A DNA stretch of 64,000 nucleotides from positions 248,001 through 312,000 of the forward strand of contig NZ_JAFBIY010000002.1 of the NCBI RefSeq assembly GCF_021531975.1, read 5' to 3'. Shown piece after piece: positions 1-64,000 of this stretch. This DNA comes from Faecalicatena contorta. Lineage in GTDB: Bacteria; Bacillota; Clostridia; Lachnospirales; Lachnospiraceae. Numbering within the stretch: the stretch's first letter is position 1; each line of letters starts with the position of its first letter. The translations under genes and the position numbers were made by a program. Below the pieces are notes generated by a model. That model was not told where the DNA came from. It worked only from the letters and a program-made list of their open reading frames with translations, and made no database searches.

Positions 1-508
1 TGGAGATGTCTTTGATTGCTCCACGCATATCCGGAAGCTTGTCATTGTTTGGTCCTTTGTAGAACTTTGTCTCTTCCTCTGTAGGAATTACTGCTGGTGG
101 AATGGACTCGCTCCATGCCTTTGGTGTGATAAAGTAAAGGATTCTTGCCTTCTTGTCAGAGAAGTTGTGGCAGCAATGCCATGCACCTTCCGGCATGAAG
201 AGACCTTCACCTGTCTCAAGATATGCAAACTGTCCGTTTCCACTTCTCTGTACTACAGGTCCGTTCAGGATGTAGTAAGACTCATCACCTGGATGAATAT
301 CAAGTGGTGCAAATACTCCACCTGGGCCTAATTCGTAGATACCTAACATGAAAGTATCTGTTGTGATCATTGTAAATGTATTGTCAGATGTAAATGCGTT
401 GTTTGGCGGATATAAAGCTGTTGAATAATCCTGCTTACGAATTAACATTGGTTTCTTTTTGTCTGGTTCGAATGGGAATTTTCCCATGATGTCAAATAAT
501 TTTGCCAT
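1..508 (-). CDS. Cupin-domain protein (3' end beyond window)
   Basis: The reading frame opens with ATG at 508 and stays open to the window edge, so about 169 residues are visible and the C-terminus is missing. A single-domain cupin is suggested by the first motif region around residues 75-90 (HPGDESYYILNGP) and a second one further on (PEGAWHCCHN), which together give the His/Glu pattern of a metal-binding beta barrel. Such proteins are often sugar isomerases or small-molecule dioxygenases, and I cannot tell which this is. It lies 48 bp after ptsI on the same strand with a good ribosome site (GGAGAG), so it is probably the last or a late gene of the PTS operon. A role in processing the sugar taken up by that PTS is possible but is inference only. 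Confidence 0.7.
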   Translation of the reverse strand, partial: MAKLFDIMGKFPFEPDKKKPMLIRKQDYSTALYPPNNAFTSDNTFTMITTDTFMLGIYELGPGGVFAPLDIHPGDESYYILNGPVVQRSGNGQFAYLETGEGLFMPEGAWHCCHNFSDKKARILYFITPKAWSESIPPAVIPTEEETKFYKGPNNDKLPDMRGAIKDIS

Positions 509-556
509 TTCGAATCTCTCCTTTGCATTGAAATATTTGGTTTACCGTGTTTCTTT

Positions 557-2236
557 TTAGAGAAGCTCTAACACTTCTTTTGCCGTTGCTTTGGAAACGA
601 CCTCTTTTGCAAGCTTCTGTGCCTCTTCATAACTTGTGTTCCGCAGTCTGTATTTTACGGTTTTGATTGAACCGGCTGACATACTGAACTCGTCAAGCCC
701 CATTCCCAGAAGAATCGGTGATGCCTTATCGTTACTTGCAAATTCTCCGCACATACCAGCCTTAATGCCATGAGCATGGGCACGATCAATGACATGATTG
801 ATAGCACGAAGCACTGTCGGATGGAAGGAATTATAAAGGCTTGATATAGCTTCATTCCCTCTGTCCACTGCCAGCAGATACTGTGTCAGGTCATTTGTTC
901 CGATACTGAAGAAATCCACACGCTGTGCAAACTCATCTGCCATCATTACGGAAGACGGAGTCTCGATCATCATGCCGACCTCAACATCATCACGGAATTC
1001 CTTTCCTTCTGCAGTCAGTTCCTGCTTGCATTCTGCGAGAAGTCTGTTTGCTTCTTCCAGCTCCTCCACGGATATTAACATCGGATACATGATCCGTATG
1101 TTACCATAAATACTTGCACGAAGCAGCGCACGAAGCTGTGTCTTAAACATCTCCGGCATATTCAGGCAGAGGCGGATCGCTCTGCATCCAAGGAACGGAT
1201 TTTCTTCTTTTGCAAATTCAAAATAATCCAGTCCCTTATCTCCGCCGATATCCAGCGTACGGATGGTAAGCTCCTTACCCTCTGTAAGAATAGCTGCTTC
1301 TTTATAAATTTCAAACTGCTCTTCCTCAGACGGGAAGCCATCTTTTTTCATCATGTAAACAAATTCACTTCTAAAAAGACCGATTCCTTCCATCTGACTA
1401 CCAAGAGCGTCCTTGATGTCGTCGATATTACCCACGTTTGCACAGAGCATGAATTTATGTCCGTCTTTCGTCACAGATGGATTCTTGCTTTCTTCCTCCA
1501 TCATTTTCTCCTGCTCTTCAAACTGGGATTTTTTCTTTGTAAATTCTTCAATTGTTTCATCATCCGGCTCAAGATATACTTCTCCGGTTCCGGCATCCAT
1601 AGCAGTCATCATGCCGCTTTTTACCTCTGCACAGATGTCTTTTACACCGGTCAGACATGGAATACCTCTTCCTTTTGCGATGATAGATACATGGCTTGTA
1701 ACTCCGCCCACTTCCGTAAGGAATCCAAGAACCTTGGAAAAATCCATATTTGCTGTATCAGACGGTGTCAATTCCTCAGCAACTATGATCGCAGGTTCTT
1801 CCATTTCCTGGAATGGATTTTCCTCGATGCCCTGAAGTGCATACTGGAGGCGCTTTTTCACATCTTTTAAATCTGCCGCACGCTCTTTCATATACACATC
1901 ATCCATGCTGTCAAAAATCATTACAAACTCATCAATCGTATCTTCTACCGCAGACTCTGCATTGCAGCCGCTCTGAATCTTAGCTGTAATGCCCTGTATC
2001 AATGCCTCGTCCTGCACAAGCTGAACGTAAGCTTCAAAAATATCTGAATCTGCTGCCAGTTTTTCAAGCTGGGCCTTTGCTGTAGCCAGCGCTGTGTTAT
2101 AACGCTCTACTTCCAGCTCAATCTCTTCAGCAGCCACTTTTTTTCTTTCAATTATCAGTTCTCTGCGTTCTACCAGATAAACTGGTCCAATTGCATACCC
2201 CTTGGAAGCTGTCTGGGATACTGAAATCTTCTTCAT
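557..2236 (-). CDS. ptsI: PTS Enzyme I (phosphoenolpyruvate-protein phosphotransferase)
   Basis: Enzyme I takes phosphate from phosphoenolpyruvate and passes it to HPr in the cytoplasm. The length (559 aa) is normal for the family. The N-terminal HPr-binding helices are followed by the swivelling phosphohistidine domain with the active-site motif GGVTSHVSIIAKGRGIPC (His185 counted from the GTG four codons upstream), then the PEP-binding barrel with RTLDIGGDKG, EENPFLGCRAIR, MIETPSS and the catalytic GMCGE near the C-terminus. The reading frame could begin at a GTG at 2245, but the ATG at 2236 is better placed, with AAAGGG eight bases upstream. It follows an HPr gene by about a dozen bases. 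Finding Enzyme I and HPr inside a sugar-specific PTS operon rather than alone suggests a dedicated or secondary phosphorelay. Confidence 0.95.
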   Translation of the reverse strand: MKKISVSQTASKGYAIGPVYLVERRELIIERKKVAAEEIELEVERYNTALATAKAQLEKLAADSDIFEAYVQLVQDEALIQGITAKIQSGCNAESAVEDTIDEFVMIFDSMDDVYMKERAADLKDVKKRLQYALQGIEENPFQEMEEPAIIVAEELTPSDTANMDFSKVLGFLTEVGGVTSHVSIIAKGRGIPCLTGVKDICAEVKSGMMTAMDAGTGEVYLEPDDETIEEFTKKKSQFEEQEKMMEEESKNPSVTKDGHKFMLCANVGNIDDIKDALGSQMEGIGLFRSEFVYMMKKDGFPSEEEQFEIYKEAAILTEGKELTIRTLDIGGDKGLDYFEFAKEENPFLGCRAIRLCLNMPEMFKTQLRALLRASIYGNIRIMYPMLISVEELEEANRLLAECKQELTAEGKEFRDDVEVGMMIETPSSVMMADEFAQRVDFFSIGTNDLTQYLLAVDRGNEAISSLYNSFHPTVLRAINHVIDRAHAHGIKAGMCGEFASNDKASPILLGMGLDEFSMSAGSIKTVKYRLRNTSYEEAQKLAKEVVSKATAKEVLELL

Positions 2237-2248
2237 AACCTTCACCCT

Positions 2249-2521
2249 TTACTCTGTGCCTTCGCCCAGTCCGCTCTCGATAGCTTCAACCAGTTTACGC
2301 AGGTCTTCTTCTTCATTCTCACCTTCGCAGATAATCTCAATTTCTGTGCCCTGAGTAATAGCAGCACTCATCAATATCAATACGCTTTTTGGATTTACTT
2401 TTTTATCCCCAGCTACGATTGTAATATCTGAAGTCATAGAAGAAGCCAGTTTGGATAAATCTGCTGCCGGTCTTAAATGTAATCCTGATTTATTAACAAC
2501 TGTAGTTTTCTGACTAACCAT
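2249..2521 (-). CDS. ptsH: HPr-family phosphocarrier protein
   Basis: This 90-residue protein is the phosphocarrier between Enzyme I and the sugar-specific EIIA. The phospho-accepting His15 lies in the motif KSGLHLRPAA. Ser46, the usual target of HPr kinase, is present in VNPKSVLILM, so regulation by HprK is possible. The residue after His is Leu rather than the common Ala, and the C-terminus carries several acidic residues. The gene is preceded by a strong hairpin (2573-2597) that separates it from the EIIC gene, so its level may differ from that of the membrane component. It may be a system-specific paralogue; whether a second, housekeeping ptsH exists cannot be seen here. Confidence 0.93.
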   Translation of the reverse strand: MVSQKTTVVNKSGLHLRPAADLSKLASSMTSDITIVAGDKKVNPKSVLILMSAAITQGTEIEIICEGENEEEDLRKLVEAIESGLGEGTE

Positions 2522-2564
2522 CTATTCTTCCTCCTTATTATTTATATTTATTCTTATATTTTGA

Positions 2565-2597
2565 TTTTAAAAGGAGCCGGCTCTTTCGACCGGCTCC
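2565..2597 (-). terminator. Stem-loop/attenuator between EIIC and HPr genes
   Basis: An eight-base-pair perfect GC-rich stem (GGAGCCGG / CCGGCTCC) with a nine-base loop lies at 2573-2597. On the minus strand it is followed by TTTT, the shape of an intrinsic terminator. Because HPr and Enzyme I follow in the same direction and no other promoter is obvious, it more likely acts as a partial terminator or an mRNA-stabilising 3' end. Confidence 0.7.
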
Positions 2598-2610
2598 GTA
2601 TACAGAAATC

Positions 2611-3633
2611 TTATTCTGCGTCATCTGCCTCCGGTGCTTTTTTGAGTGCGATAATTAATCCAGCACTTACTGCTGCACCTGCAAGCAATGCTACCAGTAA
2701 CAGGAGAACATTGTTGCACAGAGGTGCTACAAAAAGTCCACCGTGTGGTGCCTGCATTGTCAGACCAAATGCGTAGGACAGAGCTGCACTAACTGCACCA
2801 CCTGCTACGAAGCAAGGTACATATAACTGCGGACGTCCAGCTGCAAATGGGATAGCAAACTCAGAAATCATAGCGAATGCTCCAACGATACATCCAGCTG
2901 TTGCACTTCTTTCTTCTTCTGTAAATTTCTTCTTAGCAATGATCATTGCAAGACCAATTGCAAGAGGAGGTACCATGGATGCTACGAAGTTAGCTGCCAT
3001 AGGAGCATAGTTTCCAGCTTCCATTGTTGCAAGAGCAAACGCATAAGCTGCTTTGTTAACCGGACCACCAAGGTCAAATGCAAGCATTGCACCCTGGATG
3101 ATACCAAGAACGATAAGGCTTCCGCCGTCCATGGAGCTTAAGAAGTTAAGCATTCCTGTGTTCAGTGCTGCGAATGGCTTACCAATTACGATGTCCATGA
3201 TGAATCCCATAGCCAGTACGGAAAGTACCGGAATGATAACTGTAGGCATAAGTGAACGTAACATTGCAGGGAATGGAAGCTTCTTTAAAGCTTTTACAAG
3301 GTAACCTGCGATGATACCACCAACCAGTGCTGCAATGAAACCACCACCGATAGAGTCAGCGATAACACCTGAAACCATACCTGCTGCAAGAGCCGGTTTG
3401 TCACCGATTGAATATGCAGTATATGCTGCAAAAATCGGAACCATGAGTCCAAATGCATCTTTGCCCCACCAGAAGATTCTTGACCAGAATCCTGTCTCTG
3501 ACTGTGTTACTGCTACAGCGCCGCCGCCTGCGAAACCAATTGCTACCAGGATACCACCTGCTACTACGAATGGTAACATGTAGGACACACCACTAAGTAA
3601 CGCACTTTTAATTTCTTTTCCTACTTCCTTCAT
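2611..3633 (-). CDS. PTS fructose-family transporter subunit IIC
   Basis: This is the membrane channel of a fructose/mannitol-superfamily phosphotransferase system. It has 340 residues with about nine hydrophobic segments. The opening SALLSGVSYMLPFVVAGGIL is characteristic of fructose IIC proteins, and the cluster FDLGGPVNKAAYAF near residue 190 is the conserved loop of the substrate site. The C-terminal tail is short and acidic. It is separate from IIA and IIB, which lie just upstream as individual genes. The adjacent ketose-bisphosphate aldolase implies that the imported sugar becomes a ketose bisphosphate that is split into trioses, but the PTS itself makes only a monophosphate, so a second kinase would be needed. 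The sugar identity is not determined. Confidence 0.93.
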   Translation of the reverse strand: MKEVGKEIKSALLSGVSYMLPFVVAGGILVAIGFAGGGAVAVTQSETGFWSRIFWWGKDAFGLMVPIFAAYTAYSIGDKPALAAGMVSGVIADSIGGGFIAALVGGIIAGYLVKALKKLPFPAMLRSLMPTVIIPVLSVLAMGFIMDIVIGKPFAALNTGMLNFLSSMDGGSLIVLGIIQGAMLAFDLGGPVNKAAYAFALATMEAGNYAPMAANFVASMVPPLAIGLAMIIAKKKFTEEERSATAGCIVGAFAMISEFAIPFAAGRPQLYVPCFVAGGAVSAALSYAFGLTMQAPHGGLFVAPLCNNVLLLLVALLAGAAVSAGLIIALKKAPEADDAE

Positions 3634-3691
3634 TTTGTGTTCCTCCCTTTCACTCTCTTTAAAGGTCTTTTTATTTGATTATCCGATCAGT

Positions 3692-3997
3692 TTACTCTCC
3701 TATGAGCTGTAAGATAATCTCTGGTTTAGTAATGACTTCATGCGGAGAAGTCTGTTTGATTTTGTCCTTGTAAGCATCGAAACGTTCGCTCTTTGATACC
3801 TTTACATCATTTGCAAAGATGATGTAATCTGCTGTTTCAATGTCTTTCGCGGACAGCTGATTCTCAATGCCCATAGCGCCCTGAGTCTCAACTTTGGATT
3901 TATGGCCGTTCTTTTTGCAGATCTTCTTGATTGCTTCTGCAGCCATATAAGTGTGTGCAATCCCCGTTGCACAGGATGTTACAGCAACTATGTACAT
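3692..3997 (-). CDS. PTS fructose-family subunit IIB
   Basis: This 101-residue cytoplasmic domain carries the phosphocysteine that gives phosphate to the incoming sugar. The active-site loop VTSCATGIAHTYMAAEA places the phosphorylated Cys at residue 9, followed by the fructose-family signature GIAHT. The start codon lies inside the end of the IIA gene (10-bp overlap) with AGGAGG just upstream, which indicates translational coupling. The length is the usual one for a free-standing IIB. Confidence 0.95.
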   Translation of the reverse strand: MYIVAVTSCATGIAHTYMAAEAIKKICKKNGHKSKVETQGAMGIENQLSAKDIETADYIIFANDVKVSKSERFDAYKDKIKQTSPHEVITKPEIILQLIGE

Positions 3998-4479
3998 ATC
4001 TCCACCTCCTGTTCTGTTTTCTTTATTGCCTCTATGATTTCATCATAGCTCTGCACTTTTCCAAGAACTTCCAGGAATTCTTCATGCGCCAGGAGTCGTG
4101 CCAGTGCTGCCAGAATTCTGAGATGCTGCATTTTTCCGTCTTCTCCTACGATAGCCATCGTGAAGATGAATTTTACTTCTCCTTCTTCACCGTGAGACTG
4201 GTATAAAAACGGAGTGTTTACTCTGCAGAAACCTACACCAGGCTTTACAACCTCATCACATATGCCATGAGGCATAGCAAGAAGATTACCAATATATGTA
4301 GGACCTTCTGCCTCTCTTGCATGCAGCGCTTCTTCAAACTTCTTCGCATCTGTAACGATTCCGTTCTCAGCGAACTTCTCTGACATAAATGCAAACAATT
4401 CATCTTTGTCTGCAAATGTTTCTTTGTCAAGAATTGTCATTTCCGGAAGCAGCACTTCCGATATGTCTACTGTGTTCAT
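3988..4479 (-). CDS. PTS fructose/mannitol-family subunit IIA
   Basis: This 163-residue PTS_EIIA_2 protein accepts phosphate from HPr on a histidine and passes it to IIB. The phosphohistidine is His71 in the motif NLLAMPHG. Other family features are the DKDELFAFM helix and the C-terminal RILAALARLL segment. It overlaps the IIB gene by 10 bp and lies 11 bp after the aldolase gene, so it is firmly in the operon. A homologous IIA domain also forms the C-terminus of the regulator at 5422. Confidence 0.94.
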   Translation of the reverse strand: MNTVDISEVLLPEMTILDKETFADKDELFAFMSEKFAENGIVTDAKKFEEALHAREAEGPTYIGNLLAMPHGICDEVVKPGVGFCRVNTPFLYQSHGEEGEVKFIFTMAIVGEDGKMQHLRILAALARLLAHEEFLEVLGKVQSYDEIIEAIKKTEQEVEICT

Positions 4480-4489
4480 ATATAATCTC

Positions 4490-5386
4490 CTATTTTGCGT
4501 TAATACGGTCTACACGGAATGCAGATAATACTTCTTTTCCGTAGTTCTTAATATATTCGTAAGCTGCCTCAGCTAATTCATGATACTGAATCTTGCCTTC
4601 TCTTTCAGCAACAACGTCTGCGCAGTGCTGAGCAGCACCCTTTCCAATGTATGAGTAGTAGTTTACTTTTGAGCATCCGGCTGTGATTGCCTGCTGAATC
4701 TGGCTGAATTCAACACCAGAAGCACCATGCATAACGATACGTGTATCATCTTTTACAGAGCTTCTGATTGCTTTTACTCTGTCAATGTCAAGTACCGGTG
4801 GCTCTGCATAAATACCATGCATTGTTCCAAAGCAAACTGCCAATGCATCACAGTTTGTTCTTTCTGCAAACTCACCTGCTTCTGTAGGATCTGTGAAGAA
4901 TTTGCGGATATCTGCATTTGTCAGAACTCTCTTCTCAGCATCTTCACCTTCATGTGTATCTTCTGCAGTAGATGCCATAATTCCAAGCTCAGCCTCTACA
5001 GTAATGTCTCTTGCATGTGCGAAGTCTACAAATTCTTTTACACGCTTAACATTCTCTTCAAATGGTAATGCGCTGCAATCGAACATGATTGAGGAGAATC
5101 CTGCTTCCAGTGCTTTCATAAGGAATGTATAGCTTACGCCGTGATCCAGATGTACACATACCGGAACTTTAGCCTTCTTAGCTGCTTCTACCATAAGCGG
5201 GCCCTGACGCTCGATCGGAATCAGTGAATTGTGCACTTCTGCATGGTCAATGATGATTGGTGTATCCAATTCTTCTGCTGCATTAATTAATGCTCTGAGC
5301 GTTTCCATATTCGGTGTATTGATACATGGAATAGCATATCCTTTTTTCTCTGCATCTGCTAAAATTTCTCTTAAATTTACTAACAT
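4490..5386 (-). CDS. Class II ketose-bisphosphate aldolase (GatY/KbaY/FbaA family)
   Basis: This zinc-dependent aldolase splits a ketose-1,6-bisphosphate (fructose, tagatose or related) into dihydroxyacetone phosphate and an aldehyde. The 298 residues show the family's metal and substrate sites: VCVHLDHG (residues 76-83, with His82 as zinc ligand), the VEAELG strand near 130, FGTMHGIYAEP (His190) and RIVMHGASG (His220). It lies between the regulator and PTS subunit genes, so its substrate probably derives from the PTS sugar. The exact sugar cannot be assigned. GatY-type and FbaA-type enzymes look alike at this level. Confidence 0.92.
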   Translation of the reverse strand: MLVNLREILADAEKKGYAIPCINTPNMETLRALINAAEELDTPIIIDHAEVHNSLIPIERQGPLMVEAAKKAKVPVCVHLDHGVSYTFLMKALEAGFSSIMFDCSALPFEENVKRVKEFVDFAHARDITVEAELGIMASTAEDTHEGEDAEKRVLTNADIRKFFTDPTEAGEFAERTNCDALAVCFGTMHGIYAEPPVLDIDRVKAIRSSVKDDTRIVMHGASGVEFSQIQQAITAGCSKVNYYSYIGKGAAQHCADVVAEREGKIQYHELAEAAYEYIKNYGKEVLSAFRVDRINAK

Positions 5387-5421
5387 AGCTCCTCCTTATT
5401 GTCATGAAATTTTCATGAATA

Positions 5422-7311
5422 TCATATGGTTTTATTTGAATGGTGCGCACCATATTCACAGTTTAATACGAGCTGCCGGATCTCTTTTGGAGAACCTGCC
5501 TCGCGAATCTGTCCTATCAGTTCTTCTTCCTTAAGGACATTGTACATGTGGCTGAATATCTTTTTGATATCCTCTGCTTCTTCGTCGCCGATCGCAAAGA
5601 GGAAGATAAGATCTGTCCATTCCTCTTCTGCCCATCTTACATTATTCTTAAGCCTTGCAATGGCAACACTGCTTTCCAGGACATGATTTTTATATACATG
5701 TGGGATTGCCACTCCGTTTCCGATGGAGGTTGCCAGTACTTTTTCTCTGTCAAGTGCCTCCTTAAGGAAACCTTCTTCCACACAGCCCTGTTCCATTAAT
5801 CTATCTGAAATCTTCTCAAGTGCGTCTGCTTTACTTTTCGCTACGATATCGTAGACCAGCTCCTCACGGAATACTCTTCCAAGTATCTCTCCCTTATGCA
5901 GCCCGTTTTTTACAAGCCTCTTCTTTATGATGTCTACATCTGCATCTGTCACATGCTTTGTAATACATACAAGATTCGGAGCTTCTTCCTTAAGTGCTAC
6001 GGTGGATACCACCAGCGCTCTCTCATAATTCTCCAGCCGGAAGTCTCTGTAATGAATGACCTCTTTAAAATGAATATAGGGAAGCTCTTCCTTAAGCTTA
6101 GCAAGATTGTAATAACTTACTTCTTCATTCGCAGCGGTCACATATACCGCTTCTTTTCGCTTCTTCTTCATAAAGTTATGGATGAGAAGCACAATTCTTG
6201 CAATATCATCTTCCTGAAACTTAAGTCCGGTCGGTCTCTCCAGAATGTATATCTGCATCATACAGACAGCATACAGACCGGCAAGCCGTACCTTTACTCC
6301 CTTACTCAGATTAGTCCAGTCATAAATGCGGTAATTCTTCCGGTAACGCATCCTAGTAATCAGGTCTTCCACGTTGGCAATGAGTTCTTCATCACCTATG
6401 CTATAGTAACGACCAGCAACATTTCTTACTTCTTCCAAATACTGCTCGATCTCATCATGGTAACCACTTTTTCTCTGGGTTATATGCACAGTATCCGCCA
6501 CAAAAAGTCTTGCTGCGAGAAATCTTCTTTCGTATTTCCAGCATTCGTCATTTTCGTCGATGTACAATGACAGAAATATTTCTGCTGCCTTCAAATACTT
6601 CCCACTGACTTTCAGTCGTTCTTCCTCCACATAGGACAGAATGCATTTCCCCAGTTTCAGCCGTTCTCTGGTAATCATCAGGTATTCCATCAGTCTGCCG
6701 AACGCCACATCTGTAAATACAGTCTCTGTCTGTTCTTCCATAGAAAGAAGTGCATCCTGTATATCCCACAGATCTTCTGCACACTCCGGATAAAAATTAG
6801 AGAGAAACGTCCAGGCTCTGTTACTGAGTCTTACATCAAGTTCTGCCGGAGGCTCCAGATAATCTTCATTCCACCATTTCTGATTGTTGTACATGATCAG
6901 TGCCTGCCGAATTTCAAATTCGTGACCTTCAATAACAATACCACTGTTCTTGCGTGTCGCAATCTTTACATGAAACGGTTCCAGAAAACTATTCAGATAT
7001 TTCAAATCTCTGGAAATAACATTCCTGCTTACATACAACTCTTCTGCCAGAAGCTGTACCGTATAATTTCCCTGATACCGAAAGACTGTCTGAAAGATAT
7101 AATCCCTTCGGAATCCCTCGGATACCGGATTGTGATTTGAAAACCACAGAAGCACATTTTCCAGCTCTGTCCGCTGTTCTTCCGTAGCCTCAACGTACAT
7201 TCCTTTCTGAGGAACACTCACAAGAGTAGCTCCATGCTCTCCGAGCAATTCCCTTACAGACCCCAGATTATGCTTTATACTACTTACTGAGACTCCAATC
7301 CGCTCTGCCAA
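5422..7311 (-). CDS. PRD-domain transcriptional regulator with EIIB/EIIA-like domains (BglG/MtlR type)
   Basis: This large regulator has an N-terminal winged helix-turn-helix, two PTS regulation domains in the middle, an EIIB-like segment near residues 395-480 and a C-terminal EIIA-like domain with the phosphohistidine motif GNGVAIPHVYKNHV. Such proteins switch PTS operons on or off according to phosphorylation by HPr and EIIB. The position given is the first conventional start (TTG at 7311), but this has no spaced ribosome site and would remove the first helices of the DNA-binding domain. The same frame continues to 7380 with codons that clearly extend the HTH (GNISTQELAERIG). There is then a TAG at 7387-7389, with an in-frame ATG at 7401 four codons further upstream. 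The true start is therefore either a rare ATA at 7380 behind GGAGAAGAGG, or the gene is damaged. It lies 36 bp upstream of the aldolase gene. Confidence 0.88.
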   Translation of the reverse strand: MAERIGVSVSSIKHNLGSVRELLGEHGATLVSVPQKGMYVEATEEQRTELENVLLWFSNHNPVSEGFRRDYIFQTVFRYQGNYTVQLLAEELYVSRNVISRDLKYLNSFLEPFHVKIATRKNSGIVIEGHEFEIRQALIMYNNQKWWNEDYLEPPAELDVRLSNRAWTFLSNFYPECAEDLWDIQDALLSMEEQTETVFTDVAFGRLMEYLMITRERLKLGKCILSYVEEERLKVSGKYLKAAEIFLSLYIDENDECWKYERRFLAARLFVADTVHITQRKSGYHDEIEQYLEEVRNVAGRYYSIGDEELIANVEDLITRMRYRKNYRIYDWTNLSKGVKVRLAGLYAVCMMQIYILERPTGLKFQEDDIARIVLLIHNFMKKKRKEAVYVTAANEEVSYYNLAKLKEELPYIHFKEVIHYRDFRLENYERALVVSTVALKEEAPNLVCITKHVTDADVDIIKKRLVKNGLHKGEILGRVFREELVYDIVAKSKADALEKISDRLMEQGCVEEGFLKEALDREKVLATSIGNGVAIPHVYKNHVLESSVAIARLKNNVRWAEEEWTDLIFLFAIGDEEAEDIKKIFSHMYNVLKEEELIGQIREAGSPKEIRQLVLNCEYGAHHSNKTI

Positions 7312-7483
7312 TTCCTGTGTAGATATGTTTCCATGAATATTGATGAGTTCTTTCGCGATTTTTTCAACAATACCTTCTATTTTTCTCTACCTCTTCTCCA
7401 TTAATGCCAGATGTTTGTCTCATGCGTTGAATTAATCATAAAACATTTTTACGCAAAAGTATACACCTAACAAATTCTTCTTT

Positions 7484-7510
7484 TGCACGTTTTTTGAACG
7501 TTTGCGTGCA
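7484..7510. promoter_or_regulatory. Possible operator: inverted repeat upstream of the PRD regulator
   Basis: TGCACG and CGTGCA form an inverted repeat with 15 bases between the arms. The interval on the minus strand also holds ACGCAAACGTTCA, which resembles a CcpA cre site with about two mismatches. It sits 80-130 bases upstream of the regulator coding region. The rest of the 7390-7598 gap is AT-rich and shows no gene. Confidence 0.3.
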
Positions 7511-7598
7511 TTTTTGGGATTTATTGTCGTTATTTTGTATATTTTATCAATAACCATACTATAGTCTTTGTTAAACTTGCACTAATTTTCACACTTGA

Positions 7599-7627
7599 AA
7601 AAGACCATCTTTTAGAGACGGTCTTTT
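7599..7627 (-). terminator. Intrinsic terminator of the ABC/kinase operon
   Basis: AAAAGACC and GGTCTTTT pair around a short imperfect inner stem, and on the minus strand the hairpin runs into TTTTTC. It lies 48 bases past the stop of the oxidoreductase gene at 7675, and ends the operon that starts at the promoter near 15613. Confidence 0.8.
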
Positions 7628-7674
7628 CTGACATCATATGTTTCATGCATAATTATAGACTACAATAAATTATA

Positions 7675-8676
7675 CTACAGTCTTGCCGCTTCTAATGCCC
7701 GGTCTAAGATACGTGCATTCAAAAGCGTCTCCTCTTTGGATACGTACGGCTTCTCACCTTCCAGAATACATCTGCCGAACTGCTCGATTTCAAGCATATA
7801 GTTGTCCGGACACATAACCGTGTATTCTGTTTTCTTTTCATCCAAAATCTCTACATTATCCACAACACCTTCCGTAGTTACAGTAAACTTCTGGATATGT
7901 CTGCTGTTAAAGTTGCTTGGCACTTCAATTCGGCCTTTCTCTCCAACAACAGCATAGTATCCTCTGGAATAAGAATTCAGTGAAGAATAGCCGGCTGCCT
8001 GTGTCCCATCTTCGTACTGAAGCAGTGTTGTGTTACTTACGTCCACACCATATTCCGGATCCATCTCAGCAAATGCCTTTACTCCTGTCGGTTCCTTTCC
8101 ATCCATCAGATAACTGATGGTAGAGAAATTATAGCATGCCATATCGTAGAATGAACCACCACCAAGGCTCTGATCCATACGGATATTTCCCATATCTTTC
8201 AGAACATCTGTAAGATGTGATTCCATATATTTCACTTTACCGATCACACCTGAATCGATAACTTCTTTTACCTTCTGTACAAGAGGTGCATGACGGAATG
8301 CAAATGCCTCCATCAGAATGACACCTGCTTCTTCACAGATCTGAAACATCTTCTGCGCTTCCTCTGCATTCAGTGCCAGTGGTTTTTCACACAAAATATG
8401 CTTTCCGGCTTTTGCTGCTTTTTCCACCCACTCACAATGCATGGAATTCGGAAGTGGAATGTAGACAGCGTCTACATTCTCATCTTCCAGAAGTGCATCA
8501 TAATTATCATAAACTTTATCAACAGGAAAGAGCTCTGCAAATGCATTTGCTTTTTCTGTTCCTCTGCTGGCAACTGCATATAGATGCGCATTGTCAGCCT
8601 GTAAAAGTCCTGGAATCGTTCGATTTTTTGCAATTGCCGCACATCCAAGAATACCCCAGTTTACTTTCTTACCCAT
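7675..8676 (-). CDS. Gfo/Idh/MocA-family NAD(P)-dependent oxidoreductase
   Basis: This 333-residue protein has an N-terminal Rossmann fold (WGILGCAAIAKN, residues 7-18) and the family's catalytic lysine motif HILCEKPLALN near residue 95, followed by the alpha/beta C-terminal domain. Members oxidise or reduce sugars, polyols and inositols, or open glycosidic bonds through redox chemistry. It is the last gene of an operon with a ribose-type ABC importer, a TIM-barrel isomerase, a SIS protein and a DhaK-DhaL kinase, so a polyol or sugar dehydrogenase feeding the kinase is a reasonable reading. The cofactor preference and substrate are not visible. The start has a clear AAGGAG seven bases upstream. 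Confidence 0.9.
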   Translation of the reverse strand: MGKKVNWGILGCAAIAKNRTIPGLLQADNAHLYAVASRGTEKANAFAELFPVDKVYDNYDALLEDENVDAVYIPLPNSMHCEWVEKAAKAGKHILCEKPLALNAEEAQKMFQICEEAGVILMEAFAFRHAPLVQKVKEVIDSGVIGKVKYMESHLTDVLKDMGNIRMDQSLGGGSFYDMACYNFSTISYLMDGKEPTGVKAFAEMDPEYGVDVSNTTLLQYEDGTQAAGYSSLNSYSRGYYAVVGEKGRIEVPSNFNSRHIQKFTVTTEGVVDNVEILDEKKTEYTVMCPDNYMLEIEQFGRCILEGEKPYVSKEETLLNARILDRALEAARL

Positions 8677-8695
8677 AAGTGCTCCTTTTTACATC

Positions 8696-10453
8696 TTATT
8701 TGTCAAGTTTGCCTTCCACGAACTCTCTCATTCCCTGGAAGATCAGCCATACAGAAGTTGCTCCTGCATCCTGATGTCCGATTGCTCTTTCAAGAAGAGA
8801 TTTCGCACGGCCAAATTTTGCTACATAATTCTTCGTATTTTCCATACCCTGTCTTGCACCTTCTTCTGCTGCTTTCAGCATTTCAAGAAGGGATTTGTCA
8901 CAGTTTGCTTCCAGTGCATCTACTGCCGGTGCAAGAGCATCTACCATTGTCTTGTCTCCCACTTCCGCTTTTCCACGTTTCTGTATAGCTGTAAGGCTCT
9001 TTCTCTCCATCTTCGCAAGGTCTTCTGCTGTAATAACAGCTTTCGGATCCATACCCTTTGCTCCTGCAAGATAAAGGCTTCCAAAAATGACTCCTGATGC
9101 TCCGCCCATAGACATAAGCATTGCCTGTCCGGCTGTTTCAAATACTTCATATGCGTTTTCAACACCCTGCATCTTCAGAAGTTTCTTCTTTGCCTTCTGC
9201 ATTCCGCCTGCCATTCCGATACCATGATCACCGTCGCCGATCGCGCTGTCGATCTCTGTCAGATACGGTTTCTTTGCGATTACTTTATCTGCGATATAAA
9301 GAAGCATATTTCTTGCATCTTCTGCGCTGAGTTCACTCAGCTCGCCTTCTTTACTTCTTACGATTTCTGCTTCTTCTACATCGTTTTCATCAAATTCCGG
9401 CTCTTCCTCATCCTCTTCTGCATCTGCAAGGCTGGAAGTTCCTGTGAATTCTCCTTTTGCGTAATATGGTGAATAGCACGGTGCGTCCAGATATTTCTTC
9501 AGTTCATCATCCAGTCTTAAAATGGTGATGGAGAATCCACCCATCTCCATACATGTACAATATGTCTTAACTTCCGCATCATGTACTTTGAGACCATCCT
9601 TATGTAAATGTTTATACAGCTCATAATATACAAGATTCAGCTCAAGAAGCGGTGTGGATCCAAGTCCATTTACAAGAACTGCGATCTCATCGCCTTCTTT
9701 TAAGCCCATCTCAGCCTTAATCTCGCTGTACATTCTGTCAACCATTGCGCTGCATGGCATCATCTTTGTACGCTCGATACCCGGCTCACCGTGAAGGCCC
9801 ATGCCGAATTCCATCTCGTCATCTGCAAGTTCAAAGGTCGGTTTGTCATTTCCCGGAAGTGTTCCCGGAGAAGTTGCAAGACCGATTGTGTTGATATTAT
9901 CTCTTGCTTTCTCTGTGATACGTACAACTTCATCCAGATCCAGTCCGGCATCACATGCTGCTCCGGCAATCTTGATCGTAAAGATATCGCCTGCGATACC
10001 ACGGCGGTCAGTAATTCTCTCCTTCGGTGCAGATGCAAAATCATCCCATACACGAACATGAGCTGTCTTCATACCCGATGCCTGACAGATCTCTTCTGCC
10101 ATGTCAAAGTTTAAGTTGTCTCCCGCATAGCATCCATAGATAAACAAAACACCCTTGCCCTGGTCTACTGCCTTTGCAGCCTCACTGATAAGTTCCGGGT
10201 TCGGTGATGCACAGATATTTCCACACGCAACTGCATCTGCAAGTCCTGCGCCACAAAATCCTGAGAATAACGGCTCATGTCCGCTTCCTCCTCCAATGAC
10301 AAGAGCAACCTTATCTTTTCTGTGTCCCTTGTACATAAATGCGTTATACTCACCGATTTTCTTGAAATACTTTTTGTAAGCAAACAGATAACCAGAGAGC
10401 ATTTCCTCTACAACATTTGATACGTCTGCATTTAAAATTTTCTTGATACTCAT
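8696..10453 (-). CDS. Dihydroxyacetone kinase-family kinase, fused DhaK-DhaL (ATP-dependent)
   Basis: DhaK (residues 1-340) and DhaL (about 375-585) are fused, as in ATP-dependent dihydroxyacetone kinases. The DhaK part has the GGGSGHEPLF loop (54-63) and the substrate-binding His221 in GLHGEPGIERTK. The DhaL part has the magnesium-binding aspartates in EIDSAIGDGDHG (Asp402, 407, 409) and the nucleotide-binding tail AIGHQDAGATS. An acidic linker (343-365, DAEEDEEEPEFDENDVEEAE) joins the two. The PTS-dependent DhaM is absent, which fits ATP use. Family members phosphorylate dihydroxyacetone, glyceraldehyde, or L- and D-erythrulose. The neighbouring isomerase and the RpiB genes near 20 kb favour a tetrulose, but this is inference. 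Confidence 0.92.
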   Translation of the reverse strand: MSIKKILNADVSNVVEEMLSGYLFAYKKYFKKIGEYNAFMYKGHRKDKVALVIGGGSGHEPLFSGFCGAGLADAVACGNICASPNPELISEAAKAVDQGKGVLFIYGCYAGDNLNFDMAEEICQASGMKTAHVRVWDDFASAPKERITDRRGIAGDIFTIKIAGAACDAGLDLDEVVRITEKARDNINTIGLATSPGTLPGNDKPTFELADDEMEFGMGLHGEPGIERTKMMPCSAMVDRMYSEIKAEMGLKEGDEIAVLVNGLGSTPLLELNLVYYELYKHLHKDGLKVHDAEVKTYCTCMEMGGFSITILRLDDELKKYLDAPCYSPYYAKGEFTGTSSLADAEEDEEEPEFDENDVEEAEIVRSKEGELSELSAEDARNMLLYIADKVIAKKPYLTEIDSAIGDGDHGIGMAGGMQKAKKKLLKMQGVENAYEVFETAGQAMLMSMGGASGVIFGSLYLAGAKGMDPKAVITAEDLAKMERKSLTAIQKRGKAEVGDKTMVDALAPAVDALEANCDKSLLEMLKAAEEGARQGMENTKNYVAKFGRAKSLLERAIGHQDAGATSVWLIFQGMREFVEGKLDK

Positions 10454-10465
10454 TTTTGTGCCTCC

Positions 10466-11029
10466 TTATTCTACGTTTCTATGACGGCTGGACATCTTCT
10501 CGAATGACAGGCCAGGTGTTTCGTCAACTATTGTCATTATAATAATGTCGAATAAAATTAGCAAGCACTGTTCAAATAAATTTCCCATCGGCTGGAAAGA
10601 AAGAACCACATCATCTGTGCCTCTGTATACCGCAGCAGGCACAAAAAACACCTTATCAGCCAGGCTCTTCGCGGTTTTTCCGCTTGGAGATCCTGTAACT
10701 ACATAGAGCATGGCTCCTGCTTCTTTCGCGCGTTCACAGATATAATTAATGTGACCGATACAGCCGTCACCGAGGGTTGCGATCAACAAATCGCCCTCTC
10801 TGATCGCCGGTGTGGTATCATCCCAGATCCAGTGTATCTCCTTGCCCATATGCATCAGCCTCATAGCAAATGCCCTTGTTGCCATTCCTTCACGACCAAC
10901 ACCGATCAGAAAGATGCGGTCATGTTTTTTTACTTCATCGATAAATTCCCGCATGCCTTTCTGGTCTACTTTTTCAAACACTTGTCTGTACTCGTCCAGA
11001 ATCTTTTCATACATTTCCGTAAATTCCAC
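10466..11029 (-). CDS. SIS-domain sugar isomerase-like protein
   Basis: This 187-residue single SIS domain resembles 6-phospho-3-hexuloisomerase (HxlB-type) proteins. It has the phosphosugar-binding segments IFLIGVGREGMATRAFAMRL and YVVTGSPSGKTAKSLAD. The start is a GTG at 11029 with AGGAGG eight bases before it; later methionines are badly placed. It sits 12 bp from the kinase gene and 14 bp from the isomerase gene. No hexulose-phosphate synthase partner is nearby, so formaldehyde fixation is unlikely. It could be an isomerase for the operon's sugar phosphate or a ligand-binding regulator. Confidence 0.82.
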   Translation of the reverse strand: MEFTEMYEKILDEYRQVFEKVDQKGMREFIDEVKKHDRIFLIGVGREGMATRAFAMRLMHMGKEIHWIWDDTTPAIREGDLLIATLGDGCIGHINYICERAKEAGAMLYVVTGSPSGKTAKSLADKVFFVPAAVYRGTDDVVLSFQPMGNLFEQCLLILFDIIIMTIVDETPGLSFEKMSSRHRNVE

Positions 11030-11043
11030 CGAAACGGCCTCCT

Positions 11044-11931
11044 TTAATCCAGCTCTTTATGAAGATAATCCATTGTCTTCTTCATACCTTCATAAACTGC
11101 ATCATCATCATCCTCAAATATGGTCACAACTTCCAGATACTGCACCACATCATCCAGACCTGCATTTGTTGTTGCACGTCTGATCAGTTCTGGTGTAATG
11201 ATTCCACCTTCATGCGTGAAATCCCAGTGTCTGTCCCACTGACCATCTGTCTGCTGCAGATGAATAGAACCAATATATGGAGCACACTTATTAAACCACA
11301 GTTCAATATCCGCTTCTTCTTTCAGAAGTGGTTTGTACAGTGCATGTCCCCAGTCAATCAGAAGTTTGATCGGAATATCTGTTCCTTCCAGATCTTTCAT
11401 CATCTGAATCGAGACTTCCGGACTGTGTGGAAATTCTGTAACAAGCGGTGTCGCCTCAACATGAATCTCCTCCAGGCCTTTTAACTTGCCATATTCTGCA
11501 AGTCTGCGCAAATATCCGAGCATATCTTCATACAGCTCTTTCCGACGCTCTGGATCTCTTGCGTCGTCATAACTCATGCCACCTACCGGTGTTCCCATGA
11601 CTTTTGCACCCATCTCAACCGTAAGGTCAATGGCTCTCTTAAAGAAAGTAAACGCAATGTCTCTTTGTATTTTGGAAGGAGCAAGCAGGTGTGCATAAGA
11701 GTATGATGCAAGTCCGCCAAATGTAGCGTCGATCTGTACACCCGCCTCTTCAAAGGCATCCTTATACTGATCGATCATAATCGTTCTCTGTGCATCCGGC
11801 CACCATGGGTCAATGAGATCCCATGTAAACTGAACATGCTCTATTCCAAAATCTTCTTTACACATTTTTGCAAGCTGCGCCGGCTCAAGCCAGCGCTTAA
11901 CTGCAAAAGATAAATTCAAACCTAACTTCAT
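11044..11931 (-). CDS. Sugar phosphate isomerase/epimerase (xylose isomerase-like TIM barrel)
   Basis: This 295-residue AP-endonuclease-2/xylose-isomerase-like TIM barrel carries likely metal ligands in EEIHVEATPLV, LLIDWGHALYK and GSIHLQQTDGQWDRHWDF. This superfamily contains L-ribulose-5-phosphate epimerases, inosose enzymes and the LerI-type isomerases that turn L-erythrulose 1-phosphate into D-erythrulose 4-phosphate. The neighbouring DAK-family kinase makes the last option attractive. The sequence alone does not settle the substrate. The N-terminus (MKLGLNLSFAVKRW) is the expected first strand, and the start has AAAGGAG upstream. Confidence 0.88.
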   Translation of the reverse strand: MKLGLNLSFAVKRWLEPAQLAKMCKEDFGIEHVQFTWDLIDPWWPDAQRTIMIDQYKDAFEEAGVQIDATFGGLASYSYAHLLAPSKIQRDIAFTFFKRAIDLTVEMGAKVMGTPVGGMSYDDARDPERRKELYEDMLGYLRRLAEYGKLKGLEEIHVEATPLVTEFPHSPEVSIQMMKDLEGTDIPIKLLIDWGHALYKPLLKEEADIELWFNKCAPYIGSIHLQQTDGQWDRHWDFTHEGGIITPELIRRATTNAGLDDVVQYLEVVTIFEDDDDAVYEGMKKTMDYLHKELD

Positions 11932-11963
11932 GTTCCATTCTCCTTTTCAGGGATAATCTACAA

Positions 11964-12965
11964 TTAACCGAGTTTGATCTTTCTCTGTTTTCTTTCACGC
12001 ATGATCTCAGAAATAGAACTGAAGGAGATAGCGATAACGGTAACGATACCACTAACTGCTGACTGCCAGTATACATTTACACCGAACAGTACGATCATGT
12101 TCTGGATAATACTGATGATCGCCGCACCAATCAGTGCTCCTGCCGGATTACCAACACCACCATTCAGAGAAACACCACCGATAACAGATGCTGCGATAGA
12201 GTTCATCGGCCAGTTCTCACCAACGGCTGTCTGTGAAGAGCCAAGTCTTGCAACGTACAGAAGACCTGCCAGTGAAGAGATAAGACCAACGATCGCATAG
12301 ATCATCATACGGATCTTATCAACCTTGATACCAAGAACTTTTGCTGCCTCACGGCTGTTACCGATCGCATATATGTAACGTCCTGTCTTTGTCTTCTTTA
12401 CCATGAACAGGATAAGGATCAGTACAAGAATACAGATGATGAACGGAACCGGAAGTGGTCCGACATTTCCCTTACCAAGGAAATAAATATCCTCCGGAAT
12501 GCCTGTGATGGCTTTACCTTTTGTAAGTACAAGGTTAACACCTCCGTATACACCCTGCATACCAATTGTAGCAACCATAGAATTCAGTCTCAGCTGTGTA
12601 ATGATGATACCATTGATAAGACCAAATACAAGGCCAAGTGCCAGGCCAAGGATAAATGAAAGCCATGGATTCATGCCCTTATGAACCATCATGATACCTG
12701 CAAGAATACCACACAGAGATGCGATCTTACCAACGGAAAGATCCAGCTCTCCTACAAGAAGAAGCAGCGACTGTGCCACACCGATCATTCCGACAAATGC
12801 AAGGTCTCTCAGCAATGACTGGAGATTGTAGATATCCAGGAAATACGGAGAAGCTACACTTGCAATTATAACCATGGCAAGAAGTACAACGCCCATGGCA
12901 GTCATATTACTTTTTTTCAATGCAGAAATAAATGCATTGTTTGTTTTTGTTTTCTCTTTACTCAT
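11964..12965 (-). CDS. Ribose-type sugar ABC transporter permease (RbsC family)
   Basis: This inner-membrane permease of the CUT2 sugar importer family has 333 residues and eight to ten hydrophobic segments. The RbsC signature appears as LSVGKIASLCGILAG in the first third and the coupling segment NSREAAKVLGIKVDKIR around residue 205, followed by the NSIAASVIGGVSLNGGVG loop. It works with the double ATPase upstream (12987) and the lipoprotein at 14574. The spacing of about 20 bp indicates co-transcription. The imported sugar is unknown; the downstream enzymes suggest a small ketose or polyol. Confidence 0.93.
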   Translation of the reverse strand: MSKEKTKTNNAFISALKKSNMTAMGVVLLAMVIIASVASPYFLDIYNLQSLLRDLAFVGMIGVAQSLLLLVGELDLSVGKIASLCGILAGIMMVHKGMNPWLSFILGLALGLVFGLINGIIITQLRLNSMVATIGMQGVYGGVNLVLTKGKAITGIPEDIYFLGKGNVGPLPVPFIICILVLILILFMVKKTKTGRYIYAIGNSREAAKVLGIKVDKIRMMIYAIVGLISSLAGLLYVARLGSSQTAVGENWPMNSIAASVIGGVSLNGGVGNPAGALIGAAIISIIQNMIVLFGVNVYWQSAVSGIVTVIAISFSSISEIMRERKQRKIKLG

Positions 12966-12986
12966 AATAAACGACTCCTCTTTACT

Positions 12987-14468
12987 CTAAGAATTTACTC
13001 CTATAATAGCTCCCAATATCTCTTCTTTATCTGCTTTTGCATCATATTCTCCGGCCATTCTTCCTTCGTATAATGCAATGATTCTGTTCGAACACTTCTT
13101 AATCTCTTCCATTTCAGAAGATATCAGGATGATTCCGATGCCTTTTTCTTCCGCCAGTTCTTTCATAAGACGATAGATCTCCGCCTTCGTTCCTACGTCA
13201 ATACCCTTTGTCGGCTCGTCAAATACAAGAACCTTTGGATTACAGCTCATAGCACGGCCAATAATTACTTTCTGCTGGTTACCACCACTTAAGAACTGTA
13301 TCTCTTTATCTGCACCCGGTGTTTTTACATCGTATGTTTCGATTACTTTCTGTGCCAGTTCGTCCTCTTTTCTTCTGGAAATATTAATTCCTGACTTCAG
13401 GTCGTCTAATACAGAAATAGATATGTTCTCACGGATAGAAAGCACAGGAAGAATACCCTGTTTCTTTCTCTCCTCCGGAAGATAAATAAATCCATGATTT
13501 ACAGAGTAGTTTGTATCTCCCAGCTTCCAGTCTTTTCCATCCAGTCTGACGTTTCCGGAATATACAGGAAGATATCCAAATATTGCCTGCATCAGCTCAC
13601 TTCGTCCGGCTCCTACCAGTCCGGAAAATCCAAGGATCTCTCCCTTTTTCAGCTGGAAACTAATATCGGTAAACCTTTCTCCTGTCAGGTTATTTACCTC
13701 CAAAAGGACTTCATCTGATACTTTATCGGAATAAAATACCTGATCCTGATTAAGCTCTCGTCCTGTCATCTGTTTGATTACCCACGGAATATCTATTTCA
13801 TCCAATCTGGAATAAGCAACTTTCTTTCCGTTTCGAAATACGGTAATCACATCTCCGAGAGCAAAAATTTCCTCCAGCTTATGTGAAATGAAGATAATTG
13901 CCTTGTTTTCTTTCTGAATCTCTTTTACAATATCAAATAATATCTGTGTATCTCTTGTTGTCAAACTTGTAGTCGGCTCATCCAGCATCAGCACATCATA
14001 ATCTTCATGTACCGTAGCTCGTGCGATCTGCAAAAGCTGCTGGGAAGACACTGAAATATCTTTTACTAATTCATCCGGTTTTACTGGAATTCTAAATTTT
14101 TCCAATATCGGAACTGCTCTCTTCTGCAGTTCTTTCTGATTAACTGTTCCCTTAATACCTGATTTTTCAAAAGGAAGGAATAAATTTTCTGCAACAGACA
14201 TATAGCCAAAAAGGTCAATTTCCTGTGGCACATATGCAACTTTTCCAAAAAGCGCCTTATTCTTCATGGCATCTTCACCATTCACAAATACTTCACCAGT
14301 CTCCGGCTCATATACACCTGTCAGACACTTGATCAATGTACTTTTTCCGGCTCCGTTCTCTCCGATGATACAGTGAATTTCTCCAGGTTCAAAGGATACA
14401 TCTACTGAATCCAGAGCTACAACGCCAGGAAACAGTTTCGTAATATTACGCGCCTCTAATACTTTCAT
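12987..14468 (-). CDS. Ribose-type sugar ABC transporter ATPase (RbsA family)
   Basis: This protein contains two ATP-binding cassettes in tandem, the arrangement of CUT2 importers. The first has Walker A GENGAGKST (about residues 38-46) and Walker B VLMLDEPT. The second has a degenerate Walker A (GLVGAGRSELM) typical of RbsA, the signature LSGGNQQKV and Walker B VLVFDEPTKG. Two start codons are close together (14474 and 14468); the second is better spaced from AAGGAG. A stem-loop lies between this gene and that of the binding protein. Confidence 0.94.
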   Translation of the reverse strand: MKVLEARNITKLFPGVVALDSVDVSFEPGEIHCIIGENGAGKSTLIKCLTGVYEPETGEVFVNGEDAMKNKALFGKVAYVPQEIDLFGYMSVAENLFLPFEKSGIKGTVNQKELQKRAVPILEKFRIPVKPDELVKDISVSSQQLLQIARATVHEDYDVLMLDEPTTSLTTRDTQILFDIVKEIQKENKAIIFISHKLEEIFALGDVITVFRNGKKVAYSRLDEIDIPWVIKQMTGRELNQDQVFYSDKVSDEVLLEVNNLTGERFTDISFQLKKGEILGFSGLVGAGRSELMQAIFGYLPVYSGNVRLDGKDWKLGDTNYSVNHGFIYLPEERKKQGILPVLSIRENISISVLDDLKSGINISRRKEDELAQKVIETYDVKTPGADKEIQFLSGGNQQKVIIGRAMSCNPKVLVFDEPTKGIDVGTKAEIYRLMKELAEEKGIGIILISSEMEEIKKCSNRIIALYEGRMAGEYDAKADKEEILGAIIGVNS

Positions 14469-14493
14469 AGACATGCTCCTTTTTCAAAAAACA

Positions 14494-14532
14494 GGGACTC
14501 GTGACTTGAATTATCTCCAGTCACAAGCCCCC
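14494..14532 (-). terminator. Stem-loop between binding-protein and ATPase genes
   Basis: On the minus strand GGG-CTTGTGACT pairs with AGTCACGAG-CCC (one G-U and one mismatch), with a loop of about 12 bases and TGTTTTTT after it. It lies just after the binding-protein stop. Such hairpins commonly allow much binding-protein mRNA and less transporter mRNA by partial termination or 3' protection. Confidence 0.7.
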
Positions 14533-14573
14533 GCTTCTAAGTCATAATAATTATATTAATAATCCGTTATTTC

Positions 14574-15566
14574 TTATTTTCCACCTACGATTTCTTTCCA
14601 CTCGTCGATGTTTGTTTCGTCGATAACTGCGATACCTGTATCAACAGCCTGTGGAATCTCCAGTCCAAGGTGTGCCTGCCACATCATTAATACTGCATAC
14701 TGTCCCTGCATCTGTGGAAGTGTTGAAGATGTAGCTGTAATTGTATCCGGGATGTAGTCCAGGATCTCAATCAGGTTATCCATTGCAACGAATTTAACCT
14801 GACCCTGTTTTCCAGCTTCTTCGATAGCTGCTGCTACACCAGAACCACAAGCGTCACAGTTAAGGTAACCAACAAGGTCCGGATTTGCTGCGAGAACAGC
14901 TGCTGCCTGAGACTGAGCTTCTTCGATGTTATCGTTGTCGATACCGCCATCGATTACTTCGATGTTTGGATATTTTGCTAAAGCATCAAGATGAGCCTGA
15001 TATCTTTCAGCATGGTTTGGAGCTGACGGGAATCCCTGCATAACTGCAACTTTTCCTTTTTCTCCGATTAATTCAGCAAGTTTATCTGCTGCGATTGTAG
15101 CCTGCTCTGTAAAGTCATTACCTACACTTGTAAGTCCGCTGCCTTCTGGTGATGGAGCGTCAAAAAGAACTACCGGAATACCCTGTTTCTGGATTTCTTC
15201 GATAACTGCCTTACTTCCTTCATAGTCAACAGGGTCAAGTGCGATACCTGCCGGCTTTGTAGCTGCTGCCTGCTCAAGAGTTGAGTTCTGCTCTGCAACA
15301 TCAGCACTCTGTGGAGCACGATAGTCGATTGTGACCTTTACTCCCAGCTGCTCTGATAAAGCGTCTGCCTGAAGCTGTGCACCTTTGTTTACCTCGTCGA
15401 ACCAGGCGTGTACACACTTAGGAACGATAACGAATGTAAGGTCTTCACCTTTCTTTGCACTGCCCTCACCTGATGAGCTCTCTGAAGATCCGCCGGAGCT
15501 GCATCCCATTGCTAATGTAGCAACCATAGCTACAGCTAACAATACAGCAAAAATTTTCTTTTTCAT
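14574..15566 (-). CDS. Sugar-binding lipoprotein of the ribose-type ABC transporter
   Basis: This 330-residue periplasmic-binding-protein fold (RbsB/Peripla_BP_4 type) begins with a lipoprotein signal peptide, with the lipobox ending in LAMGC at residue 22, and a Ser/Gly-rich linker. The mature part shows RbsB-like segments such as VFDAPSPEGSGLTSVGNDF and the hinge region GYLNCDACGSG. It delivers the sugar to the permease and ATPase encoded downstream. It is the first gene after a strong promoter (15613-15641). The ligand cannot be read from sequence. Confidence 0.94.
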   Translation of the reverse strand: MKKKIFAVLLAVAMVATLAMGCSSGGSSESSSGEGSAKKGEDLTFVIVPKCVHAWFDEVNKGAQLQADALSEQLGVKVTIDYRAPQSADVAEQNSTLEQAAATKPAGIALDPVDYEGSKAVIEEIQKQGIPVVLFDAPSPEGSGLTSVGNDFTEQATIAADKLAELIGEKGKVAVMQGFPSAPNHAERYQAHLDALAKYPNIEVIDGGIDNDNIEEAQSQAAAVLAANPDLVGYLNCDACGSGVAAAIEEAGKQGQVKFVAMDNLIEILDYIPDTITATSSTLPQMQGQYAVLMMWQAHLGLEIPQAVDTGIAVIDETNIDEWKEIVGGK

Positions 15567-15612
15567 GTTTCTTTCCTCCTTTTAAAATTTAGTTCCCGTT
15601 TGGAATGATTTT

Positions 15613-15641
15613 ATTATACAAAAGAATATGAAAGAAACCAA
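15613..15641 (-). promoter_or_regulatory. Sigma-A-type promoter of the ABC/kinase operon
   Basis: On the minus strand TTGGTT (15641-15636) and TATAAT (15618-15613) are separated by exactly 17 bases. Transcription would begin near 15606, about 40 bases before the binding-protein start. This promoter can drive the seven genes down to 7675. Confidence 0.75.
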
Positions 15642-15680
15642 TGAGACTGAATTTAGAATAGGTGTGAATATTTTAAGACT

Positions 15681-17099
15681 CTAATCTAAATTTATGATCC
15701 TGTCCGAAATATCTTCTACATATTCTTCTCTTGACTTAATGATGACAACGGAAGTTCCGCGCACTGCAAACTTCTTGACATAATCTTTTACAATTGACAC
15801 GCCGTACACGTCGCACTGAGCAAACGGTTCCAGAAGAAGCAGCACCTTGGGGTTGTAAATATACCATCGTTCCAGTGTGATACTGATAATTTCATTAATT
15901 TCCAGATTTCCTGCTGCAATATCCGTATTCAGCGCACTTTCGTCAATATTTTCCTCCAGCATTCGTGAGATCTTACCGGAAGACGCAATATATTCCAAAG
16001 CGGATATCTTTCGTAGTGATGGAAGCAGCAGATTCTCTCCAACCGACATACCGGCGAATATTTCCTCTTCACTACCCATATGCATAACTGAAACGATTTT
16101 CTGCCTGACGTATTCTGAAAAATCCACATTGCTGATCTGATTGTTTTCCAGTATACACTTTGTACTTTCCTCTTCTTTTCTTCCGGACAGCAGCATAAAT
16201 ATTCTTTCTTTTTCCTTACTGTCCAGAACAAGCAGCGATACAACCTCCCCTTTTTCAAAATCCAGCTCTCTGTGTTCTCCATTTTTCATTTTCAAGCCGT
16301 GTACCCGGTATACCTTCTCCGGTAGTGCATGTGGTCCCTCTATGTAGCTGTCCCGCTCTCTTTCAACCGTCATTGTATTACTGTCAAGCAGAAACCTTTC
16401 CATGTGTTCGCTGCTTTTTATATACTCTTTTTTACACTTCTTTACGATACGTCCTTTTTTGAAGATGATGTATTTATCCGATAAAATGGAAAGTACATTG
16501 TCTGAATTCGTATTTACAATCACAGCCATACCATCCATAATAAGCCTCTTCATAATATTTCGGAATTTCTGGATAGACTCCGCACGCATCCCTTCAAATT
16601 CATCCTCGATCAGAACAACTCTCGCACCATGGATTTTTGCTTTTACAAGATCAACGATTCTTTTCTCCAGCTCACTAAGCTCCCGCATCTTTCGCGATAC
16701 ATCGAATGGAATTTCCAGTTCGTCAAAATAAGCGGCCGTCTTTTCTTCCAACGCCCGCCTTTGCCATATCATTCGAAGCCAGCCTGCACTGACAAGTCCA
16801 ATGTACTCTGCCACGCTCCAGTCGTCAATGACATAATTAGAAGCTGCCACACGATATACTTCTTCCTTCAGTCTTGTGCGGTTCAGTACACGTTTACCAC
16901 AGATATAAATCTTCTGGCTACTTATATTTTCCTCTATATCCCCACACAAAAAGCGCGCCAGAAGATTCTTGCCGGAATAGGTAAGACCTGCAAATCCAAT
17001 ACATTCCCCTTCCAGCACACAGAAAGAGATATTCTGAAGCTTCCTTGCAGAAGCACCACTATAATTGAGATTATTTACCCGCAGTATTTCTTTCTTCAT
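15681..17099 (-). CDS. Degenerate double ABC-ATPase-like protein linked to a two-component system
   Basis: The layout is like RbsA (two cassettes, about 472 aa), but the key motifs are eroded. The first Walker A reads GLTYSGKNLL, the signature LSELEKRIVDL and Walker B VVLIEDEFEG. The second cassette has no recognisable P-loop (LLVLDSKEKERIFMLLSG) and a Walker B of VLLLLEPFAQCD. Hydrolysis is therefore doubtful in both halves. The frame opens at 17180, but the ATG at 17099 matches the start of the cassette (MKKEILRVNNLNYSG) and gives a 29-bp overlap with the kinase gene. It is the last gene of the RpiB/two-component operon and precedes the intact transporter. A role as adaptor between transporter and sensor is inference. 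Confidence 0.82.
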   Translation of the reverse strand: MKKEILRVNNLNYSGASARKLQNISFCVLEGECIGFAGLTYSGKNLLARFLCGDIEENISSQKIYICGKRVLNRTRLKEEVYRVAASNYVIDDWSVAEYIGLVSAGWLRMIWQRRALEEKTAAYFDELEIPFDVSRKMRELSELEKRIVDLVKAKIHGARVVLIEDEFEGMRAESIQKFRNIMKRLIMDGMAVIVNTNSDNVLSILSDKYIIFKKGRIVKKCKKEYIKSSEHMERFLLDSNTMTVERERDSYIEGPHALPEKVYRVHGLKMKNGEHRELDFEKGEVVSLLVLDSKEKERIFMLLSGRKEEESTKCILENNQISNVDFSEYVRQKIVSVMHMGSEEEIFAGMSVGENLLLPSLRKISALEYIASSGKISRMLEENIDESALNTDIAAGNLEINEIISITLERWYIYNPKVLLLLEPFAQCDVYGVSIVKDYVKKFAVRGTSVVIIKSREEYVEDISDRIINLD

Positions 17100-18111
17100 C
17101 CGTACGCTTCTCACTCCTCCCGTAATCTGCCGGAACCGTGATCTCCACATCTGTTCCCTGTCCAACTGTACTATAAACATTCACTCCATATTCTTCACCA
17201 AACAGAAGCTGGATACGCTTATGAATATTTGGAAGCGCAATTCCCGTATTCCTCTCTCGACCCTGTTTTGCGTCCTCCAGTTTGTTGCCCGGAGAATGAA
17301 TTCTCGCATTGATCTTTGAAAGTTCATCCTTGGGGATCCCTTTTCCATTATCCGAAATCGTAATGATAAGATGCTTTTCAGTCACAATGACCTCAATAAT
17401 AACACGGCCGCCCTCCAGCTTCTCCTCCAGTCCATGGAAAATAGCATTCTCTACGACCGGCTGAATGATCAGACGCGGAATCTGAAAATCATATGCCACT
17501 TCATCCTCTTCATCAATAATAATTTCGAGAGAAAACCGGTTATTAAAACGATATCTCTGTATCAACATATAGTTATTAATATTGGCAATCTCATCACGGA
17601 GCGTAACAAGATTTCCCTTCCTGCTTATACTATATCTGAAAAATGCTCCCAGAGCCTCTACCATCTTGGCAATCTCAAAATTATCATCCATAAGCGCCTG
17701 CCCACGGATAGACTCCAGCGTATTATACAGAAAATGCGGATTGATCTGACTTTGCAGTGCCGTAAGCTCTGCCTGCTTGTCAAAGATCGCCGCCGAATCT
17801 CTTCTCGTCCTCTGTGTAGAATATCTTTCAATCAGATATTCCACCTCTGCAATATACGGAACACTCCCTGCTCGTCTTACAAGTTCTGCTTCTTCGCTTT
17901 CCTCCTGAGACAATGTATCCAGCACTTCCTCAAAACTCTTAAGCGGCTGTGATATCGCCACATTAACATATAACATCACTGCCATCTGCAGCAGAATAAC
18001 CAGAAGTACCGGCCAGAGCGGATAATCCATTCGTTCGAAGACAGCCGCCGTGATCAACAGAAATAATACATTTGCCAGAAGAGTTCCCCTCAATTTAATT
18101 CCCAGCTTCAT
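17071..18111 (-). CDS. Sensor histidine kinase, LytS/YesM type
   Basis: The 346-residue kinase has two N-terminal membrane segments (residues 8-25 and 32-54) separated by only a few residues, so it lacks a sizeable extracellular sensor. A helical linker leads to the His_kinase domain with NPHFLYNTLESIRG (phospho-His126) and the ATPase domain with the N box (PVVENAIFHG) and G box (SDNGKGIP). This is the YesM/LytS class. Its partner is the AraC-type response regulator just upstream (10 bp). With no sensor domain of its own it may read its signal through another protein, for example the degenerate ABC protein that overlaps its 3' end or the binding protein. Confidence 0.92.
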   Translation of the reverse strand: MKLGIKLRGTLLANVLFLLITAAVFERMDYPLWPVLLVILLQMAVMLYVNVAISQPLKSFEEVLDTLSQEESEEAELVRRAGSVPYIAEVEYLIERYSTQRTRRDSAAIFDKQAELTALQSQINPHFLYNTLESIRGQALMDDNFEIAKMVEALGAFFRYSISRKGNLVTLRDEIANINNYMLIQRYRFNNRFSLEIIIDEEDEVAYDFQIPRLIIQPVVENAIFHGLEEKLEGGRVIIEVIVTEKHLIITISDNGKGIPKDELSKINARIHSPGNKLEDAKQGRERNTGIALPNIHKRIQLLFGEEYGVNVYSTVGQGTDVEITVPADYGRSEKRTDEERNTAGK

Positions 18112-18120
18112 TGGTGCCTC

Positions 18121-19725
18121 CTATGAATGCAGCTTACGATACAGAGCCGGCTTAACGCCTACCGTCTTCGTAAATATCTGACTGAAATACCGGGAATCTT
18201 TATATCCCACCATCTCACCGATCGCCGCAATCGTCTCATTTGTATTACAGATCATCTCTTTTGCTTTTTCCATACGCACATTCAAAAGATAATTACTGAA
18301 ATTAATACCAGTCTCTTTCTTAAAAAGCACACTAAAATACACGGAATTAAGTCCTACGATATCTGCGATATCTTCCAGAACAATTTTCTCATTATAGTGT
18401 TCCTCAATATACTGCTCCGCCTGGCGCACCGGTTTGGTCGATTCTGCCTCTATCGCCTCACGGCTCATGTCCAGATAACTTCCAAGACTGCTCTTCAACA
18501 GATTCTTAAGCCCCGGTATCGTGTAACAGTGCTGGCAATTCCCAAGAAGCCTCTTTTTCTCCTGCCGGAACTCATCCTTATCAATATATCCGGCAAACAA
18601 AGATACCAGCTGTTCTGCCAGTTCATAGCATTTAGAGAAATCCATGTCGTCACGCAGCATAAATCCACTGTATATCTGATTGATACACTGCTCCATCTGT
18701 TCTCTGGAATAGCTTTCGATACTTGCGATCACACTCTCCCGGTTCGCCTCCAGCGGATTTTCAAATTCATTCTTATTCATACGTACAATGGAGTCCGCAT
18801 AGATAAGTCGCCCGGTTCCAAGCTTTATACGGTTCCCTACGGCACGGTATGCCTCCTTGATAGAGAAACGAATTTCTCCAAACTCTGTTCGTTCTGTTCC
18901 AACTCCGATCGTTACCACATACTGCTCAAATCCAATCAAAATTTCCTGTATTTCTGACAGAATATCATTGATATTATTCTTAATCGCTTTGGATTTGCTG
19001 TAATCATAATTAAACAGGCAGTAAATGTGCAGATTCTCCTTTTCACAGATGAGAACTTCCTCCGCTTCCGCTTTCAGGATTCTCTCCACACTGGCAATCA
19101 CTTTATCTACCGTAAGTCTGTCCTGCTTCTTGTCATTCTTGTTATAATCTACATAGTCCAGCTTAATGTCTATTCCGCGGTACACCGCTCCTTCCAGAGT
19201 TACACGGGAGTCTTCCACCTCAATCTCATCTTCATCTTCCTGCTCGATAATATTCTTGAGAAAATCTCGTTTTATTATCTGCCTGCTTTCAGAAACGGTG
19301 TCCTGCAGTGCCTTCCTCTCCTGTGACTGCTGTTCCGCTGAAGCCAGATCACCAGAGATCTTTCTAAGCACTTTATTCAATTCCTCTTCATTAATCGGCT
19401 TCAGCAGATAATCATCCACACCATACTGCAGTGCACGATGCGCATACTCAAATTCCTTATATCCGCTGATTACAACGAACTTAACCGGTATATTCTTCTC
19501 TCTTGTCATACTAATCAGATCCAGCCCGCTGATCTTAGGCATACGGATATCCGTAATCACAATCTCCGGCTGTGCCTCCTGCACAATCTGAAACGCAGTT
19601 TCTCCATTATCGACCACATCCAGGCATTCCATATTATGCTCATCCCACCGGATCAGTTTCTTGATCAGCATCCCGATTCTGAATTCATCATCAACAATCA
19701 GTACACGCCATTTCCTTTTCCGCAT
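18121..19725 (-). CDS. AraC-type response regulator (YesN-like)
   Basis: An N-terminal receiver domain (RVLIVDDEFRIG, phospho-Asp59 in VITDIRMPKISG, then the LKPINEEEL segment) is joined through a long middle region to a C-terminal AraC double helix-turn-helix (LEDIADIVGLNSVYFSVLFK and IGEMVGYKDSRYFSQIF). The total is 534 aa from the ATG at 19725, chosen because AAGGGGGAAG lies just upstream and the receiver starts there; an ATG at 19764 would overlap the rpiB gene. It pairs with the kinase at 17071. The likely target is the promoter of the ABC/kinase operon at 15613, since regulators of this class usually control an adjacent sugar operon. Confidence 0.93.
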   Translation of the reverse strand: MRKRKWRVLIVDDEFRIGMLIKKLIRWDEHNMECLDVVDNGETAFQIVQEAQPEIVITDIRMPKISGLDLISMTREKNIPVKFVVISGYKEFEYAHRALQYGVDDYLLKPINEEELNKVLRKISGDLASAEQQSQERKALQDTVSESRQIIKRDFLKNIIEQEDEDEIEVEDSRVTLEGAVYRGIDIKLDYVDYNKNDKKQDRLTVDKVIASVERILKAEAEEVLICEKENLHIYCLFNYDYSKSKAIKNNINDILSEIQEILIGFEQYVVTIGVGTERTEFGEIRFSIKEAYRAVGNRIKLGTGRLIYADSIVRMNKNEFENPLEANRESVIASIESYSREQMEQCINQIYSGFMLRDDMDFSKCYELAEQLVSLFAGYIDKDEFRQEKKRLLGNCQHCYTIPGLKNLLKSSLGSYLDMSREAIEAESTKPVRQAEQYIEEHYNEKIVLEDIADIVGLNSVYFSVLFKKETGINFSNYLLNVRMEKAKEMICNTNETIAAIGEMVGYKDSRYFSQIFTKTVGVKPALYRKLHS

Positions 19726-19750
19726 TCTCTTCCCCCTTTGCTGTCTGTTC

Positions 19751-20191
19751 TTACTTGTCCTCAATTGCCATGATCATATCCACTCTTGTCTGATGTCTTC
19801 CACCCATAAATTCCGCATTCAGCCATTCATCAATAATCATTTTTGCCATCTCAACTCCGATTACTCTCGCACCAAAAGCCAGTACATTCGTATTGTTATG
19901 CTGTCTGGAAAGCTTTGCTGAATACGGTTCTGAACAGACGACTGCACGTACACCCTTTACCTTATTTGCCGCGAGTGAAATACCCACTCCGGTTCCACAG
20001 ATGAGGATACCAAGGTCCACTTCGCCTGATGCGACTGCACGTCCGACTTTCTCACCATACTCCGGATAATTACAGCTGTCGTACGTATCCGTTCCATAAT
20101 TCACTACTTCAATTCCTTTTTCCTGCAGAAATTTTACAATATCATTCTTCATATCAACTGCTGCATGATCATTACCAATACCGATTTTCAT
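19751..20191 (-). CDS. rpiB: RpiB/LacAB-family sugar-phosphate isomerase (canonical copy)
   Basis: This 146-residue enzyme isomerises aldose and ketose phosphates (ribose/ribulose 5-phosphate in classical RpiB). The conserved sites are intact: GIGNDHAAVDMK at the N-terminus with His9, the catalytic Cys65 in LICGTGVGIS, and the RQHNNTNVLAFGARVIG segment with the second His. RpiB relatives also act on allose, galactose or erythrulose phosphates. It is 26 bp from the response regulator and about 130 bp after a second rpiB paralogue. Given the DAK-family kinase operon nearby, D-erythrulose 4-phosphate is a possible substrate. Confidence 0.92.
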   Translation of the reverse strand: MKIGIGNDHAAVDMKNDIVKFLQEKGIEVVNYGTDTYDSCNYPEYGEKVGRAVASGEVDLGILICGTGVGISLAANKVKGVRAVVCSEPYSAKLSRQHNNTNVLAFGARVIGVEMAKMIIDEWLNAEFMGGRHQTRVDMIMAIEDK

Positions 20192-20269
20192 ACTTAACTT
20201 CCTCCGCTTCTATACATATTCTTATTTCTTATATATTATAAAGGTTAAAAATTTAAAGCGCAACAAAAT

Positions 20270-20308
20270 TGTACCCCGGGGTGTTTTTCAAAAACACCCC
20301 GGGGTACA
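20270..20308. repeat. Perfect 19-bp-stem palindrome with CCCCGGGG core
   Basis: The arms TGTACCCCGGGGTGTTTTT and its exact complement enclose a single C. The arm itself contains the palindrome CCCCGGGG. It sits between the two rpiB genes. On neither strand does a clean U-tract follow the outer stem, so it is not a textbook terminator; it could slow RNA polymerase or protect the upstream mRNA. A related short palindrome is at 63011-63026. Confidence 0.85.
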
Positions 20309-20321
20309 TTAACGTTTTTTC

Positions 20322-20762
20322 TTATCTTTCGTTGTCATATTTAACAAAAGCGTCTACCTTTGGCTGTGAAGAACATCCCGGTACGAACTCATTTGTCAGG
20401 AAAGCTTCTGTCATAAGCTCTCTCTCTTTACTTCCTGTTGTAAATGCGCCCATACATGCGATATTTGCATCATTGCTCAGGCGGGCTCTCTGTGCTGAAT
20501 ATACATCAGAAAGCAGTGCTGCATAAGCACCTTTTACTTTATTCGCAGCAATGGATACTCCGAGTCCTGTTCCGCAGATCAGAATACCACGGTCATATTC
20601 CTTTGAAGCCACAACTTCACCAACTTTGATCGCTACATTTGCATAAATCGGGTCTTCGCTTCCGAAGTCTGTTACTTCGCCGTATCCTTTTGCTTCGATG
20701 AATTTAATAAGTTCTTCCTTAGCAGCCTGTGCGTTCGGGTCGCATCCAATTGCAATTTTCAT
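20322..20762 (-). CDS. RpiB/LacAB-family isomerase, divergent paralogue
   Basis: This 146-residue RpiB homologue keeps the catalytic Cys63 motif LICGTGLGVS but differs at other normally conserved positions. The N-terminal SDHAG-type motif is GCDPNAQ, with Pro where His is usual. The RxHNxxN segment reads RLSNDANIACMG, so the second His is also replaced. These changes suggest another phosphosugar substrate. It is the first gene of the operon that continues with rpiB and the two-component system, and has a promoter at 20801-20829. RpiB-type enzymes of this kind occur in some sugar-phosphate microcompartment loci, which fits the adjacent pta and deoC. Confidence 0.88.
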   Translation of the reverse strand: MKIAIGCDPNAQAAKEELIKFIEAKGYGEVTDFGSEDPIYANVAIKVGEVVASKEYDRGILICGTGLGVSIAANKVKGAYAALLSDVYSAQRARLSNDANIACMGAFTTGSKERELMTEAFLTNEFVPGCSSQPKVDAFVKYDNER

Positions 20763-20800
20763 GTTAATCTCCTCCTGAAATTGTTTTTATTCTCAGCCAT

Positions 20801-20829
20801 ATTCTAGCATTGAGAAGATAATTTGTCCA
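20801..20829 (-). promoter_or_regulatory. Promoter of the rpiB/two-component operon
   Basis: On the minus strand TGGACA (20829-20824) and TAGAAT (20806-20801) are 17 bases apart, giving a leader of about 30 bases before the start at 20762. Confidence 0.6.
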
Positions 20830-20890
20830 CTGGGGATAAATCATTTTTTTACACCATTCCCCCCAAATCATACTATAGAAGGAATCTCTT

Positions 20891-21982
20891 TTACTTATTT
20901 ACCTGAAGACATGTAATCGCTACAACTCCGACGATATCTTCTGCAACGCATCCTCTGGACAGGTCATTTACCGGTCTTCGAAGGCCTTGTGTAATCGGAC
21001 CATAGGCTTCCGCTTTTGCCAGTCGCTGTACTAATTTATATCCAATGTTTCCACTGTTTAAATCAGGAAAGACAAGTACATTTGCATTTCCTGCCACATT
21101 GCTTCCCTTGCTCTTCATCTGGCCGACTTTCTCATCAACTGCTGCATCCAACTGCAATTCACCATCGATCTTAAAATTCGGATATTTTTCTTTTACCCGT
21201 TTAGCAGCAGAAATAATTGGTTCTAATCTCTTATTTTTAGCGCTTCCTTTCGTAGAATAGGATAACATTGCTACAATAGGCTCCTGCTCTGTTATCTGTT
21301 CAAAGCTCTTTGCCGATGATACTGCAATATCCATCAATTGTTCTTCATCAGGAAATTCTACCAATCCCGAATCTGCAAAAAGGAAAACACCATCATTGCC
21401 ATATTTACAATCCGGAACAACCATAAGAAAATAAGCAGAAACAGTCTTAATGCCCTCAGCTGTCTTCACAATCTGAAGTGCAGGTCGCAGAGTATCACCG
21501 GTCGAATGACACGCATCTGCCACCATTCCGTCAACTTTTTTCTCGCGCACAAGCATTGCTCCATAATACAAAGGGTCTTTTAATAATTCCTCTGCTTTTT
21601 CTTTCGTCATTCCTTTTTTCTTTCTCAGTTCACACAACGCATCAACAAATACTGGATAATCTTTACTATTTTTATAATCCAGCACTTCTATGTTCGAATT
21701 GTCGATTTTCTCCTGATTCGGCATCTTTTTTCCATTATCAGATAACAGAAGGATTCTTGCGATCCCCTCCTGTGCGATTTTTACAGCTGCTTCCGTTACT
21801 CTTTCATCATAGCTCTCCGGAAGTACGATCAAACAATTTTTTTCGCTGCACGCGCCTTCACCTTTTGAATTACATGGTTGGATCACCATAAGTCTGACTC
21901 CTGACAAATTTTCATCTTTCTTCGTTGCAACCACGGTACCTATCACCCTTGCAATCTGCATTTCCAATAATTCTTGCTGCAT
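20891..21982 (-). CDS. Phosphotransacetylase (Pta) with EutN-like microcompartment vertex N-terminus
   Basis: Residues from about 45 to the end are a phosphate acetyl/butyryltransferase: CLIVLPESYDERVTEAA at the start, DACHSTGDTLRPALQIVKT, LSYSTKGSAKNKRLEPI and NANVLVFPDLNSGNIGYKL. It should interconvert acyl-CoA and acyl phosphate. The first 35-40 residues are not Pta. QIARVIGTVVATKKDENL followed by VRLMVIQP matches the opening of EutN/CcmL/PduN pentameric shell proteins. The normal Pta N-terminus (about 15 residues) is missing. This looks like an in-frame fusion of the 5' end of a shell gene to pta. I chose the ATG at 21982, preceded by GGGAGGGAAG; an ATG at 21961 would begin exactly at the EutN start. 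Whether the fused protein is active is unknown. Confidence 0.85.
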   Translation of the reverse strand: MQQELLEMQIARVIGTVVATKKDENLSGVRLMVIQPCNSKGEGACSEKNCLIVLPESYDERVTEAAVKIAQEGIARILLLSDNGKKMPNQEKIDNSNIEVLDYKNSKDYPVFVDALCELRKKKGMTKEKAEELLKDPLYYGAMLVREKKVDGMVADACHSTGDTLRPALQIVKTAEGIKTVSAYFLMVVPDCKYGNDGVFLFADSGLVEFPDEEQLMDIAVSSAKSFEQITEQEPIVAMLSYSTKGSAKNKRLEPIISAAKRVKEKYPNFKIDGELQLDAAVDEKVGQMKSKGSNVAGNANVLVFPDLNSGNIGYKLVQRLAKAEAYGPITQGLRRPVNDLSRGCVAEDIVGVVAITCLQVNK

Positions 21983-22086
21983 ACATAAAAGCACTTCCCT
22001 CCCTAATGATCCATTATTTCAGAAAGAAAAGTGACCCATTTCTTTTCAAGCTTCTCCATGGGCCACGTTCTCTCAACATATGTCTT

Positions 22087-22161
22087 TTAATAATTATTTG
22101 AAGCTACTATATCTACTCTTCCTGACGGGCACTTTTTCTGACATGCGCCACATCCAACTCA
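22087..22161 (-). pseudogene. In-frame continuation of deoC past TGA: [4Fe-4S] ferredoxin-like tail
   Basis: After the TGA of deoC (22161-22159) the same frame stays open for 23 codons to TAA at 22087. It encodes VGCGACQKKCPSG followed by RVDIVASNNY. If the TGA position were Cys the motif would be CVGCGACQKKCP, a complete C-x2-C-x2-C-x3-C-P cluster site. The tail is therefore either cut off by a nonsense change of a Cys codon or read through by selenocysteine insertion. No convincing SECIS hairpin with a GGU loop is seen directly after the TGA. Confidence 0.6.
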
Positions 22162-22923
22162 CTTATGTTCAGCCACTTCTGGTGCGCCAGAAAGAATTCC
22201 CTTTGCACTACTTGTTCCGATACGTGTTGCTCCCGCATCTATCATAGCCTTTGCTGTTGCATAGTCACGAACACCGCCGGATGCCTTTACACCCATATCC
22301 GGTCCAACAGTCTGGCGCATGAGTCTGATATCTTCAACCTTGGCGCCTCCTGTAGAGAATCCTGTAGAAGTCTTAACAAAATCTGCACCTGCTAATTTAG
22401 CAATTGTACATACTTTAACTTTCTCTTCATCAGTAAGAAGACAAGTTTCAATGATTACTTTTACTAAAGCTTTTCCTCTTGCAGCCACAACAACTTCTTC
22501 AATATCCTGTTTTACATACTGCCAGTCGCCAGCTTTTGTAGCGCCGACGTTAATAACCATATCGACCTCATCTGCACCCTTTTTGATCGCATCAATTGTT
22601 TCAGCAACCTTTGTATTTGTTGTACATGCTCCTAAAGGGAAACCGATTACACAGCATGTCTTAACGCCAGAACCAGCCAATTCCTTTGCAACCAATGGAA
22701 CATACCAGGAGTTTACACATACAGAAGCTGTCTTATATTCTCTTGCTTCTTTACAGATCTTAATAATCTGATCTGGTGTAGCATCAGCTTTTAATAATGT
22801 ATCATCCAGATATTTTGCCATATCCATCTTTGATGAACCACATGCGGCAGCAAAACTTGTATCTGCTGATACTTTTTTATAAATTTCTTCTGTAATTTCC
22901 GCATTTAATTTCTCAATATCCAT
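22159..22923 (-). CDS. deoC: Deoxyribose-phosphate aldolase with N-terminal extension
   Basis: DERA reversibly splits 2-deoxyribose 5-phosphate into acetaldehyde and glyceraldehyde 3-phosphate. The core is clear: [22 protein letters not shown], the Schiff-base Lys184 in [14 protein letters not shown], and VKASGGVRD. At 254 aa it is about 30 longer than usual. The extra N-terminal residues begin with a likely amphipathic helix ([16 protein letters not shown]) and a short linker, the form of a microcompartment encapsulation peptide. The substrate-side motif reads [11 protein letters not shown] where HTLL is common. A cluster-binding tail follows the stop codon in frame. A promoter is proposed at 23002-23030. 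Confidence 0.93.
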
Positions 22924-23001
22924 ATTTACTCTCTCCTTTATTTAGGTAAAATCAATTTAAGCCTGTTGTAGTCTTCACCTCTAAAATGTTGATGCTATTT
23001 T

Positions 23002-23030
23002 TTTATATCATATCTTGCTTTATATTACAA
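23002..23030 (-). promoter_or_regulatory. Possible promoter of deoC
   Basis: Minus-strand TTGTAA (23030-23025) and TATAAA (23007-23002) are separated by 17 bases in an AT-rich stretch about 75 bases before the deoC start. The elements are imperfect. Confidence 0.45.
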
Positions 23031-23130
23031 TAAAGCCTGATACAAATCCGGATATAAGTTTTCCTATCAATACAACAAATGCTTTGCCGCCCGGACCTCT
23101 TCCAAGATCAGACCCTATTGACACTCCCAT
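23020..23130 (-). CDS. Small hydrophobic ORF of unknown function (36 aa)
   Basis: ATG at 23130 follows AAGGAG with a six-base spacer, an excellent ribosome site for so small a frame. The peptide has a Gly-rich first half (SDLGRGPGGK) and one hydrophobic segment (AFVVLIGKLISGFVSGFIVI) that could span a membrane. The frame is open for about 16 codons upstream of the ATG, so it may also be the 3' end of a lost gene. I recognise no family. It fills part of the 386-base gap between deoC and cstA. Confidence 0.4.
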   Translation of the reverse strand: MGVSIGSDLGRGPGGKAFVVLIGKLISGFVSGFIVI

Positions 23131-23257
23131 GATTAGCTCCTTAAGCTTCCATACGGAGTGGCCAATGCGATTTTACTACCTTATGTATGGAGTATAATTC
23201 TTCCGAAAACAAGGACCGATATGCAGTCATTGCATTCGCATTTGGAATCAATACGAC

Positions 23258-23291
23258 AAAAAGGCTGTCACATCCAAGTGGCAGCCTTTTT
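23258..23291 (-). terminator. Intrinsic terminator of cstA
   Basis: AAAAAGGCTG and CAGCCTTTTT pair, extended by CAC/GTG next to the loop. The stem is flanked by A- and T-runs on both strands, so it may work in both directions. It is 19 bases past the cstA stop. Confidence 0.85.
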
Positions 23292-23309
23292 GTTATATGC
23301 ACAATATTG

Positions 23310-25043
23310 TTAATTTTCCTTTTTCTGTTTCGCCATTGTCTTCACACCGTCAATTGCAAGGATAACTGCAAGTACGATCAGAAGCACAGCCAGGATCGCA
23401 CGTACATAGCACCATGTCACACCTTCAGCACCTGCTGCAATACCTGCAAAGTTTGCTTTCAATGTAAAGCAAAGAGATGTAATTGTTACAACAAGCATAA
23501 ATGCCATTGGGAACAGGAACATCTTGTTATTCTTTCCAGCCTTTCCAAGCCATGTTGCAACTGCAAGAAGTCCAAGTGCTGCAAGAAGCTGGTTAGAAGC
23601 TCCAAACAGAGGCCAGATATTTGCGTATCCTGTAAGTCCAAGACCGATGCCAAGAACAACGGTAATCAGTGTTGCAACAAACGGATTAGTAAGAACTTTC
23701 TTGTAACCCGTTACATCTTTGTATGTCTGTCCAGGTTCAAGCCAGAACTCCTGGAACATGTATCGTGCAAGACGAGTCGCTGTATCCAGAGATGTCAGAC
23801 AGAATACAGATACCGTCAAGACAAGTAATGTGTACGCAATTTTCTCTGTTCCTGCAAGACCAGGAATAGAACCAAGCATCTTTGAAATACCTGTTGCAAA
23901 TACGACTGTAGGTGTTACTGTTTCTCCGGATGCATAATTTGCCCAGATATAACCTACTGCACATAATGAAATGATAGCCAGCGCACATTCGATCAACATA
24001 CCACCATAAGCGATCGGTCTCGCGTCCTTCTCATTGTCAAGCTGTTTTGCAGTTGTACCGGAACCTACCAGTGAATGGAAACCTGAAATAGCACCACAGG
24101 CAATCGTTACAAAAAGTGCCGGGAACATGTATCCCAGTGATGTTCCGGTAGGTGCAAGCGTATCTTTAAATCCGGTAAATGCCGGAATATCCATATGCGC
24201 ACCACCTGTCAGACCACATCCAATGATACCGACTACTGCTACGATCATCATAAAGTAAAGCAAAAATGAGCTCAGATAATCACGAGGCTGAAGAAGAATC
24301 CATACCGGTGCTACAGAAGCAGCCAGAATATAGATACCTACGATGATCATCCATGCCTTATTACTCAAATAAATCGGATGCCAGTTAAGACCAACTGCCA
24401 TACAGATAACAATTGCAGCAACACCTATGATCGTTGATACACCGAGCCCTGCATTTCTTCTATACACAAGAAATCCAAATGCAATTGCGATTAAGATAAA
24501 CAAAATAGAAATCATTGCAGTTGTTGCGTTTGCTGCACTTGCTGCATAATCAACGGCACCACTTTCTGTGTAGGTTGCCATAAATGTATTTGCAACGATA
24601 GAACCAAATGCTGCAACAACAAGAAGAAGTGTCAGATAAGAAAAGATAATAAATAACTTCTTTGCCTTTGAACCCATTGTTGTTGCGATTACTTCTCCGA
24701 TTGACTGTCCCTTATTACGAATAGATGCAAACAATGCACCGAAATCGTGTACAGCTCCAAAGAAAATACCACCAATCAACACCCACAAAAGTACCGGTAC
24801 CCAGCCGAATACTGCAGCCTGAATTGGTCCATTGATCGGACCTGCTCCGGCGATAGATGAAAAATGATGTCCCATCAGCACAGGTGCTTTTGCAGGAACA
24901 TAGTCCACTCCATCCTCTTCCGTGTGTGACGGAGTGACTCTGGAAGGATCAACTCCCCACTGTTTTGCCAGCCATTTGCCGTATGTAAGATATGCAACAA
25001 CAAGAATTGCAATTCCTACTACTAATACTACTACGCCATTCAT
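23310..25043 (-). CDS. cstA: Carbon starvation protein CstA family transporter
   Basis: This integral membrane protein has some 15 hydrophobic segments in about 577 residues. It has the CstA signature near the N-terminus (GHHFSSIAGAGPINGPIQA, from about residue 60) and later GSGTTAKQLDNEKDARPI and SLDTATRLARYMFQEF. Family members import peptides or pyruvate. The shorter length compared with E. coli CstA (about 700 aa) is common in Firmicutes. Two start codons are adjacent (25049, 25043); the second is better spaced from AAAGAGGGA. The unknown gene at 25109 lies just upstream and may be in the same transcript. Confidence 0.93.
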   Translation of the reverse strand: MNGVVVLVVGIAILVVAYLTYGKWLAKQWGVDPSRVTPSHTEEDGVDYVPAKAPVLMGHHFSSIAGAGPINGPIQAAVFGWVPVLLWVLIGGIFFGAVHDFGALFASIRNKGQSIGEVIATTMGSKAKKLFIIFSYLTLLLVVAAFGSIVANTFMATYTESGAVDYAASAANATTAMISILFILIAIAFGFLVYRRNAGLGVSTIIGVAAIVICMAVGLNWHPIYLSNKAWMIIVGIYILAASVAPVWILLQPRDYLSSFLLYFMMIVAVVGIIGCGLTGGAHMDIPAFTGFKDTLAPTGTSLGYMFPALFVTIACGAISGFHSLVGSGTTAKQLDNEKDARPIAYGGMLIECALAIISLCAVGYIWANYASGETVTPTVVFATGISKMLGSIPGLAGTEKIAYTLLVLTVSVFCLTSLDTATRLARYMFQEFWLEPGQTYKDVTGYKKVLTNPFVATLITVVLGIGLGLTGYANIWPLFGASNQLLAALGLLAVATWLGKAGKNNKMFLFPMAFMLVVTITSLCFTLKANFAGIAAGAEGVTWCYVRAILAVLLIVLAVILAIDGVKTMAKQKKEN

Positions 25044-25108
25044 GTTCATTCCCTCTTTCCTTTGTTTCTTATAACGTTTCTCATAGCGCTTTTTATATGC
25101 TAAAAAGG

Positions 25109-25636
25109 TCAGTTCATGATCCCCGCCTTTTTATAGCCTTTTACCATATCTTTCGCCGCCCGGTTGCCAAATATCTTCTGATTCTTCAGATCAAACACAA
25201 GTATCCTTGCTTCACTGTATCCCCGGACAGTAAACAGATAGTTCTTTATATAGTGAAAATGCTTTACTGCTTTTACAGCTTCCTCAGAAATTCCTTCTTC
25301 ACAGATAAAGACAGCCGTCATATACGTATACATATGATCCTTCTGGGGCCATCGCAAGCCACCTCGTACGAGCTGCGGTTCTATATATGCATCTATCTTG
25401 TTTCTGAAATTTTCTATATCTTCTTTTTCTAAATTCTTTTTTAAACGAAAAAAAACATGCTCGAAACATTTCGCTCGCCAGAGTTCTGCTTTTTTAACAA
25501 GGACATACTTCGCACTCGTTGCATTAAAGCTCGCATATGCTTCATAGATATCCCCATTGATATCGCAGGTTCGTTCTACATCGTAGCTGTTTTGAAATGA
25601 ATCAAGCAGTTTTTCTAATAGATAGTCGCCTGTCAT
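25109..25636 (-). CDS. Conserved hypothetical protein upstream of cstA
   Basis: This is a soluble protein of 175 residues with mixed alpha/beta character and no signal peptide. Visible features are an aromatic- and charge-rich centre (GGLRWPQKDHMYTYMTAVFI) and a C-terminal basic segment (NRAAKDMVKGYKK). I do not recognise its family with confidence. It has a good ribosome site (GAGGGAG) and lies about 65 bp before cstA on the same strand, so a link to CstA expression or activity is possible but is only inferred from position. Confidence 0.7.
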   Translation of the reverse strand: MTGDYLLEKLLDSFQNSYDVERTCDINGDIYEAYASFNATSAKYVLVKKAELWRAKCFEHVFFRLKKNLEKEDIENFRNKIDAYIEPQLVRGGLRWPQKDHMYTYMTAVFICEEGISEEAVKAVKHFHYIKNYLFTVRGYSEARILVFDLKNQKIFGNRAAKDMVKGYKKAGIMN

Positions 25637-25814
25637 ATTAAATTATCTCCCTCGGTAACGCTTTACCCAGGTAAAGCTTCCTTGAATCATTATCAATAAT
25701 ATCACTGCCGGTCATAAAATGCAATACTTTTTAGAGCGTACTCTATTTTTTCTTCTTCCATTCTTCGGACTTTTATATTATACTTTCTTTGTTAATTTAG
25801 GAGGAGGAACTGAT

Positions 25815-26606
25815 ATGATAAAATACATCGCAAGTGACCTTGACGGCACGATCTTACAAAACGGAGCACAGCAAATACCCACAGAATATTTTGATCTGAT
25901 CCACATGTTAAAAGAAAATAATATCCGTTTTATTGCCGCAAGCGGAAGGCAATATCATAGTATACGTCACTTGTTTGAACCTGTGAAAGACGACATTTCC
26001 TATATCTGCGAAAACGGCTCTCTTTGTATTCATAATGGACAGGTAATTTCCAGAGGACTTATTGAACATGAACTGGGACTTCGTATCATCGATGCCGGAC
26101 GAGAATATAACGAAAAGCACAGAGAGTGTCATACACTTATATCCTGTGAATCCAGACATTATACAGATTCAAAAAATAGAGATTTCGCTGATCATCTGAA
26201 ATATGTTTTTCATAATAAAGTGGAAGTTGTAGAAGATTTGTACGATATTAATGAACCATTTTTGAAACTTGCAATCTGCGATTTTCGTGGAACAGAGCTA
26301 TTATCCCCTTTTTTGGAGGAACGTTTCTCTTCAGATATCCGTACAGCCACAGCAGGTTTTGAATGGGTAGATTTTATTGCTCCAAATGCCAACAAGGGAA
26401 TTGCCCTTTCTTCTCTTTTGAGTCATCTGCACATACGGCCGGAAGACGGCATTACTTTCGGAGATCAATATAACGATATTGAGATGCTGAAACTTGCAGG
26501 CACAAGCTATGCCATGAAAACAGCTGCGCCCGGCGTAGAAAAATACGCGAATCATGTAACAGATTCCGTTATAAATACGATACGCACAAAATTGGGGATG
26601 CGGTAA
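25815..26606 (+). CDS. HAD-superfamily hydrolase, Cof type (IIB)
   Basis: This 263-residue cytoplasmic phosphatase has all four HAD motifs: IASDLDGTIL with the nucleophile Asp at residue 7, AASGRQYHS, the lysine region in NANKGIALSSLLSHL, and TFGDQYNDIEML with the magnesium aspartates. Cof-type proteins remove phosphate from sugar phosphates, pyridoxal phosphate or flavin precursors. An upstream ATG at 25719 would add a hydrophobic stretch that is really leader sequence; the ATG at 25815 has AGGAGGAGG in front and matches the family start (MIKYIASDLDG). It faces uraA across a G-rich repeat. Confidence 0.9.
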   Translation: MIKYIASDLDGTILQNGAQQIPTEYFDLIHMLKENNIRFIAASGRQYHSIRHLFEPVKDDISYICENGSLCIHNGQVISRGLIEHELGLRIIDAGREYNEKHRECHTLISCESRHYTDSKNRDFADHLKYVFHNKVEVVEDLYDINEPFLKLAICDFRGTELLSPFLEERFSSDIRTATAGFEWVDFIAPNANKGIALSSLLSHLHIRPEDGITFGDQYNDIEMLKLAGTSYAMKTAAPGVEKYANHVTDSVINTIRTKLGMR

Positions 26607-26687
26607 CTCCGCTACGTTGGGGGACGGGGTAGCCTCGCTTGGGGACGGGGTAGCCTCGCTCCGCTACGTTACCCCGTCCCCTAAGCT
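26607..26687. repeat. G-rich intergenic repeat GGGGACGGGG between convergent genes
   Basis: The whole 81-base gap between the HAD stop and the uraA stop is repetitive. GGGGACGGGGTAGCCTCGCT occurs twice in direct order (from 26620 and 26641), CTCCGCTACGTT occurs twice (26607 and 26659), and the complement CCCCGTCCCC follows at 26672-26681. It can fold into GC-rich hairpins on either strand and may end transcription from both sides. The same core occurs at 60543-60622. Confidence 0.85.
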
Positions 26688-27947
26688 TTACTCATCTTTA
26701 TCATTTGTGAGATTCAATTTATCAAGTACGTAGAACATAAGACTCAGAAGCATTCCTACTACACACGCGAGAACCATACCTGTAAGCTGAATATTTCCAA
26801 ACTTCACAGCGATACCGGATAATCCGGTTACGAATACAACCGATGTAAGGGTCAGGTTTCGTGAACGTCCGTAATCTACTTTTGCATCTACCAGAATACG
26901 AATACCGGATGCACCGATCATACCATACAGAAGGAAGGAAATACCGCCGATTACCGGTCCCGGAATCGTCTGAATCAGCATGGATAATTTCCCAACGAAG
27001 GAGCAGATAATTGATAAAACTGCTGCTCCGGCAATAACGCGGACGCTGTACACCTTTGTTACCGCCATGACACCAATATTTTCACCATATGTTGTTGTCG
27101 GAACAGAACCGATCATTCCGGAAAGCATGGTTGACAGATTATCTCCAAGAAGGGAACGATGCAGTCCGGGATCCTTCAGAAGATCTCTTCCAACAATCTT
27201 ACTTGTAACAACCTGATGTCCGATATGCTCAGAAGCGATTACAAGGATAACCGGAAGAATAATAAGAATTGCTTCTAAACTGAATTTTGGTGTCTGGAAA
27301 TTGGGAATCGCAAAAACAGGGGCTTTTGCCACCTCTGTGAAATCTACAATTCCACAGCAAAGTGCCGCAATATAACCGGCTATAACTGCGATCAGAATTG
27401 GAATAACCGATAAAAATCCGCGGAAAATAATATTTCCAAATACAGCAACGCCCAGCGTTACCACAAAAACAATCACATTTTTCGGATCAATCACTTCATC
27501 CAGAAGTCCTGCATTACTTGCCGCACTTCCCGACAGCTCAAGTCCTATAAGTGCCACTACCGGCCCCATTGCCGCCGGCGGCAGTACAATATCGATCCAG
27601 TCTGAACCGAATTTATATATAATAAGTGCCAGAATACATCCACAGAAACCTACAACAACGAATCCGCCAAGTGCATATTGATATCCCATCTCACTGATAA
27701 CGATTCCTGCCGGGGCAAGAAAAGCAAAGCTTGATCCAAGATAAGCCGGTGCTTTCCCCTTTGTAATCGCAATAAACAGAAGTGTACCCACTCCGTTCAT
27801 AAAAAGAACGATGGCAGGACTGATTCCAAATAAAAATGGTACCAGTACAGATGCCCCGAACATCGCGAACATATGCTGTATACTAAGCGGTACCAAAAGC
27901 TTTGCAGGAACCTTGTCCTCAATCTGAATAATTTGTCTGCTTCCCAT
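26688..27947 (-). CDS. uraA: Uracil/xanthine permease (NCS2 family)
   Basis: This is a nucleobase:cation symporter of about 419 residues with 12-14 membrane segments. Typical segments are IQHMFAMFGASVLVPFLFGI near the N-terminus, GSVPTTTYGENIGVMAVTKV in the middle (the conserved TTYGEN of UraA) and IGGISFLLYGMIGASGIR. It probably imports uracil. The ATG at 27947 is better spaced from AAGGAGG than the one at 27953. A PfkB kinase gene lies 30 bp upstream in the same direction, which suggests joint nucleoside or base salvage. Confidence 0.93.
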   Translation of the reverse strand: MGSRQIIQIEDKVPAKLLVPLSIQHMFAMFGASVLVPFLFGISPAIVLFMNGVGTLLFIAITKGKAPAYLGSSFAFLAPAGIVISEMGYQYALGGFVVVGFCGCILALIIYKFGSDWIDIVLPPAAMGPVVALIGLELSGSAASNAGLLDEVIDPKNVIVFVVTLGVAVFGNIIFRGFLSVIPILIAVIAGYIAALCCGIVDFTEVAKAPVFAIPNFQTPKFSLEAILIILPVILVIASEHIGHQVVTSKIVGRDLLKDPGLHRSLLGDNLSTMLSGMIGSVPTTTYGENIGVMAVTKVYSVRVIAGAAVLSIICSFVGKLSMLIQTIPGPVIGGISFLLYGMIGASGIRILVDAKVDYGRSRNLTLTSVVFVTGLSGIAVKFGNIQLTGMVLACVVGMLLSLMFYVLDKLNLTNDKDE

Positions 27948-27977
27948 GTTCATTTCCTCCTTCTTGTTTCCTCTCTC

Positions 27978-28892
27978 TTAATCCTTTATCCATTCTGTTG
28001 CACCGGTATGCTCCACTGCTTTTCCGCCGCACAGGTTCGCATATTCTGCGCAGAATCTCACATCCTTTTTCTTAAGAAGTGCGTGCAAAAATCCTGCCAC
28101 AAAGCTGTCCCCGGCCCCGGTTGTATCAATGCACCGTACACATTCTCTGACCGGAACCCAGTAATCTTCTTCCTCCGTAGCTACATAACAGCCTCTCGCT
28201 CCACATTTTACGATAACGTGACCTGCTCCGGTCCCCCGGAGAGCTTTGGCTGCCTCTTCCACAGTGTCCGTACGGGTCAGAAGCATCGCTTCCTCATCAT
28301 TCTGGAAAAGATAATCTACATTTGCAAATGCATCTCTCATATCCGATACCGACTCGCCATTTTTACAACGAGTCATATCCGCACAGACAATCTTGCCTTC
28401 CTGCTTTGCCTCTGTAAAAATGCACTCCAGCTCTTTTGCTCCAATATGCGGAAACACGAATATACTGGCAAAGCAAATCATTTTTACACTGTCCGGAAAT
28501 GGCATACACACATCATTCACTGTAAGTGCACGAAGGCTCCCATTGGCATTTGTAAGAAAGCATCTGCTGCCATCCTCTTTCACAAGCACCACATTAATTC
28601 CCGTCGCCAGATTCTCCCGGATACATTTCTCCTCAACCTGTATACCTGCTTCCCTGCAATGCGAAAGAATATGCTTTCCTGCATCATCATTTCCCAGAAC
28701 CGTTTCCAGACGCACCGCATCTCCCAGTGCTGCAAGCACCGTCGCTTCATTCAGTGCATCTGCGCCTGTAGACATGTGAATATCCTGCGCCGGATATGAG
28801 CCGGTCTCAAACACTCTCTCACTCGCCGGGCGCACAAGCACATCCAGAATCGCTGCACCGATAATCATAATTTCTGGTTCCCTTTTTTTCAT
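27978..28892 (-). CDS. PfkB-family carbohydrate/nucleoside kinase
   Basis: This ribokinase-like enzyme has about 304 residues. The N-terminal glycine motif is STGADALNEATVLAALG and the C-terminal signature, with the catalytic Asp, is DTTGAGDSFVAGFLHALLKKK. It phosphorylates a sugar or nucleoside with ATP. Its close linkage to a uracil permease gene favours a nucleoside or ribose-type substrate, but fructose-type sugars cannot be excluded. The start at 28892 has CAGGAG upstream; a start at 28922 would add ten residues that do not fit the family. Confidence 0.9.
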   Translation of the reverse strand: MKKREPEIMIIGAAILDVLVRPASERVFETGSYPAQDIHMSTGADALNEATVLAALGDAVRLETVLGNDDAGKHILSHCREAGIQVEEKCIRENLATGINVVLVKEDGSRCFLTNANGSLRALTVNDVCMPFPDSVKMICFASIFVFPHIGAKELECIFTEAKQEGKIVCADMTRCKNGESVSDMRDAFANVDYLFQNDEEAMLLTRTDTVEEAAKALRGTGAGHVIVKCGARGCYVATEEEDYWVPVRECVRCIDTTGAGDSFVAGFLHALLKKKDVRFCAEYANLCGGKAVEHTGATEWIKD

Positions 28893-28975
28893 TCTGCTTC
28901 TCCTGATTTGCGGAAATATCATACTATCGTTTCTATATTACCATATTTCGCTCTACAGTTATACAACAAAATGAT

Positions 28976-30313
28976 TTACAGGCTCTCCATCCAGACTTTT
29001 TTTCTGAAAATCACAAGTGTGATTCCTAATCTCACACATTCCTCCAAAGACAAAAGCAAATAGACGTATGGAATGGAAAGCTTCAGAACGAAGGCTCCTA
29101 CAAGACCAAGAGGCACACCAAAAATCCACGTACCAACCATATCCACCCACATAATATATTTTGTCTTTCCGCCGCTTCGTACAATGCCCCCGCCAAGTAT
29201 CATATTCTGAATCTTTACAGGTGATATAAGCGCAAAAACAACTAATATCCGGGATGCCAGTATTTGCACCGAATCCTCTACTTCATAAATCCCGACGTAA
29301 TAGTTTCGCACAGCCAGCAAAAGTACCGCAAGTACTGCCGCACCTGCCAGTCCGCCCCATATGAATTTCTTTGCTTCGGCGTATGCTCTGTCATAATCCC
29401 TGCTTCCAAGCGTCTTGCCGGTAATGATCCCCGCCGCCTGTCCAAGTCCGCTCATTGCACCCATTACCAGGGTCTGTACCGGTATTGTAAGAGTCATGGC
29501 AGCACAGGCTTTTGTCCCAAGATTTCCATAAATGGCAGCGTAAACATTTTCGCCAAGGCTCCAGAGAAATTCACACGCAAGAATCGGCAGCAATATCCCC
29601 TGATAAAGCTTCCATCCGACACGATCAAACCACCAGACAAAATAAAGCCTCATACTCCACTTCCGGTAAATGTGCAGGAAGAAACAGAATATAAGAATAC
29701 ATGCTGCTGTTTGCGAGATGACAGTAGCAATTGCCGCACCTCTCGCTCCGAGCTTCGGAAGTCCCAGCTTACCAAAAATCAACACATAATTAAGCCCCGT
29801 ATTCATAACCACCGAAAGTACACTGGCATACAGGGGAAATACTGCTGCGTCCGTGCAGCGCAGTAATGTCGCAAACATCATGCTTACTGCCATCGGAAGA
29901 TACGACAAAGCATAAAGTCTGAGATACGCTGCCGCGATTTGCCTTGTCTCTATGTCTTTTGTATATAGCCACATGATCTGATTCGGGAAACAGATACTGA
30001 TAACAGCAAATGCAATAGCCAGCCCAGACGCCAAAAACAGGTTCACAAAAAAGCTGCGGCTTATTTCCTTCTCTTCTTTTTGCCCTACATACTGCGAAAT
30101 CATAATCCCGGCTACTGTCACAACTGCACCCAGAAGCACACTGTAAAGCGATGCAAACTTCGCTCCCAGCCCCACACCGGCGATGCTGGCACTCCCCAGT
30201 TTCCCGATCATCAGCTGATCCACCACACTAAAAGACGACTGCAGAAGAGACTGCAGCGTAACCGGAAGGGCGATCTGCAATACTTTCTTATAAAATCTTT
30301 CCTTACCATCCAT
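28976..30313 (-). CDS. MATE-family multidrug/metabolite exporter
   Basis: This membrane protein has about 445 residues and 12 hydrophobic segments in two similar halves. The first half begins QIALPVTLQSLLQSSFSVVDQLMIGKLG, the classical MATE opening, and the second half has TLTIPVQTLVMGAMSGLGQAAGII. It would export drugs or metabolites in exchange for Na+ or H+. The frame can start with GTG at 30316 or ATG at 30313; the latter is listed. It stands alone, with the riboswitch region upstream on the other strand. Confidence 0.92.
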   Translation of the reverse strand: MDGKERFYKKVLQIALPVTLQSLLQSSFSVVDQLMIGKLGSASIAGVGLGAKFASLYSVLLGAVVTVAGIMISQYVGQKEEKEISRSFFVNLFLASGLAIAFAVISICFPNQIMWLYTKDIETRQIAAAYLRLYALSYLPMAVSMMFATLLRCTDAAVFPLYASVLSVVMNTGLNYVLIFGKLGLPKLGARGAAIATVISQTAACILIFCFFLHIYRKWSMRLYFVWWFDRVGWKLYQGILLPILACEFLWSLGENVYAAIYGNLGTKACAAMTLTIPVQTLVMGAMSGLGQAAGIITGKTLGSRDYDRAYAEAKKFIWGGLAGAAVLAVLLLAVRNYYVGIYEVEDSVQILASRILVVFALISPVKIQNMILGGGIVRSGGKTKYIMWVDMVGTWIFGVPLGLVGAFVLKLSIPYVYLLLSLEECVRLGITLVIFRKKVWMESL

Positions 30314-30478
30314 CACCTGTCGCCCCCTTCATCCTTCTTACCTCTATGATTCCTTGTCCCTTATAAATCATTTCCATGATAAGCAAAAAGTCTGAAAGTC
30401 ACAATAGGTTAAGCGCGTAACCCCATCCAAAATTCACCCTCTGAATTTGTTAAAATCTCACAAAATCTCATTCTTTTC

Positions 30479-30507
30479 TTGACAGTCTTCTCCTGCTCTG
30501 TTATATT
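30479..30507 (+). promoter_or_regulatory. Sigma-A-type promoter of the riboswitch/CDF gene
   Basis: TTGACA (30479-30484) and TATATT (30502-30507) are separated by 17 bases. Transcription would begin near 30514, giving a leader of about 215 bases that contains the NiCo riboswitch. Confidence 0.8.
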
Positions 30508-30544
30508 ACTCTCAATACTCTTTGCACTGCATATCAATCTACAG

Positions 30545-30658
30545 TACAAACTGAGCAGGCCGCTGGCATGATGCCTATGGAGCCGGGTCACACAAGTGAC
30601 AGTGAATCATTCATTCACGGGACAGTAGTTGCTTTTACTGGATTCGTGGATTTTTTTA
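30545..30658 (+). promoter_or_regulatory. NiCo (czcD-type) cobalt/nickel riboswitch with overlapping terminator
   Basis: The sequence ACTGAGCAGGC, then a hairpin, AGCCGGG, a second hairpin (GTCACACAAGTGAC), a third (GTGAATCATTCATTCAC) and GGGACAGT reproduces the conserved order of the NiCo four-way-junction riboswitch. The closing stem pairs ACTG with CAGT. The 3' strand of the aptamer (CACGGGACAGTA, from 30616) can instead pair with TACTGGATTCGTG (30637-30648), which is followed by seven T residues: a terminator. Binding of Co2+ or Ni2+ should stabilise the aptamer and allow read-through into the exporter gene. Confidence 0.88.
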
Positions 30659-30728
30659 TACCCTTTTCCAGAAAAATAAGCATGTGACATAGAGACAGCA
30701 TACTTTATTTTCAGGAGGTATTACTACT

Positions 30729-31610
30729 ATGGAAAATTATGATTTCGAAAAAACGGCTACAAAAGTAACCCTTGTCAGTATTTGTGGAAACATCATACTG
30801 TCTGTCTTTAAGCTGATTGCCGGAATAGCTGCACATTCCGGAGCAATGGTCAGTGATGCTGTACATTCCGCTTCGGATGTATTTAGCAGTATTGTTGTGA
30901 TTATTGGTGTGAAATTATCAGCGAAAGACTCTGACAAAGAACACCCCTACGGGCATGAACGTTTTGAATGTGTGGCAGCGATTGTCCTCTCGGTTGTTCT
31001 GCTTATAACCGGCCTTCTCATCGGATTTGAAGCACTGAAGAATATTTTATCCAGAGATTACGACTCTCTTATTATTCCCGGCACACTGGCACTCATCGCT
31101 GCCGTCATTTCTATCATTACGAAAGAAGCCATGTACTGGTATACAAGATTTTATGCACGTCGCATTGATTCAAGTGCACTCATGGCAGATGCCTGGCACC
31201 ACAGAAGCGACGCACTTTCATCGATTGGCGCTCTGATCGGTATTGCCGGAGCCAGAATGGGATTCTCGATACTTGATCCGGTCGCAAGTCTGGTCATCTG
31301 CATCTTTATCGCAAAGGCTGCCATTGATATCTTTATGGATGCCATCAAAAAAATGGTAGACTGCTCCTGTGATGAAGAAACAGAAAAAGCAATCTGTGAC
31401 TGTACCAAAGCACAGGCAGGCGTCCTCAGCGTAGATTTCCTGCACACCCGCGTGTTTGGTAATAAAATCTATGTTGATATTGAAATCGGTGCAGACGGCT
31501 CACACACCTTAAATGAAGCTCATGACATTTCCGAACAGGTACATGATGCAATTGAAGAAACTTTCCCTAAAGTAAAACATATCATGGTACATGTAAATCC
31601 ATATCGGTAG
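30729..31610 (+). CDS. Cation diffusion facilitator exporter (Co2+/Ni2+ likely)
   Basis: This CDF transporter has 293 residues, with six membrane helices and a cytoplasmic C-terminal domain. The metal site residues are visible as HSGAMVSDAVHSASDVFSS (helix 2, with D and H/D spaced by four) and ALMADAWHHRSDALSSIGAL (helix 5, HxxxD). The cytoplasmic domain has VDFLHTRVFGNKIYVDIEI and the final HIMVHVNP. Family members export Zn, Fe, Mn, Co or Ni. The NiCo riboswitch in the leader indicates that cobalt and nickel are the relevant ions here. Confidence 0.94.
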   Translation: MENYDFEKTATKVTLVSICGNIILSVFKLIAGIAAHSGAMVSDAVHSASDVFSSIVVIIGVKLSAKDSDKEHPYGHERFECVAAIVLSVVLLITGLLIGFEALKNILSRDYDSLIIPGTLALIAAVISIITKEAMYWYTRFYARRIDSSALMADAWHHRSDALSSIGALIGIAGARMGFSILDPVASLVICIFIAKAAIDIFMDAIKKMVDCSCDEETEKAICDCTKAQAGVLSVDFLHTRVFGNKIYVDIEIGADGSHTLNEAHDISEQVHDAIEETFPKVKHIMVHVNPYR

Positions 31611-31625
31611 TTTTTCATTCTATAA

Positions 31626-31761
31626 CAACGAGAAGATACCCCTCGAGAAAGCTCTGCTTTCCCTCGGTCGCGGCAGTCGCCGCTTCAAATGAGCAAAAAT
31701 AAAGCCCGAAAGCAAGTAAACTTGCTTCGGGCTTATTTTACTCATTCAAATCTTCTCGTTG
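31626..31761. repeat. Nested inverted-repeat element including the tuf terminator
   Basis: CAACGAGAAGAT (31626-31637) and its exact complement (31750-31761) enclose three further hairpins: GAAAGC/GCTTTC near 31648, GCGGC/GCCGC near 31670, and the long terminator stem at 31697-31741. The element fills most of the gap between the convergent CDF and tuf genes. Confidence 0.7.
31697..31741. terminator. Bidirectional terminator between CDF and tuf
   Basis: AAATAAAGCCCGAAAGCAAG pairs with CTTGCTTCGGGCTTATTTT around the loop TAAA, with A-rich and T-rich flanks on both sides. It can end both the CDF transcript and the str operon. Confidence 0.9.
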
Positions 31762-31773
31762 CTTACGCGCAGA

Positions 31774-32967
31774 TTACTCGATGATTTCTTTAACTACACC
31801 TGAACCTACTGTACGTCCACCTTCACGGATAGCGAAACGAAGTCCCTGCTCCATAGCAACTGGGTGGATAAGTTCACATGTCATTTCTACGTGGTCACCA
31901 GGCATGCACATTTCTGTTCCCTCTGGAAGACCGCAGATACCTGTTACGTCTGTTGTTCTGAAGTAGAACTGTGGACGGTAGTTGTTGAAGAATGGAGTAT
32001 GACGTCCACCTTCATCTTTTGTCAGAACGTAAACCTGAGATGTAAATTTGCTGTGGCATTTTACAGAACCTGGTTTAACAAGACACTGTCCTCTTTCGAT
32101 TTCAGTTCTCTGAATACCACGAAGAAGAGCACCGATGTTGTCACCAGCCTGAGCCTCATCAAGAAGCTTACGGAACATCTCAACACCTGTTACAACTGTC
32201 TTTCTGGATTCTTCATGAATACCAACGATTTCTACTTCGTCAGATACGTGAAGAACACCACGCTCTACTCTACCAGTAGCAACTGTTCCACGACCTGTGA
32301 TAGAGAATACGTCCTCTACAGGCATAAGGAATGGCTGATCTACTGCACGCTCTGGATCTGGAATGTAGCTGTCAACAGCATCCATAAGTTCCATGATCTT
32401 GTCTCCCCATTCTCCTGATGGATCTTCAAGAGCTTTAAGAGCAGAACCCTGAACGATCGGTGTGTCGTCGCCTGGGAATTCATACTCGTCAAGGAGTTCA
32501 CGAATTTCCATTTCTACTAATTCAAGAAGTTCTTCATCGTCTACCATATCACATTTGTTCATGAATACTACGATGTAAGGAACACCTACCTGACGGGAAA
32601 GCAGGATGTGCTCTCTTGTCTGAGCCATAACACCATCAGTAGCAGCAACTACGAGGATAGCGCCGTCCATCTGAGCAGCACCAGTGATCATGTTCTTAAC
32701 GTAGTCAGCATGTCCTGGGCAGTCAACGTGTGCATAGTGACGTTTCTCTGTCTCATACTCAACGTGAGCTGTAGAGATTGTGATACCACGCTCTCTCTCT
32801 TCTGGAGCCTTATCGATGTTCTCGAAATCTACAGCAGCGTTACCAGCAACTCTTTCTGCAAGAGTCTTTGTGATAGCAGCTGTTAAAGTTGTTTTACCGT
32901 GGTCAACGTGACCAATGGTACCGATATTACAATGTGGTTTTGTTCTTTCAAATTTAGCTTTTGCCAT
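31774..32967 (-). CDS. tuf: Elongation factor Tu
   Basis: EF-Tu brings aminoacyl-tRNA to the ribosome as a GTP complex. The 397 residues are full length. They start with [20 protein letters not shown] and carry the P-loop GHVDHGKT, the switch motif [13 protein letters not shown] for guanine binding, and the domain 2/3 sequences [13 protein letters not shown] and GGRHTPFF. It is the last gene of the str operon, about 120 bp after fusA, and is followed by a strong terminator. Confidence 0.99.
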
Positions 32968-33085
32968 TTTGAATATCCTCCTTATTATAGCGCCTTCTAA
33001 GGCATTTTTGAATTATTTACGTTTGCTCGGCTATTTCTGATTATATTTCAAATCACATAGTTTTTCAAGCCTTTTTACTATTTAA

Positions 33086-35203
33086 TTAAGCATTTTTATT
33101 GGATAATACCTTTTCCTGTACAGACTTCGGAACTGGCTCGTATTTCTCGAAGAACATTGAGTAGTTTCCACGTCCCTGTGTTCTGGAACGAAGGTCTGTA
33201 GAATATCCGAACATCTCGGACAACGGAACATATCCGCGAACGATCTTACCACCGCCGAGGTCGTCCATACCTTCGATACGTCCACGACGAGAGTTGATAT
33301 CACCAATAACGTCTCCCATGTATTCCTCAGGCATTGTTACTTCAACCTTCATGATTGGCTCACAAAGAACCGGAGCTGCCTTCTTCATAGCATCCTTGAA
33401 TGCCAGAGAACCGGCAATATGGAATGCCATTTCACTTGAATCGACTTCATGGTAAGAACCATCGTATACGTTAGCCTTAACACCAACAACCGGGAATCCG
33501 CCAAGGATACCGGACTGCATAGCCTCTTCGATACCTTCTCCAACCTTCGGGATGTATTCCTTCGGAATAGCACCACCAACAACAGTAGATTCGAATACGA
33601 ATGTCTCCTCGCCGTTGATGTCCATTGGTTCAAATTTAACTTTACAGTGTCCGTACTGTCCACGTCCACCAGACTGCTTTGCGTACTTACTGTCAACGTC
33701 AACAGCCTTTGTAAATGCTTCTTTGTATGCAACCTGAGGAGCACCTACGTTAGCCTCTACCTTAAATTCACGAAGAAGTCTGTCTACGATGATCTCAAGG
33801 TGAAGCTCACCCATACCGGCGATAATTGTCTGACCTGTTTCCTGATCAGTATGAGCACGGAATGTCGGGTCTTCTTCTGCAAGTTTTGCAAGAGACTCAC
33901 CAAGTTTACCCTGGGAAGCTTTTGTCTTAGGCTCAATCGCAAGCTCGATAACCGGCTCTGGGAATTCCATGGACTCCAGAATTACCGGATGCTGCTCGTC
34001 ACAGATTGTATCACCTGTTGTAGTGAACTTAAATCCGATTGCTGCAGCGATATCACCGGAATATACCTTGTCAAGCTCTGCTCTCTTATTTGCATGCATC
34101 TGAAGAATACGTCCAACACGTTCCTTCTTGCCCTTTGTTGCATTCAGTACATAAGAACCGGAGTTCATTGTACCGGAATATACTCTGAAGTATGCCAGTT
34201 TACCAACGAATGGGTCTGTCATAATCTTAAATGCCAGTGCTGAGAATGGCTCTTCATCAGAAGAATGTCTTTCTACTTCATTTCCGTCTTCATCCACACC
34301 CTTAATAGCCGGGATGTCTGTCGGAGCCGGCATATATTCAAGAATTGCATCCAGAAGCTTCTGAACACCTTTGTTTCTGTAAGCAGAACCACAGCATACC
34401 GGAACAGCTGTACATTCACATGTTGCTTTTCTAAGTGTAGCTTTCAGCTCCTCTACAGATGGGATCTCGCCTTCCAGATACATCAGTGTAAGATCATCAT
34501 CTAACTCACAGATCTTTTCAATCAGCTCATCATGATACAGTTCTGCATCATCAGCCATGTCTTCCGGAATATCAACGATAGAAATATCATCACCCTTATC
34601 ATCATTGTAGATGTAAGCTTTCATTTCCATCAAGTCAATGATTCCTTTGAAATCGTCTTCTTTACCGATTGGCAGCTGAAGAACAATAGCGTTCTTGCCA
34701 AGTCTTGTCTTAATCTGCTCAACAGCATTATAGAAATCTGCGCCAAGGATATCCATCTTATTGATGAATGCCATTCTCGGTACGTTGTATGTGTCAGCCT
34801 GACGCCATACGTTCTCTGACTGTGGTTCAACACCACCCTTAGCACAGAATACACCTACAGCTCCGTCAAGTACACGAAGTGAACGTTCAACCTCAACCGT
34901 AAAGTCAACGTGTCCCGGAGTATCAATAATATTGATACGATGCTCAAGTGCACCCGGTTTCGGTTTACAATTCTCTTCCAGTGTCCAGTGACATGTTGTA
35001 GCTGCAGAAGTAATTGTGATACCTCTTTCCTGCTCCTGTTCCATCCAGTCCATAGTAGCAGTACCTTCGTGAGTATCACCAATCTTATAGTTAACACCGG
35101 TATAGTAAAGAATACGCTCTGTCAGTGTAGTCTTACCAGCATCGATATGAGCCATAATACCAATGTTTCTAGTTCTCTCTAATGGATATTCTCTTCCAGC
35201 CAT
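33086..35203 (-). CDS. fusA: Elongation factor G
   Basis: EF-G drives GTP-dependent translocation. The 705-residue protein has [20 protein letters not shown] (P-loop), [13 protein letters not shown], and the domain IV segment [15 protein letters not shown]. Domain V ends with [19 protein letters not shown]. It lies 17 bp after rpsG in the str operon, and the long open frames on the opposite strand are shadows caused by codon bias. Confidence 0.99.
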
Positions 35204-35220
35204 TGTTGCCTCCTAAAAAA

Positions 35221-35718
<498 letters not shown>

Positions 35719-35840
35719 TTAATTCATCGGTACTCACATGTGTCTTTCTAATGATACAGTGTAGTGCATAGGACATACAATATATATGTCTTGCAACTTA
35801 CTTCATCATAGTTCTGTTTGTGACTACATTAATTATGGTA

Positions 35841-35940
35841 GTTCTTCTCACTAAGCTCGTGAAACACCTCGCTAAGTTCCGAAGAACAATCCTCGTACTA
35901 AATTCGCACTTCACTTTCGCTCGTGCTCATTAAGTGCTCT
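35841..35940 (-). repeat. Structured element in the rpsL-rpsG gap (copy A)
   Basis: GTTCTTC and GAAGAAC (35841-35887) enclose CTAAGCTCGTGAAACACCTC. A second hairpin, GCACTT/AAGTGC, follows from about 35906. Order and wording closely match the element at 55164-55262 in another ribosomal-protein operon. The rest of the 253-base gap shows no gene. Confidence 0.65.
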
Positions 35941-35944
35941 GGAT

Positions 35945-36367
35945 TTACTTCTTAGCGTCTTTTGGTCTCTTAGCGCCGTATTTGGAACGAGCCTGTCTTC
36001 TCTTTGCAACACCTGCTGTATCAAGTGTTCCTCTGATGATGTGGTATCTTGTACCTGGAAGGTCTTTTACTCTTCCTCCACGAATAAGAACAACGCTATG
36101 CTCCTGAAGGTTGTGTCCTTCACCTGGAATGTAGCTTGTTACTTCGATACCATTAGAAAGACGAACTCTGGCGATTTTTCTAAGAGCTGAGTTAGGCTTC
36201 TTAGGTGTAGCTGTCTTAACAGCTGTACACACACCTCTCTTCTGTGGAGCGGACTCATTTGTCGCTTTCTTTCTAAGAGAGTTGTAACCTTTCTGAAGAG
36301 CCGGAGCTGTAGACTTCTTTACAGATGTCTGACGTCCTTTTTTTACTAACTGGTTAAATGTTGGCAT
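35945..36367 (-). CDS. rpsL: 30S ribosomal protein S12
   Basis: S12 lies at the decoding centre. The 140 residues start [12 protein letters not shown] and include [20 protein letters not shown] and [20 protein letters not shown], the stretches in which streptomycin-resistance changes arise (Lys43 and Lys88 in E. coli numbering; the wild-type lysines in [10 protein letters not shown] are present). It is the first gene of the str operon and has a strong promoter upstream. Confidence 0.98.
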
Positions 36368-36453
36368 TCTCTTTCACCTCCTATGATAGTAATAAGTTGC
36401 ATGTTTTCAACAAATTGGCGCACAAAAATACGATGCATCCCTGTGCACGCTAG

Positions 36454-36485
36454 ATTATAGTATTATTATTTTCCAGAGTTGTCAA
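36454..36485 (-). promoter_or_regulatory. Promoter of the str operon
   Basis: On the minus strand TTGACA (36485-36480) is followed by TACTAT after 17 bases, overlapping TATAAT at 20 bases. The mRNA leader before rpsL would be about 80-90 bases long. Confidence 0.75.
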
Positions 36486-36559
36486 GAGGTTTTACAGGAA
36501 TTTTACGCAGAAATGCGTAATTTCCGCCTCTTTTACAGTGTCAGCATATGCCTGTCCTC

Positions 36560-37123
36560 TTACAGACCAAGCACATCTGCGATTGCTCCCATTTCTTCCA
36601 GAGCCACATCGATCAGATCATCCAGACTTAATCCTGTAAATTCAATTGCTTCCATATAATCTCTGTTCGCCCCTGATGCGAATCTCAGCTCATTGAAACG
36701 CTTCATTACAGACTTATGCTTTACACTTGCAATCTTTTTATCCGGATAAATCTGTGCAACTGCTTTTACAAAACCGCTCATCGGGTCTGCTGCCAGCAGA
36801 GAATACTGAAGCTTTGTCTTTGCTTTCACACCACTCTTTGGATTATGTGCGCAGATCGCATCAAAAAGCACCTTGTCCTCAATCCCCTCTTTCCTGAGAA
36901 TCTCTACAGATGTCGGTCCATGCACACTCAGATCATTTTTCCAGTCACACTGTTCCTCATCCAGATCATGCAGAAGTCCTGCAATGCCCCAGTACTCCAC
37001 CTCATCCGGTGCAAGACGTTTTGCCAGTCCTTTCATAATCGCTTCCACCGCATAAGAGTGTGTAATATAATTTTCACCCTTCATGTATTTCATCAAAATA
37101 TCATGCGCCTGTTCTCTGTTCAT
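36560..37123 (-). CDS. HD-domain (HDIG) phosphohydrolase-like protein
   Basis: This 187-residue protein has the metal-binding HD motif in GIAGLLHDLDEEQ (about residue 50) and a preceding HSYAVEAIMKGLAKRL helix with another ligand. Such small HD proteins hydrolyse nucleotides or related phosphoesters; the substrate is unknown. It stands alone, with AGAGGAGG before the start. It begins about 460 bp from the next gene, and the gap contains the palindromic element at 37384-37557 but no other gene. Confidence 0.85.
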   Translation of the reverse strand: MNREQAHDILMKYMKGENYITHSYAVEAIMKGLAKRLAPDEVEYWGIAGLLHDLDEEQCDWKNDLSVHGPTSVEILRKEGIEDKVLFDAICAHNPKSGVKAKTKLQYSLLAADPMSGFVKAVAQIYPDKKIASVKHKSVMKRFNELRFASGANRDYMEAIEFTGLSLDDLIDVALEEMGAIADVLGL

Positions 37124-37383
37124 AGTTATTCCCTCCTCTGAAACGTTATATCCGTCAGCTACTCATTCTAGCATATCTGTACCTGCTTGTGAAGTTTCTT
37201 CTTGCGCACATGCATATGCCAAAGTATGATCGGATAAGAATTTATCTTTTGATTTTTCTTCTATATATAATATAGAAATAATACAGGAATGATCATTCTC
37301 GTGTTAGGCTTACTGGCGGGAAAGTATTTTTGAATTTGCTTCAGTAAATGCTGTACTGAAAATTTGTAGTTGTTAATGAAACA

Positions 37384-37557
37384 GAAACGGTGCTCGTTAT
37401 GATATGTGAGGTAAGAGAAGCGTTCCGAATATCCTTGCCTGTTATGTTGGTTTGGGAGAGGAGAGCCGCTATCGGCGACTCTCTCCTGAAGTTACATAAC
37501 AGTGCAAGAGATGAGGAGGAGCGCATCGTCGTAACATATCATAACGAGCACCGTTTC
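37384..37557. repeat. Large structured palindrome (MITE-like or structured RNA)
   Basis: The ends are a perfect 24-bp inverted repeat (GAAACGGTGCTCGTTATGATATGT and its complement at 37534-37557, quoted here only as positions for the second arm). Inside lie a second paired block (TTGCCTGTTATGT at 37435-37447 with ACATAACAG-T-GCAA at 37493-37506) and an apical hairpin, GGAGAG-AG-GCCG with its partner CGGC-CT-CTCTCC. The whole 174 bases can fold as one long interrupted hairpin on either strand. It lies 24 bases past the stop of the lipoprotein gene. No transposase is nearby, and 37124-37383 shows nothing else. Confidence 0.85.
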
Positions 37558-37580
37558 GTATTTATTTACAATAATAATTC

Positions 37581-38732
37581 CTAATAAAGCAACCCTTTCA
37601 CTTCTTCACTCTTCATATTTTCTTTGGTTACCCACACGTATCCGGTGTTGATATATGCTTCGTTTCCGAGATTGAGGGAAGCTCTTGCGGATGCGATTAC
37701 AGATGCGTAGCCCATACCGAATGGATTTTGAACAATAAGTCCGTCTATCTCTCCATTTTTCAGCGCAGCCACGGATTCTTCTGAATAATCATATCCAACC
37801 ACTTTCACATCTCCCGCCTCTGCTCTGGCGAGTCCTTCAACTACTTGAATCACGGTATCGTTATTCGTCGCATAGCAGCCTTTGAGATTTGGATATTTTT
37901 CTATAATGAAATCAATCATCTGTTCTTCGGTTATTTCATCCGGATTCTCCACACCTGTGGTTTCCATGATCTGAGCCTTAATCTCGTCCTGCTGATCGGA
38001 AGCATATATATTTACAATTGTAATCTCGGGATATTTCTGCTGCATTGCCTCAACAAAGCTATTTACTCTGTCTTTCGCTGACTGTGATTTTGAATCCTGT
38101 GTGAAGACTGCCACTTCACCGGTTTCACCCATCAGTTCTGCTATTTTATCAGCTGCAAGTGCTGCCGCACCAACATTATCTGTGGAAACAGTTGCTGCAA
38201 GACCGGGGTAATCACTGCCCGAATCAAATGCCACGATTGGAATACCATTCATTGCCGCAAGATCAAACTGTACACCACACGCCTGCATATCCGCAATGGA
38301 TATACTGATTCCTATCGGATATCTTGCCAGTTCTTCATCCAGAATATTTACCTGTTCATCCACATCGTCTGTATCAGCAGGTCCACTGTAAGTCACTTTG
38401 ACCGCATCTTTTCCTTTGTAACCAAGCTTTGTATTGATATCTTCAACCGCCTGCTCTGCACCTTTTTTTACCTCTGCCCAGAACTCACCTTCTTCACCTT
38501 TCCCGATGACAGATATATAGGAACCTTTCTCAAGTGCAATACCGTCTGCATTTGCATAAGCAGATGGCTCTATTGCATCCAGCTTTTTCTGGTATTCCTT
38601 TTCTTCCGGCTTCTGCTCTTCTACCGCATCCGTTTTTTCATCTGTCTTCTCTATATCTTTTTCTGATGTGCAAGCAACCATTAATACTGCTGCACACAAT
38701 ATCATTGCTATAACACTCCATATTTTTTTCAT
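37581..38732 (-). CDS. Sugar-binding lipoprotein (Peripla_BP_4), orphan
   Basis: This 383-residue binding protein has a lipoprotein signal ending in LMVAC (Cys21) and an acidic linker rich in Glu, Lys and Asp up to about residue 50. The mature part has the RbsB fold: SIADMQACGVQF, IPIVAFDSGSDYPG, the TDNVGAAALAADKIAELMG helix and NPFGMGYASV. No permease or ATPase gene is adjacent, so it either serves a transporter elsewhere or acts as a signal-receiving protein. The start has GGAGAG upstream. Confidence 0.9.
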   Translation of the reverse strand: MKKIWSVIAMILCAAVLMVACTSEKDIEKTDEKTDAVEEQKPEEKEYQKKLDAIEPSAYANADGIALEKGSYISVIGKGEEGEFWAEVKKGAEQAVEDINTKLGYKGKDAVKVTYSGPADTDDVDEQVNILDEELARYPIGISISIADMQACGVQFDLAAMNGIPIVAFDSGSDYPGLAATVSTDNVGAAALAADKIAELMGETGEVAVFTQDSKSQSAKDRVNSFVEAMQQKYPEITIVNIYASDQQDEIKAQIMETTGVENPDEITEEQMIDFIIEKYPNLKGCYATNNDTVIQVVEGLARAEAGDVKVVGYDYSEESVAALKNGEIDGLIVQNPFGMGYASVIASARASLNLGNEAYINTGYVWVTKENMKSEEVKGLLY

Positions 38733-38862
38733 GTTCTTTTCTCTCCTGTTTTGTGAACTTTTATAACATCAACCACTATACACCATATTTCTGTAAATTT
38801 GTTAAAGAATTTCTTAAATTTTTTCTTAAATTTTCTTTTGACTGTGACATTGCTTTTTTTCC

Positions 38863-38891
38863 TTGTATATTTTAACCTTTTGTATTATGAT
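38863..38891 (+). promoter_or_regulatory. Promoter of the ferredoxin gene
   Basis: TTGTAT (38863-38868) and TATGAT (38886-38891) are 17 bases apart, giving a leader of about 45 bases before the start at 38945. Confidence 0.6.
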
Positions 38892-38944
38892 ATTTGTAGA
38901 CAATACGATGATGTCTAGTGAACGCAAAAAGGAGGTACATACCA

Positions 38945-39115
38945 ATGGCACACGTAATTAGTGATGTATGTGTAAGTTGTGGCGCTTGCGAAGCTGAATG
39001 TCCAGTAGGAGCAATTTCCCAGGGAGCAGAGCATTATGAGATCGATGCTGACACATGTGTTGATTGTGGTGCTTGCGCAGCTGCGTGCCCAACAGGCTCT
39101 ATTTCTCAGGGCTAA
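38945..39115 (+). CDS. Two-[4Fe-4S] ferredoxin
   Basis: This 56-residue clostridial-type ferredoxin has two complete cluster motifs, CVSCGACEAECPVGA and CVDCGACAAACPTGS. It is a low-potential electron carrier for anaerobic metabolism in the cytoplasm. The start at 38945 has AAGGAGG seven bases upstream; the ATG at 38918 would add nine residues before the true family start (MAHVISD). It is monocistronic, with its own promoter and terminator. Confidence 0.97.
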   Translation: MAHVISDVCVSCGACEAECPVGAISQGAEHYEIDADTCVDCGACAAACPTGSISQG

Positions 39116-39134
39116 TTCATATTATTAAAAGAAC

Positions 39135-39171
39135 AAAAGCATTGCCTGTTCCATACAGACAGTGCTTTTTT
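39135..39171 (+). terminator. Terminator of the ferredoxin gene
   Basis: AAAAGCA with TGCTTTT, and CTGT with ACAG inside, form a hairpin followed by six T residues. It begins 20 bases after the stop codon. Confidence 0.85.
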
Positions 39172-39284
39172 CATTTTTTCTGAAAACATTTCTCTGCCGA
39201 CGACTTTTGACGTCTTTTTCATTCCCCATATGCTACGCTGTAGAAGAAAAACAGACAAGTATCATTTAATAAGGGGGTTTTATC

Positions 39285-39641
39285 ATGGGAAACGCGCTCG
39301 AACAATTAAAAAAGGAAACAAAAGATGATGAGCGCCTGTATGGCTGCATCAGAGAACTATACGAACAGGGAGTTCCTTTTGGGGAGCTGAAAGCACTGAT
39401 TCCGGATATCCGGCGGACCAGAGAACAGCTGCAGTTAAAGCGCATGCTGGAAAACAATAATGAAATTCTGCTTTCCATGTTCAGCAAGGAAATGTCTTTT
39501 CTTCTGGAGGCCAAGGAGCGGCAGGAAGAAGAGCAATTCAAAAAACTGGACCAGCTCATCCGCCAGCAGCAATCCTTACGGAAAGCCACTGCCCAGAGCA
39601 GTCCAGTCGAAAAGATAAAACATTTATTCCTGCCGGCTTAG
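39285..39641 (+). CDS. Hypothetical coiled-coil protein (118 aa)
   Basis: This highly charged, Glu/Lys/Gln-rich protein is predicted to be mostly helical. A heptad-like region runs from about residue 65 to 100 (FLLEAKERQEEEQFKKLDQL). The N-terminal part (LYGCIRELYEQGVPFGELK) resembles a small helix-turn-helix-like segment, but I recognise no family. A ribosome site (AAGGGGG) precedes it. Its 3' end overlaps the 3' end of dnaB, on the opposite strand, by 18 bp. Confidence 0.65.
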   Translation: MGNALEQLKKETKDDERLYGCIRELYEQGVPFGELKALIPDIRRTREQLQLKRMLENNNEILLSMFSKEMSFLLEAKERQEEEQFKKLDQLIRQQQSLRKATAQSSPVEKIKHLFLPA

Positions 39642-40964
39642 GTTCGCAAACTTTGTGTAATCCGCAAGCCATGCCAGATGAACGGTCCCTACAGGACCGT
39701 TTCTTTGTTTCGCAATAATAATCTCAGCCTGTTTCTTATATTCAGAATCCTTATTATAATATTCATCTCGATAAATAAACATAACAACGTCGGCATCCTG
39801 CTCAATCGCCCCGGACTCTCTAAGGTCAGAAAGCATCGGACGTTTATCCGGTCGTGATTCCACCGCACGGCTGAGCTGTGACAGTGCAACAACAGGAACA
39901 TTCAGTTCTCGTGCCAGCGCTTTGAGAGAACGGGAAATCTCGGAAATTTCCTGCTGCCTGGATTCCGAACGTCCTCCCACACTTCCCGTCATCAACTGCA
40001 GATAGTCGATTATGATTAATTGTATATCATGCTCAAGCTTATATTTACGACATTTTGAGCGAAGCTCAGACACGGAAATACCGGGAGTATCATCAATGAT
40101 CAGATTAGATTTACCGATAATACCGGCACCTTCTATCAGCTTCTCCCAATCGGAATCTTTTAGATTTCCGGTACGGATTGCCTGCGAATCCACCTGTGAC
40201 TCCAGAGCAAACAGACGATTCACCAGTTGTTCCTTTGACATCTCAAGGCTGAATATCGCCACGCCCTTTTCCTTCTTAAAAGCCACATACTGTGCGATAT
40301 TCAGGACAAATGCGGTCTTGCCCATAGACGGTCTGGCCGCTACAAGGACAAGGTCTGACGGCTGAAGCCCGGAAAGCTTATAATCCAGATCAATGAATCC
40401 TGTCGGTATACCTGTTACCGCCCCTTTGTTTTTAGATGCTTTTTCAATTTTATCCAAAGCATTCAGCACCACATCTTTAATCGGCGTATATTCTCCGGAA
40501 TTTCGTTTCTGAAGCAGCTCAAACACAGACTTTTCCGTCTTCTCCAGTATACCTGCCAGCGGCTCCTTCCCCGCATAACATGTATTAGAAATATCGTCAT
40601 TCAGCCGGATCAGTCTGCGCATCATAGACTTATCTGCCACAATATCCGCATAATATTTTACATTTGCAGACGTCGGAACGGCTGTCACCAGATCTCTTAC
40701 GAACTCCAGGCTTGCAATCTCCGGCGGGACATCTTTTTCCTTCAGCCTTTCCTGCAGAGTGATCAGATCAACCGGTTTCCCCTCATTGAACAGTTCCACC
40801 ATGGAATCAAAAATAACTCCGTATGCGGTCTGATAAAAATCCTGACCGCTTATGATCTCTGATGCGGTCATAATGGCATCCTTGTCCATCAACATGGCTC
40901 CGACAACAGACTGCTCTGCCTCAATGCTGTGGGGCATAACTCTTTTAATGAGAGCCTCTTCCAT
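39624..40964 (-). CDS. dnaB: Replicative DNA helicase DnaB
   Basis: DnaB unwinds DNA ahead of the replication fork as a hexamer. The 446 residues have the N-terminal helical domain (PHSIEAEQSVVGAMLMD) and the RecA-like domain with Walker A ARPSMGKTAF (about 213-222), Walker B LIIIDYLQLM and the DREQ-type motif GAIEQDADVVMFIYRDEYY. It is the third gene of the gdpP-rplI-dnaB group common in Firmicutes. Confidence 0.98.
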   Translation of the reverse strand: MEEALIKRVMPHSIEAEQSVVGAMLMDKDAIMTASEIISGQDFYQTAYGVIFDSMVELFNEGKPVDLITLQERLKEKDVPPEIASLEFVRDLVTAVPTSANVKYYADIVADKSMMRRLIRLNDDISNTCYAGKEPLAGILEKTEKSVFELLQKRNSGEYTPIKDVVLNALDKIEKASKNKGAVTGIPTGFIDLDYKLSGLQPSDLVLVAARPSMGKTAFVLNIAQYVAFKKEKGVAIFSLEMSKEQLVNRLFALESQVDSQAIRTGNLKDSDWEKLIEGAGIIGKSNLIIDDTPGISVSELRSKCRKYKLEHDIQLIIIDYLQLMTGSVGGRSESRQQEISEISRSLKALARELNVPVVALSQLSRAVESRPDKRPMLSDLRESGAIEQDADVVMFIYRDEYYNKDSEYKKQAEIIIAKQRNGPVGTVHLAWLADYTKFANLSRQE

Positions 40965-40977
40965 GTATGGTCTCCTC

Positions 40978-41427
40978 CTACGCTTCTTCCGTTACAATTA
41001 CTTTTAACTGTGCAGTAACCTTCGGATGCAGTTTCACCGGTACACTCTGTGTTCCGATTGTCTTGATTGGCTCTTTCAGCTGTACTTTCTTCTTATCAAT
41101 CTCAAGCCCCATCTGCGCCTTTACTTCCTGCGCGATTTCCTTTGAAGATACAGAACCAAATGCCTTTCCGCCTTCTCCGGTTTTAATCGACACTTCAATC
41201 TTTCCTGCCTCTATTTTCTTTCCAAGCTCCTGTGCAGCCTCATACTGCTCCTGAGCGATCTTTGCTTCACTTGCTTTCTTAAGCTTTAAGTCATTTAAGT
41301 TTTTCCCATTTGCCTCAATGCCCTTTTTCGTCTTCAGGATAAAGTTTCTTGCGTAACCGTCGCTCACCTCAACGATCTCGCCTTTCTTTCCAAGAGATTT
41401 TACATCTTCTGTCAATATTACCTTCAT
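40978..41427 (-). CDS. rplI: 50S ribosomal protein L9
   Basis: The 149-residue protein has the L9 N-terminal domain (MKVILTEDVKSLGKKGEIVEVSDGYARNF, given as the first 29 positions; key motif GYARNFILK), a long connecting helix and the C-terminal domain containing KAFGSVSSKEIA. It binds 23S rRNA near the L1 stalk. It begins immediately after the gdpP stop, 13 bp before dnaB. Confidence 0.97.
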   Translation of the reverse strand: MKVILTEDVKSLGKKGEIVEVSDGYARNFILKTKKGIEANGKNLNDLKLKKASEAKIAQEQYEAAQELGKKIEAGKIEVSIKTGEGGKAFGSVSSKEIAQEVKAQMGLEIDKKKVQLKEPIKTIGTQSVPVKLHPKVTAQLKVIVTEEA

Positions 41428-43494
41428 CTATATATCTCCTTCCTTAATCATAGTATCAATGACTTCCTTAAGGCTTTCCACAGCCTCGTCCATATCTGTA
41501 TGACTGAACTGTGCGCCGGAAGCGTTCATATGTCCGCCGCCGCCCAGACGTTCCATAATGATCTGCACATTTACCTCATCAATAGAACGGGCACTGACAT
41601 ATATTTTCCCATTATACTCCGTCAATACAAACGATGCCTTGATCTCACTGATATCCAGCAGTTCATTGGCTGCCTGTGCACCGATGATCGTCGGACTTTC
41701 TATACGAAGATTTTCTCCGCGTGCAATCGCAAACTTCTTATGATAAACCTCTGCGCTGCTGATGATTTCTGCTTTTGCGCGATAAGATTCCATATCATCT
41801 CGAAGCATCTTACGAACGAGTGTAATATCCGCTCCGTTTCTACGAAGAAATGCTGCCGCTTCAAAGGTACGAACACCCGTCCGGTTCACGAAATTATTCG
41901 TATCGATCATAATACCTGAATACATACTGCTCGCTTCCAGATTCGTAAGCTTAATATCATCCACAATATACTGCAGAATCTCCGCTACCATCTCACAGGT
42001 AGAAGAAGCATACGGTTCCACATAAGAAAGAACTGCATTCTCAATATTATCACTGCTCTGTCTGTGATGATCCAGAACAACCACGTTCCTTGTCATACGA
42101 AGCAATTCCTGACACTCCGTCATCTGTGGGCGATTCGTATCCACAACAATGACCATGGCATCCTCTCCTGCCAGAGAAACAGCCTTTTCCGACGTCAGAA
42201 ACATACCTTCCGGATACGCCTTATCCGCAGTGAACTGGCTGTACAGGGGGCGAAGGGATGCAGACACTTCATTAATAACAATGTGTGCTTTCTTACCCAG
42301 CATCTGAACCGCCCGGTAAACACCGATGGCCGCTCCGAAGCAGTCAACATCCGTCAGCTTATGTCCCATGATAAATATCTTATCATTTACCGTGATCAGC
42401 TCTCGCAATGCCTCCGCTTTCACACGGGCTTTGACACGGGTATTTCTTGAGGTCTGTTCTCGCTTACCGCCATAATACGTAATGCCGTGGCAATCCTTAA
42501 TGACTGCCTGATCTCCGCCTCTGGCGAGAGCAAGGTCAATAGCAGCTCTTGCATAATTATAGCTCTGTGCATATGCTTCCGAACTTAGTCCAAGACCGAT
42601 ACTCAGTGTTGGCGGAATCTTATTTCCTATATTTACTGACTTGACATCTTCAAGAAGGGAGAACTTATCTTCTTCCAGCTGTTTAAAATATTGCTTTTTA
42701 ACTGCAATAAAATACTTGTCTGACTCAGTCTTTTTGACGATTCCATCAACCTTAGCAATATACTGGTTGATCTTACGGTCTACCAGTGCAACAAGAAGAG
42801 ACTGCCGCACCTCTTCCACGCTGTCCACAACCTCATCATAGTTATCGATATAGATAAGACCTGCAACAAGGCGCTGCTCCTCATTTTCCTTAATATATCG
42901 GTTGAGCTCTGTGACATCACGCAGATATACGGCAATAAAGTATTCCTTTTCATCCGGAAGCTTAAGAAGCCTCTCCGCCTCACTGAACCCATGCACCGAT
43001 ATACGCTGAAGCTCTGCCCGGTACTCCTTGTCCTTATAATACACTTCCATCTCTACGATGTCGTTTTCTTCTTTCGGGAAAATGCTCCGGTTCAGCTCCG
43101 GCATGTATTTACTGAGATAGATCTCTGTATGGTTCTTCTCGCCAAGCACCTTTACAAACTGATCATTGAGCCACGCAACCTTTCCATCTTCAAGAAGGAT
43201 GGCATAAGGAACCGCCAGCTCCTTAAGCAGTGTATTCTGCACAACTCCATACTGAGCCGCAAATTCCACAAGATCTTTCATGATCAGGGATCTGCTGTAA
43301 AGATACAACACACCAACAATCGCAACATAGATAATCACAAAGACAAGCATAACCAAACCTGCGCGTTTGTCGATTCTGTAGATCCAGACATTCATAATCG
43401 CTAAGAGAACTGCCATAAGCACCGGTACCTGCATATATGTACGCAGCTGTCCCTTCAGGTGAATCTTCTGGCTTTCATTTTGTTTCTTCTTCAT
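41428..43494 (-). CDS. gdpP: Cyclic-di-AMP phosphodiesterase GdpP
   Basis: GdpP degrades c-di-AMP and so controls osmolyte transport and wall homeostasis. The 688 residues have two N-terminal membrane helices, a PAS-like segment, a degenerate GGDEF domain (about 215-350) and DHH and DHHA1 domains. The DHH motifs are visible as FIMGHKLTDVDCFGA, VVVDTNRP, VLDHHRQ and, near the C-terminus, GGGGHMNASGAQ. It is anchored in the membrane with the catalytic part in the cytoplasm. Confidence 0.96.
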   Translation of the reverse strand: MKKKQNESQKIHLKGQLRTYMQVPVLMAVLLAIMNVWIYRIDKRAGLVMLVFVIIYVAIVGVLYLYSRSLIMKDLVEFAAQYGVVQNTLLKELAVPYAILLEDGKVAWLNDQFVKVLGEKNHTEIYLSKYMPELNRSIFPKEENDIVEMEVYYKDKEYRAELQRISVHGFSEAERLLKLPDEKEYFIAVYLRDVTELNRYIKENEEQRLVAGLIYIDNYDEVVDSVEEVRQSLLVALVDRKINQYIAKVDGIVKKTESDKYFIAVKKQYFKQLEEDKFSLLEDVKSVNIGNKIPPTLSIGLGLSSEAYAQSYNYARAAIDLALARGGDQAVIKDCHGITYYGGKREQTSRNTRVKARVKAEALRELITVNDKIFIMGHKLTDVDCFGAAIGVYRAVQMLGKKAHIVINEVSASLRPLYSQFTADKAYPEGMFLTSEKAVSLAGEDAMVIVVDTNRPQMTECQELLRMTRNVVVLDHHRQSSDNIENAVLSYVEPYASSTCEMVAEILQYIVDDIKLTNLEASSMYSGIMIDTNNFVNRTGVRTFEAAAFLRRNGADITLVRKMLRDDMESYRAKAEIISSAEVYHKKFAIARGENLRIESPTIIGAQAANELLDISEIKASFVLTEYNGKIYVSARSIDEVNVQIIMERLGGGGHMNASGAQFSHTDMDEAVESLKEVIDTMIKEGDI

Positions 43495-43575
43495 CTTTTT
43501 CTATTCCTCTAAAAAAACACAGTGTGCCATAATGGAGATATTATACCACTTTTCTCTGAAAATGAAAAGTGAAAA

Positions 43576-43609
43576 AGGCAGGTACCCCTCAAACAAGGAA
43601 CACCTGCCT
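43576..43609 (-). terminator. Terminator of the LNB/GNB operon
   Basis: AGGCAGGT and ACCTGCCT pair, with CCT/AGG further inside; on the minus strand TTTTTC follows. It lies 13 bases past the galE stop. Confidence 0.85.
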
Positions 43610-43621
43610 GTATTATTTTCT

Positions 43622-44641
43622 TTATTTGTTATATCCCAGTGGATTCTGTGACTGCCATCTCCATGTATCCTCGCACATCTCATCCAGTCCGCGTTCTGCC
43701 TTCCAGCCAAGAACCTTTGCTGCTTTTGCCGGATCCGCATAGCACATGGCAATATCTCCTTCGCGTCTCGGTTTGATCTCATATGGCACATCTTTTCCAC
43801 TTGCCTTAGAGAATGCATTTACCATCTCCAGCACAGAATATCCTCTTCCTGTACCAAGATTGATAATATCCAGTCCTGGATTGGTGAAGATATACTCTAT
43901 TGCCTTCACATGACCAATGGCAAGGTCAACAACATGGATATAATCTCTTACTCCCGTTCCGTCCGGTGTATCATAATCATCACCAAACACACCCAGCTTC
44001 TCAAGCTTGCCTACTGCCACCTGTGAAATATATGGCATAAGATTGTTCGGAATACCCTTTGGATCCTCTCCGATGCGTCCACTCTTATGTGCGCCTACAG
44101 GATTGAAATAACGAAGCAGGATTACATTCCACTCAGGATCTGCTTTCTGCAGATCGGACATGATCTGCTCCATCATTGACTTCGTCCATCCATAAGGATT
44201 CGTACATTGTCCTTTCGGGCAGTCCTCTGTGATCGGCATAACCGCCGGATTGCCATATACCGTTGCAGAAGAACTAAATACAATATTCTTCACACCAACT
44301 TTGTTCATAACGTTCATGAGTGACAGCGTACCTGTAATATTATTGTGATAATATTCCAATGGCTTCTGTACAGACTCACCAACAGCTTTCAGCGCCGCAC
44401 AGTGAATAACCGCATCTACTTTCTCAGCCTCGAACATTGCTGTCAGAGCTGTTTCGTCCAGTACATCTCCCTCATAGAATCGGATTTTCTTTCCAGTCAG
44501 TTCCTCCACGCGCTTAATTGACTCTTCACATGAGTTACTGAGATTATCATACACAACAACCTCATATCCTTTGTTCAGAAGTTCCAGAGCGGTATGACTT
44601 CCGATGTAGCCAGCACCACCTGTGATCAATATCTTTGCCAT
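43622..44641 (-). CDS. galE: UDP-glucose 4-epimerase
   Basis: GalE interconverts UDP-galactose and UDP-glucose (some forms also the N-acetyl sugars). The 339 residues show [17 protein letters not shown] (NAD binding), the SSSATVYG segment with the catalytic Ser, the [10 protein letters not shown] YxxxK motif and the C-terminal [15 protein letters not shown]. It is the last gene of the operon that starts with the binding protein at 49943 and is followed by a terminator, consistent with conversion of galactose from LNB/GNB into the glucose series. Confidence 0.97.
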
Positions 44642-44654
44642 GTTTCTCTACCTC

Positions 44655-45770
44655 CTAGCAGTTATACTTGTTGACAATTTCCTGCATAATATCCCATTTC
44701 TGTTCCATATCTTCAACCAGTTTGAACTGTGTTCGGCAACGATCCAGATTGTGATGTTCGCGGTGAATCTTAAAGTAAGTATCTCCCTGCAGATAATCGG
44801 TAAGGAAACGCATGCCACATTCAAAAGTCATCGTTTTCGCGCCCATCGGCATCAATTCGATTTCCTTATTGGTAAGCTTCCCGCCGCATCCCTCAATAAA
44901 TCCTTTTGCATACAGGTCAAACAGCTCCATACTACAGGATACTTTACTCAGATCCTGCTCATCTTCAGCTGCAGTACTTGCACCAAATCGAATAGAATCA
45001 CCAAAATCATTCATAGCGAGCCCCGGCATTACCGTATCCAGATCGATAACACAAATACCCTTACCCGTTTTATCATCAATCATAATGTTATTCAGCTTCG
45101 TATCATTGTGCGTAACACGAAGCGGGATCTCTCCCTTTGCCTGAAGATCGGAGAAATAGTTTGCAACATCCTCATGATCCAGCACGAACTGAATCTCTTT
45201 CTGCACAGATGCTGCTCTTCCCATTATATCATCGTCCACTGCTTTTTTAAATACTGCAAATCTCGCTTTTGTATCATGAAAGCCTTTAATTGTCTCATGA
45301 AGCGTATCTGCCGGATAATCAGCAAGCAGTCTCTGGAAATTACCGAACGCAACTGCACTCTGATAAAAATGTTCCGGCTTTTCCACCTGATCATAGCTGG
45401 TTGCATTCGTAATAAACTTGTATGAGCGCCAATATTCACCCTTGGAATCTACGAAATACGCCTTCCCGTCTACCGCCGGAATAACATTGAGTGTCTCCCG
45501 CTCCGGATCTCCCCCATTTTCAATAATCTTCTTCCGAAGATAGGAAGTAACACCCATAATATTTTCCATAAGCTCTATCGGTTTCGCAAATACATCACGA
45601 TTCATTCGCTGCAGAATGACTTTCAGTCTTCCCATCTCAGCGATATCGAAAGTCAGAAGATAGGTATCATTAATATGGCCGCTGCCATATGGTCTTTCAT
45701 CAACCAGAACGCCTTCATATCTGAAGTTCGCTATCGCTTCATCTCTTTGTCCTCTTGTAATCTGTGCCAT
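44655..45770 (-). CDS. N-acetylhexosamine 1-kinase-like phosphotransferase (NahK/LnpB type)
   Basis: This 371-residue aminoglycoside-phosphotransferase-fold kinase has the catalytic loop LRVTHNDTKLNNIMID and the DFG-like VIDLDTVMPG, as in NahK of the lacto-N-biose pathway. It would make GlcNAc-1-phosphate or GalNAc-1-phosphate from the amino sugar freed by the GH112 phosphorylase. The ATG at 45770 overlaps the stop of the nucleotidyltransferase gene (TAATG) and has GGGAGG upstream, so the two are translationally coupled. Confidence 0.88.
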   Translation of the reverse strand: MAQITRGQRDEAIANFRYEGVLVDERPYGSGHINDTYLLTFDIAEMGRLKVILQRMNRDVFAKPIELMENIMGVTSYLRKKIIENGGDPERETLNVIPAVDGKAYFVDSKGEYWRSYKFITNATSYDQVEKPEHFYQSAVAFGNFQRLLADYPADTLHETIKGFHDTKARFAVFKKAVDDDIMGRAASVQKEIQFVLDHEDVANYFSDLQAKGEIPLRVTHNDTKLNNIMIDDKTGKGICVIDLDTVMPGLAMNDFGDSIRFGASTAAEDEQDLSKVSCSMELFDLYAKGFIEGCGGKLTNKEIELMPMGAKTMTFECGMRFLTDYLQGDTYFKIHREHHNLDRCRTQFKLVEDMEQKWDIMQEIVNKYNC

Positions 45771-46696
45771 TATGCTTCCTCCCAAAGATGTTTTGGATAG
45801 AGGCCTGCGTCCTTCATCTTCTGAATCGCTTCAACCACTACCGGTTTATCCTCTTTATAAGTCACACCATACCACTTATCGGCAGACTTAAGTACAGCAA
45901 CGGTTGCACGTTCCTCTCCGAGAAGATCACTTACAACTGTCGGGAGGAAATACTCACATTTCATAGGATTCTCTCCAAGTCCCTTTTCAAGAAATGCCGG
46001 GAAACCTTCCTTAATTTCTTTCAAAATGCTCTTCGTAAATCCCCACATATTCATGGAAACAATTGTGTCAGCCGGAACAGCTGTCCATGTCTCCCCACCA
46101 TCTTCTGTAAATGCAATGCCGCCGTCACGCTTCTCGATACGTGTTCGCTCATGAATCGCCATAAGCTCGCCCTTTTCATTCATGCTGCAGATTCCTCTGG
46201 CTACATGACCGTTATCTGTTACCGTGTTGCCGAGCTCATAGCCAACCATCGTATAACGATACTTATCGTCATCCTGATGAGATGCCAGATAATCATAGAT
46301 CAGCTGAAATGCTTCTTTTCCGTAATAATCATCTGCATTAATTACCGCAAATGGTCCGTCGATCTGATCAATACAGCTCAGTACAGCATGCGCTGTTCCC
46401 CATGGTTTTACTCTTCCTTCCGGCACTTCATATCCTTCCGGAATATTGTTAAGCTCCTGGAACGCATAGGATACGTCCATGTATTTTGACATACGGTCTC
46501 CAACAGCCTCTTTGAAATCTGCTTCATTTTCTTTTTTGATAATGAAGATTACCTTTTCAAACCCGGCTCTTTTCGCGTCAAACATGGAAAAGTCCATAAT
46601 AATATGTCCCTCACTATCCACCGGGTCAATCTGTTTCAGGCCACCGTAACGGCTTCCCATACCTGCCGCCATAATGACTAATACTGGTTTGTTCAT
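45770..46696 (-). CDS. Nucleotidyltransferase (NTP-transferase family) of the LNB/GNB operon
   Basis: This 308-residue sugar-1-phosphate nucleotidyltransferase has the glycine-rich signature VIMAAGMGSRYGGLKQ (residues 6-21 from the listed start) and the metal-binding FAVINADDYYG. It would couple a sugar-1-phosphate to UTP or another NTP. In bifidobacteria the corresponding step is done by a GalT-type uridylyltransferase (LnpC), which is absent here, so this protein is the likely substitute. Two start codons lie close together (46699 and 46696); the second is better spaced from GGAGG. Confidence 0.88.
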   Translation of the reverse strand: MNKPVLVIMAAGMGSRYGGLKQIDPVDSEGHIIMDFSMFDAKRAGFEKVIFIIKKENEADFKEAVGDRMSKYMDVSYAFQELNNIPEGYEVPEGRVKPWGTAHAVLSCIDQIDGPFAVINADDYYGKEAFQLIYDYLASHQDDDKYRYTMVGYELGNTVTDNGHVARGICSMNEKGELMAIHERTRIEKRDGGIAFTEDGGETWTAVPADTIVSMNMWGFTKSILKEIKEGFPAFLEKGLGENPMKCEYFLPTVVSDLLGEERATVAVLKSADKWYGVTYKEDKPVVVEAIQKMKDAGLYPKHLWEEA

Positions 46697-46744
46697 CATT
46701 CTTCCTCCAAGTCCTGATTTATTTGCTTTATATCCATAAGAATT

Positions 46745-47629
46745 CTAACCCTTGATACCTCCGGTTACACCACCGATAATCTTCTCTGACAGGAAGATAT
46801 ACAGAATGAATGTAGGAAGGAATACGATAATAACTGCTGCGAACATTCCTGCCCAGTTACCTGTGTACTGCATGGACTGCAGCATTCCATAAAGACCTAC
46901 CGCTACCGGTCTGAGTGCATCACTGTTTGCAAATATCAAGGATAAGAAGTATTCATTCCAGATATTAATAAAGTTAAAAATCGTTACTGTTACAATTCCT
47001 GACTGTGCCATCGGGAACATAATTTTCCAGAATGTCTTAGCCGGTGGACATCCATCAATTGCAGCTGCCTCTTCATATGTACGTGACAGGTTCGCAAAGA
47101 ATGTCAGAAGGAAAATCGTTGTATACGGAATATTAATTCCAATATACAGGAATATAAGTGTTACCTTACTTGCTACAACGTCATTCAGAATACCCATGTT
47201 GGCAACAACACTGAAAAGCGGGAGTACGATCATTGTGATTGGAACACCCATTGCTGCGACAAAGCCCGTCTGGATGATCTTGTTTCCAAGGAAAGTGAAT
47301 CTTGCCAATACATAAGCTGCCGGTGCACAGATCAGAATCAGAAGTGCACATGACACAAGTGAATATAGTAATGAGTTCATGAAGAATACCGCAACACCGC
47401 CGCTTCCCCATGCCTGCGCATAATTTTCAAAATGCAGTCCTGTTGGGAACTTTAAAGCATTTCCCGCAAAAATGTCAGCTGTTGTAGATAAACTTGCTGC
47501 TACGATCCAGCCAAGAAGCATGAACGTAAATATTACCCATAAAATGATGATAATATATCCAGGAGCCAGCTTCAGTTCTTTTTTCCAATTAATCTTATCT
47601 TTAACTTTTCTTTCTTTTTCCTTAGCCAT
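46745..47629 (-). CDS. Carbohydrate ABC transporter permease (MalG family)
   Basis: This inner-membrane permease of the CUT1 family has 294 residues and six membrane segments after a lysine-rich cytoplasmic N-terminus. The EAA loop reads EEAAAIDGCPPAKTFWKIMFPM, the coupling site for the shared ATPase. It pairs with the MalF-type permease at 47645 and the binding protein at 48654. No ATPase gene is present, so a common MsiK-like ATPase elsewhere must energise it. The cargo is probably LNB/GNB or mucin-type oligosaccharides, inferred from the neighbours. Confidence 0.94.
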   Translation of the reverse strand: MAKEKERKVKDKINWKKELKLAPGYIIIILWVIFTFMLLGWIVAASLSTTADIFAGNALKFPTGLHFENYAQAWGSGGVAVFFMNSLLYSLVSCALLILICAPAAYVLARFTFLGNKIIQTGFVAAMGVPITMIVLPLFSVVANMGILNDVVASKVTLIFLYIGINIPYTTIFLLTFFANLSRTYEEAAAIDGCPPAKTFWKIMFPMAQSGIVTVTIFNFINIWNEYFLSLIFANSDALRPVAVGLYGMLQSMQYTGNWAGMFAAVIIVFLPTFILYIFLSEKIIGGVTGGIKG

Positions 47630-47644
47630 AACTGCTCCTCCTTT

Positions 47645-48550
47645 CTAAAATTCCAGATCATCATCTTTGATGAGTTTATTACAGATTGTAAATATAATAA
47701 CTACACATAAGCACAGGATAATACCTATTGCCGCACCATATCCTGCATTTCGTTCCGTTACTGCATTACCCGCCCCAAAGGTATGCATGTACATGTACTG
47801 TACAGGAACAATTGTTGATTTATCTGCAGTAACAGTAGAGAACAGCTGTGACCATACAAAGAATGCAGCTGAGCTTACTGACCACATCGTAATATTTGTC
47901 TTAAACACTCCCTTGAGAAGCGGAAGTGTCATATGACGAAACTGCTGCGGCTTATTTGCCCCATCAATAGTAGCCGCTTCATAAAGATCCGGACTGATTC
48001 TTTCAATTCCGCTCATCCAGATCAACATATGATAACCAATCATACCAAAACAATATGCAAATAATAATGCCCAGAACTTATGGTCTGTATCGAGCCACGG
48101 CGTAGCAGCCAGTTTTTTCAGACCGATCGTTTCCAAAAATGATTTCAAAAGACCGAACTTCGGACTGTATACATACTGAAGCCACATAGTAGCAAGTGCT
48201 ACGGCACTGACGATATTCGGCAGATAGATAATAGCACGGAACAGTTTCTTACCACGAATTCCACTTGTAAGAATAACCGCAAAAAGCAAAGATACTGACA
48301 GAACGATTGCCCCGCCTATTGCCCATATCTTGAAAATATTAAACATCGCAGTTTCAAAAATTGCCGTTGTAAACAGCTTCTGGTAGTTCTGCATTCCTAC
48401 AAATGTCCAATACTCCATAGCATCTGTGACAGACTCAATCTTGTACAGACTCATCATGATCGTACGAATGATCGGATACAGAAATACAATGAGGAAGATG
48501 ATGACTGCGGGCGTAAGAAAGCCGACTATCATTTTTTTGTTCTTCTTCAT
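47645..48550 (-). CDS. Carbohydrate ABC transporter permease (MalF family)
   Basis: This 301-residue permease has six hydrophobic segments and the EAA loop DLYEAATIDGANKPQQFRHM. The N-terminal KKNKKMIVGFLTPAVIIF is typical of the UgpA/MalF group. It is the partner of the MalG-type subunit 15 bp downstream. A hairpin separates it from the binding-protein gene upstream. Confidence 0.94.
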   Translation of the reverse strand: MKKNKKMIVGFLTPAVIIFLIVFLYPIIRTIMMSLYKIESVTDAMEYWTFVGMQNYQKLFTTAIFETAMFNIFKIWAIGGAIVLSVSLLFAVILTSGIRGKKLFRAIIYLPNIVSAVALATMWLQYVYSPKFGLLKSFLETIGLKKLAATPWLDTDHKFWALLFAYCFGMIGYHMLIWMSGIERISPDLYEAATIDGANKPQQFRHMTLPLLKGVFKTNITMWSVSSAAFFVWSQLFSTVTADKSTIVPVQYMYMHTFGAGNAVTERNAGYGAAIGIILCLCVVIIFTICNKLIKDDDLEF

Positions 48551-48580
48551 CTGGTTATGCCCTCCTTTTCCTCTCTATAA

Positions 48581-48616
48581 AATATGGCGGCTGTGCCTTC
48601 CGCCCGCCGCCATATT
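48581..48616 (-). terminator. Stem-loop between binding protein and MalF-type permease
   Basis: AATATGGCGGC and GCCGCCATATT are perfectly complementary (11 bp) with a 14-base loop; on the minus strand the stem is followed by TTATAG. It probably lowers expression of the permeases relative to the binding protein. Confidence 0.75.
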
Positions 48617-48653
48617 CCATCATTGTCTTACTCGACAAATGTTGCTCATAATC

Positions 48654-49943
48654 TTATTGTCCAGCTGCCTCTTTCATAGCTGCTACAAATCCTGCTCCGT
48701 CAACCTTACCAGCTGCAAGATTCAGTGTCTGCTCTGCAAGAACCGGTGTAAGGTCAACGTTGTTCTCAACACCTGCTGCCCAGTCATAGTATGATACTGT
48801 AGCATCGAAGTCATCCTTAACATCTGCCAGCTCTACAGGCCATGCATCTGCATTTGCCTTATCTGTCGGGATGCAAAGAGCTTCCTCAGTCATCTGCTTG
48901 TCAAAGTCTCCAGTTGTGATGTATGTGATCAACTCGAAAGCTTCGTTTGCCATCTTGGAATCTTTGTTGATTGCAAACACCTGGTTAGCGATGTTGTTTG
49001 CTGTATTATCATCTGTTCCGCCTTCTACAGATGGGTAGTTGAAGTATCCCCACTCAAGATCTTCTGCTGCAGAAGCTTTTGCTTCATTTGGAAGCCATGA
49101 ACCACAGATAACGATTGCAGCTTCACCTGGAGCGAATTCCTGATTCTGTCCTGCTGGATATTTATTTTTTGCGATATTCTCAGAGAAGTAACCCTTCTTT
49201 GCGAAATCAGCAAAGCTTTCAGCTGCTGCAAGAACCTTTGGATCATCCCATGTTACGCTAACGCCATTTACTTCTTCACCCATAACGAGAGATTTAACTC
49301 CGTCCTGTCCGATATATCTTGCAAGATGAAGTCCGATGAATGATGTCATATAAGCATCATCAGCAGTAATCGGTGTAATACCAGCTTCTTTTAACTTAGC
49401 ACAAGCTGCATCAAACTCTGCCCATGTTGCAGGAGCTGCTTCAATGCCTGCTTTAGCAAATAATGTCTTGTTGTAGAAGAAACCAAAGATGGATGGCTGA
49501 TAAGGAATCGTATGTAATGTGTTATCCCCATCATGTGTCTGTCCATAAGCATTACGTGCGATTGCAAATAATGTCTCATTACCATGCTCAGCCTCATAAT
49601 CTTTTGCGATGTCTTCAAGATCTAATAAGTATTTTCCCCAGGAACCATTTACGCGGTTAACGTCTTCGTCGAATAAATCGATCTGCTGCTTTGCATCAAG
49701 TGCCGGCTGAAGTCCCTCTCTCTGTCCAGAACGCCCCTTGAACTGAACATCAACTTCAACGCCTGTGTCCTCTGTGTATTTGGCAACTGCATCTTTGATT
49801 ACCTTAGCCTGTGGCTCGTCCTCACTCCACATTGCCCAGTAAACAAGTTTTTTGCCGCCGTCATCCGACTTGCTTCCGCAGCCTACTGCCAATGATGCAA
49901 CCATAGCTGCACACAGAAGCACACTTAAGATTTTCTTTTTCAT
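48654..49943 (-). CDS. Extracellular carbohydrate-binding lipoprotein of the LNB/GNB operon
   Basis: This 429-residue family-1 solute-binding protein has a lipoprotein signal (lipobox SLAVGC, Cys22). The mature part begins VYWAMWSEDEPQ and includes PYQPSIFGFFYNKTLFAKAG and GEAAIVICGSWLPNE, typical of CUT1 binding proteins. It is the first gene of a six-gene operon ending with galE and is read from a promoter in the divergent region with the AraC regulator. LNB, GNB or related oligosaccharides are the likely ligands. Confidence 0.94.
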   Translation of the reverse strand: MKKKILSVLLCAAMVASLAVGCGSKSDDGGKKLVYWAMWSEDEPQAKVIKDAVAKYTEDTGVEVDVQFKGRSGQREGLQPALDAKQQIDLFDEDVNRVNGSWGKYLLDLEDIAKDYEAEHGNETLFAIARNAYGQTHDGDNTLHTIPYQPSIFGFFYNKTLFAKAGIEAAPATWAEFDAACAKLKEAGITPITADDAYMTSFIGLHLARYIGQDGVKSLVMGEEVNGVSVTWDDPKVLAAAESFADFAKKGYFSENIAKNKYPAGQNQEFAPGEAAIVICGSWLPNEAKASAAEDLEWGYFNYPSVEGGTDDNTANNIANQVFAINKDSKMANEAFELITYITTGDFDKQMTEEALCIPTDKANADAWPVELADVKDDFDATVSYYDWAAGVENNVDLTPVLAEQTLNLAAGKVDGAGFVAAMKEAAGQ

Positions 49944-49978
49944 AATACATTACCTCCTGTATATGTTTTGATGAACTC

Positions 49979-50000
49979 ATTATATTACAAAGTTGCACAA
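49979..50000 (-). promoter_or_regulatory. -10 element and possible activator site of the LNB/GNB operon
   Basis: TATAAT on the minus strand (49984-49979) has no good -35 at the right distance. Just upstream TTGTGCAA lies at 50000-49993, a word that recurs before the GH112 gene. A weak -35 with an adjacent site fits activation by the divergent AraC protein. Confidence 0.45.
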
Positions 50001-50049
50001 AAATCTTTATCTTATCTTTCCCATAGTTTGCATTATCTGCATTTTCTCT

Positions 50050-50078
50050 TTGATTTCCATCCAAAAACAGTCTATAAT
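50050..50078 (+). promoter_or_regulatory. Promoter of the AraC regulator gene
   Basis: TTGATT (50050-50055) and TATAAT (50073-50078) are 17 bases apart. The leader before the start at 50120 is about 35 bases. Confidence 0.75.
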
Positions 50079-50119
50079 ATTAGTTAAGATAAACAAAAAA
50101 TGTCTGGTCGGAGGTTATT

Positions 50120-51034
50120 ATGGCATATAACGGCGTTCATCTGAAAAATTCCATTTCAATAGGAAAGATTTTCAGCATCCATTATTTTGAATATATGAGC
50201 GACTTCTCCTTCGAAGGCGAATCCCACAACTTCTGGGAATTTATATGTGTCGACAAAGGCGAGGTCAGTGTCACTGCAGGAACTACATATGCAATATTAA
50301 AAAAAGGGGATATCGCCTTTCACCAGCCCAACGAATTCCACAATGTAAAGGCAACCGGAGAGATCGCCCCTAATCTTGTCGTCATTTCTTTCGAATGTCA
50401 GGATGAAGCAATGGACTTTTTCAGAAAGAAAGTATTAAAGATTGATGAAACAGAGCTCAATCTTCTGGCAAATATTATTATGGAAGCCAGACGATGCTTT
50501 GACTGTCGTCTGGATAATCCTTATCTGGAAAATATGCCCCAAAAAGAAGAAGAATTATTTGGCGCCGAACAGATGATACGTCTCCATCTGGAGCACCTGC
50601 TCATCCATATGATCCGCAGATATTCCAATCCCATCGTCCTGCAGAAGAAGCTTCCGAAGTCCGCCACTTTGAAAGCTCCTCGGAACAAAAGCAACGAAGA
50701 AATATTCAACCGCGTTTCTGATTATATGGAAAACCACCTGGACAAGCATGTCACAATCGAACAGATCTGCCGCGACAACCTGATCGGACGTTCCCAGCTT
50801 CAGAAGATTTTCAAAGAAAAGAGCGGACTTGGGATTATTGAATTTTTTTCCTATATGAAAATAGAAGCAGCCAAGAAAATCATCCGGACAAATCGTATGA
50901 ATTTCACACAGATTTCGGAACATCTTGGCTACACATCTATTCACTATTTCTCACGCCAGTTCAAAAAGGTAACCGGCATGACTCCTTCCGAGTATGCGTC
51001 TTCCATCAAAGCTATGGCAGACGGCAAATTTTAA
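50120..51034 (+). CDS. AraC-family regulator with cupin sensor domain
   Basis: An N-terminal cupin-like ligand domain (FEGESHNFWEFICVDKGEV and KKGDIAFHQPNEFHNV) is followed from about residue 195 by a double helix-turn-helix (TIEQICRDNLIGRSQLQKIF and QISEHLGYTSIHYFSRQFKK). It lies divergent from the transporter operon and 800 bp upstream of the phosphorylase gene, so it is the natural candidate for sugar-dependent control of both. The inducing ligand is not known. The gene has GGAGG before its ATG, and overlaps the 3' end of the opposite gene by 4 bp. Confidence 0.92.
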   Translation: MAYNGVHLKNSISIGKIFSIHYFEYMSDFSFEGESHNFWEFICVDKGEVSVTAGTTYAILKKGDIAFHQPNEFHNVKATGEIAPNLVVISFECQDEAMDFFRKKVLKIDETELNLLANIIMEARRCFDCRLDNPYLENMPQKEEELFGAEQMIRLHLEHLLIHMIRRYSNPIVLQKKLPKSATLKAPRNKSNEEIFNRVSDYMENHLDKHVTIEQICRDNLIGRSQLQKIFKEKSGLGIIEFFSYMKIEAAKKIIRTNRMNFTQISEHLGYTSIHYFSRQFKKVTGMTPSEYASSIKAMADGKF

Positions 51035-51657
51035 TGCTTTCTTTTTACCAGCACTGCCGGAGCAAAATATTCCGGCAGATGGAAGCTCGGAATATCCGTC
51101 AGAATCGGGGAAAACGAAGCATAATGTTCAATTTCTTTCGTCTCTGATATCTTATAAAAGTTACAGGAGAACACACTTCCTTCTTCCAAGCATAGAGGAC
51201 CATATATCTGCTCCAGAAGTGCCAGCGGTATATGCAGGCTTACGCTCCATTTACCTTCTTCCGTTTCGGCCTTACATGAAAACGCTTCATATTCTTCCGC
51301 AGTAAAATAAGTTCGATAGGTACGCTCTTTGCCAAATGCCGCCAGAAGAGCCCCATTGGCATTTGCCTCCAGATTAATATATACAGCTCCTGATGCCATA
51401 TTTTTCGCCGGTTCAAACATCAGGAACGCTTCCATCGCGCTGTCTCTGTATACAGGATCCTTATCTTCCTTATACTGCCGAAGCGGATCTGCCTCTTCAC
51501 ACACCATCTTCAAATAAAAACCATCCTGCGGCACAAATCCCAGATATCCATAAGTATCCGGAATTTTTTTCGTTCCCCATAACAATTTATCCACACGAAA
51601 CGGCTCTACACTCTCCAGTTCATCTGGTTTACTGATCATTTCCACTTCCAACAACAT
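51031..51657 (-). CDS. CBM9-like carbohydrate-binding protein, cytoplasmic
   Basis: This 208-residue protein resembles family-9 carbohydrate-binding modules: it has LGFVPQDGFYLKMVCEE, the acidic SAMEAFLMFEP and YINLEANANGALLAAFG segments and a C-terminal NFYKISE. It has no signal peptide or membrane segment, so it seems to act inside the cell. Its role is unknown; position between the AraC gene and the GH112 gene ties it to the LNB/GNB system. The start has AGAGAGG upstream. Confidence 0.7.
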   Translation of the reverse strand: MLLEVEMISKPDELESVEPFRVDKLLWGTKKIPDTYGYLGFVPQDGFYLKMVCEEADPLRQYKEDKDPVYRDSAMEAFLMFEPAKNMASGAVYINLEANANGALLAAFGKERTYRTYFTAEEYEAFSCKAETEEGKWSVSLHIPLALLEQIYGPLCLEEGSVFSCNFYKISETKEIEHYASFSPILTDIPSFHLPEYFAPAVLVKRKH

Positions 51658-51771
51658 AAAAATACACCTCTCTTTCCCAGTTCACACTCTATCTGTCTAC
51701 TTTAAATATAACAAACCTTTTTTCCGATTGCAAGCACGCCAAATGTGCAAAAAAAGCAGACAATTGTGCTA

Positions 51772-51800
51772 TTGAAATATCAAGAAATATTACATATACT
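51772..51800 (+). promoter_or_regulatory. Promoter of the GH112 phosphorylase gene
   Basis: TTGAAA (51772-51777) and TATACT (51795-51800) are exactly 17 bases apart. Upstream lie TGTGCAA (51744-51750) and TTGTGC (51764-51769), similar to the word before the transporter operon, and possible AraC sites. Confidence 0.7.
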
Positions 51801-51836
51801 TTTGATAAAGAATACCAAATAAACAGGGAGGTTATT

Positions 51837-53993
51837 ATGTCAAAAACAAAAGGACGAGTTACATTACCAAGCGAATCCAACTTTCTGAAAGGAACACAGG
51901 AAATGCTTGACCGTTGGGGAGCGGACGCACTTCGCGACAGTGATGGGACCAAACTTGATGACGCAACCAAAGCTCTGGATGCCAGAATATATACCACATA
52001 TTTTGTAGCCCGGGGCCATAATGAATTTGCAAAGGAACATATGGACGAATGCCAGCAGATGCTTCTCATGTCCAGACACAATACAGCATTAGATTCATCT
52101 CTTTCCATTGACTTTATGGAAGGTTATTACCGTGAACAGATCATCCCGGATTATATTCATGATCCTCGGAAATGGTGGGAAGTTATTGACCGCACAACCG
52201 GCGAAATTGTCCCTGTCTCCAACTGGACTGTAGATACAGAAAACAATCTGGTTACGATTACAGATGCTGTACCGTTCCATGAATATACGGTATCTTTCTT
52301 CGTATATGCCATCTGGGATCCGACACAGATGTACAATCACATTACAAACAACTGGGGAGACAAGCCGCATGACATTCCATTTGATATACGCCAGAGTAAT
52401 TCCGGCACTTTCGCAAAGGACTATCTGAAGCAATGGCTGATCGAAAACCCGGATACAGACGTCGTAAGATTCACTACATTTTTCTATCACTTTACACTTG
52501 TCTTTAATGAGCAGGCAAAGGAAAAATTCGTTGACTGGTTTGGATACGGTGCAACGATATCCATTAAGGCTCTGGAGGAATTTGAAAGAGAATATGGCTA
52601 TGCGCTTCGTCCGGAAGATATCGTAGATAATGGTTACTACAACACCACATTCCGTGTGCCTACAAAAGCATATCGCGATTATATGGACTTCATCCAGCGT
52701 TTCGTTGCCCAAAGAGCCAAAGAACTGGTAGATATCGTACATGATGCAGGCCGTGAAGCAATGATGTTCCTGGGCGACAACTGGATCGGAACCGAACCGT
52801 ACGGTCCATATTTTAAAAATATCGGTCTGGACGCGGTGGTAGGAAGCGTAGGCGGTGGTGCAACACTTCGCCTGATTTCAGATATCCCCGGGGTAAAATA
52901 TACAGAAGGACGTTTCCTTCCCTATTTCTTCCCGGATACATTCTATGAAGGAAATGATCCGTGCATCGAAGCCATTGAAAACTGGCTGAGCGCAAGACGT
53001 GCTCTGATGCGTAATCCGGTAGACAGAATCGGCTATGGCGGATACTTAAGCCTCGCTTACAAGTTCCCGGCATTTGTGGATTACATCGAAAAAGTAACCG
53101 ATGAATTCCGTCTTATCTATGATAATGTAAAAGGCCAGAAGCCTTACTGTGGTCTGAAAGTAGGCATTCTGAATTCATGGGGAAGCCTCCGATCCTGGCA
53201 GCCATATATGGTCGCTCACGCACTGTGGTATAAGCAGACCTATTCCTATTTTGGCATTCTGGAATCCCTAAGCGGCGCAGCGGTAGACGTTGCATTCTTA
53301 AGCTTTGACGAGATTCGCGAAAACGGTGTTCCGTCTGATATTGATGTTATTATCAATGCCGGCGATGCCATGACTGCATTCTCCGGCGGCGAAGAATGGC
53401 TGGACGAAAAGCTCATTACCGCTATGCGCAAATGGGTATACGAGGGAGGCGGAATTATCGGTGTCGGCGAACCGACTGCAGTTCACCACGGCGGTCGTTT
53501 CTTCCAGCTGGCAGATATCTTCGGTGTTGATAAGGAACTTGGCTTTACTTTATCCACAGACAAGTATTTTAAAGATGCTGTAGATGCACACTTTATAACC
53601 GAAGACCACACCGGCAGCTTTGATTTTGGCGAAAGCAAGCATGATATTTATGCTCTCACCGGAGATACCGAAATACTGGAGTATTCAAACAACGAAGTAC
53701 ATATGGCCGCTCACGAGTACGGCAAAGGCCGCGGTGTATATATAGCTGGTCTCCCGTACAGTTACGAGAACACACGGCTTCTCATGCGGGCAATGTACTA
53801 TGCGGCACATAAGGAAGACAGCTATCATATATGGTATGCCGACAACCTGAACTGTGAGGTAAACGCATATCCAGAAAACGGTAAATATGCAATATTAAAC
53901 AACTCCAACGAAACACAGGTTACAAATTTCTATGACGGAGAGGGAAACTGCGAGACGATTACATTAGAACCATGTGAAATTCTGTGGAGATAA
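51837..53993 (+). CDS. 1,3-beta-galactosyl-N-acetylhexosamine phosphorylase (GH112)
   Basis: This enzyme phosphorolyses galacto-N-biose (from mucin) or lacto-N-biose I (from milk glycans) to galactose-1-phosphate and GalNAc or GlcNAc in the cytoplasm. The 718-residue length and the opening GRVTLPSESNFLKGTQEML are typical of GH112. Further family landmarks are WGADALRDSDGTKLDD, the catalytic-domain stretch REAMMFLGDNWIGTEPYG and VGSVGGGATLRLISDIPGV, and the GEPTAVHHGGRFFQLADI region. It has no signal peptide, so the disaccharide must be imported, most likely by the adjacent ABC system. The start is preceded by AGGGAGG. Preference between the two disaccharides cannot be read reliably. Confidence 0.95.
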   Translation: MSKTKGRVTLPSESNFLKGTQEMLDRWGADALRDSDGTKLDDATKALDARIYTTYFVARGHNEFAKEHMDECQQMLLMSRHNTALDSSLSIDFMEGYYREQIIPDYIHDPRKWWEVIDRTTGEIVPVSNWTVDTENNLVTITDAVPFHEYTVSFFVYAIWDPTQMYNHITNNWGDKPHDIPFDIRQSNSGTFAKDYLKQWLIENPDTDVVRFTTFFYHFTLVFNEQAKEKFVDWFGYGATISIKALEEFEREYGYALRPEDIVDNGYYNTTFRVPTKAYRDYMDFIQRFVAQRAKELVDIVHDAGREAMMFLGDNWIGTEPYGPYFKNIGLDAVVGSVGGGATLRLISDIPGVKYTEGRFLPYFFPDTFYEGNDPCIEAIENWLSARRALMRNPVDRIGYGGYLSLAYKFPAFVDYIEKVTDEFRLIYDNVKGQKPYCGLKVGILNSWGSLRSWQPYMVAHALWYKQTYSYFGILESLSGAAVDVAFLSFDEIRENGVPSDIDVIINAGDAMTAFSGGEEWLDEKLITAMRKWVYEGGGIIGVGEPTAVHHGGRFFQLADIFGVDKELGFTLSTDKYFKDAVDAHFITEDHTGSFDFGESKHDIYALTGDTEILEYSNNEVHMAAHEYGKGRGVYIAGLPYSYENTRLLMRAMYYAAHKEDSYHIWYADNLNCEVNAYPENGKYAILNNSNETQVTNFYDGEGNCETITLEPCEILWR

Positions 53994-54016
53994 ATGAGCA
54001 GTCTGGAGAATACATC

Positions 54017-54817
54017 ATGATATTAACAATACTGGGAACCGGTAATGCGGCTGTGACAGAATGCTATAATACTTGTTTTGCCTTATCCGATACAGGCAGA
54101 CACTTTCTGACAGACGCAGGCGGCGGAAACCGCATTTTGAAAATATTAAAAGATACCGGCATTGACATTGCAGATATACACGACATCTTTGTGACCCATG
54201 AACATGTGGACCATGTTCTTGGCATCATCTGGCTCATCCGTATCATCGGGCAGCGTATGAATCAGGGGAAATATGACGGCGAGCTAAGAATATACTGCCA
54301 CGAAGAGCTTGCTGAAAAGATTCAGGCGATCGCAAATATGACGATCCAGCAGAAAGTCTGCAGACACATGGGCGAAAGGATCCATTTCGACATCGTCTGT
54401 GATGGAGACTCCCGACGTATCCTCGACTGCCCGGTCACATTCTTTGACATTGGCTCTACAAAAGCAAAGCAATTTGGCTTCACGATGCTGCTGCCTGACG
54501 GACAGAAGTTCACCTGCGTCGGTGATGAACCTTACAACGAAGCCAACATCGATCATGTAAAGGGAAGTGACTGGCTCCTGCACGAAGCATTCTGTCTGTT
54601 TGAAGAAGCGGACAAGTTCAGCCCTTACGAAAAACACCACAGCACCGTAAAAGAAGCCTGCGAACTTGCCGAAAGCCTTGGAATCCCCAACCTTCTTCTA
54701 TATCATACAGAGGAGACACATCTCTCTGAGAGGAAAAGGCTCTATACCGAGGAAGGGCAGAGATACTTTCACGGAAATCTGTATGTGCCAGACGATCTGG
54801 AAAGTTTTGAACTGTAA
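54017..54817 (+). CDS. MBL-fold metallohydrolase (RNase Z-like)
   Basis: This 266-residue metallo-beta-lactamase-fold protein has the metal motif DIFVTHEHVDHVLG (H-x-H-x-D-H), an upstream aspartate in LTDAGGGNR and later GDEPYNEANIDHVKG and YEKHHSTVKEA. It resembles tRNase Z-like or phosphodiesterase proteins; the substrate is unknown. The start chosen is the ATG at 54017 (MILTILGTGNAA), with TCTGGAG upstream; the frame opens earlier, inside the end of the phosphorylase gene. It follows that gene by 23 bp, probably in the same transcript. Confidence 0.87.
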   Translation: MILTILGTGNAAVTECYNTCFALSDTGRHFLTDAGGGNRILKILKDTGIDIADIHDIFVTHEHVDHVLGIIWLIRIIGQRMNQGKYDGELRIYCHEELAEKIQAIANMTIQQKVCRHMGERIHFDIVCDGDSRRILDCPVTFFDIGSTKAKQFGFTMLLPDGQKFTCVGDEPYNEANIDHVKGSDWLLHEAFCLFEEADKFSPYEKHHSTVKEACELAESLGIPNLLLYHTEETHLSERKRLYTEEGQRYFHGNLYVPDDLESFEL

Positions 54818-54820
54818 AAA

Positions 54821-54848
54821 AAGGACGTTGCATTCCTGCAGCGTCCTT
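54821..54848. terminator. Terminator between the MBL gene and rpsR
   Basis: AAGGACGTTGCA and TGCAGCGTCCTT pair fully (one G-U) around TTCC. On the minus strand TTTTTTT follows, making it the terminator of the rpsF-ssb-rpsR operon; it may also serve the plus-strand transcript. Confidence 0.88.
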
Positions 54849-54866
54849 AATGTTTTCTCGTATCGA

Positions 54867-55133
54867 TTAATCCTGTACGTATGGCATAAGAGCGATGTGA
54901 CGTGCTCTCTTGATTGCTACTGTAAGAGCTCTCTGATGCTTAGCACAGTTACCTGTAATTCTTCTTGGAAGGATTTTTCCTCTTTCAGAGATGTACTTTC
55001 TTAACTTTGCTACATCCTTGTAATCGATTTCATTGTTCTCTTTTCCACAGAACACACATACTTTTTTTCTTCTGCGTCCGCCGCCTCTTCTCTTGAAGCC
55101 GCCTTCCGGACGATTACCTTTATCGTAAGCCAT
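54867..55133 (-). CDS. rpsR: 30S ribosomal protein S18
   Basis: The 88-residue protein has the S18 core [22 protein letters not shown] and [20 protein letters not shown]. The N-terminal [22 protein letters not shown] with two cysteines belongs to the zinc-binding form (C+). It binds the S6 partner and 16S rRNA. It is the last gene of the rpsF-ssb-rpsR operon. Confidence 0.97.
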
Positions 55134-55163
55134 CTTTATTACCTCCTATTATTAATCAATGAA

Positions 55164-55262
55164 GTTCTTTTCCCTAGGCTCGAAAATACCTCGCCAAAGG
55201 AAAAGAACGACCTCGCACTAAGCTCATACTGCGCCTGCGGCTTGTATTCGCTAAGTTGCTTT
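55164..55262 (-). repeat. Structured element in the ssb-rpsR gap (copy B)
   Basis: GTTCTTTTCC and GGAAAAGAAC (55164-55208) enclose CTAGGCTCGAAAATACCTC; then ACCTCGCACTAAGCTC and a hairpin ATAC/GTAT. The same sequence of blocks is found at 35841-35940 between rpsL and rpsG, so the two elements appear related. Confidence 0.65.
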
Positions 55263-55266
55263 CGGT

Positions 55267-55719
55267 CTAGTTAAATGGGAGCTCTTCATCTATTCCATCC
55301 GGAATATTCATGAAGCCGTCACCTGCATCAGAAACTGGTGCCGGAGCCGGTGCGGATGCTGCGCGGAAACCGCCTGCATTAGCATCACTTGTTGCTTTGC
55401 TTTCAGCAAACTCCTGATCCTCTACCACAACATCTGTTGTATACACTTTCTGACCGTCTCTGTTGGTATAACTTCCTGTCTGGATACGTCCGGTTACGAT
55501 AACCTTCAGTCCCTGGCGGAAATACTTCTCTGCGAACTCAGCGCTTCTTCCAAAAGCAACACAGCTGATAAAGTCAGCGCTCTGCTCATTGTCATTGCTT
55601 CTTCTGAATCTGCGGTCAACTGCTAATGTGTATCTCGCAATTGCAAGAGAGCCTTCTCCCTGTGAATATCTTACCTCAGGGTCTCTCGTTAAGCGTCCCA
55701 TTAAAATTACTTTATTCAT
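55267..55719 (-). CDS. ssb: Single-stranded DNA-binding protein
   Basis: The 150-residue SSB has an N-terminal OB fold (MNKVILMGRLTRDPEVRY, DFISCVAFGRSAEFAEKY, VTGRIQTGSYTNRDGQKVY). An Ala/Pro-rich linker follows (about 113-130), and the acidic tip IDEELPFN is where partner proteins bind. It lies between rpsF and rpsR as in most Firmicutes. Confidence 0.97.
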   Translation of the reverse strand: MNKVILMGRLTRDPEVRYSQGEGSLAIARYTLAVDRRFRRSNDNEQSADFISCVAFGRSAEFAEKYFRQGLKVIVTGRIQTGSYTNRDGQKVYTTDVVVEDQEFAESKATSDANAGGFRAASAPAPAPVSDAGDGFMNIPDGIDEELPFN

Positions 55720-55740
55720 AAAATTACCTCTGCTTCCTGC

Positions 55741-56028
55741 TTAAGCATCCTGTCTAACGCACAAATATCTGATGACATTATCCATGATGCGAATTCTCTT
55801 CTCGATTTCGCCTGGAGTTCCTGCCTCAGCTTCGAAGTGGATGAAGTAGTAATATGCTTCTTTCATCTTCTGAATTTCGTAAGCAAGTCTCTTCTTACCC
55901 CATTCATCAACGTCAGAGATCTGACCACCGAAACGCTCAACTAAAGCTTTTACTTTTTCGATAACCTGTGCTCTTTCGTCATCTTCGATTTTTGCACTGA
56001 CAACAACAGCTAATTCATATTTGTTCAT
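55741..56028 (-). CDS. rpsF: 30S ribosomal protein S6
   Basis: The 95 residues match S6: MNKYELAVVVSAKIEDDERA, the central VDEWGKKRLAYEIQKMKEAYYY and IRIMDNVIRYLCVRQ. It binds S18 and 16S rRNA in the platform. It is the first gene of the operon, with a leader of about 100 bases. The leader contains a possible GCTCCC/GGGGGC stem that might be the S6:S18 feedback site; this is not firmly recognised. Confidence 0.97.
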   Translation of the reverse strand: MNKYELAVVVSAKIEDDERAQVIEKVKALVERFGGQISDVDEWGKKRLAYEIQKMKEAYYYFIHFEAEAGTPGEIEKRIRIMDNVIRYLCVRQDA

Positions 56029-56132
56029 GTCGTCTGCACCTCCTTCTGGTCTTTTGGCCCCCGCTCAGCTTATGTGGGAGCAAGGATTTTTCCGTCATAT
56101 AGCTGACAGAAAACAATGTATCACGAGTTAAT

Positions 56133-56161
56133 ATGATAGCATAATCTTTCGCCTGTTTCAA
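56133..56161 (-). promoter_or_regulatory. Promoter of rpsF-ssb-rpsR
   Basis: On the minus strand TTGAAA (56161-56156) and TATCAT (56138-56133) are separated by 17 bases. The -35 overlaps the last codons of the DUF951 gene. Confidence 0.7.
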
Positions 56162-56346
56162 GCCTTTTTCTTCAAATCTTTTGTATTTTTTTCAACCAGA
56201 CGGCGGGCGATCATGATCTGATGTCCGCACCCCATACATTTTAATCTGAAATCCGCTCCTACGCGGAGTATTTCCCACTCTTTACTGCCACATGGGTGGG
56301 GTTTCTTCATCGTCACAACATCTCCGACTTCATAGATATATCCCAT
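56158..56346 (-). CDS. DUF951 family protein (62 aa)
   Basis: This small conserved protein begins YEVGDVVTMKKPHPCGSKEW, with a CxxxxW element, and continues with LRVGADFRLKCMGCGHQIMI, giving Cys residues that may form a zinc site. DUF951 genes are commonly found directly upstream of rpsF in Firmicutes, as here. The function is unknown; a role in translation or nucleic-acid binding is often suspected. It starts one base after the sortase stop. Confidence 0.9.
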   Translation of the reverse strand: MGYIYEVGDVVTMKKPHPCGSKEWEILRVGADFRLKCMGCGHQIMIARRLVEKNTKDLKKKA

Positions 56347-56347
56347 G

Positions 56348-57142
56348 CTAATTCTCCTTTAACACTACATCTTTTTCTTTCACTCCGCGAACGACAATTC
56401 TGTGATTGTCACTTTCTCTGGTACAGGTTGACAGTGTAACGATCGTATCATTTACGCCGACTTCCACACCGGTATCATAATCTGCATCTGCCTTTGTCAT
56501 GTCCAGGAACTTCTGATATTCTTCGGTAGATGCAAATGTTGTCAGATATGTATCCGAGGTATCTTCCACTATTGCGACAGAATAAATATGATAAGTAAGC
56601 TCCCGTCCATCCGGTGTATAGATGTAGAAATAAGGGTTCTTCTCCCAGAATGCCTTATCCTTATAATCTTCCAGTTTACGGAACATAGAGCCATCCTTCA
56701 TACGATGTCCGTAAATAATGGAATTGCAGTCATTAAAATCGGGATGATTCCCAACATTTAAAAAGATCGCACCCAGTGTATTCTCATTTGCAGAAAATGT
56801 CTGATGCAGGTACTGTTCATTGTCCTTACCCTGTACAATAGGATAATTGATGATCTCCGGTTCCGGATAGAAACGAATCCAGCCGATCGTATCTGCATTT
56901 GTTTCTTTCAGTGCATCAAAATCTACGCGAAATCCGCCTTCCGGCTTTCCATTTTCGATAGCAAGTTCCTGGATATCTTCATATTCGCTCCGCCCGTCCA
57001 GATAACCTTTGGCAATGCGGAACAGCTGAAATCCCGACACGAGAAATACTGCCAGAGCAACGAGCAATATGATCGTCGACAAAATACCTGCTTTCTTCTT
57101 TTTCTTACGTCTCCCTCTATGGGGCTTTCTTCTCTCTTCCAT
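56348..57142 (-). CDS. srtB: Class B sortase
   Basis: This membrane-anchored transpeptidase joins surface proteins to the cell wall. The 264 residues have a very basic N-terminus (RRKPHRGRRKKKKK), one membrane segment (about 19-41) and the catalytic domain with SIIYGHRMKDGSMF (catalytic His), TIVTLSTCTRES (catalytic Cys) and HRIVVRG (Arg). The sequence DTIGWIRFYPEPEIINYPIVQ is typical of class B. No substrate protein with a sorting signal lies nearby, so it may be a general-purpose enzyme. Confidence 0.94.
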   Translation of the reverse strand: MEERRKPHRGRRKKKKKAGILSTIILLVALAVFLVSGFQLFRIAKGYLDGRSEYEDIQELAIENGKPEGGFRVDFDALKETNADTIGWIRFYPEPEIINYPIVQGKDNEQYLHQTFSANENTLGAIFLNVGNHPDFNDCNSIIYGHRMKDGSMFRKLEDYKDKAFWEKNPYFYIYTPDGRELTYHIYSVAIVEDTSDTYLTTFASTEEYQKFLDMTKADADYDTGVEVGVNDTIVTLSTCTRESDNHRIVVRGVKEKDVVLKEN

Positions 57143-57155
57143 ATCGGTCTCCCTT

Positions 57156-58442
57156 CTATTTCTGCTCCATGATCTCTACGATCGTCTTTTCCGTCTCTAC
57201 CATTCCAGGTGATGCGATACGTCCCATATTACGCATCGTATCTTCCGGCGTCCTGCCGTTAATACCGTGAATATCCTCAATGCACACATCTGCCATCGCC
57301 AGATCCACACTACGAAATGCAGCATCTACCGCGACAATTCCCTTCATCGTACAGCCGTGATTGCCGCCATCACATATCATACCGGTTAGTCCGCTTGCCA
57401 TATTTTGAATGACCATGACAATCTGTTTTTCGCTGGCACCTCTCATATACGCCAGTCCACAGGCCATACCGGTGCCTGCCGCAATACCACAGCCGCAGAA
57501 TGCAGAAAGTCTCCCGGAATATTCCTTAATATACATGGTGGTCAGATAACTGAGCGCAGTTGCCCGCAGCAGAATATCGTCATCCACCACCTTATAATTT
57601 ACCTGATAGTACGCAAAGAGCGGCATTGTAGCAATAATTCCATGCGCGCCGCTTCCGGTGATACTCATAGCCGGGCGACTAAGGCCCAGTACACGGGCTT
57701 CGATCGCGCCGTTACAGAGAAGCTGTGCAGTCTTCCTTGCATCATCAGAAATAATTTCTTTATTATTATCCTTTAAAAGCTGTCTGGCAATCACAGCCCT
57801 ATTCGAATGAATCCCCTCTTCCAGAAGGTCCATGTTCATGGAAAATGCTTCCCGGATAAAGCTGATTTCTTCCTCAGGCACATTCCTTATATATGTAAGC
57901 ATGTCTGAAAGTGTATATTTGTGAATGAGCGGCGTCTCTTTCTCTTCTTCCTCATCATGTGACGATGTGGTTTTCTCATCTTCAAATATGCAGCTTCCAT
58001 TTTTTTCAATTTTCACAATATGCGTATGGCTGTCCCGAATATGTACCGTGCATCTGTCAGAAGCCGTCTCTACCGTCGCATCGATCGTGATCCGGGATCC
58101 AATATGGTCTAATACAACTTCTATTTTCCCGTCATCCACCATCTGCGCCGCCCGGTCATCATCTTCCGGCGTAATATCTGCAAGAGATTCCAGTCCTTTC
58201 TCTGCATCTGCTGCCACCGCTCCAAGTGCCGCCGCATACAGATTGCCATAACGGCTGGAATTCGGAATTCCACATGTAAATGCATTCTTATACATCCCGG
58301 AATTCAGCGCCACACGGACATGCTGTACTTCTCCGGTCACATACCCTCTGGCTTTTGCCACTGCATATGCGATCGCTCCCGGCTCCGTCACGCCAAGTGC
58401 CGGTCTCATATCCTCTTTTATGAGTCTGGTCAGTTCTTCCAT
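57156..58442 (-). CDS. UPF0597/L-cysteine desulfidase family protein (serine dehydratase alpha-like)
   Basis: This is a 428-residue protein of the CyuA/YhaM group, related to Fe-S L-serine dehydratases. Recognisable segments are MRPALGVTEPGAIAYAVAKA at the N-terminus, ALNSGMYKNAFTCGIPNS, FCGCGIAAGTGMACGLAYM and GMICDGGNHGCTMK with cysteines that can hold a cluster. Members break down L-cysteine to pyruvate, sulfide and ammonia. The start is ATG at 58442; a TTG seven codons earlier is less likely. It shares a strand with sortase B, 14 bp away. Confidence 0.9.
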   Translation of the reverse strand: MEELTRLIKEDMRPALGVTEPGAIAYAVAKARGYVTGEVQHVRVALNSGMYKNAFTCGIPNSSRYGNLYAAALGAVAADAEKGLESLADITPEDDDRAAQMVDDGKIEVVLDHIGSRITIDATVETASDRCTVHIRDSHTHIVKIEKNGSCIFEDEKTTSSHDEEEEKETPLIHKYTLSDMLTYIRNVPEEEISFIREAFSMNMDLLEEGIHSNRAVIARQLLKDNNKEIISDDARKTAQLLCNGAIEARVLGLSRPAMSITGSGAHGIIATMPLFAYYQVNYKVVDDDILLRATALSYLTTMYIKEYSGRLSAFCGCGIAAGTGMACGLAYMRGASEKQIVMVIQNMASGLTGMICDGGNHGCTMKGIVAVDAAFRSVDLAMADVCIEDIHGINGRTPEDTMRNMGRIASPGMVETEKTIVEIMEQK

Positions 58443-58531
58443 GTCACACTCCCGCCTTTCCAATTTGTTTCCTATTATAACATATCCTGCTGTTTACTCA
58501 ATTATTTTATATTTTTTTAATACAGAATTTA

Positions 58532-58561
58532 TTGACTTTATTTCCTTTCACGTATCATAAT
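58532..58561 (+). promoter_or_regulatory. Promoter of the cysteine-rich gene trio
   Basis: TTGACT (58532-58537) and CATAAT (58556-58561) are separated by 18 bases, about 25 bases before the TTG start at 58585. Confidence 0.55.
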
Positions 58562-58584
58562 ACCCGTTAGGAAGGTGATTTGAT

Positions 58585-58980
58585 TTGAAAGAAAAATTCA
58601 TGCAATTTATACGCGGAAGATACGGCATCGATTCTTTCGGCAGATGTACTATTTTCATAGCACTTATAACGATTATTCTTGCTCGATTTACAAGGAGCGG
58701 ATTTTTGTCATTATTTTCATGGGCATGCATAATTTATACTTATTTCCGTATGTTCTCCAGAAATATTTACAAACGCTCCGCCGAGAATCAGGCTTATCTG
58801 GCGAAGACCTACAAGATCCGCTGCTTCTTTTTGCGTCAGAAGAACCGGCTTCTGGATCTTAGGACTCACCACATATACCGTTGTCCCGGTTGCAGGCAGA
58901 AAATCCGTGTACCGCGCGGCAAAGGGCGCATCGAAATACGTTGTCCAAAATGTAACACAACATTTATCAAAAAAAGTTAA
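58585..58980 (+). CDS. Small membrane protein with C-terminal zinc ribbon
   Basis: This 131-residue protein has one or two hydrophobic segments (about 22-50) and a C-terminal zinc-ribbon-like domain with IYRCPGCRQKIRVPRG and IEIRCPKCNTTF (CxxC...CxxC). The start appears to be TTG at 58585, about eight bases after AGGAAGG; an ATG five codons later is too far from that site. I do not recognise a named family. It is followed after 13 bp by a DUF5685 gene and then a DnaJ gene, and the three probably form one transcript. Confidence 0.75.
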   Translation: MKEKFMQFIRGRYGIDSFGRCTIFIALITIILARFTRSGFLSLFSWACIIYTYFRMFSRNIYKRSAENQAYLAKTYKIRCFFLRQKNRLLDLRTHHIYRCPGCRQKIRVPRGKGRIEIRCPKCNTTFIKKS

Positions 58981-58993
58981 ATGAGGAACGGAT

Positions 58994-59848
58994 ATGTTTG
59001 GATACATTGCAATCAATAAAGCAGAAATGAAATTCAAAGACTACGATATGTACCATTCGTACTATTGTGGTCTTTGCAAATGTTTAAAAGAATGTTATGG
59101 TAGAAAAGGACAGATGACACTGTCTTATGATATGACATTTTTAATCGTCCTGCTGACCGGTCTGTATGAACCGGATACCGTAACGGAGACGGTAAACTGC
59201 ATTGCTCATCCTCTGGAAAAGCATACGGCACGTACAAATATTTTTACCGAATACGCTGCGGCAATGAATCTTGTGCTTTCTTACTACAAGGCCATGGATG
59301 ACTGGCAGGATGAACACAGCAAAAAGGGATACCTGACCGCACATGCGCTGAAAAAGAATATCCAGGCAATCGAAGAAAAATATCCGCAGAAAACAGCCTG
59401 CATTTCTTCACGTCTGCGCCAGTTATCGATATATGAAGCAGAAGGCGAATGTAATCTGGATCTGATGGCCGGGCTGTTCGGGGAAATCATGGCGGAGATA
59501 TTCGCTTATCAGGATGACGAATGGGAATTATCTCTTCGAAAGATTGGATTCTTCCTTGGCAAATTCATATATATCATGGATGCCTACGATGACGTTGAAA
59601 AAGATATCGCATCCGGATGCTACAACCCATTAAAGGAAACATTTGTAAATGACACGGATTTTGCAGATACATGCCGCAGGCTCCTGACCATGATGATGGC
59701 GGAATGCTCCCGTGAATTTGAAAAGCTTCCGGTTCTGCTTCACGCAGAGATTCTTCGCAACATCCTGTATTCCGGAGTATGGTGCAGATACACCGCTGTC
59801 ACATCAGAGAGGCAGGAACCAAAGAATAAGGAGAAACATAAATCATGA
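58994..59848 (+). CDS. DUF5685-family protein
   Basis: This 284-residue, largely helical protein has a cysteine cluster near the N-terminus ([18 protein letters not shown], about 19-36) and a conserved Asp-rich helix ([16 protein letters not shown], around 193-208) that superficially recalls metal-binding DDxxxD motifs of terpene synthase folds. The function is unknown. It overlaps the DnaJ gene by four bases (ATGA), which indicates translational coupling and a possible physical link with that chaperone. Confidence 0.82.
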
Positions 59849-60540
59849 CAGATCCATACAGTGTTCTCGGTATACCAAGAGACGCTTCTGATGACGAAAT
59901 CAAAAAAGCATATCGAAGCTTAAGCCGCAAATATCATCCGGATGCCAATATTAACAATCCAAACAAAGATCAGGCCGAAGCAAAATTCAAAGAAGTTCAG
60001 CAGGCCTATCAGCAGATTATGCATGAGCGTGAATATGGAAGTTCCTCCGGTACTTCCGGGGATTTTAATGACTTTGGCGGATACGGACCGTTCCGTGGAT
60101 TCTACGGAGAGTATCGGCAGGCAGGAAACCAAAGTGCCGAAGGCGAGCAGGACCTTCACATGCGCGCTGCCGCAAACTTTATTAACAGCGGTCACTACCA
60201 GGAGGCACTGAATCTGCTGAATGGAATGCCTTCCCGCAATGCACAGTGGTATTATTACAGCGCGGTTGCCAATTCCGGAATCGGCAACAATGTGATTGCT
60301 CTCCAGCACGCCAGAGAAGCACTCCGGCTGGAACCGAACAATTTCCAGTACCAGCTTCTCGTAAACAGACTCGAAAGCGGCGGTTCCTGGTATCAGCAAC
60401 AGCAAAGCCCATATGAAACCACATTTTCAAGCGGTAGCAGCTGGTGCATGAAGCTTTGCATCGCCAATCTTGTGTGCAATCTCTGCTGCGGTGGCAGCGG
60501 ATTATGCTGTGGCGGCGGAACGCCCGGCACATATATGTAA
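59845..60540 (+). CDS. J-domain protein with TPR-like middle and Cys/Gly-rich tail
   Basis: The N-terminal J domain ([23 protein letters not shown] motif in [11 protein letters not shown]) can stimulate an Hsp70. A glycine- and aromatic-rich linker follows, then a helical repeat region (about 95-170, [18 protein letters not shown] and [15 protein letters not shown]) like tetratricopeptide repeats. The tail is unusual: [20 protein letters not shown] holds several cysteines. It is not classical DnaJ, having no four-repeat zinc domain. It is coupled to the DUF5685 gene. Confidence 0.85.
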
Positions 60541-60542
60541 TT

Positions 60543-60622
60543 GGGGACGGGGTAAAAAGGAAATCGGGGACGGGGTTTTTTTCAAAAAACCCCGTCCCCG
60601 ATTTCCTTTTTACCCCGTCCCC
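60543..60622. repeat. 39-bp perfect inverted repeat with GGGGACGGGG units
   Basis: The left arm (60543-60581) and right arm (60584-60622) are exactly complementary with only two bases between them. Each arm holds two GGGGACGGGG words separated by TAAAAAGGAAATC and ends in a T- or A-run. It fills the entire gap between the DnaJ stop and the stop of the exchanger gene, and would act as a terminator in both directions. A shorter version of the repeat is at 26607-26687. Confidence 0.9.
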
Positions 60623-61587
60623 TATCTCACGAGAATATATACGAAAAACGCCAGATAAGCAAGCAGGAAGATCATTCCTTCTGTTCTCCTTATCTCTCGT
60701 TTACTGATCGCAGATACATACACGATCACGCTCGCAACGATCAGGATGAGCGTATCATACACTGCCGTTACTTCCAGCGTAATCGGAGTAATCGTTGCCG
60801 AAACTCCGAGAATCAAAAGAATATTGAAAATATTAGAACCGACTACATTTCCTACAGCCAGATCGTTTTCACCTTTCGCCGCAGCCACCATTGATGTTAC
60901 GAGTTCTGGAAGCGAGGTTCCAAGTGCGACGATCGTAAGTCCGATGAATGTCTGGCTTAATCCAAATGTTTCTGCGATCTCGCAGGCACTGTCAACAACC
61001 AGGTCTCCGCCCCACACGATACCGGCGAGTCCTCCTATGATATACGCAACGCTCTTAAGCGGCGGCATCGACTTATATTCTTCATCTATTTCTGTCTGTT
61101 CCTGTCTGGCCTGAAGTGCACTTTTTACCGTTGCATACAGGAAGACAGCAAACAAAAGCAAGAGCAGGATGCCAGCCTTTCTTCCGAGAGAAAACGTCTC
61201 CTCCCCATTCACGACTTTGGAAATTGAAAAATCGGAATCCAGAAGCAAAAGGACAACTGCTATAAATATAGAAAACGGAAACTCTTTCTTTAACAATGAC
61301 CATTTTGCCTGTACCGGATTTAAAATGGAACAAAAACCAAGTACCACCAGAAGATTAAATATATTGGAACCCAGCACATTACTGACTGCCAGATCATTGC
61401 TGCCCTGCAGTGCAGCCGTCACACTGACAGACATCTCCGGCATACTTGTTCCGAAGGCAACCACCGTAAGTCCGATAATAATCGTAGGCACTTTCAGAAG
61501 CTTTGCCACACTGGAGCTTCCATCTACGAAAAAGTCAGCGCCTTTTATTAAAAGTATAAATCCCAAAAGCAGGAGTACATATACCAT
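60622..61587 (-). CDS. Calcium/sodium antiporter (CaCA family, YrbG-like)
   Basis: This 321-residue membrane protein has ten hydrophobic segments in two related halves, each with the alpha-repeat motif: GLTVVAFGTSMPEMSVSV followed by NVLGSNIFNLLVVLG, and GLTIVALGTSLPELVTSM followed by NVVGSNIFNILLILG. It exchanges Ca2+ for Na+ or H+ across the membrane. The ATG at 61587 (MVYVLLLLGFILL) has AAGAGG upstream and is preferred over one at 61638. Confidence 0.94.
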   Translation of the reverse strand: MVYVLLLLGFILLIKGADFFVDGSSSVAKLLKVPTIIIGLTVVAFGTSMPEMSVSVTAALQGSNDLAVSNVLGSNIFNLLVVLGFCSILNPVQAKWSLLKKEFPFSIFIAVVLLLLDSDFSISKVVNGEETFSLGRKAGILLLLLFAVFLYATVKSALQARQEQTEIDEEYKSMPPLKSVAYIIGGLAGIVWGGDLVVDSACEIAETFGLSQTFIGLTIVALGTSLPELVTSMVAAAKGENDLAVGNVVGSNIFNILLILGVSATITPITLEVTAVYDTLILIVASVIVYVSAISKREIRRTEGMIFLLAYLAFFVYILVR

Positions 61588-61767
61588 ATCTCTATCCTCT
61601 TTCTCTCTTTTTACTCTGTTTAATAATAAAAGCATCAACTGAGAAAATCAAGTAAACTTCTTTAAAATTTTGTGAAAAATCAATTGACTTCTGGAAAAAC
61701 AATGTATATGATTCATATGTTACCAATTATTCAATTATTGATTATTCATAATATTGAGGGAAGGCTT

Positions 61768-63009
61768 ATGAATTATAATAAACTGATACAGGGAATTCTC
61801 GATATTGGAGAAGCCATGTTGAAAAGCGGTGCCGAGAACTTCCGACTGGAGGACAGTCTGTACCGCATGTGCAGAAGCTATGGATTTGTACGAAGCGATG
61901 TATTTATCATTCCAAGTAACATTCAGATAACGGTAGAGACACCGGATGGTGAGATCATCACGCAGATTCGTCACATTGAAACAACGGATATCGATTTTGA
62001 CCGTCTTGATTATTTAAACAATTTATCACGTTATGTATGTCAGAACACACCGGATGAGGTGCAGCTTCGCGAAAAATATATGGAAGTTATGAACCGTAAG
62101 CCACAGCATCCAGCCGCACCTTATTTTGCAGGCATTATGGGCGGAACAGGATTTGCCGTTTTCTTTGGCTGTAATTTCATGGATGCCATCGTTGCAGTCA
62201 TTGTATCTCTGATGATTGTTGTTGTTGGAAAATGGCTTGGCAAACGAGAAAGCAACCTTATGATATACAATATGCTTCTTGCGTTCTTGTCTGAGGTGAT
62301 CATCATTTTCATGGTTCGCGCCGGCATCGGCAGTCACCCGGACCGCATTATGATCGGAATCGTCATGCTTCTGATCAGTGCACTCGGAACGACGAACGGA
62401 ATCCGAGATCTCCTGCAGAGAGACTTTATCTCCGGTTTTCTGAATATCATGAACTCCTTCCTGGGAGCTGCCGGAATCGCCTTTGGAATCGCACTTGCCA
62501 TGCTACTCTTAAACGGTGTGTCTTCTGACGGGTTCATCCTCAACCACAGTGTACCGATCCAGCTTATTTCCTGTACGATCGCATGTACCGGATTCGCACT
62601 ATGGTTCAAGATCAGGGGCAGACAGGTACTGTACTCCAGTGTAGGTGCGTTTTTCACATGGGGAATATATGTGCTTGTATATGAACTGCGTCCAAGCAAT
62701 TTCCTTGCGACACTGATGGCAGCTATATTTGTAGCAGCATACGCATTTATTATGTCTCGTATCAACAAGGCGCCATCCACGATCTTCCTTACAGCTTCCG
62801 TGTTCCCACTGATTCCGGGACCGAATCTGTACTACATGATGTACGGATGTCTGAGCAGAAATGTGGAATTAGCATTCAGTGAGACGATCGTGCTTCTTTC
62901 CACCTGCCTTGCTATCGCATTCGGCTTCATTATTGTTGATATGATCGCAAGATATACAATGGATGCTTTAAAACGTGATTACCACATCGGAAAAAATTCA
63001 GCAAGATAA
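61768..63009 (+). CDS. ThrE-like threonine/serine exporter family protein
   Basis: This 413-residue protein combines the cytoplasmic N-terminal ThrE domain (residues 1-110; ILDIGEAMLKSGAENFRLED, IIPSNIQITVETPDG) with about ten membrane helices, including GTTNGIRDLLQRDFISG in the middle and FPLIPGPNLYYMMYG in the second half. Family members export threonine, serine or organic acids. Many Firmicutes split it into two genes; here both halves are in one. The ATG at 61768 has GAGGGAAGG upstream; an upstream ATG at 61672 adds leader sequence only. Confidence 0.88.
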   Translation: MNYNKLIQGILDIGEAMLKSGAENFRLEDSLYRMCRSYGFVRSDVFIIPSNIQITVETPDGEIITQIRHIETTDIDFDRLDYLNNLSRYVCQNTPDEVQLREKYMEVMNRKPQHPAAPYFAGIMGGTGFAVFFGCNFMDAIVAVIVSLMIVVVGKWLGKRESNLMIYNMLLAFLSEVIIIFMVRAGIGSHPDRIMIGIVMLLISALGTTNGIRDLLQRDFISGFLNIMNSFLGAAGIAFGIALAMLLLNGVSSDGFILNHSVPIQLISCTIACTGFALWFKIRGRQVLYSSVGAFFTWGIYVLVYELRPSNFLATLMAAIFVAAYAFIMSRINKAPSTIFLTASVFPLIPGPNLYYMMYGCLSRNVELAFSETIVLLSTCLAIAFGFIIVDMIARYTMDALKRDYHIGKNSAR

Positions 63010-63010
63010 A

Positions 63011-63026
63011 TATACCCCGGGGTATA
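63011..63026. repeat. Palindrome TATACCCCGGGGTATA
   Basis: This 16-base perfect palindrome with the CCCCGGGG core starts just after the exporter stop codon. The same core forms the longer palindrome at 20270-20308. Confidence 0.7.
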
Positions 63027-63033
63027 CAAAGAA

Positions 63034-63067
63034 AAAAAACAGCGCCCGTTTTCGGACGCTGTTTTTT
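63034..63067. terminator. Bidirectional terminator
   Basis: AAAAAACAGCG with CGCTGTTTTTT and inner CCG/CGG form a strong stem with A- and T-runs on both sides. It serves the exporter gene (+) and the gene at 63074 (-). Confidence 0.9.
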
Positions 63068-63073
63068 CTGGGG

Positions 63074-63490
63074 TTATATCGGGAGTTCGAGATAAATATC
63101 TTTTCCTTCTTTGATAGAAATAACTACTTTTCCGTTCTTTACAGTAGTTACAACACCTTGCACACTTCCGCTCACTACTGGTGCTTCTGCTTCTACTTCT
63201 GCCTCTTCTGCTTCTGCAGGCACTTCTTCAGCTGACACTTCTTTGATTCCATCTACATTATCCACTGTCAGTGGGCTAAGAGAATCACTTGTCTTTGTAA
63301 GTTTTGCTCCCAGAACCTGTTCGATTGTAAGACAGCCATCCAGATTTAAAAGTCCAGAATCTACCAATTCATCAAAAATAGCCGGATCTTCCAGATTTGC
63401 CGGCTCGATTATAATACCTGCCTCTGCTCTGCAACATAATACTGCCGGATCTTTTGCATGTGCTTTTGCGGTTTCCGCTGTAATAGACAT
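63074..63490 (-). CDS. Short protein resembling the N-terminus of proline reductase proprotein PrdA
   Basis: The 138-residue protein starts MSITAETAKAHAKDPAVLCC and continues with GIIIEPANLEDPAIFDELVD and GLLNLDGCLTIEQVLGAKL. As I recall, this arrangement is that of the N-terminal region of PrdA/PrdD-type proline reductase proproteins. A Glu/Ala-rich linker (about 90-110) then leads to a small beta-rich end (GSVQGVVTTVKNGKVVISIK). Full PrdA is several hundred residues long, so this would be a stand-alone N-terminal module. The ATG at 63490 is better spaced from AGGAGG than that at 63496. The function is not established and the match rests on memory. Confidence 0.6.
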   Translation of the reverse strand: MSITAETAKAHAKDPAVLCCRAEAGIIIEPANLEDPAIFDELVDSGLLNLDGCLTIEQVLGAKLTKTSDSLSPLTVDNVDGIKEVSAEEVPAEAEEAEVEAEAPVVSGSVQGVVTTVKNGKVVISIKEGKDIYLELPI

Positions 63491-63586
63491 ATACATTACC
63501 TCCTCTTTTTTACGCTACTTTTAGTATATCGACAAGTTGTTCAAAATTCCAATCGATTTTCAGCGTAAACTTATAGGTAATATCTA

Positions 63587-64000
63587 TTAAAATCCCAGAT
63601 CATCATTCACAAGAATAACTTTAATTCTATTTGGTGCTTTTGAGTATCTGGTTATCATTATCTGGCAACAGATCGTATCCGGGTTCTTACAATCGAAACA
63701 TGCTCCCGTCTTGCAGCAAGGAGTATCCAGATCAAATCTCTGTGCATTGATTGGCGCCGCCTCGTTTCTCGCACGTGACAAAGCATCATCTACACTCTTT
63801 ACCACCTTATTCATCCCTACGATCATCAATACATTTCTTGGTCCATAGGCAATTGCTGACACACGATTCGCATGTCCGTCAATATTTACGATCACGCCAT
63901 CCTGCGTGATTGCATTCGCACTTGCCAGGAAATAATCGCAATCATATGCTGCCAGCTCCATCTTCCGCTTCTCTTCCGGATTCTTTGCATCCTTCCGGTT
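63587..64000 (-). CDS. LUD-domain (lactate utilisation-type) protein, 5' end beyond window
   Basis: The frame is open from the window edge to the stop at 63587, giving the last 137 residues or so. The segments CDYFLASANAITQDGVIVNIDG and RVSAIAYGPRNVLMIVGMNKV are typical of LUD (DUF162) proteins, and the cysteine-rich tail DTPCCKTGACFDCKNPDTIC is common in the stand-alone clostridial form. An internal ATG exists at 63961, but 13 codons upstream remain open and fit the family. Its exact role is unknown; LUD proteins are linked to lactate oxidation and redox metabolism. Confidence 0.85.
   Translation of the reverse strand, partial: NRKDAKNPEEKRKMELAAYDCDYFLASANAITQDGVIVNIDGHANRVSAIAYGPRNVLMIVGMNKVVKSVDDALSRARNEAAPINAQRFDLDTPCCKTGACFDCKNPDTICCQIMITRYSKAPNRIKVILVNDDLGF

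Follow-up and report, generated by a model that had tools for sequence, protein, structure and literature searches.

Sugar phosphate utilising (SPU) loci, first named as such in PMC4207490 according to excerpts of that paper, have in common, in the parts of PMC8217296 that describe them, an aldolase (DeoC) and an isomerase (RpiB). In the SPU4-like microcompartment deoxyribose-5-phosphate is thought in the literature to be converted to acetaldehyde, then to acetyl-CoA and finally to acetyl-phosphate. Microcompartment loci with a decayed component have also been described: in excerpts of PMC9164163, atypical carboxysome loci with a degraded csoSCA are regarded by the authors as selected and not as tattered remnants. 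The locus described here likewise carries a decayed microcompartment component, but in contrast to those carboxysome loci it has lost its whole shell and reads as a remnant. It lies in a 64,000-nucleotide stretch of Faecalicatena contorta DNA (the window), where the start of a EutN-type vertex gene runs into a phosphotransacetylase (Pta) gene.

Scanning a collection of species genomes with the whole fusion protein (best 80 of 377; records very near that of the window may be left out) yielded nine sister loci, L066 to L074, at 69-82% identity. The preliminary description of the fusion had proposed looking for intact eutN and pta in sister strains; all nine loci have unfused genes, in the order deoC, eutN1, eutN2, eutN3, pta. 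An rpiB gene stands between eutN1 and eutN2 in five of them (L066, L069, L070, L071 and L074). Upstream, six loci (L067, L068, L070, L072, L073 and L074) encode a TIM-like protein, an unknown protein, an aldehyde dehydrogenase (AldDH), an RnfC-like protein, BMC-T and two BMC-H proteins; the L066 sequence starts within the operon, past the TIM-like gene, and L071 is cut by a contig end. Pfam searches on ten L074 proteins assigned a family to nine and gave no match for one, and were also run on the EutN2 and Pta proteins of that locus. In L069, from a Candidatus Mediterraneibacter, AldDH leads straight to BMC-H at 4143-6284 without the RnfC-like and BMC-T genes, which may be an independent, earlier stage of reduction. 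The SPU4 label of the sister operons comes from excerpts of PMC8156839 that name Dorea sp. D27, the source of L073, among the SPU4 organisms, and is partly checked, since no RpiB was found in the examined stretch of L067, L068, L072 and L073, where the protein may be encoded elsewhere. These relatives appear to use a shelled compartment to process sugar phosphates.

Remains of a shell operon in the window

The window locus resembles the SPU4 loci closely in sequence and order for deoC, the starts of eutN1 and eutN2, pta and fragments of the BMC-T gene (Table 1). Unlike them it lacks any hexamer or trimer gene and any complete vertex gene, as well as the operon AldDH, the RnfC-like protein and a BMC-type rpiB; further differences are the fusion of eutN and pta and a deoC that is cut short. 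Both BMC-H genes are gone from the locus, as judged by tblastn and blastn with the sister sequences, and of the shell genes that mark an SPU locus (BMC-H and BMC-P) fragments are all that is left. The stretch holding the BMC-T scraps reads as an ORF of 36 residues with no Pfam match. The gldA-like fragment next to it is opposite in orientation and meets the BMC-T leader exactly at 23153, so that rearrangement, for example an inversion, probably took place as well as deletion.

Table 1. Features of the degraded locus, with their positions in the window
Feature	Position	Strand	Evidence
Fusion ORF	20891-21994	minus	ORF list and translation; 367 aa
pta part of the fusion	20891..21856	minus	PF01515 positions 12-319; 82% identical to L074 Pta residues 12-326
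Joint 2, eutN2 to pta	21833..21865	minus	crossing marked by GGTGAA; Pta frame recovered at the following run of 7 A
eutN2 codons 1-35 (first strands of the vertex protein)	21857..21961	minus	PF03319 positions 1-36 and DNA identity to L074 eutN2
eutN1 5' end (leader, start ATG 21986, about 9 codons), joint 1	21950..22002	minus	blastn to L074 8385-8437, 79%, E 5e-7
Shine-Dalgarno GGGAGGG, inherited from eutN1	21997..22003	minus	read from the sequence
Untranslated remainder of the deoC Cys-rich tail, still readable	22087..22158	minus	blastn of 22085-22155, 85% to L074, 90% to L066
deoC (deoxyribose-phosphate aldolase)	22159..22923	minus	TIGR00126 E 5e-83; premature TGA
deoC N-terminal helix resembling an encapsulation peptide	22864..22923	minus	by form only; changes I7N, D12E
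BMC-T 3' end up to the former BMC-H start, 80-bp fossil	22974..23053	minus	blastn to L066 4302-4385, 80%, E 2.4e-12
BMC-T codons ~128-143, 48-bp fossil	23059..23106	minus	blastn to L074, 81%, E 6.6e-7
BMC-T leader and first codons (MGVSIG), 40-bp fossil	23114..23153	minus	blastn to L074, 93%, E 3.6e-10
gldA-like dehydrogenase gene fragment, inverted relative to the BMC remnants	23153..23234	plus	blastn to L069, 78%, E 7e-13; named by reading and L069 ORF similarity

The genome that holds the window (G000; 2.44 Mb in 34 contigs, 99.98% complete) contains no PF00936 (BMC) shell domain and no second EutN at E<=10. The search of this genome for other shell genes came back empty, which rules against a satellite shell locus. 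The operon AldDH has no close copy there (best match 33% identical), nor has the RnfC-like protein, whose main matches are 34% and 39% identical, a level of 47-64% being reached over short stretches. For the TIM-like, unknown and RpiB proteins of the sister operon the search covered the window. The suggestion that the gene might be a fossil of a lost microcompartment is thus well supported: the shell genes are gone, and scraps of BMC-T, eutN1 and the deoC tail adjoin the fusion. A BMC domain is present at E<=1e-10 in 118 of 397 genomes of the family. Seven of the 397 match the DeoC of L074 at E<=1e-80, three of them from residue 1 (G000, G427 and G222), and the window genome is the only one of the seven without a BMC domain.

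Two RpiB-like genes downstream were examined as candidates for the operon RpiB (PF02502) and rejected, being 42% and 35% identical to the protein of the sister operon. These adjacent, dissimilar RpiB/LacAB-like genes (19751-20762, minus strand) may encode a two-subunit isomerase of another sugar pathway; the genes that follow them encode an AraC-domain response regulator, a sensor kinase (so named by reading) and a sugar ABC transporter. In the same region, at 15681-17180 on the minus strand, lies a diverged sugar-type double ABC ATPase whose best NCBIfam match (94.6 bits) is far under the cut-off. It shares an overlap with the end of the sensor kinase ORF and has a substrate-binding protein and a normal ATPase gene nearby; it is perhaps a regulatory or decaying copy.

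The DeoC-type aldolase of an SPU locus is present (PF01791, E 2.4e-19). It is 91% identical to the DeoC of L074, with the alignment running across the premature stop, and the TGA stands at the first Cys of a C-terminal CxxCxxCxxxCP tail, a position that is Cys in all nine sisters. Its two changes at otherwise invariant sites, I7N and D12E, both fall within the first 20 residues, which hold 12 of the 152 such sites (P 0.006, in a test devised post hoc). Such clustering would be expected of a targeting helix that no longer has a shell to enter.

The DeoC of every sister operon ends in the Cys-rich tail (for example L074:7985-8053, corresponding to 22087-22161 of the window), which resembles a motif for a single 4Fe-4S cluster. 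Past the operon pta, L074 (15652-16410) and L066 (from 9255 onward) have a further deoC whose N-terminal helix is similar. The L074 copy has no Cys-rich tail, and the L066 copy is cut by the contig end.

A EutN-Pta fusion with at least two joints

As the preliminary description had proposed, the gene carries a EutN-type N-terminus on a Pta that lacks its own. Residues 12-47 of the ORF match positions 1-36 of the 83 in PF03319 (EutN_CcmL; 40.2 bits against a cut-off of 25, E 5.1e-10), and residues 51-362 match PF01515 (PTA_PTB) from position 12 to its end at 319 (E 2.7e-111). The 47 residues from MQIA on, searched alone, match PF03319 at E 1.7e-11, so that both profile searches suggested at the outset returned significant matches. 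At the DNA level, 21857-21964 is 82% identical to the eutN2 of L074 over 108 bp (blastn, E 5e-26), and 33 of the 35 EutN residues agree with L074 EutN2, with 15 synonymous and 3 nonsynonymous differences. The EutN-Pta match is not due to chance.

Compared with the EutN/CcmL vertex proteins, the fusion has the first 36 profile positions and none of the rest, and with the remainder of the domain missing we would expect it to form no pentamer. Nor would there be anything for a vertex pentamer to cap, as the genome has no PF00936 shell gene. With phosphotransacetylases (for example the solved chain 1qzt) it has the catalytic body and the aligned catalytic residues in common; it differs from them in that the N-terminal helix (MDFMEQIKKRAAKK in L074) is replaced by EutN and a seemingly frame-shifted stretch, and in an Asp for a conserved Gly. 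Homology to the sister Pta proteins begins at 21847 (tblastn). The frame is free of stops for 356 codons.

An in-frame deletion between a shell gene and a downstream pta had been offered as the origin of the gene. The part of this that holds is the gene order, pta lying downstream of the eutN genes in all nine sister loci. The single in-frame event is not supported: there are at least two joints, one leading from the start of eutN1 to the start of eutN2 and the other from eutN2 codon 35 to the 5' end of pta, and the latter was apparently out of frame. At joint 1 the matches to the eutN1 and eutN2 of L074 overlap at an ATGCAG-like stretch. The two frames differ there, so that the eutN1 start, ATG 21986, opens a frame of 24 codons that reads MYAARIIGNADCKGDRYRGCNEER and stops; it is not the frame of the fusion. 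The claim that the ribosome site of the shell gene now serves pta is therefore only partly correct. The Shine-Dalgarno sequence does come from a shell gene, but from eutN1, a different vertex gene from the one fused, and as the ATG it served is off-frame, the fusion must start 4 nucleotides further on or elsewhere. ATG 21982, taken as the start in the preliminary description, is one candidate among several in this frame, which include GTG 21994 and ATG 21961. The arrangement looks poor and argues against an active enzyme. A scan for promoters and terminators found no more than chance would give (8 where the mean is 7.1, and 2 where it is 1.4).

At joint 2 the fusion reads GACSEKNC past eutN2 codon 35, and a neighbouring frame reads KVKARAAKK, resembling the Pta N-termini QVKIRAAQKK (L067) and QIKKRAAKK (L074). 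The off-frame KARAAK is identical to KKRAAK at five of six residues, a level reached by none of 20000 shuffles for this stretch, which was picked post hoc. Positions 21842-21856 thus appear to be pta codons ~8-13 in the wrong frame. GGTGAA occurs both in the eutN2 of L074 and in the 5' end of pta in one of the nine sisters (L068). Reading this history from the window and the nine sisters, we consider that the joint-2 deletion was probably out of frame and that the Pta frame was probably restored by one A fewer in the run that follows, which has 7 where the native frame needs 8.

A 70-residue query across the junction found matches at E<=1e-5 in 14 of the 397 family genomes and matched over its whole length in the window genome only. 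The other matches cover one part, or both parts at separate places, with the exception of G040, where residues 21-69 of the query are spanned by an ordinary Pta with its native N-terminal helix (locus L159). Three genomes whose matches start before residue 40 among the matches listed (G165, G221 and G178) were rejected as carriers, for these matches cross a stop codon and belong to ordinary Pta genes with unrelated upstream sequence. Had the N-terminus been a usual feature of Pta proteins in genomes without shell genes, the reading as a fusion would have been in doubt; among the 397 family genomes the EutN N-terminus is joined to Pta in the window genome alone, a single genome that is also the sole representative of its genus. 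EutN is present in 30 of 116 relatives, and the other 35 EutN matches all reach position 83 of the profile, only the one in the window being partial. Among the titles and abstract beginnings listed by our searches of an open-access library, neither a EutN-Pta fusion nor this decayed locus was noticed.

Conservation and descent of the Pta part

The solved chain 1qzt matches the Pta part at E 9e-103, and the residues aligned with the catalytic R87, R133, S309, R310 and D316 of 1qzt are kept in the fusion. In the V[AS]GA motif, however, the fusion has Asp where Gly stands in all 99 other motif matches (93 distinct ORFs among the loci compared); the search pattern fixes the flanking residues, so that the count covers the Pta proteins that fit it, and all four matches with Asp are the window gene. 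The same Gly is kept in all 27 other Pta rows of our alignment. It corresponds to Gly123 of the 1qzt sequence, ten residues before Arg133, and its replacement argues against an active enzyme. The window Pta departs at 4 sites from residues that every other sequence shares, this Gly being one of them; the corresponding number for each of the nine sisters is 0 to 6.

Codon models gave an omega of 0.021 on the window branch for both pta and deoC, against 0.061 (pta) and 0.047 (deoC) elsewhere; these values are rough, as synonymous change is saturated, the window branch includes the time before the fusion, and the one fixed tree used places the window beside L066 and L074, for which the pta trees give no firm support. 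The control tips are also low (pta, 0.024 for L074 and 0.016 for L069; deoC, 0.031 and 0.035, respectively), and the low omega is therefore not special to the window. The deoC trees group the window with L066 and L074 at a support of 100. The Pta protein tree does so at 58 only, and in the Pta DNA tree L066 and L074 join L069 at 90 with the window outside. Identity to L074 is likewise only 82% for the Pta part, against 91% for deoC and 33 of 35 residues for the eutN2 piece. Given this greater divergence and the conflict between the trees, pta may have been exchanged with another lineage or may have evolved faster after the loss, which the simple account of a decaying operon does not explain.

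In a structure model of the fusion (alignment rows trimmed), the pLDDT by block of ten residues is 84-98 in the Pta body and 48-61 in residues 1-40, with strands at residues 4-11 and 23-30. In an earlier model, in which the N-terminus was misaligned with the Pta helix, residues 1-36 were below 50.

Searching the window's own genome for PTA_PTB returned five matches: the window gene, a second, complete Pta on contig C21, an ORF on contig C11 that is matched in two pieces, and one weak match below the cut-off. The Pta on C21 adjoins an acetate-kinase-like ORF, and the ORF on C11 adjoins AldDH and a butyrate-kinase-like ORF, both kinases being named by reading.

Origin and fate of the fusion

Comparison with the sister loci makes it very probable that an SPU4-like microcompartment operon fell apart at the window locus, and that the fusion is a by-product of decay and not a designed tether. 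For a deliberate fusion, which the preliminary description had also entertained, no positive evidence was found. Set against the nine sisters, the locus has lost the BMC-H genes, the operon AldDH, the RnfC-like and TIM-like proteins and rpiB, and its BMC-T has collapsed to three scraps. The deletions behind these losses, which also joined eutN1 to eutN2 to pta, probably took place at short repeats. The EutN part would then be a passenger of about two beta strands of the vertex domain, its truncation leaving no pentamer to be expected; it stands where Pta otherwise has its N-terminal helix, and model confidence is high for the Pta body that follows. The surviving DeoC is probably soluble, and its targeting helix may be starting to decay.

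The fusion has close to an even chance of still being an active cytosolic Pta, and the same chance of being dying or dead; with a second pta elsewhere, beside an acetate-kinase-like gene, either state would be tolerable. That the gene is a pseudogene in the making, poorly started, catalytically damaged and open only because it arose recently, comes somewhat short of an even chance. The Shine-Dalgarno of eutN1 leads to an ATG that opens a frame of 24 codons, the V[AS]GA motif carries the Gly-to-Asp change, the neighbouring deoC has a premature stop, and the genome has its second pta, all of which fit this account; yet the fusion keeps 356 codons without a stop, the residues aligned with the catalytic ones of 1qzt, an omega of 0.021 on its branch and a number of changes at otherwise invariant Pta sites that lies within the range of the other sequences. 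The frame was, moreover, apparently regained after an out-of-frame joint, as might be expected if selection acted on Pta activity at some time once the genes were joined. A further, unlikely reading is that an organelle pathway is turning soluble: after loss of the shell, selection would have kept deoC and pta and restored the frame of pta, and the vertex piece would be the working N-terminus of a cytosolic enzyme.

It is highly improbable that the chimera was kept because the EutN hairpin is itself useful, for example by stabilising the Pta dimer in place of the lost first helix. Near-identity of the EutN segment to L074 with few nonsynonymous differences, and the two strands of the structure model, are what such an exaptation might leave; but the model confidence of this region is low, the constraint on the segment may all predate the fusion, and the chimera is known from a single genome, no other place among the 397 family genomes spanning both parts with the EutN N-terminus. 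Just as improbable is a sequencing or assembly artefact, in which the run of A is really 8 long or the contig is chimeric. Homopolymer errors are common on some sequencing platforms, and a run of 8 A would put the Pta codons before it into their native frame and break the frame from EutN2 to Pta. A wrong count would, however, alter the frame and not the fossil, and it is hard to see how an artefact could strip a genome that is 99.98% complete of all its shell genes and also leave the BMC-T scraps and the stop in deoC nearby.

On the preferred reading, that of a wrecked operon with the fusion as its by-product, the locus captures an event that in our judgement is seldom visible, the loss of a whole organelle operon, of which our literature searches turned up no other case. 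Deletion joints, a collapsed shell gene, a seemingly eroding targeting helix and a shell-enzyme chimera all lie within ~2.4 kb. The fusion illustrates a route by which a shell domain can become joined to an enzyme without design, and it calls for caution in surveys of domain architecture, where EutN followed by Pta would be read as a tether of cargo to vertex. The locus also offers a natural test of what the enzymes of a microcompartment pathway do without their shell.
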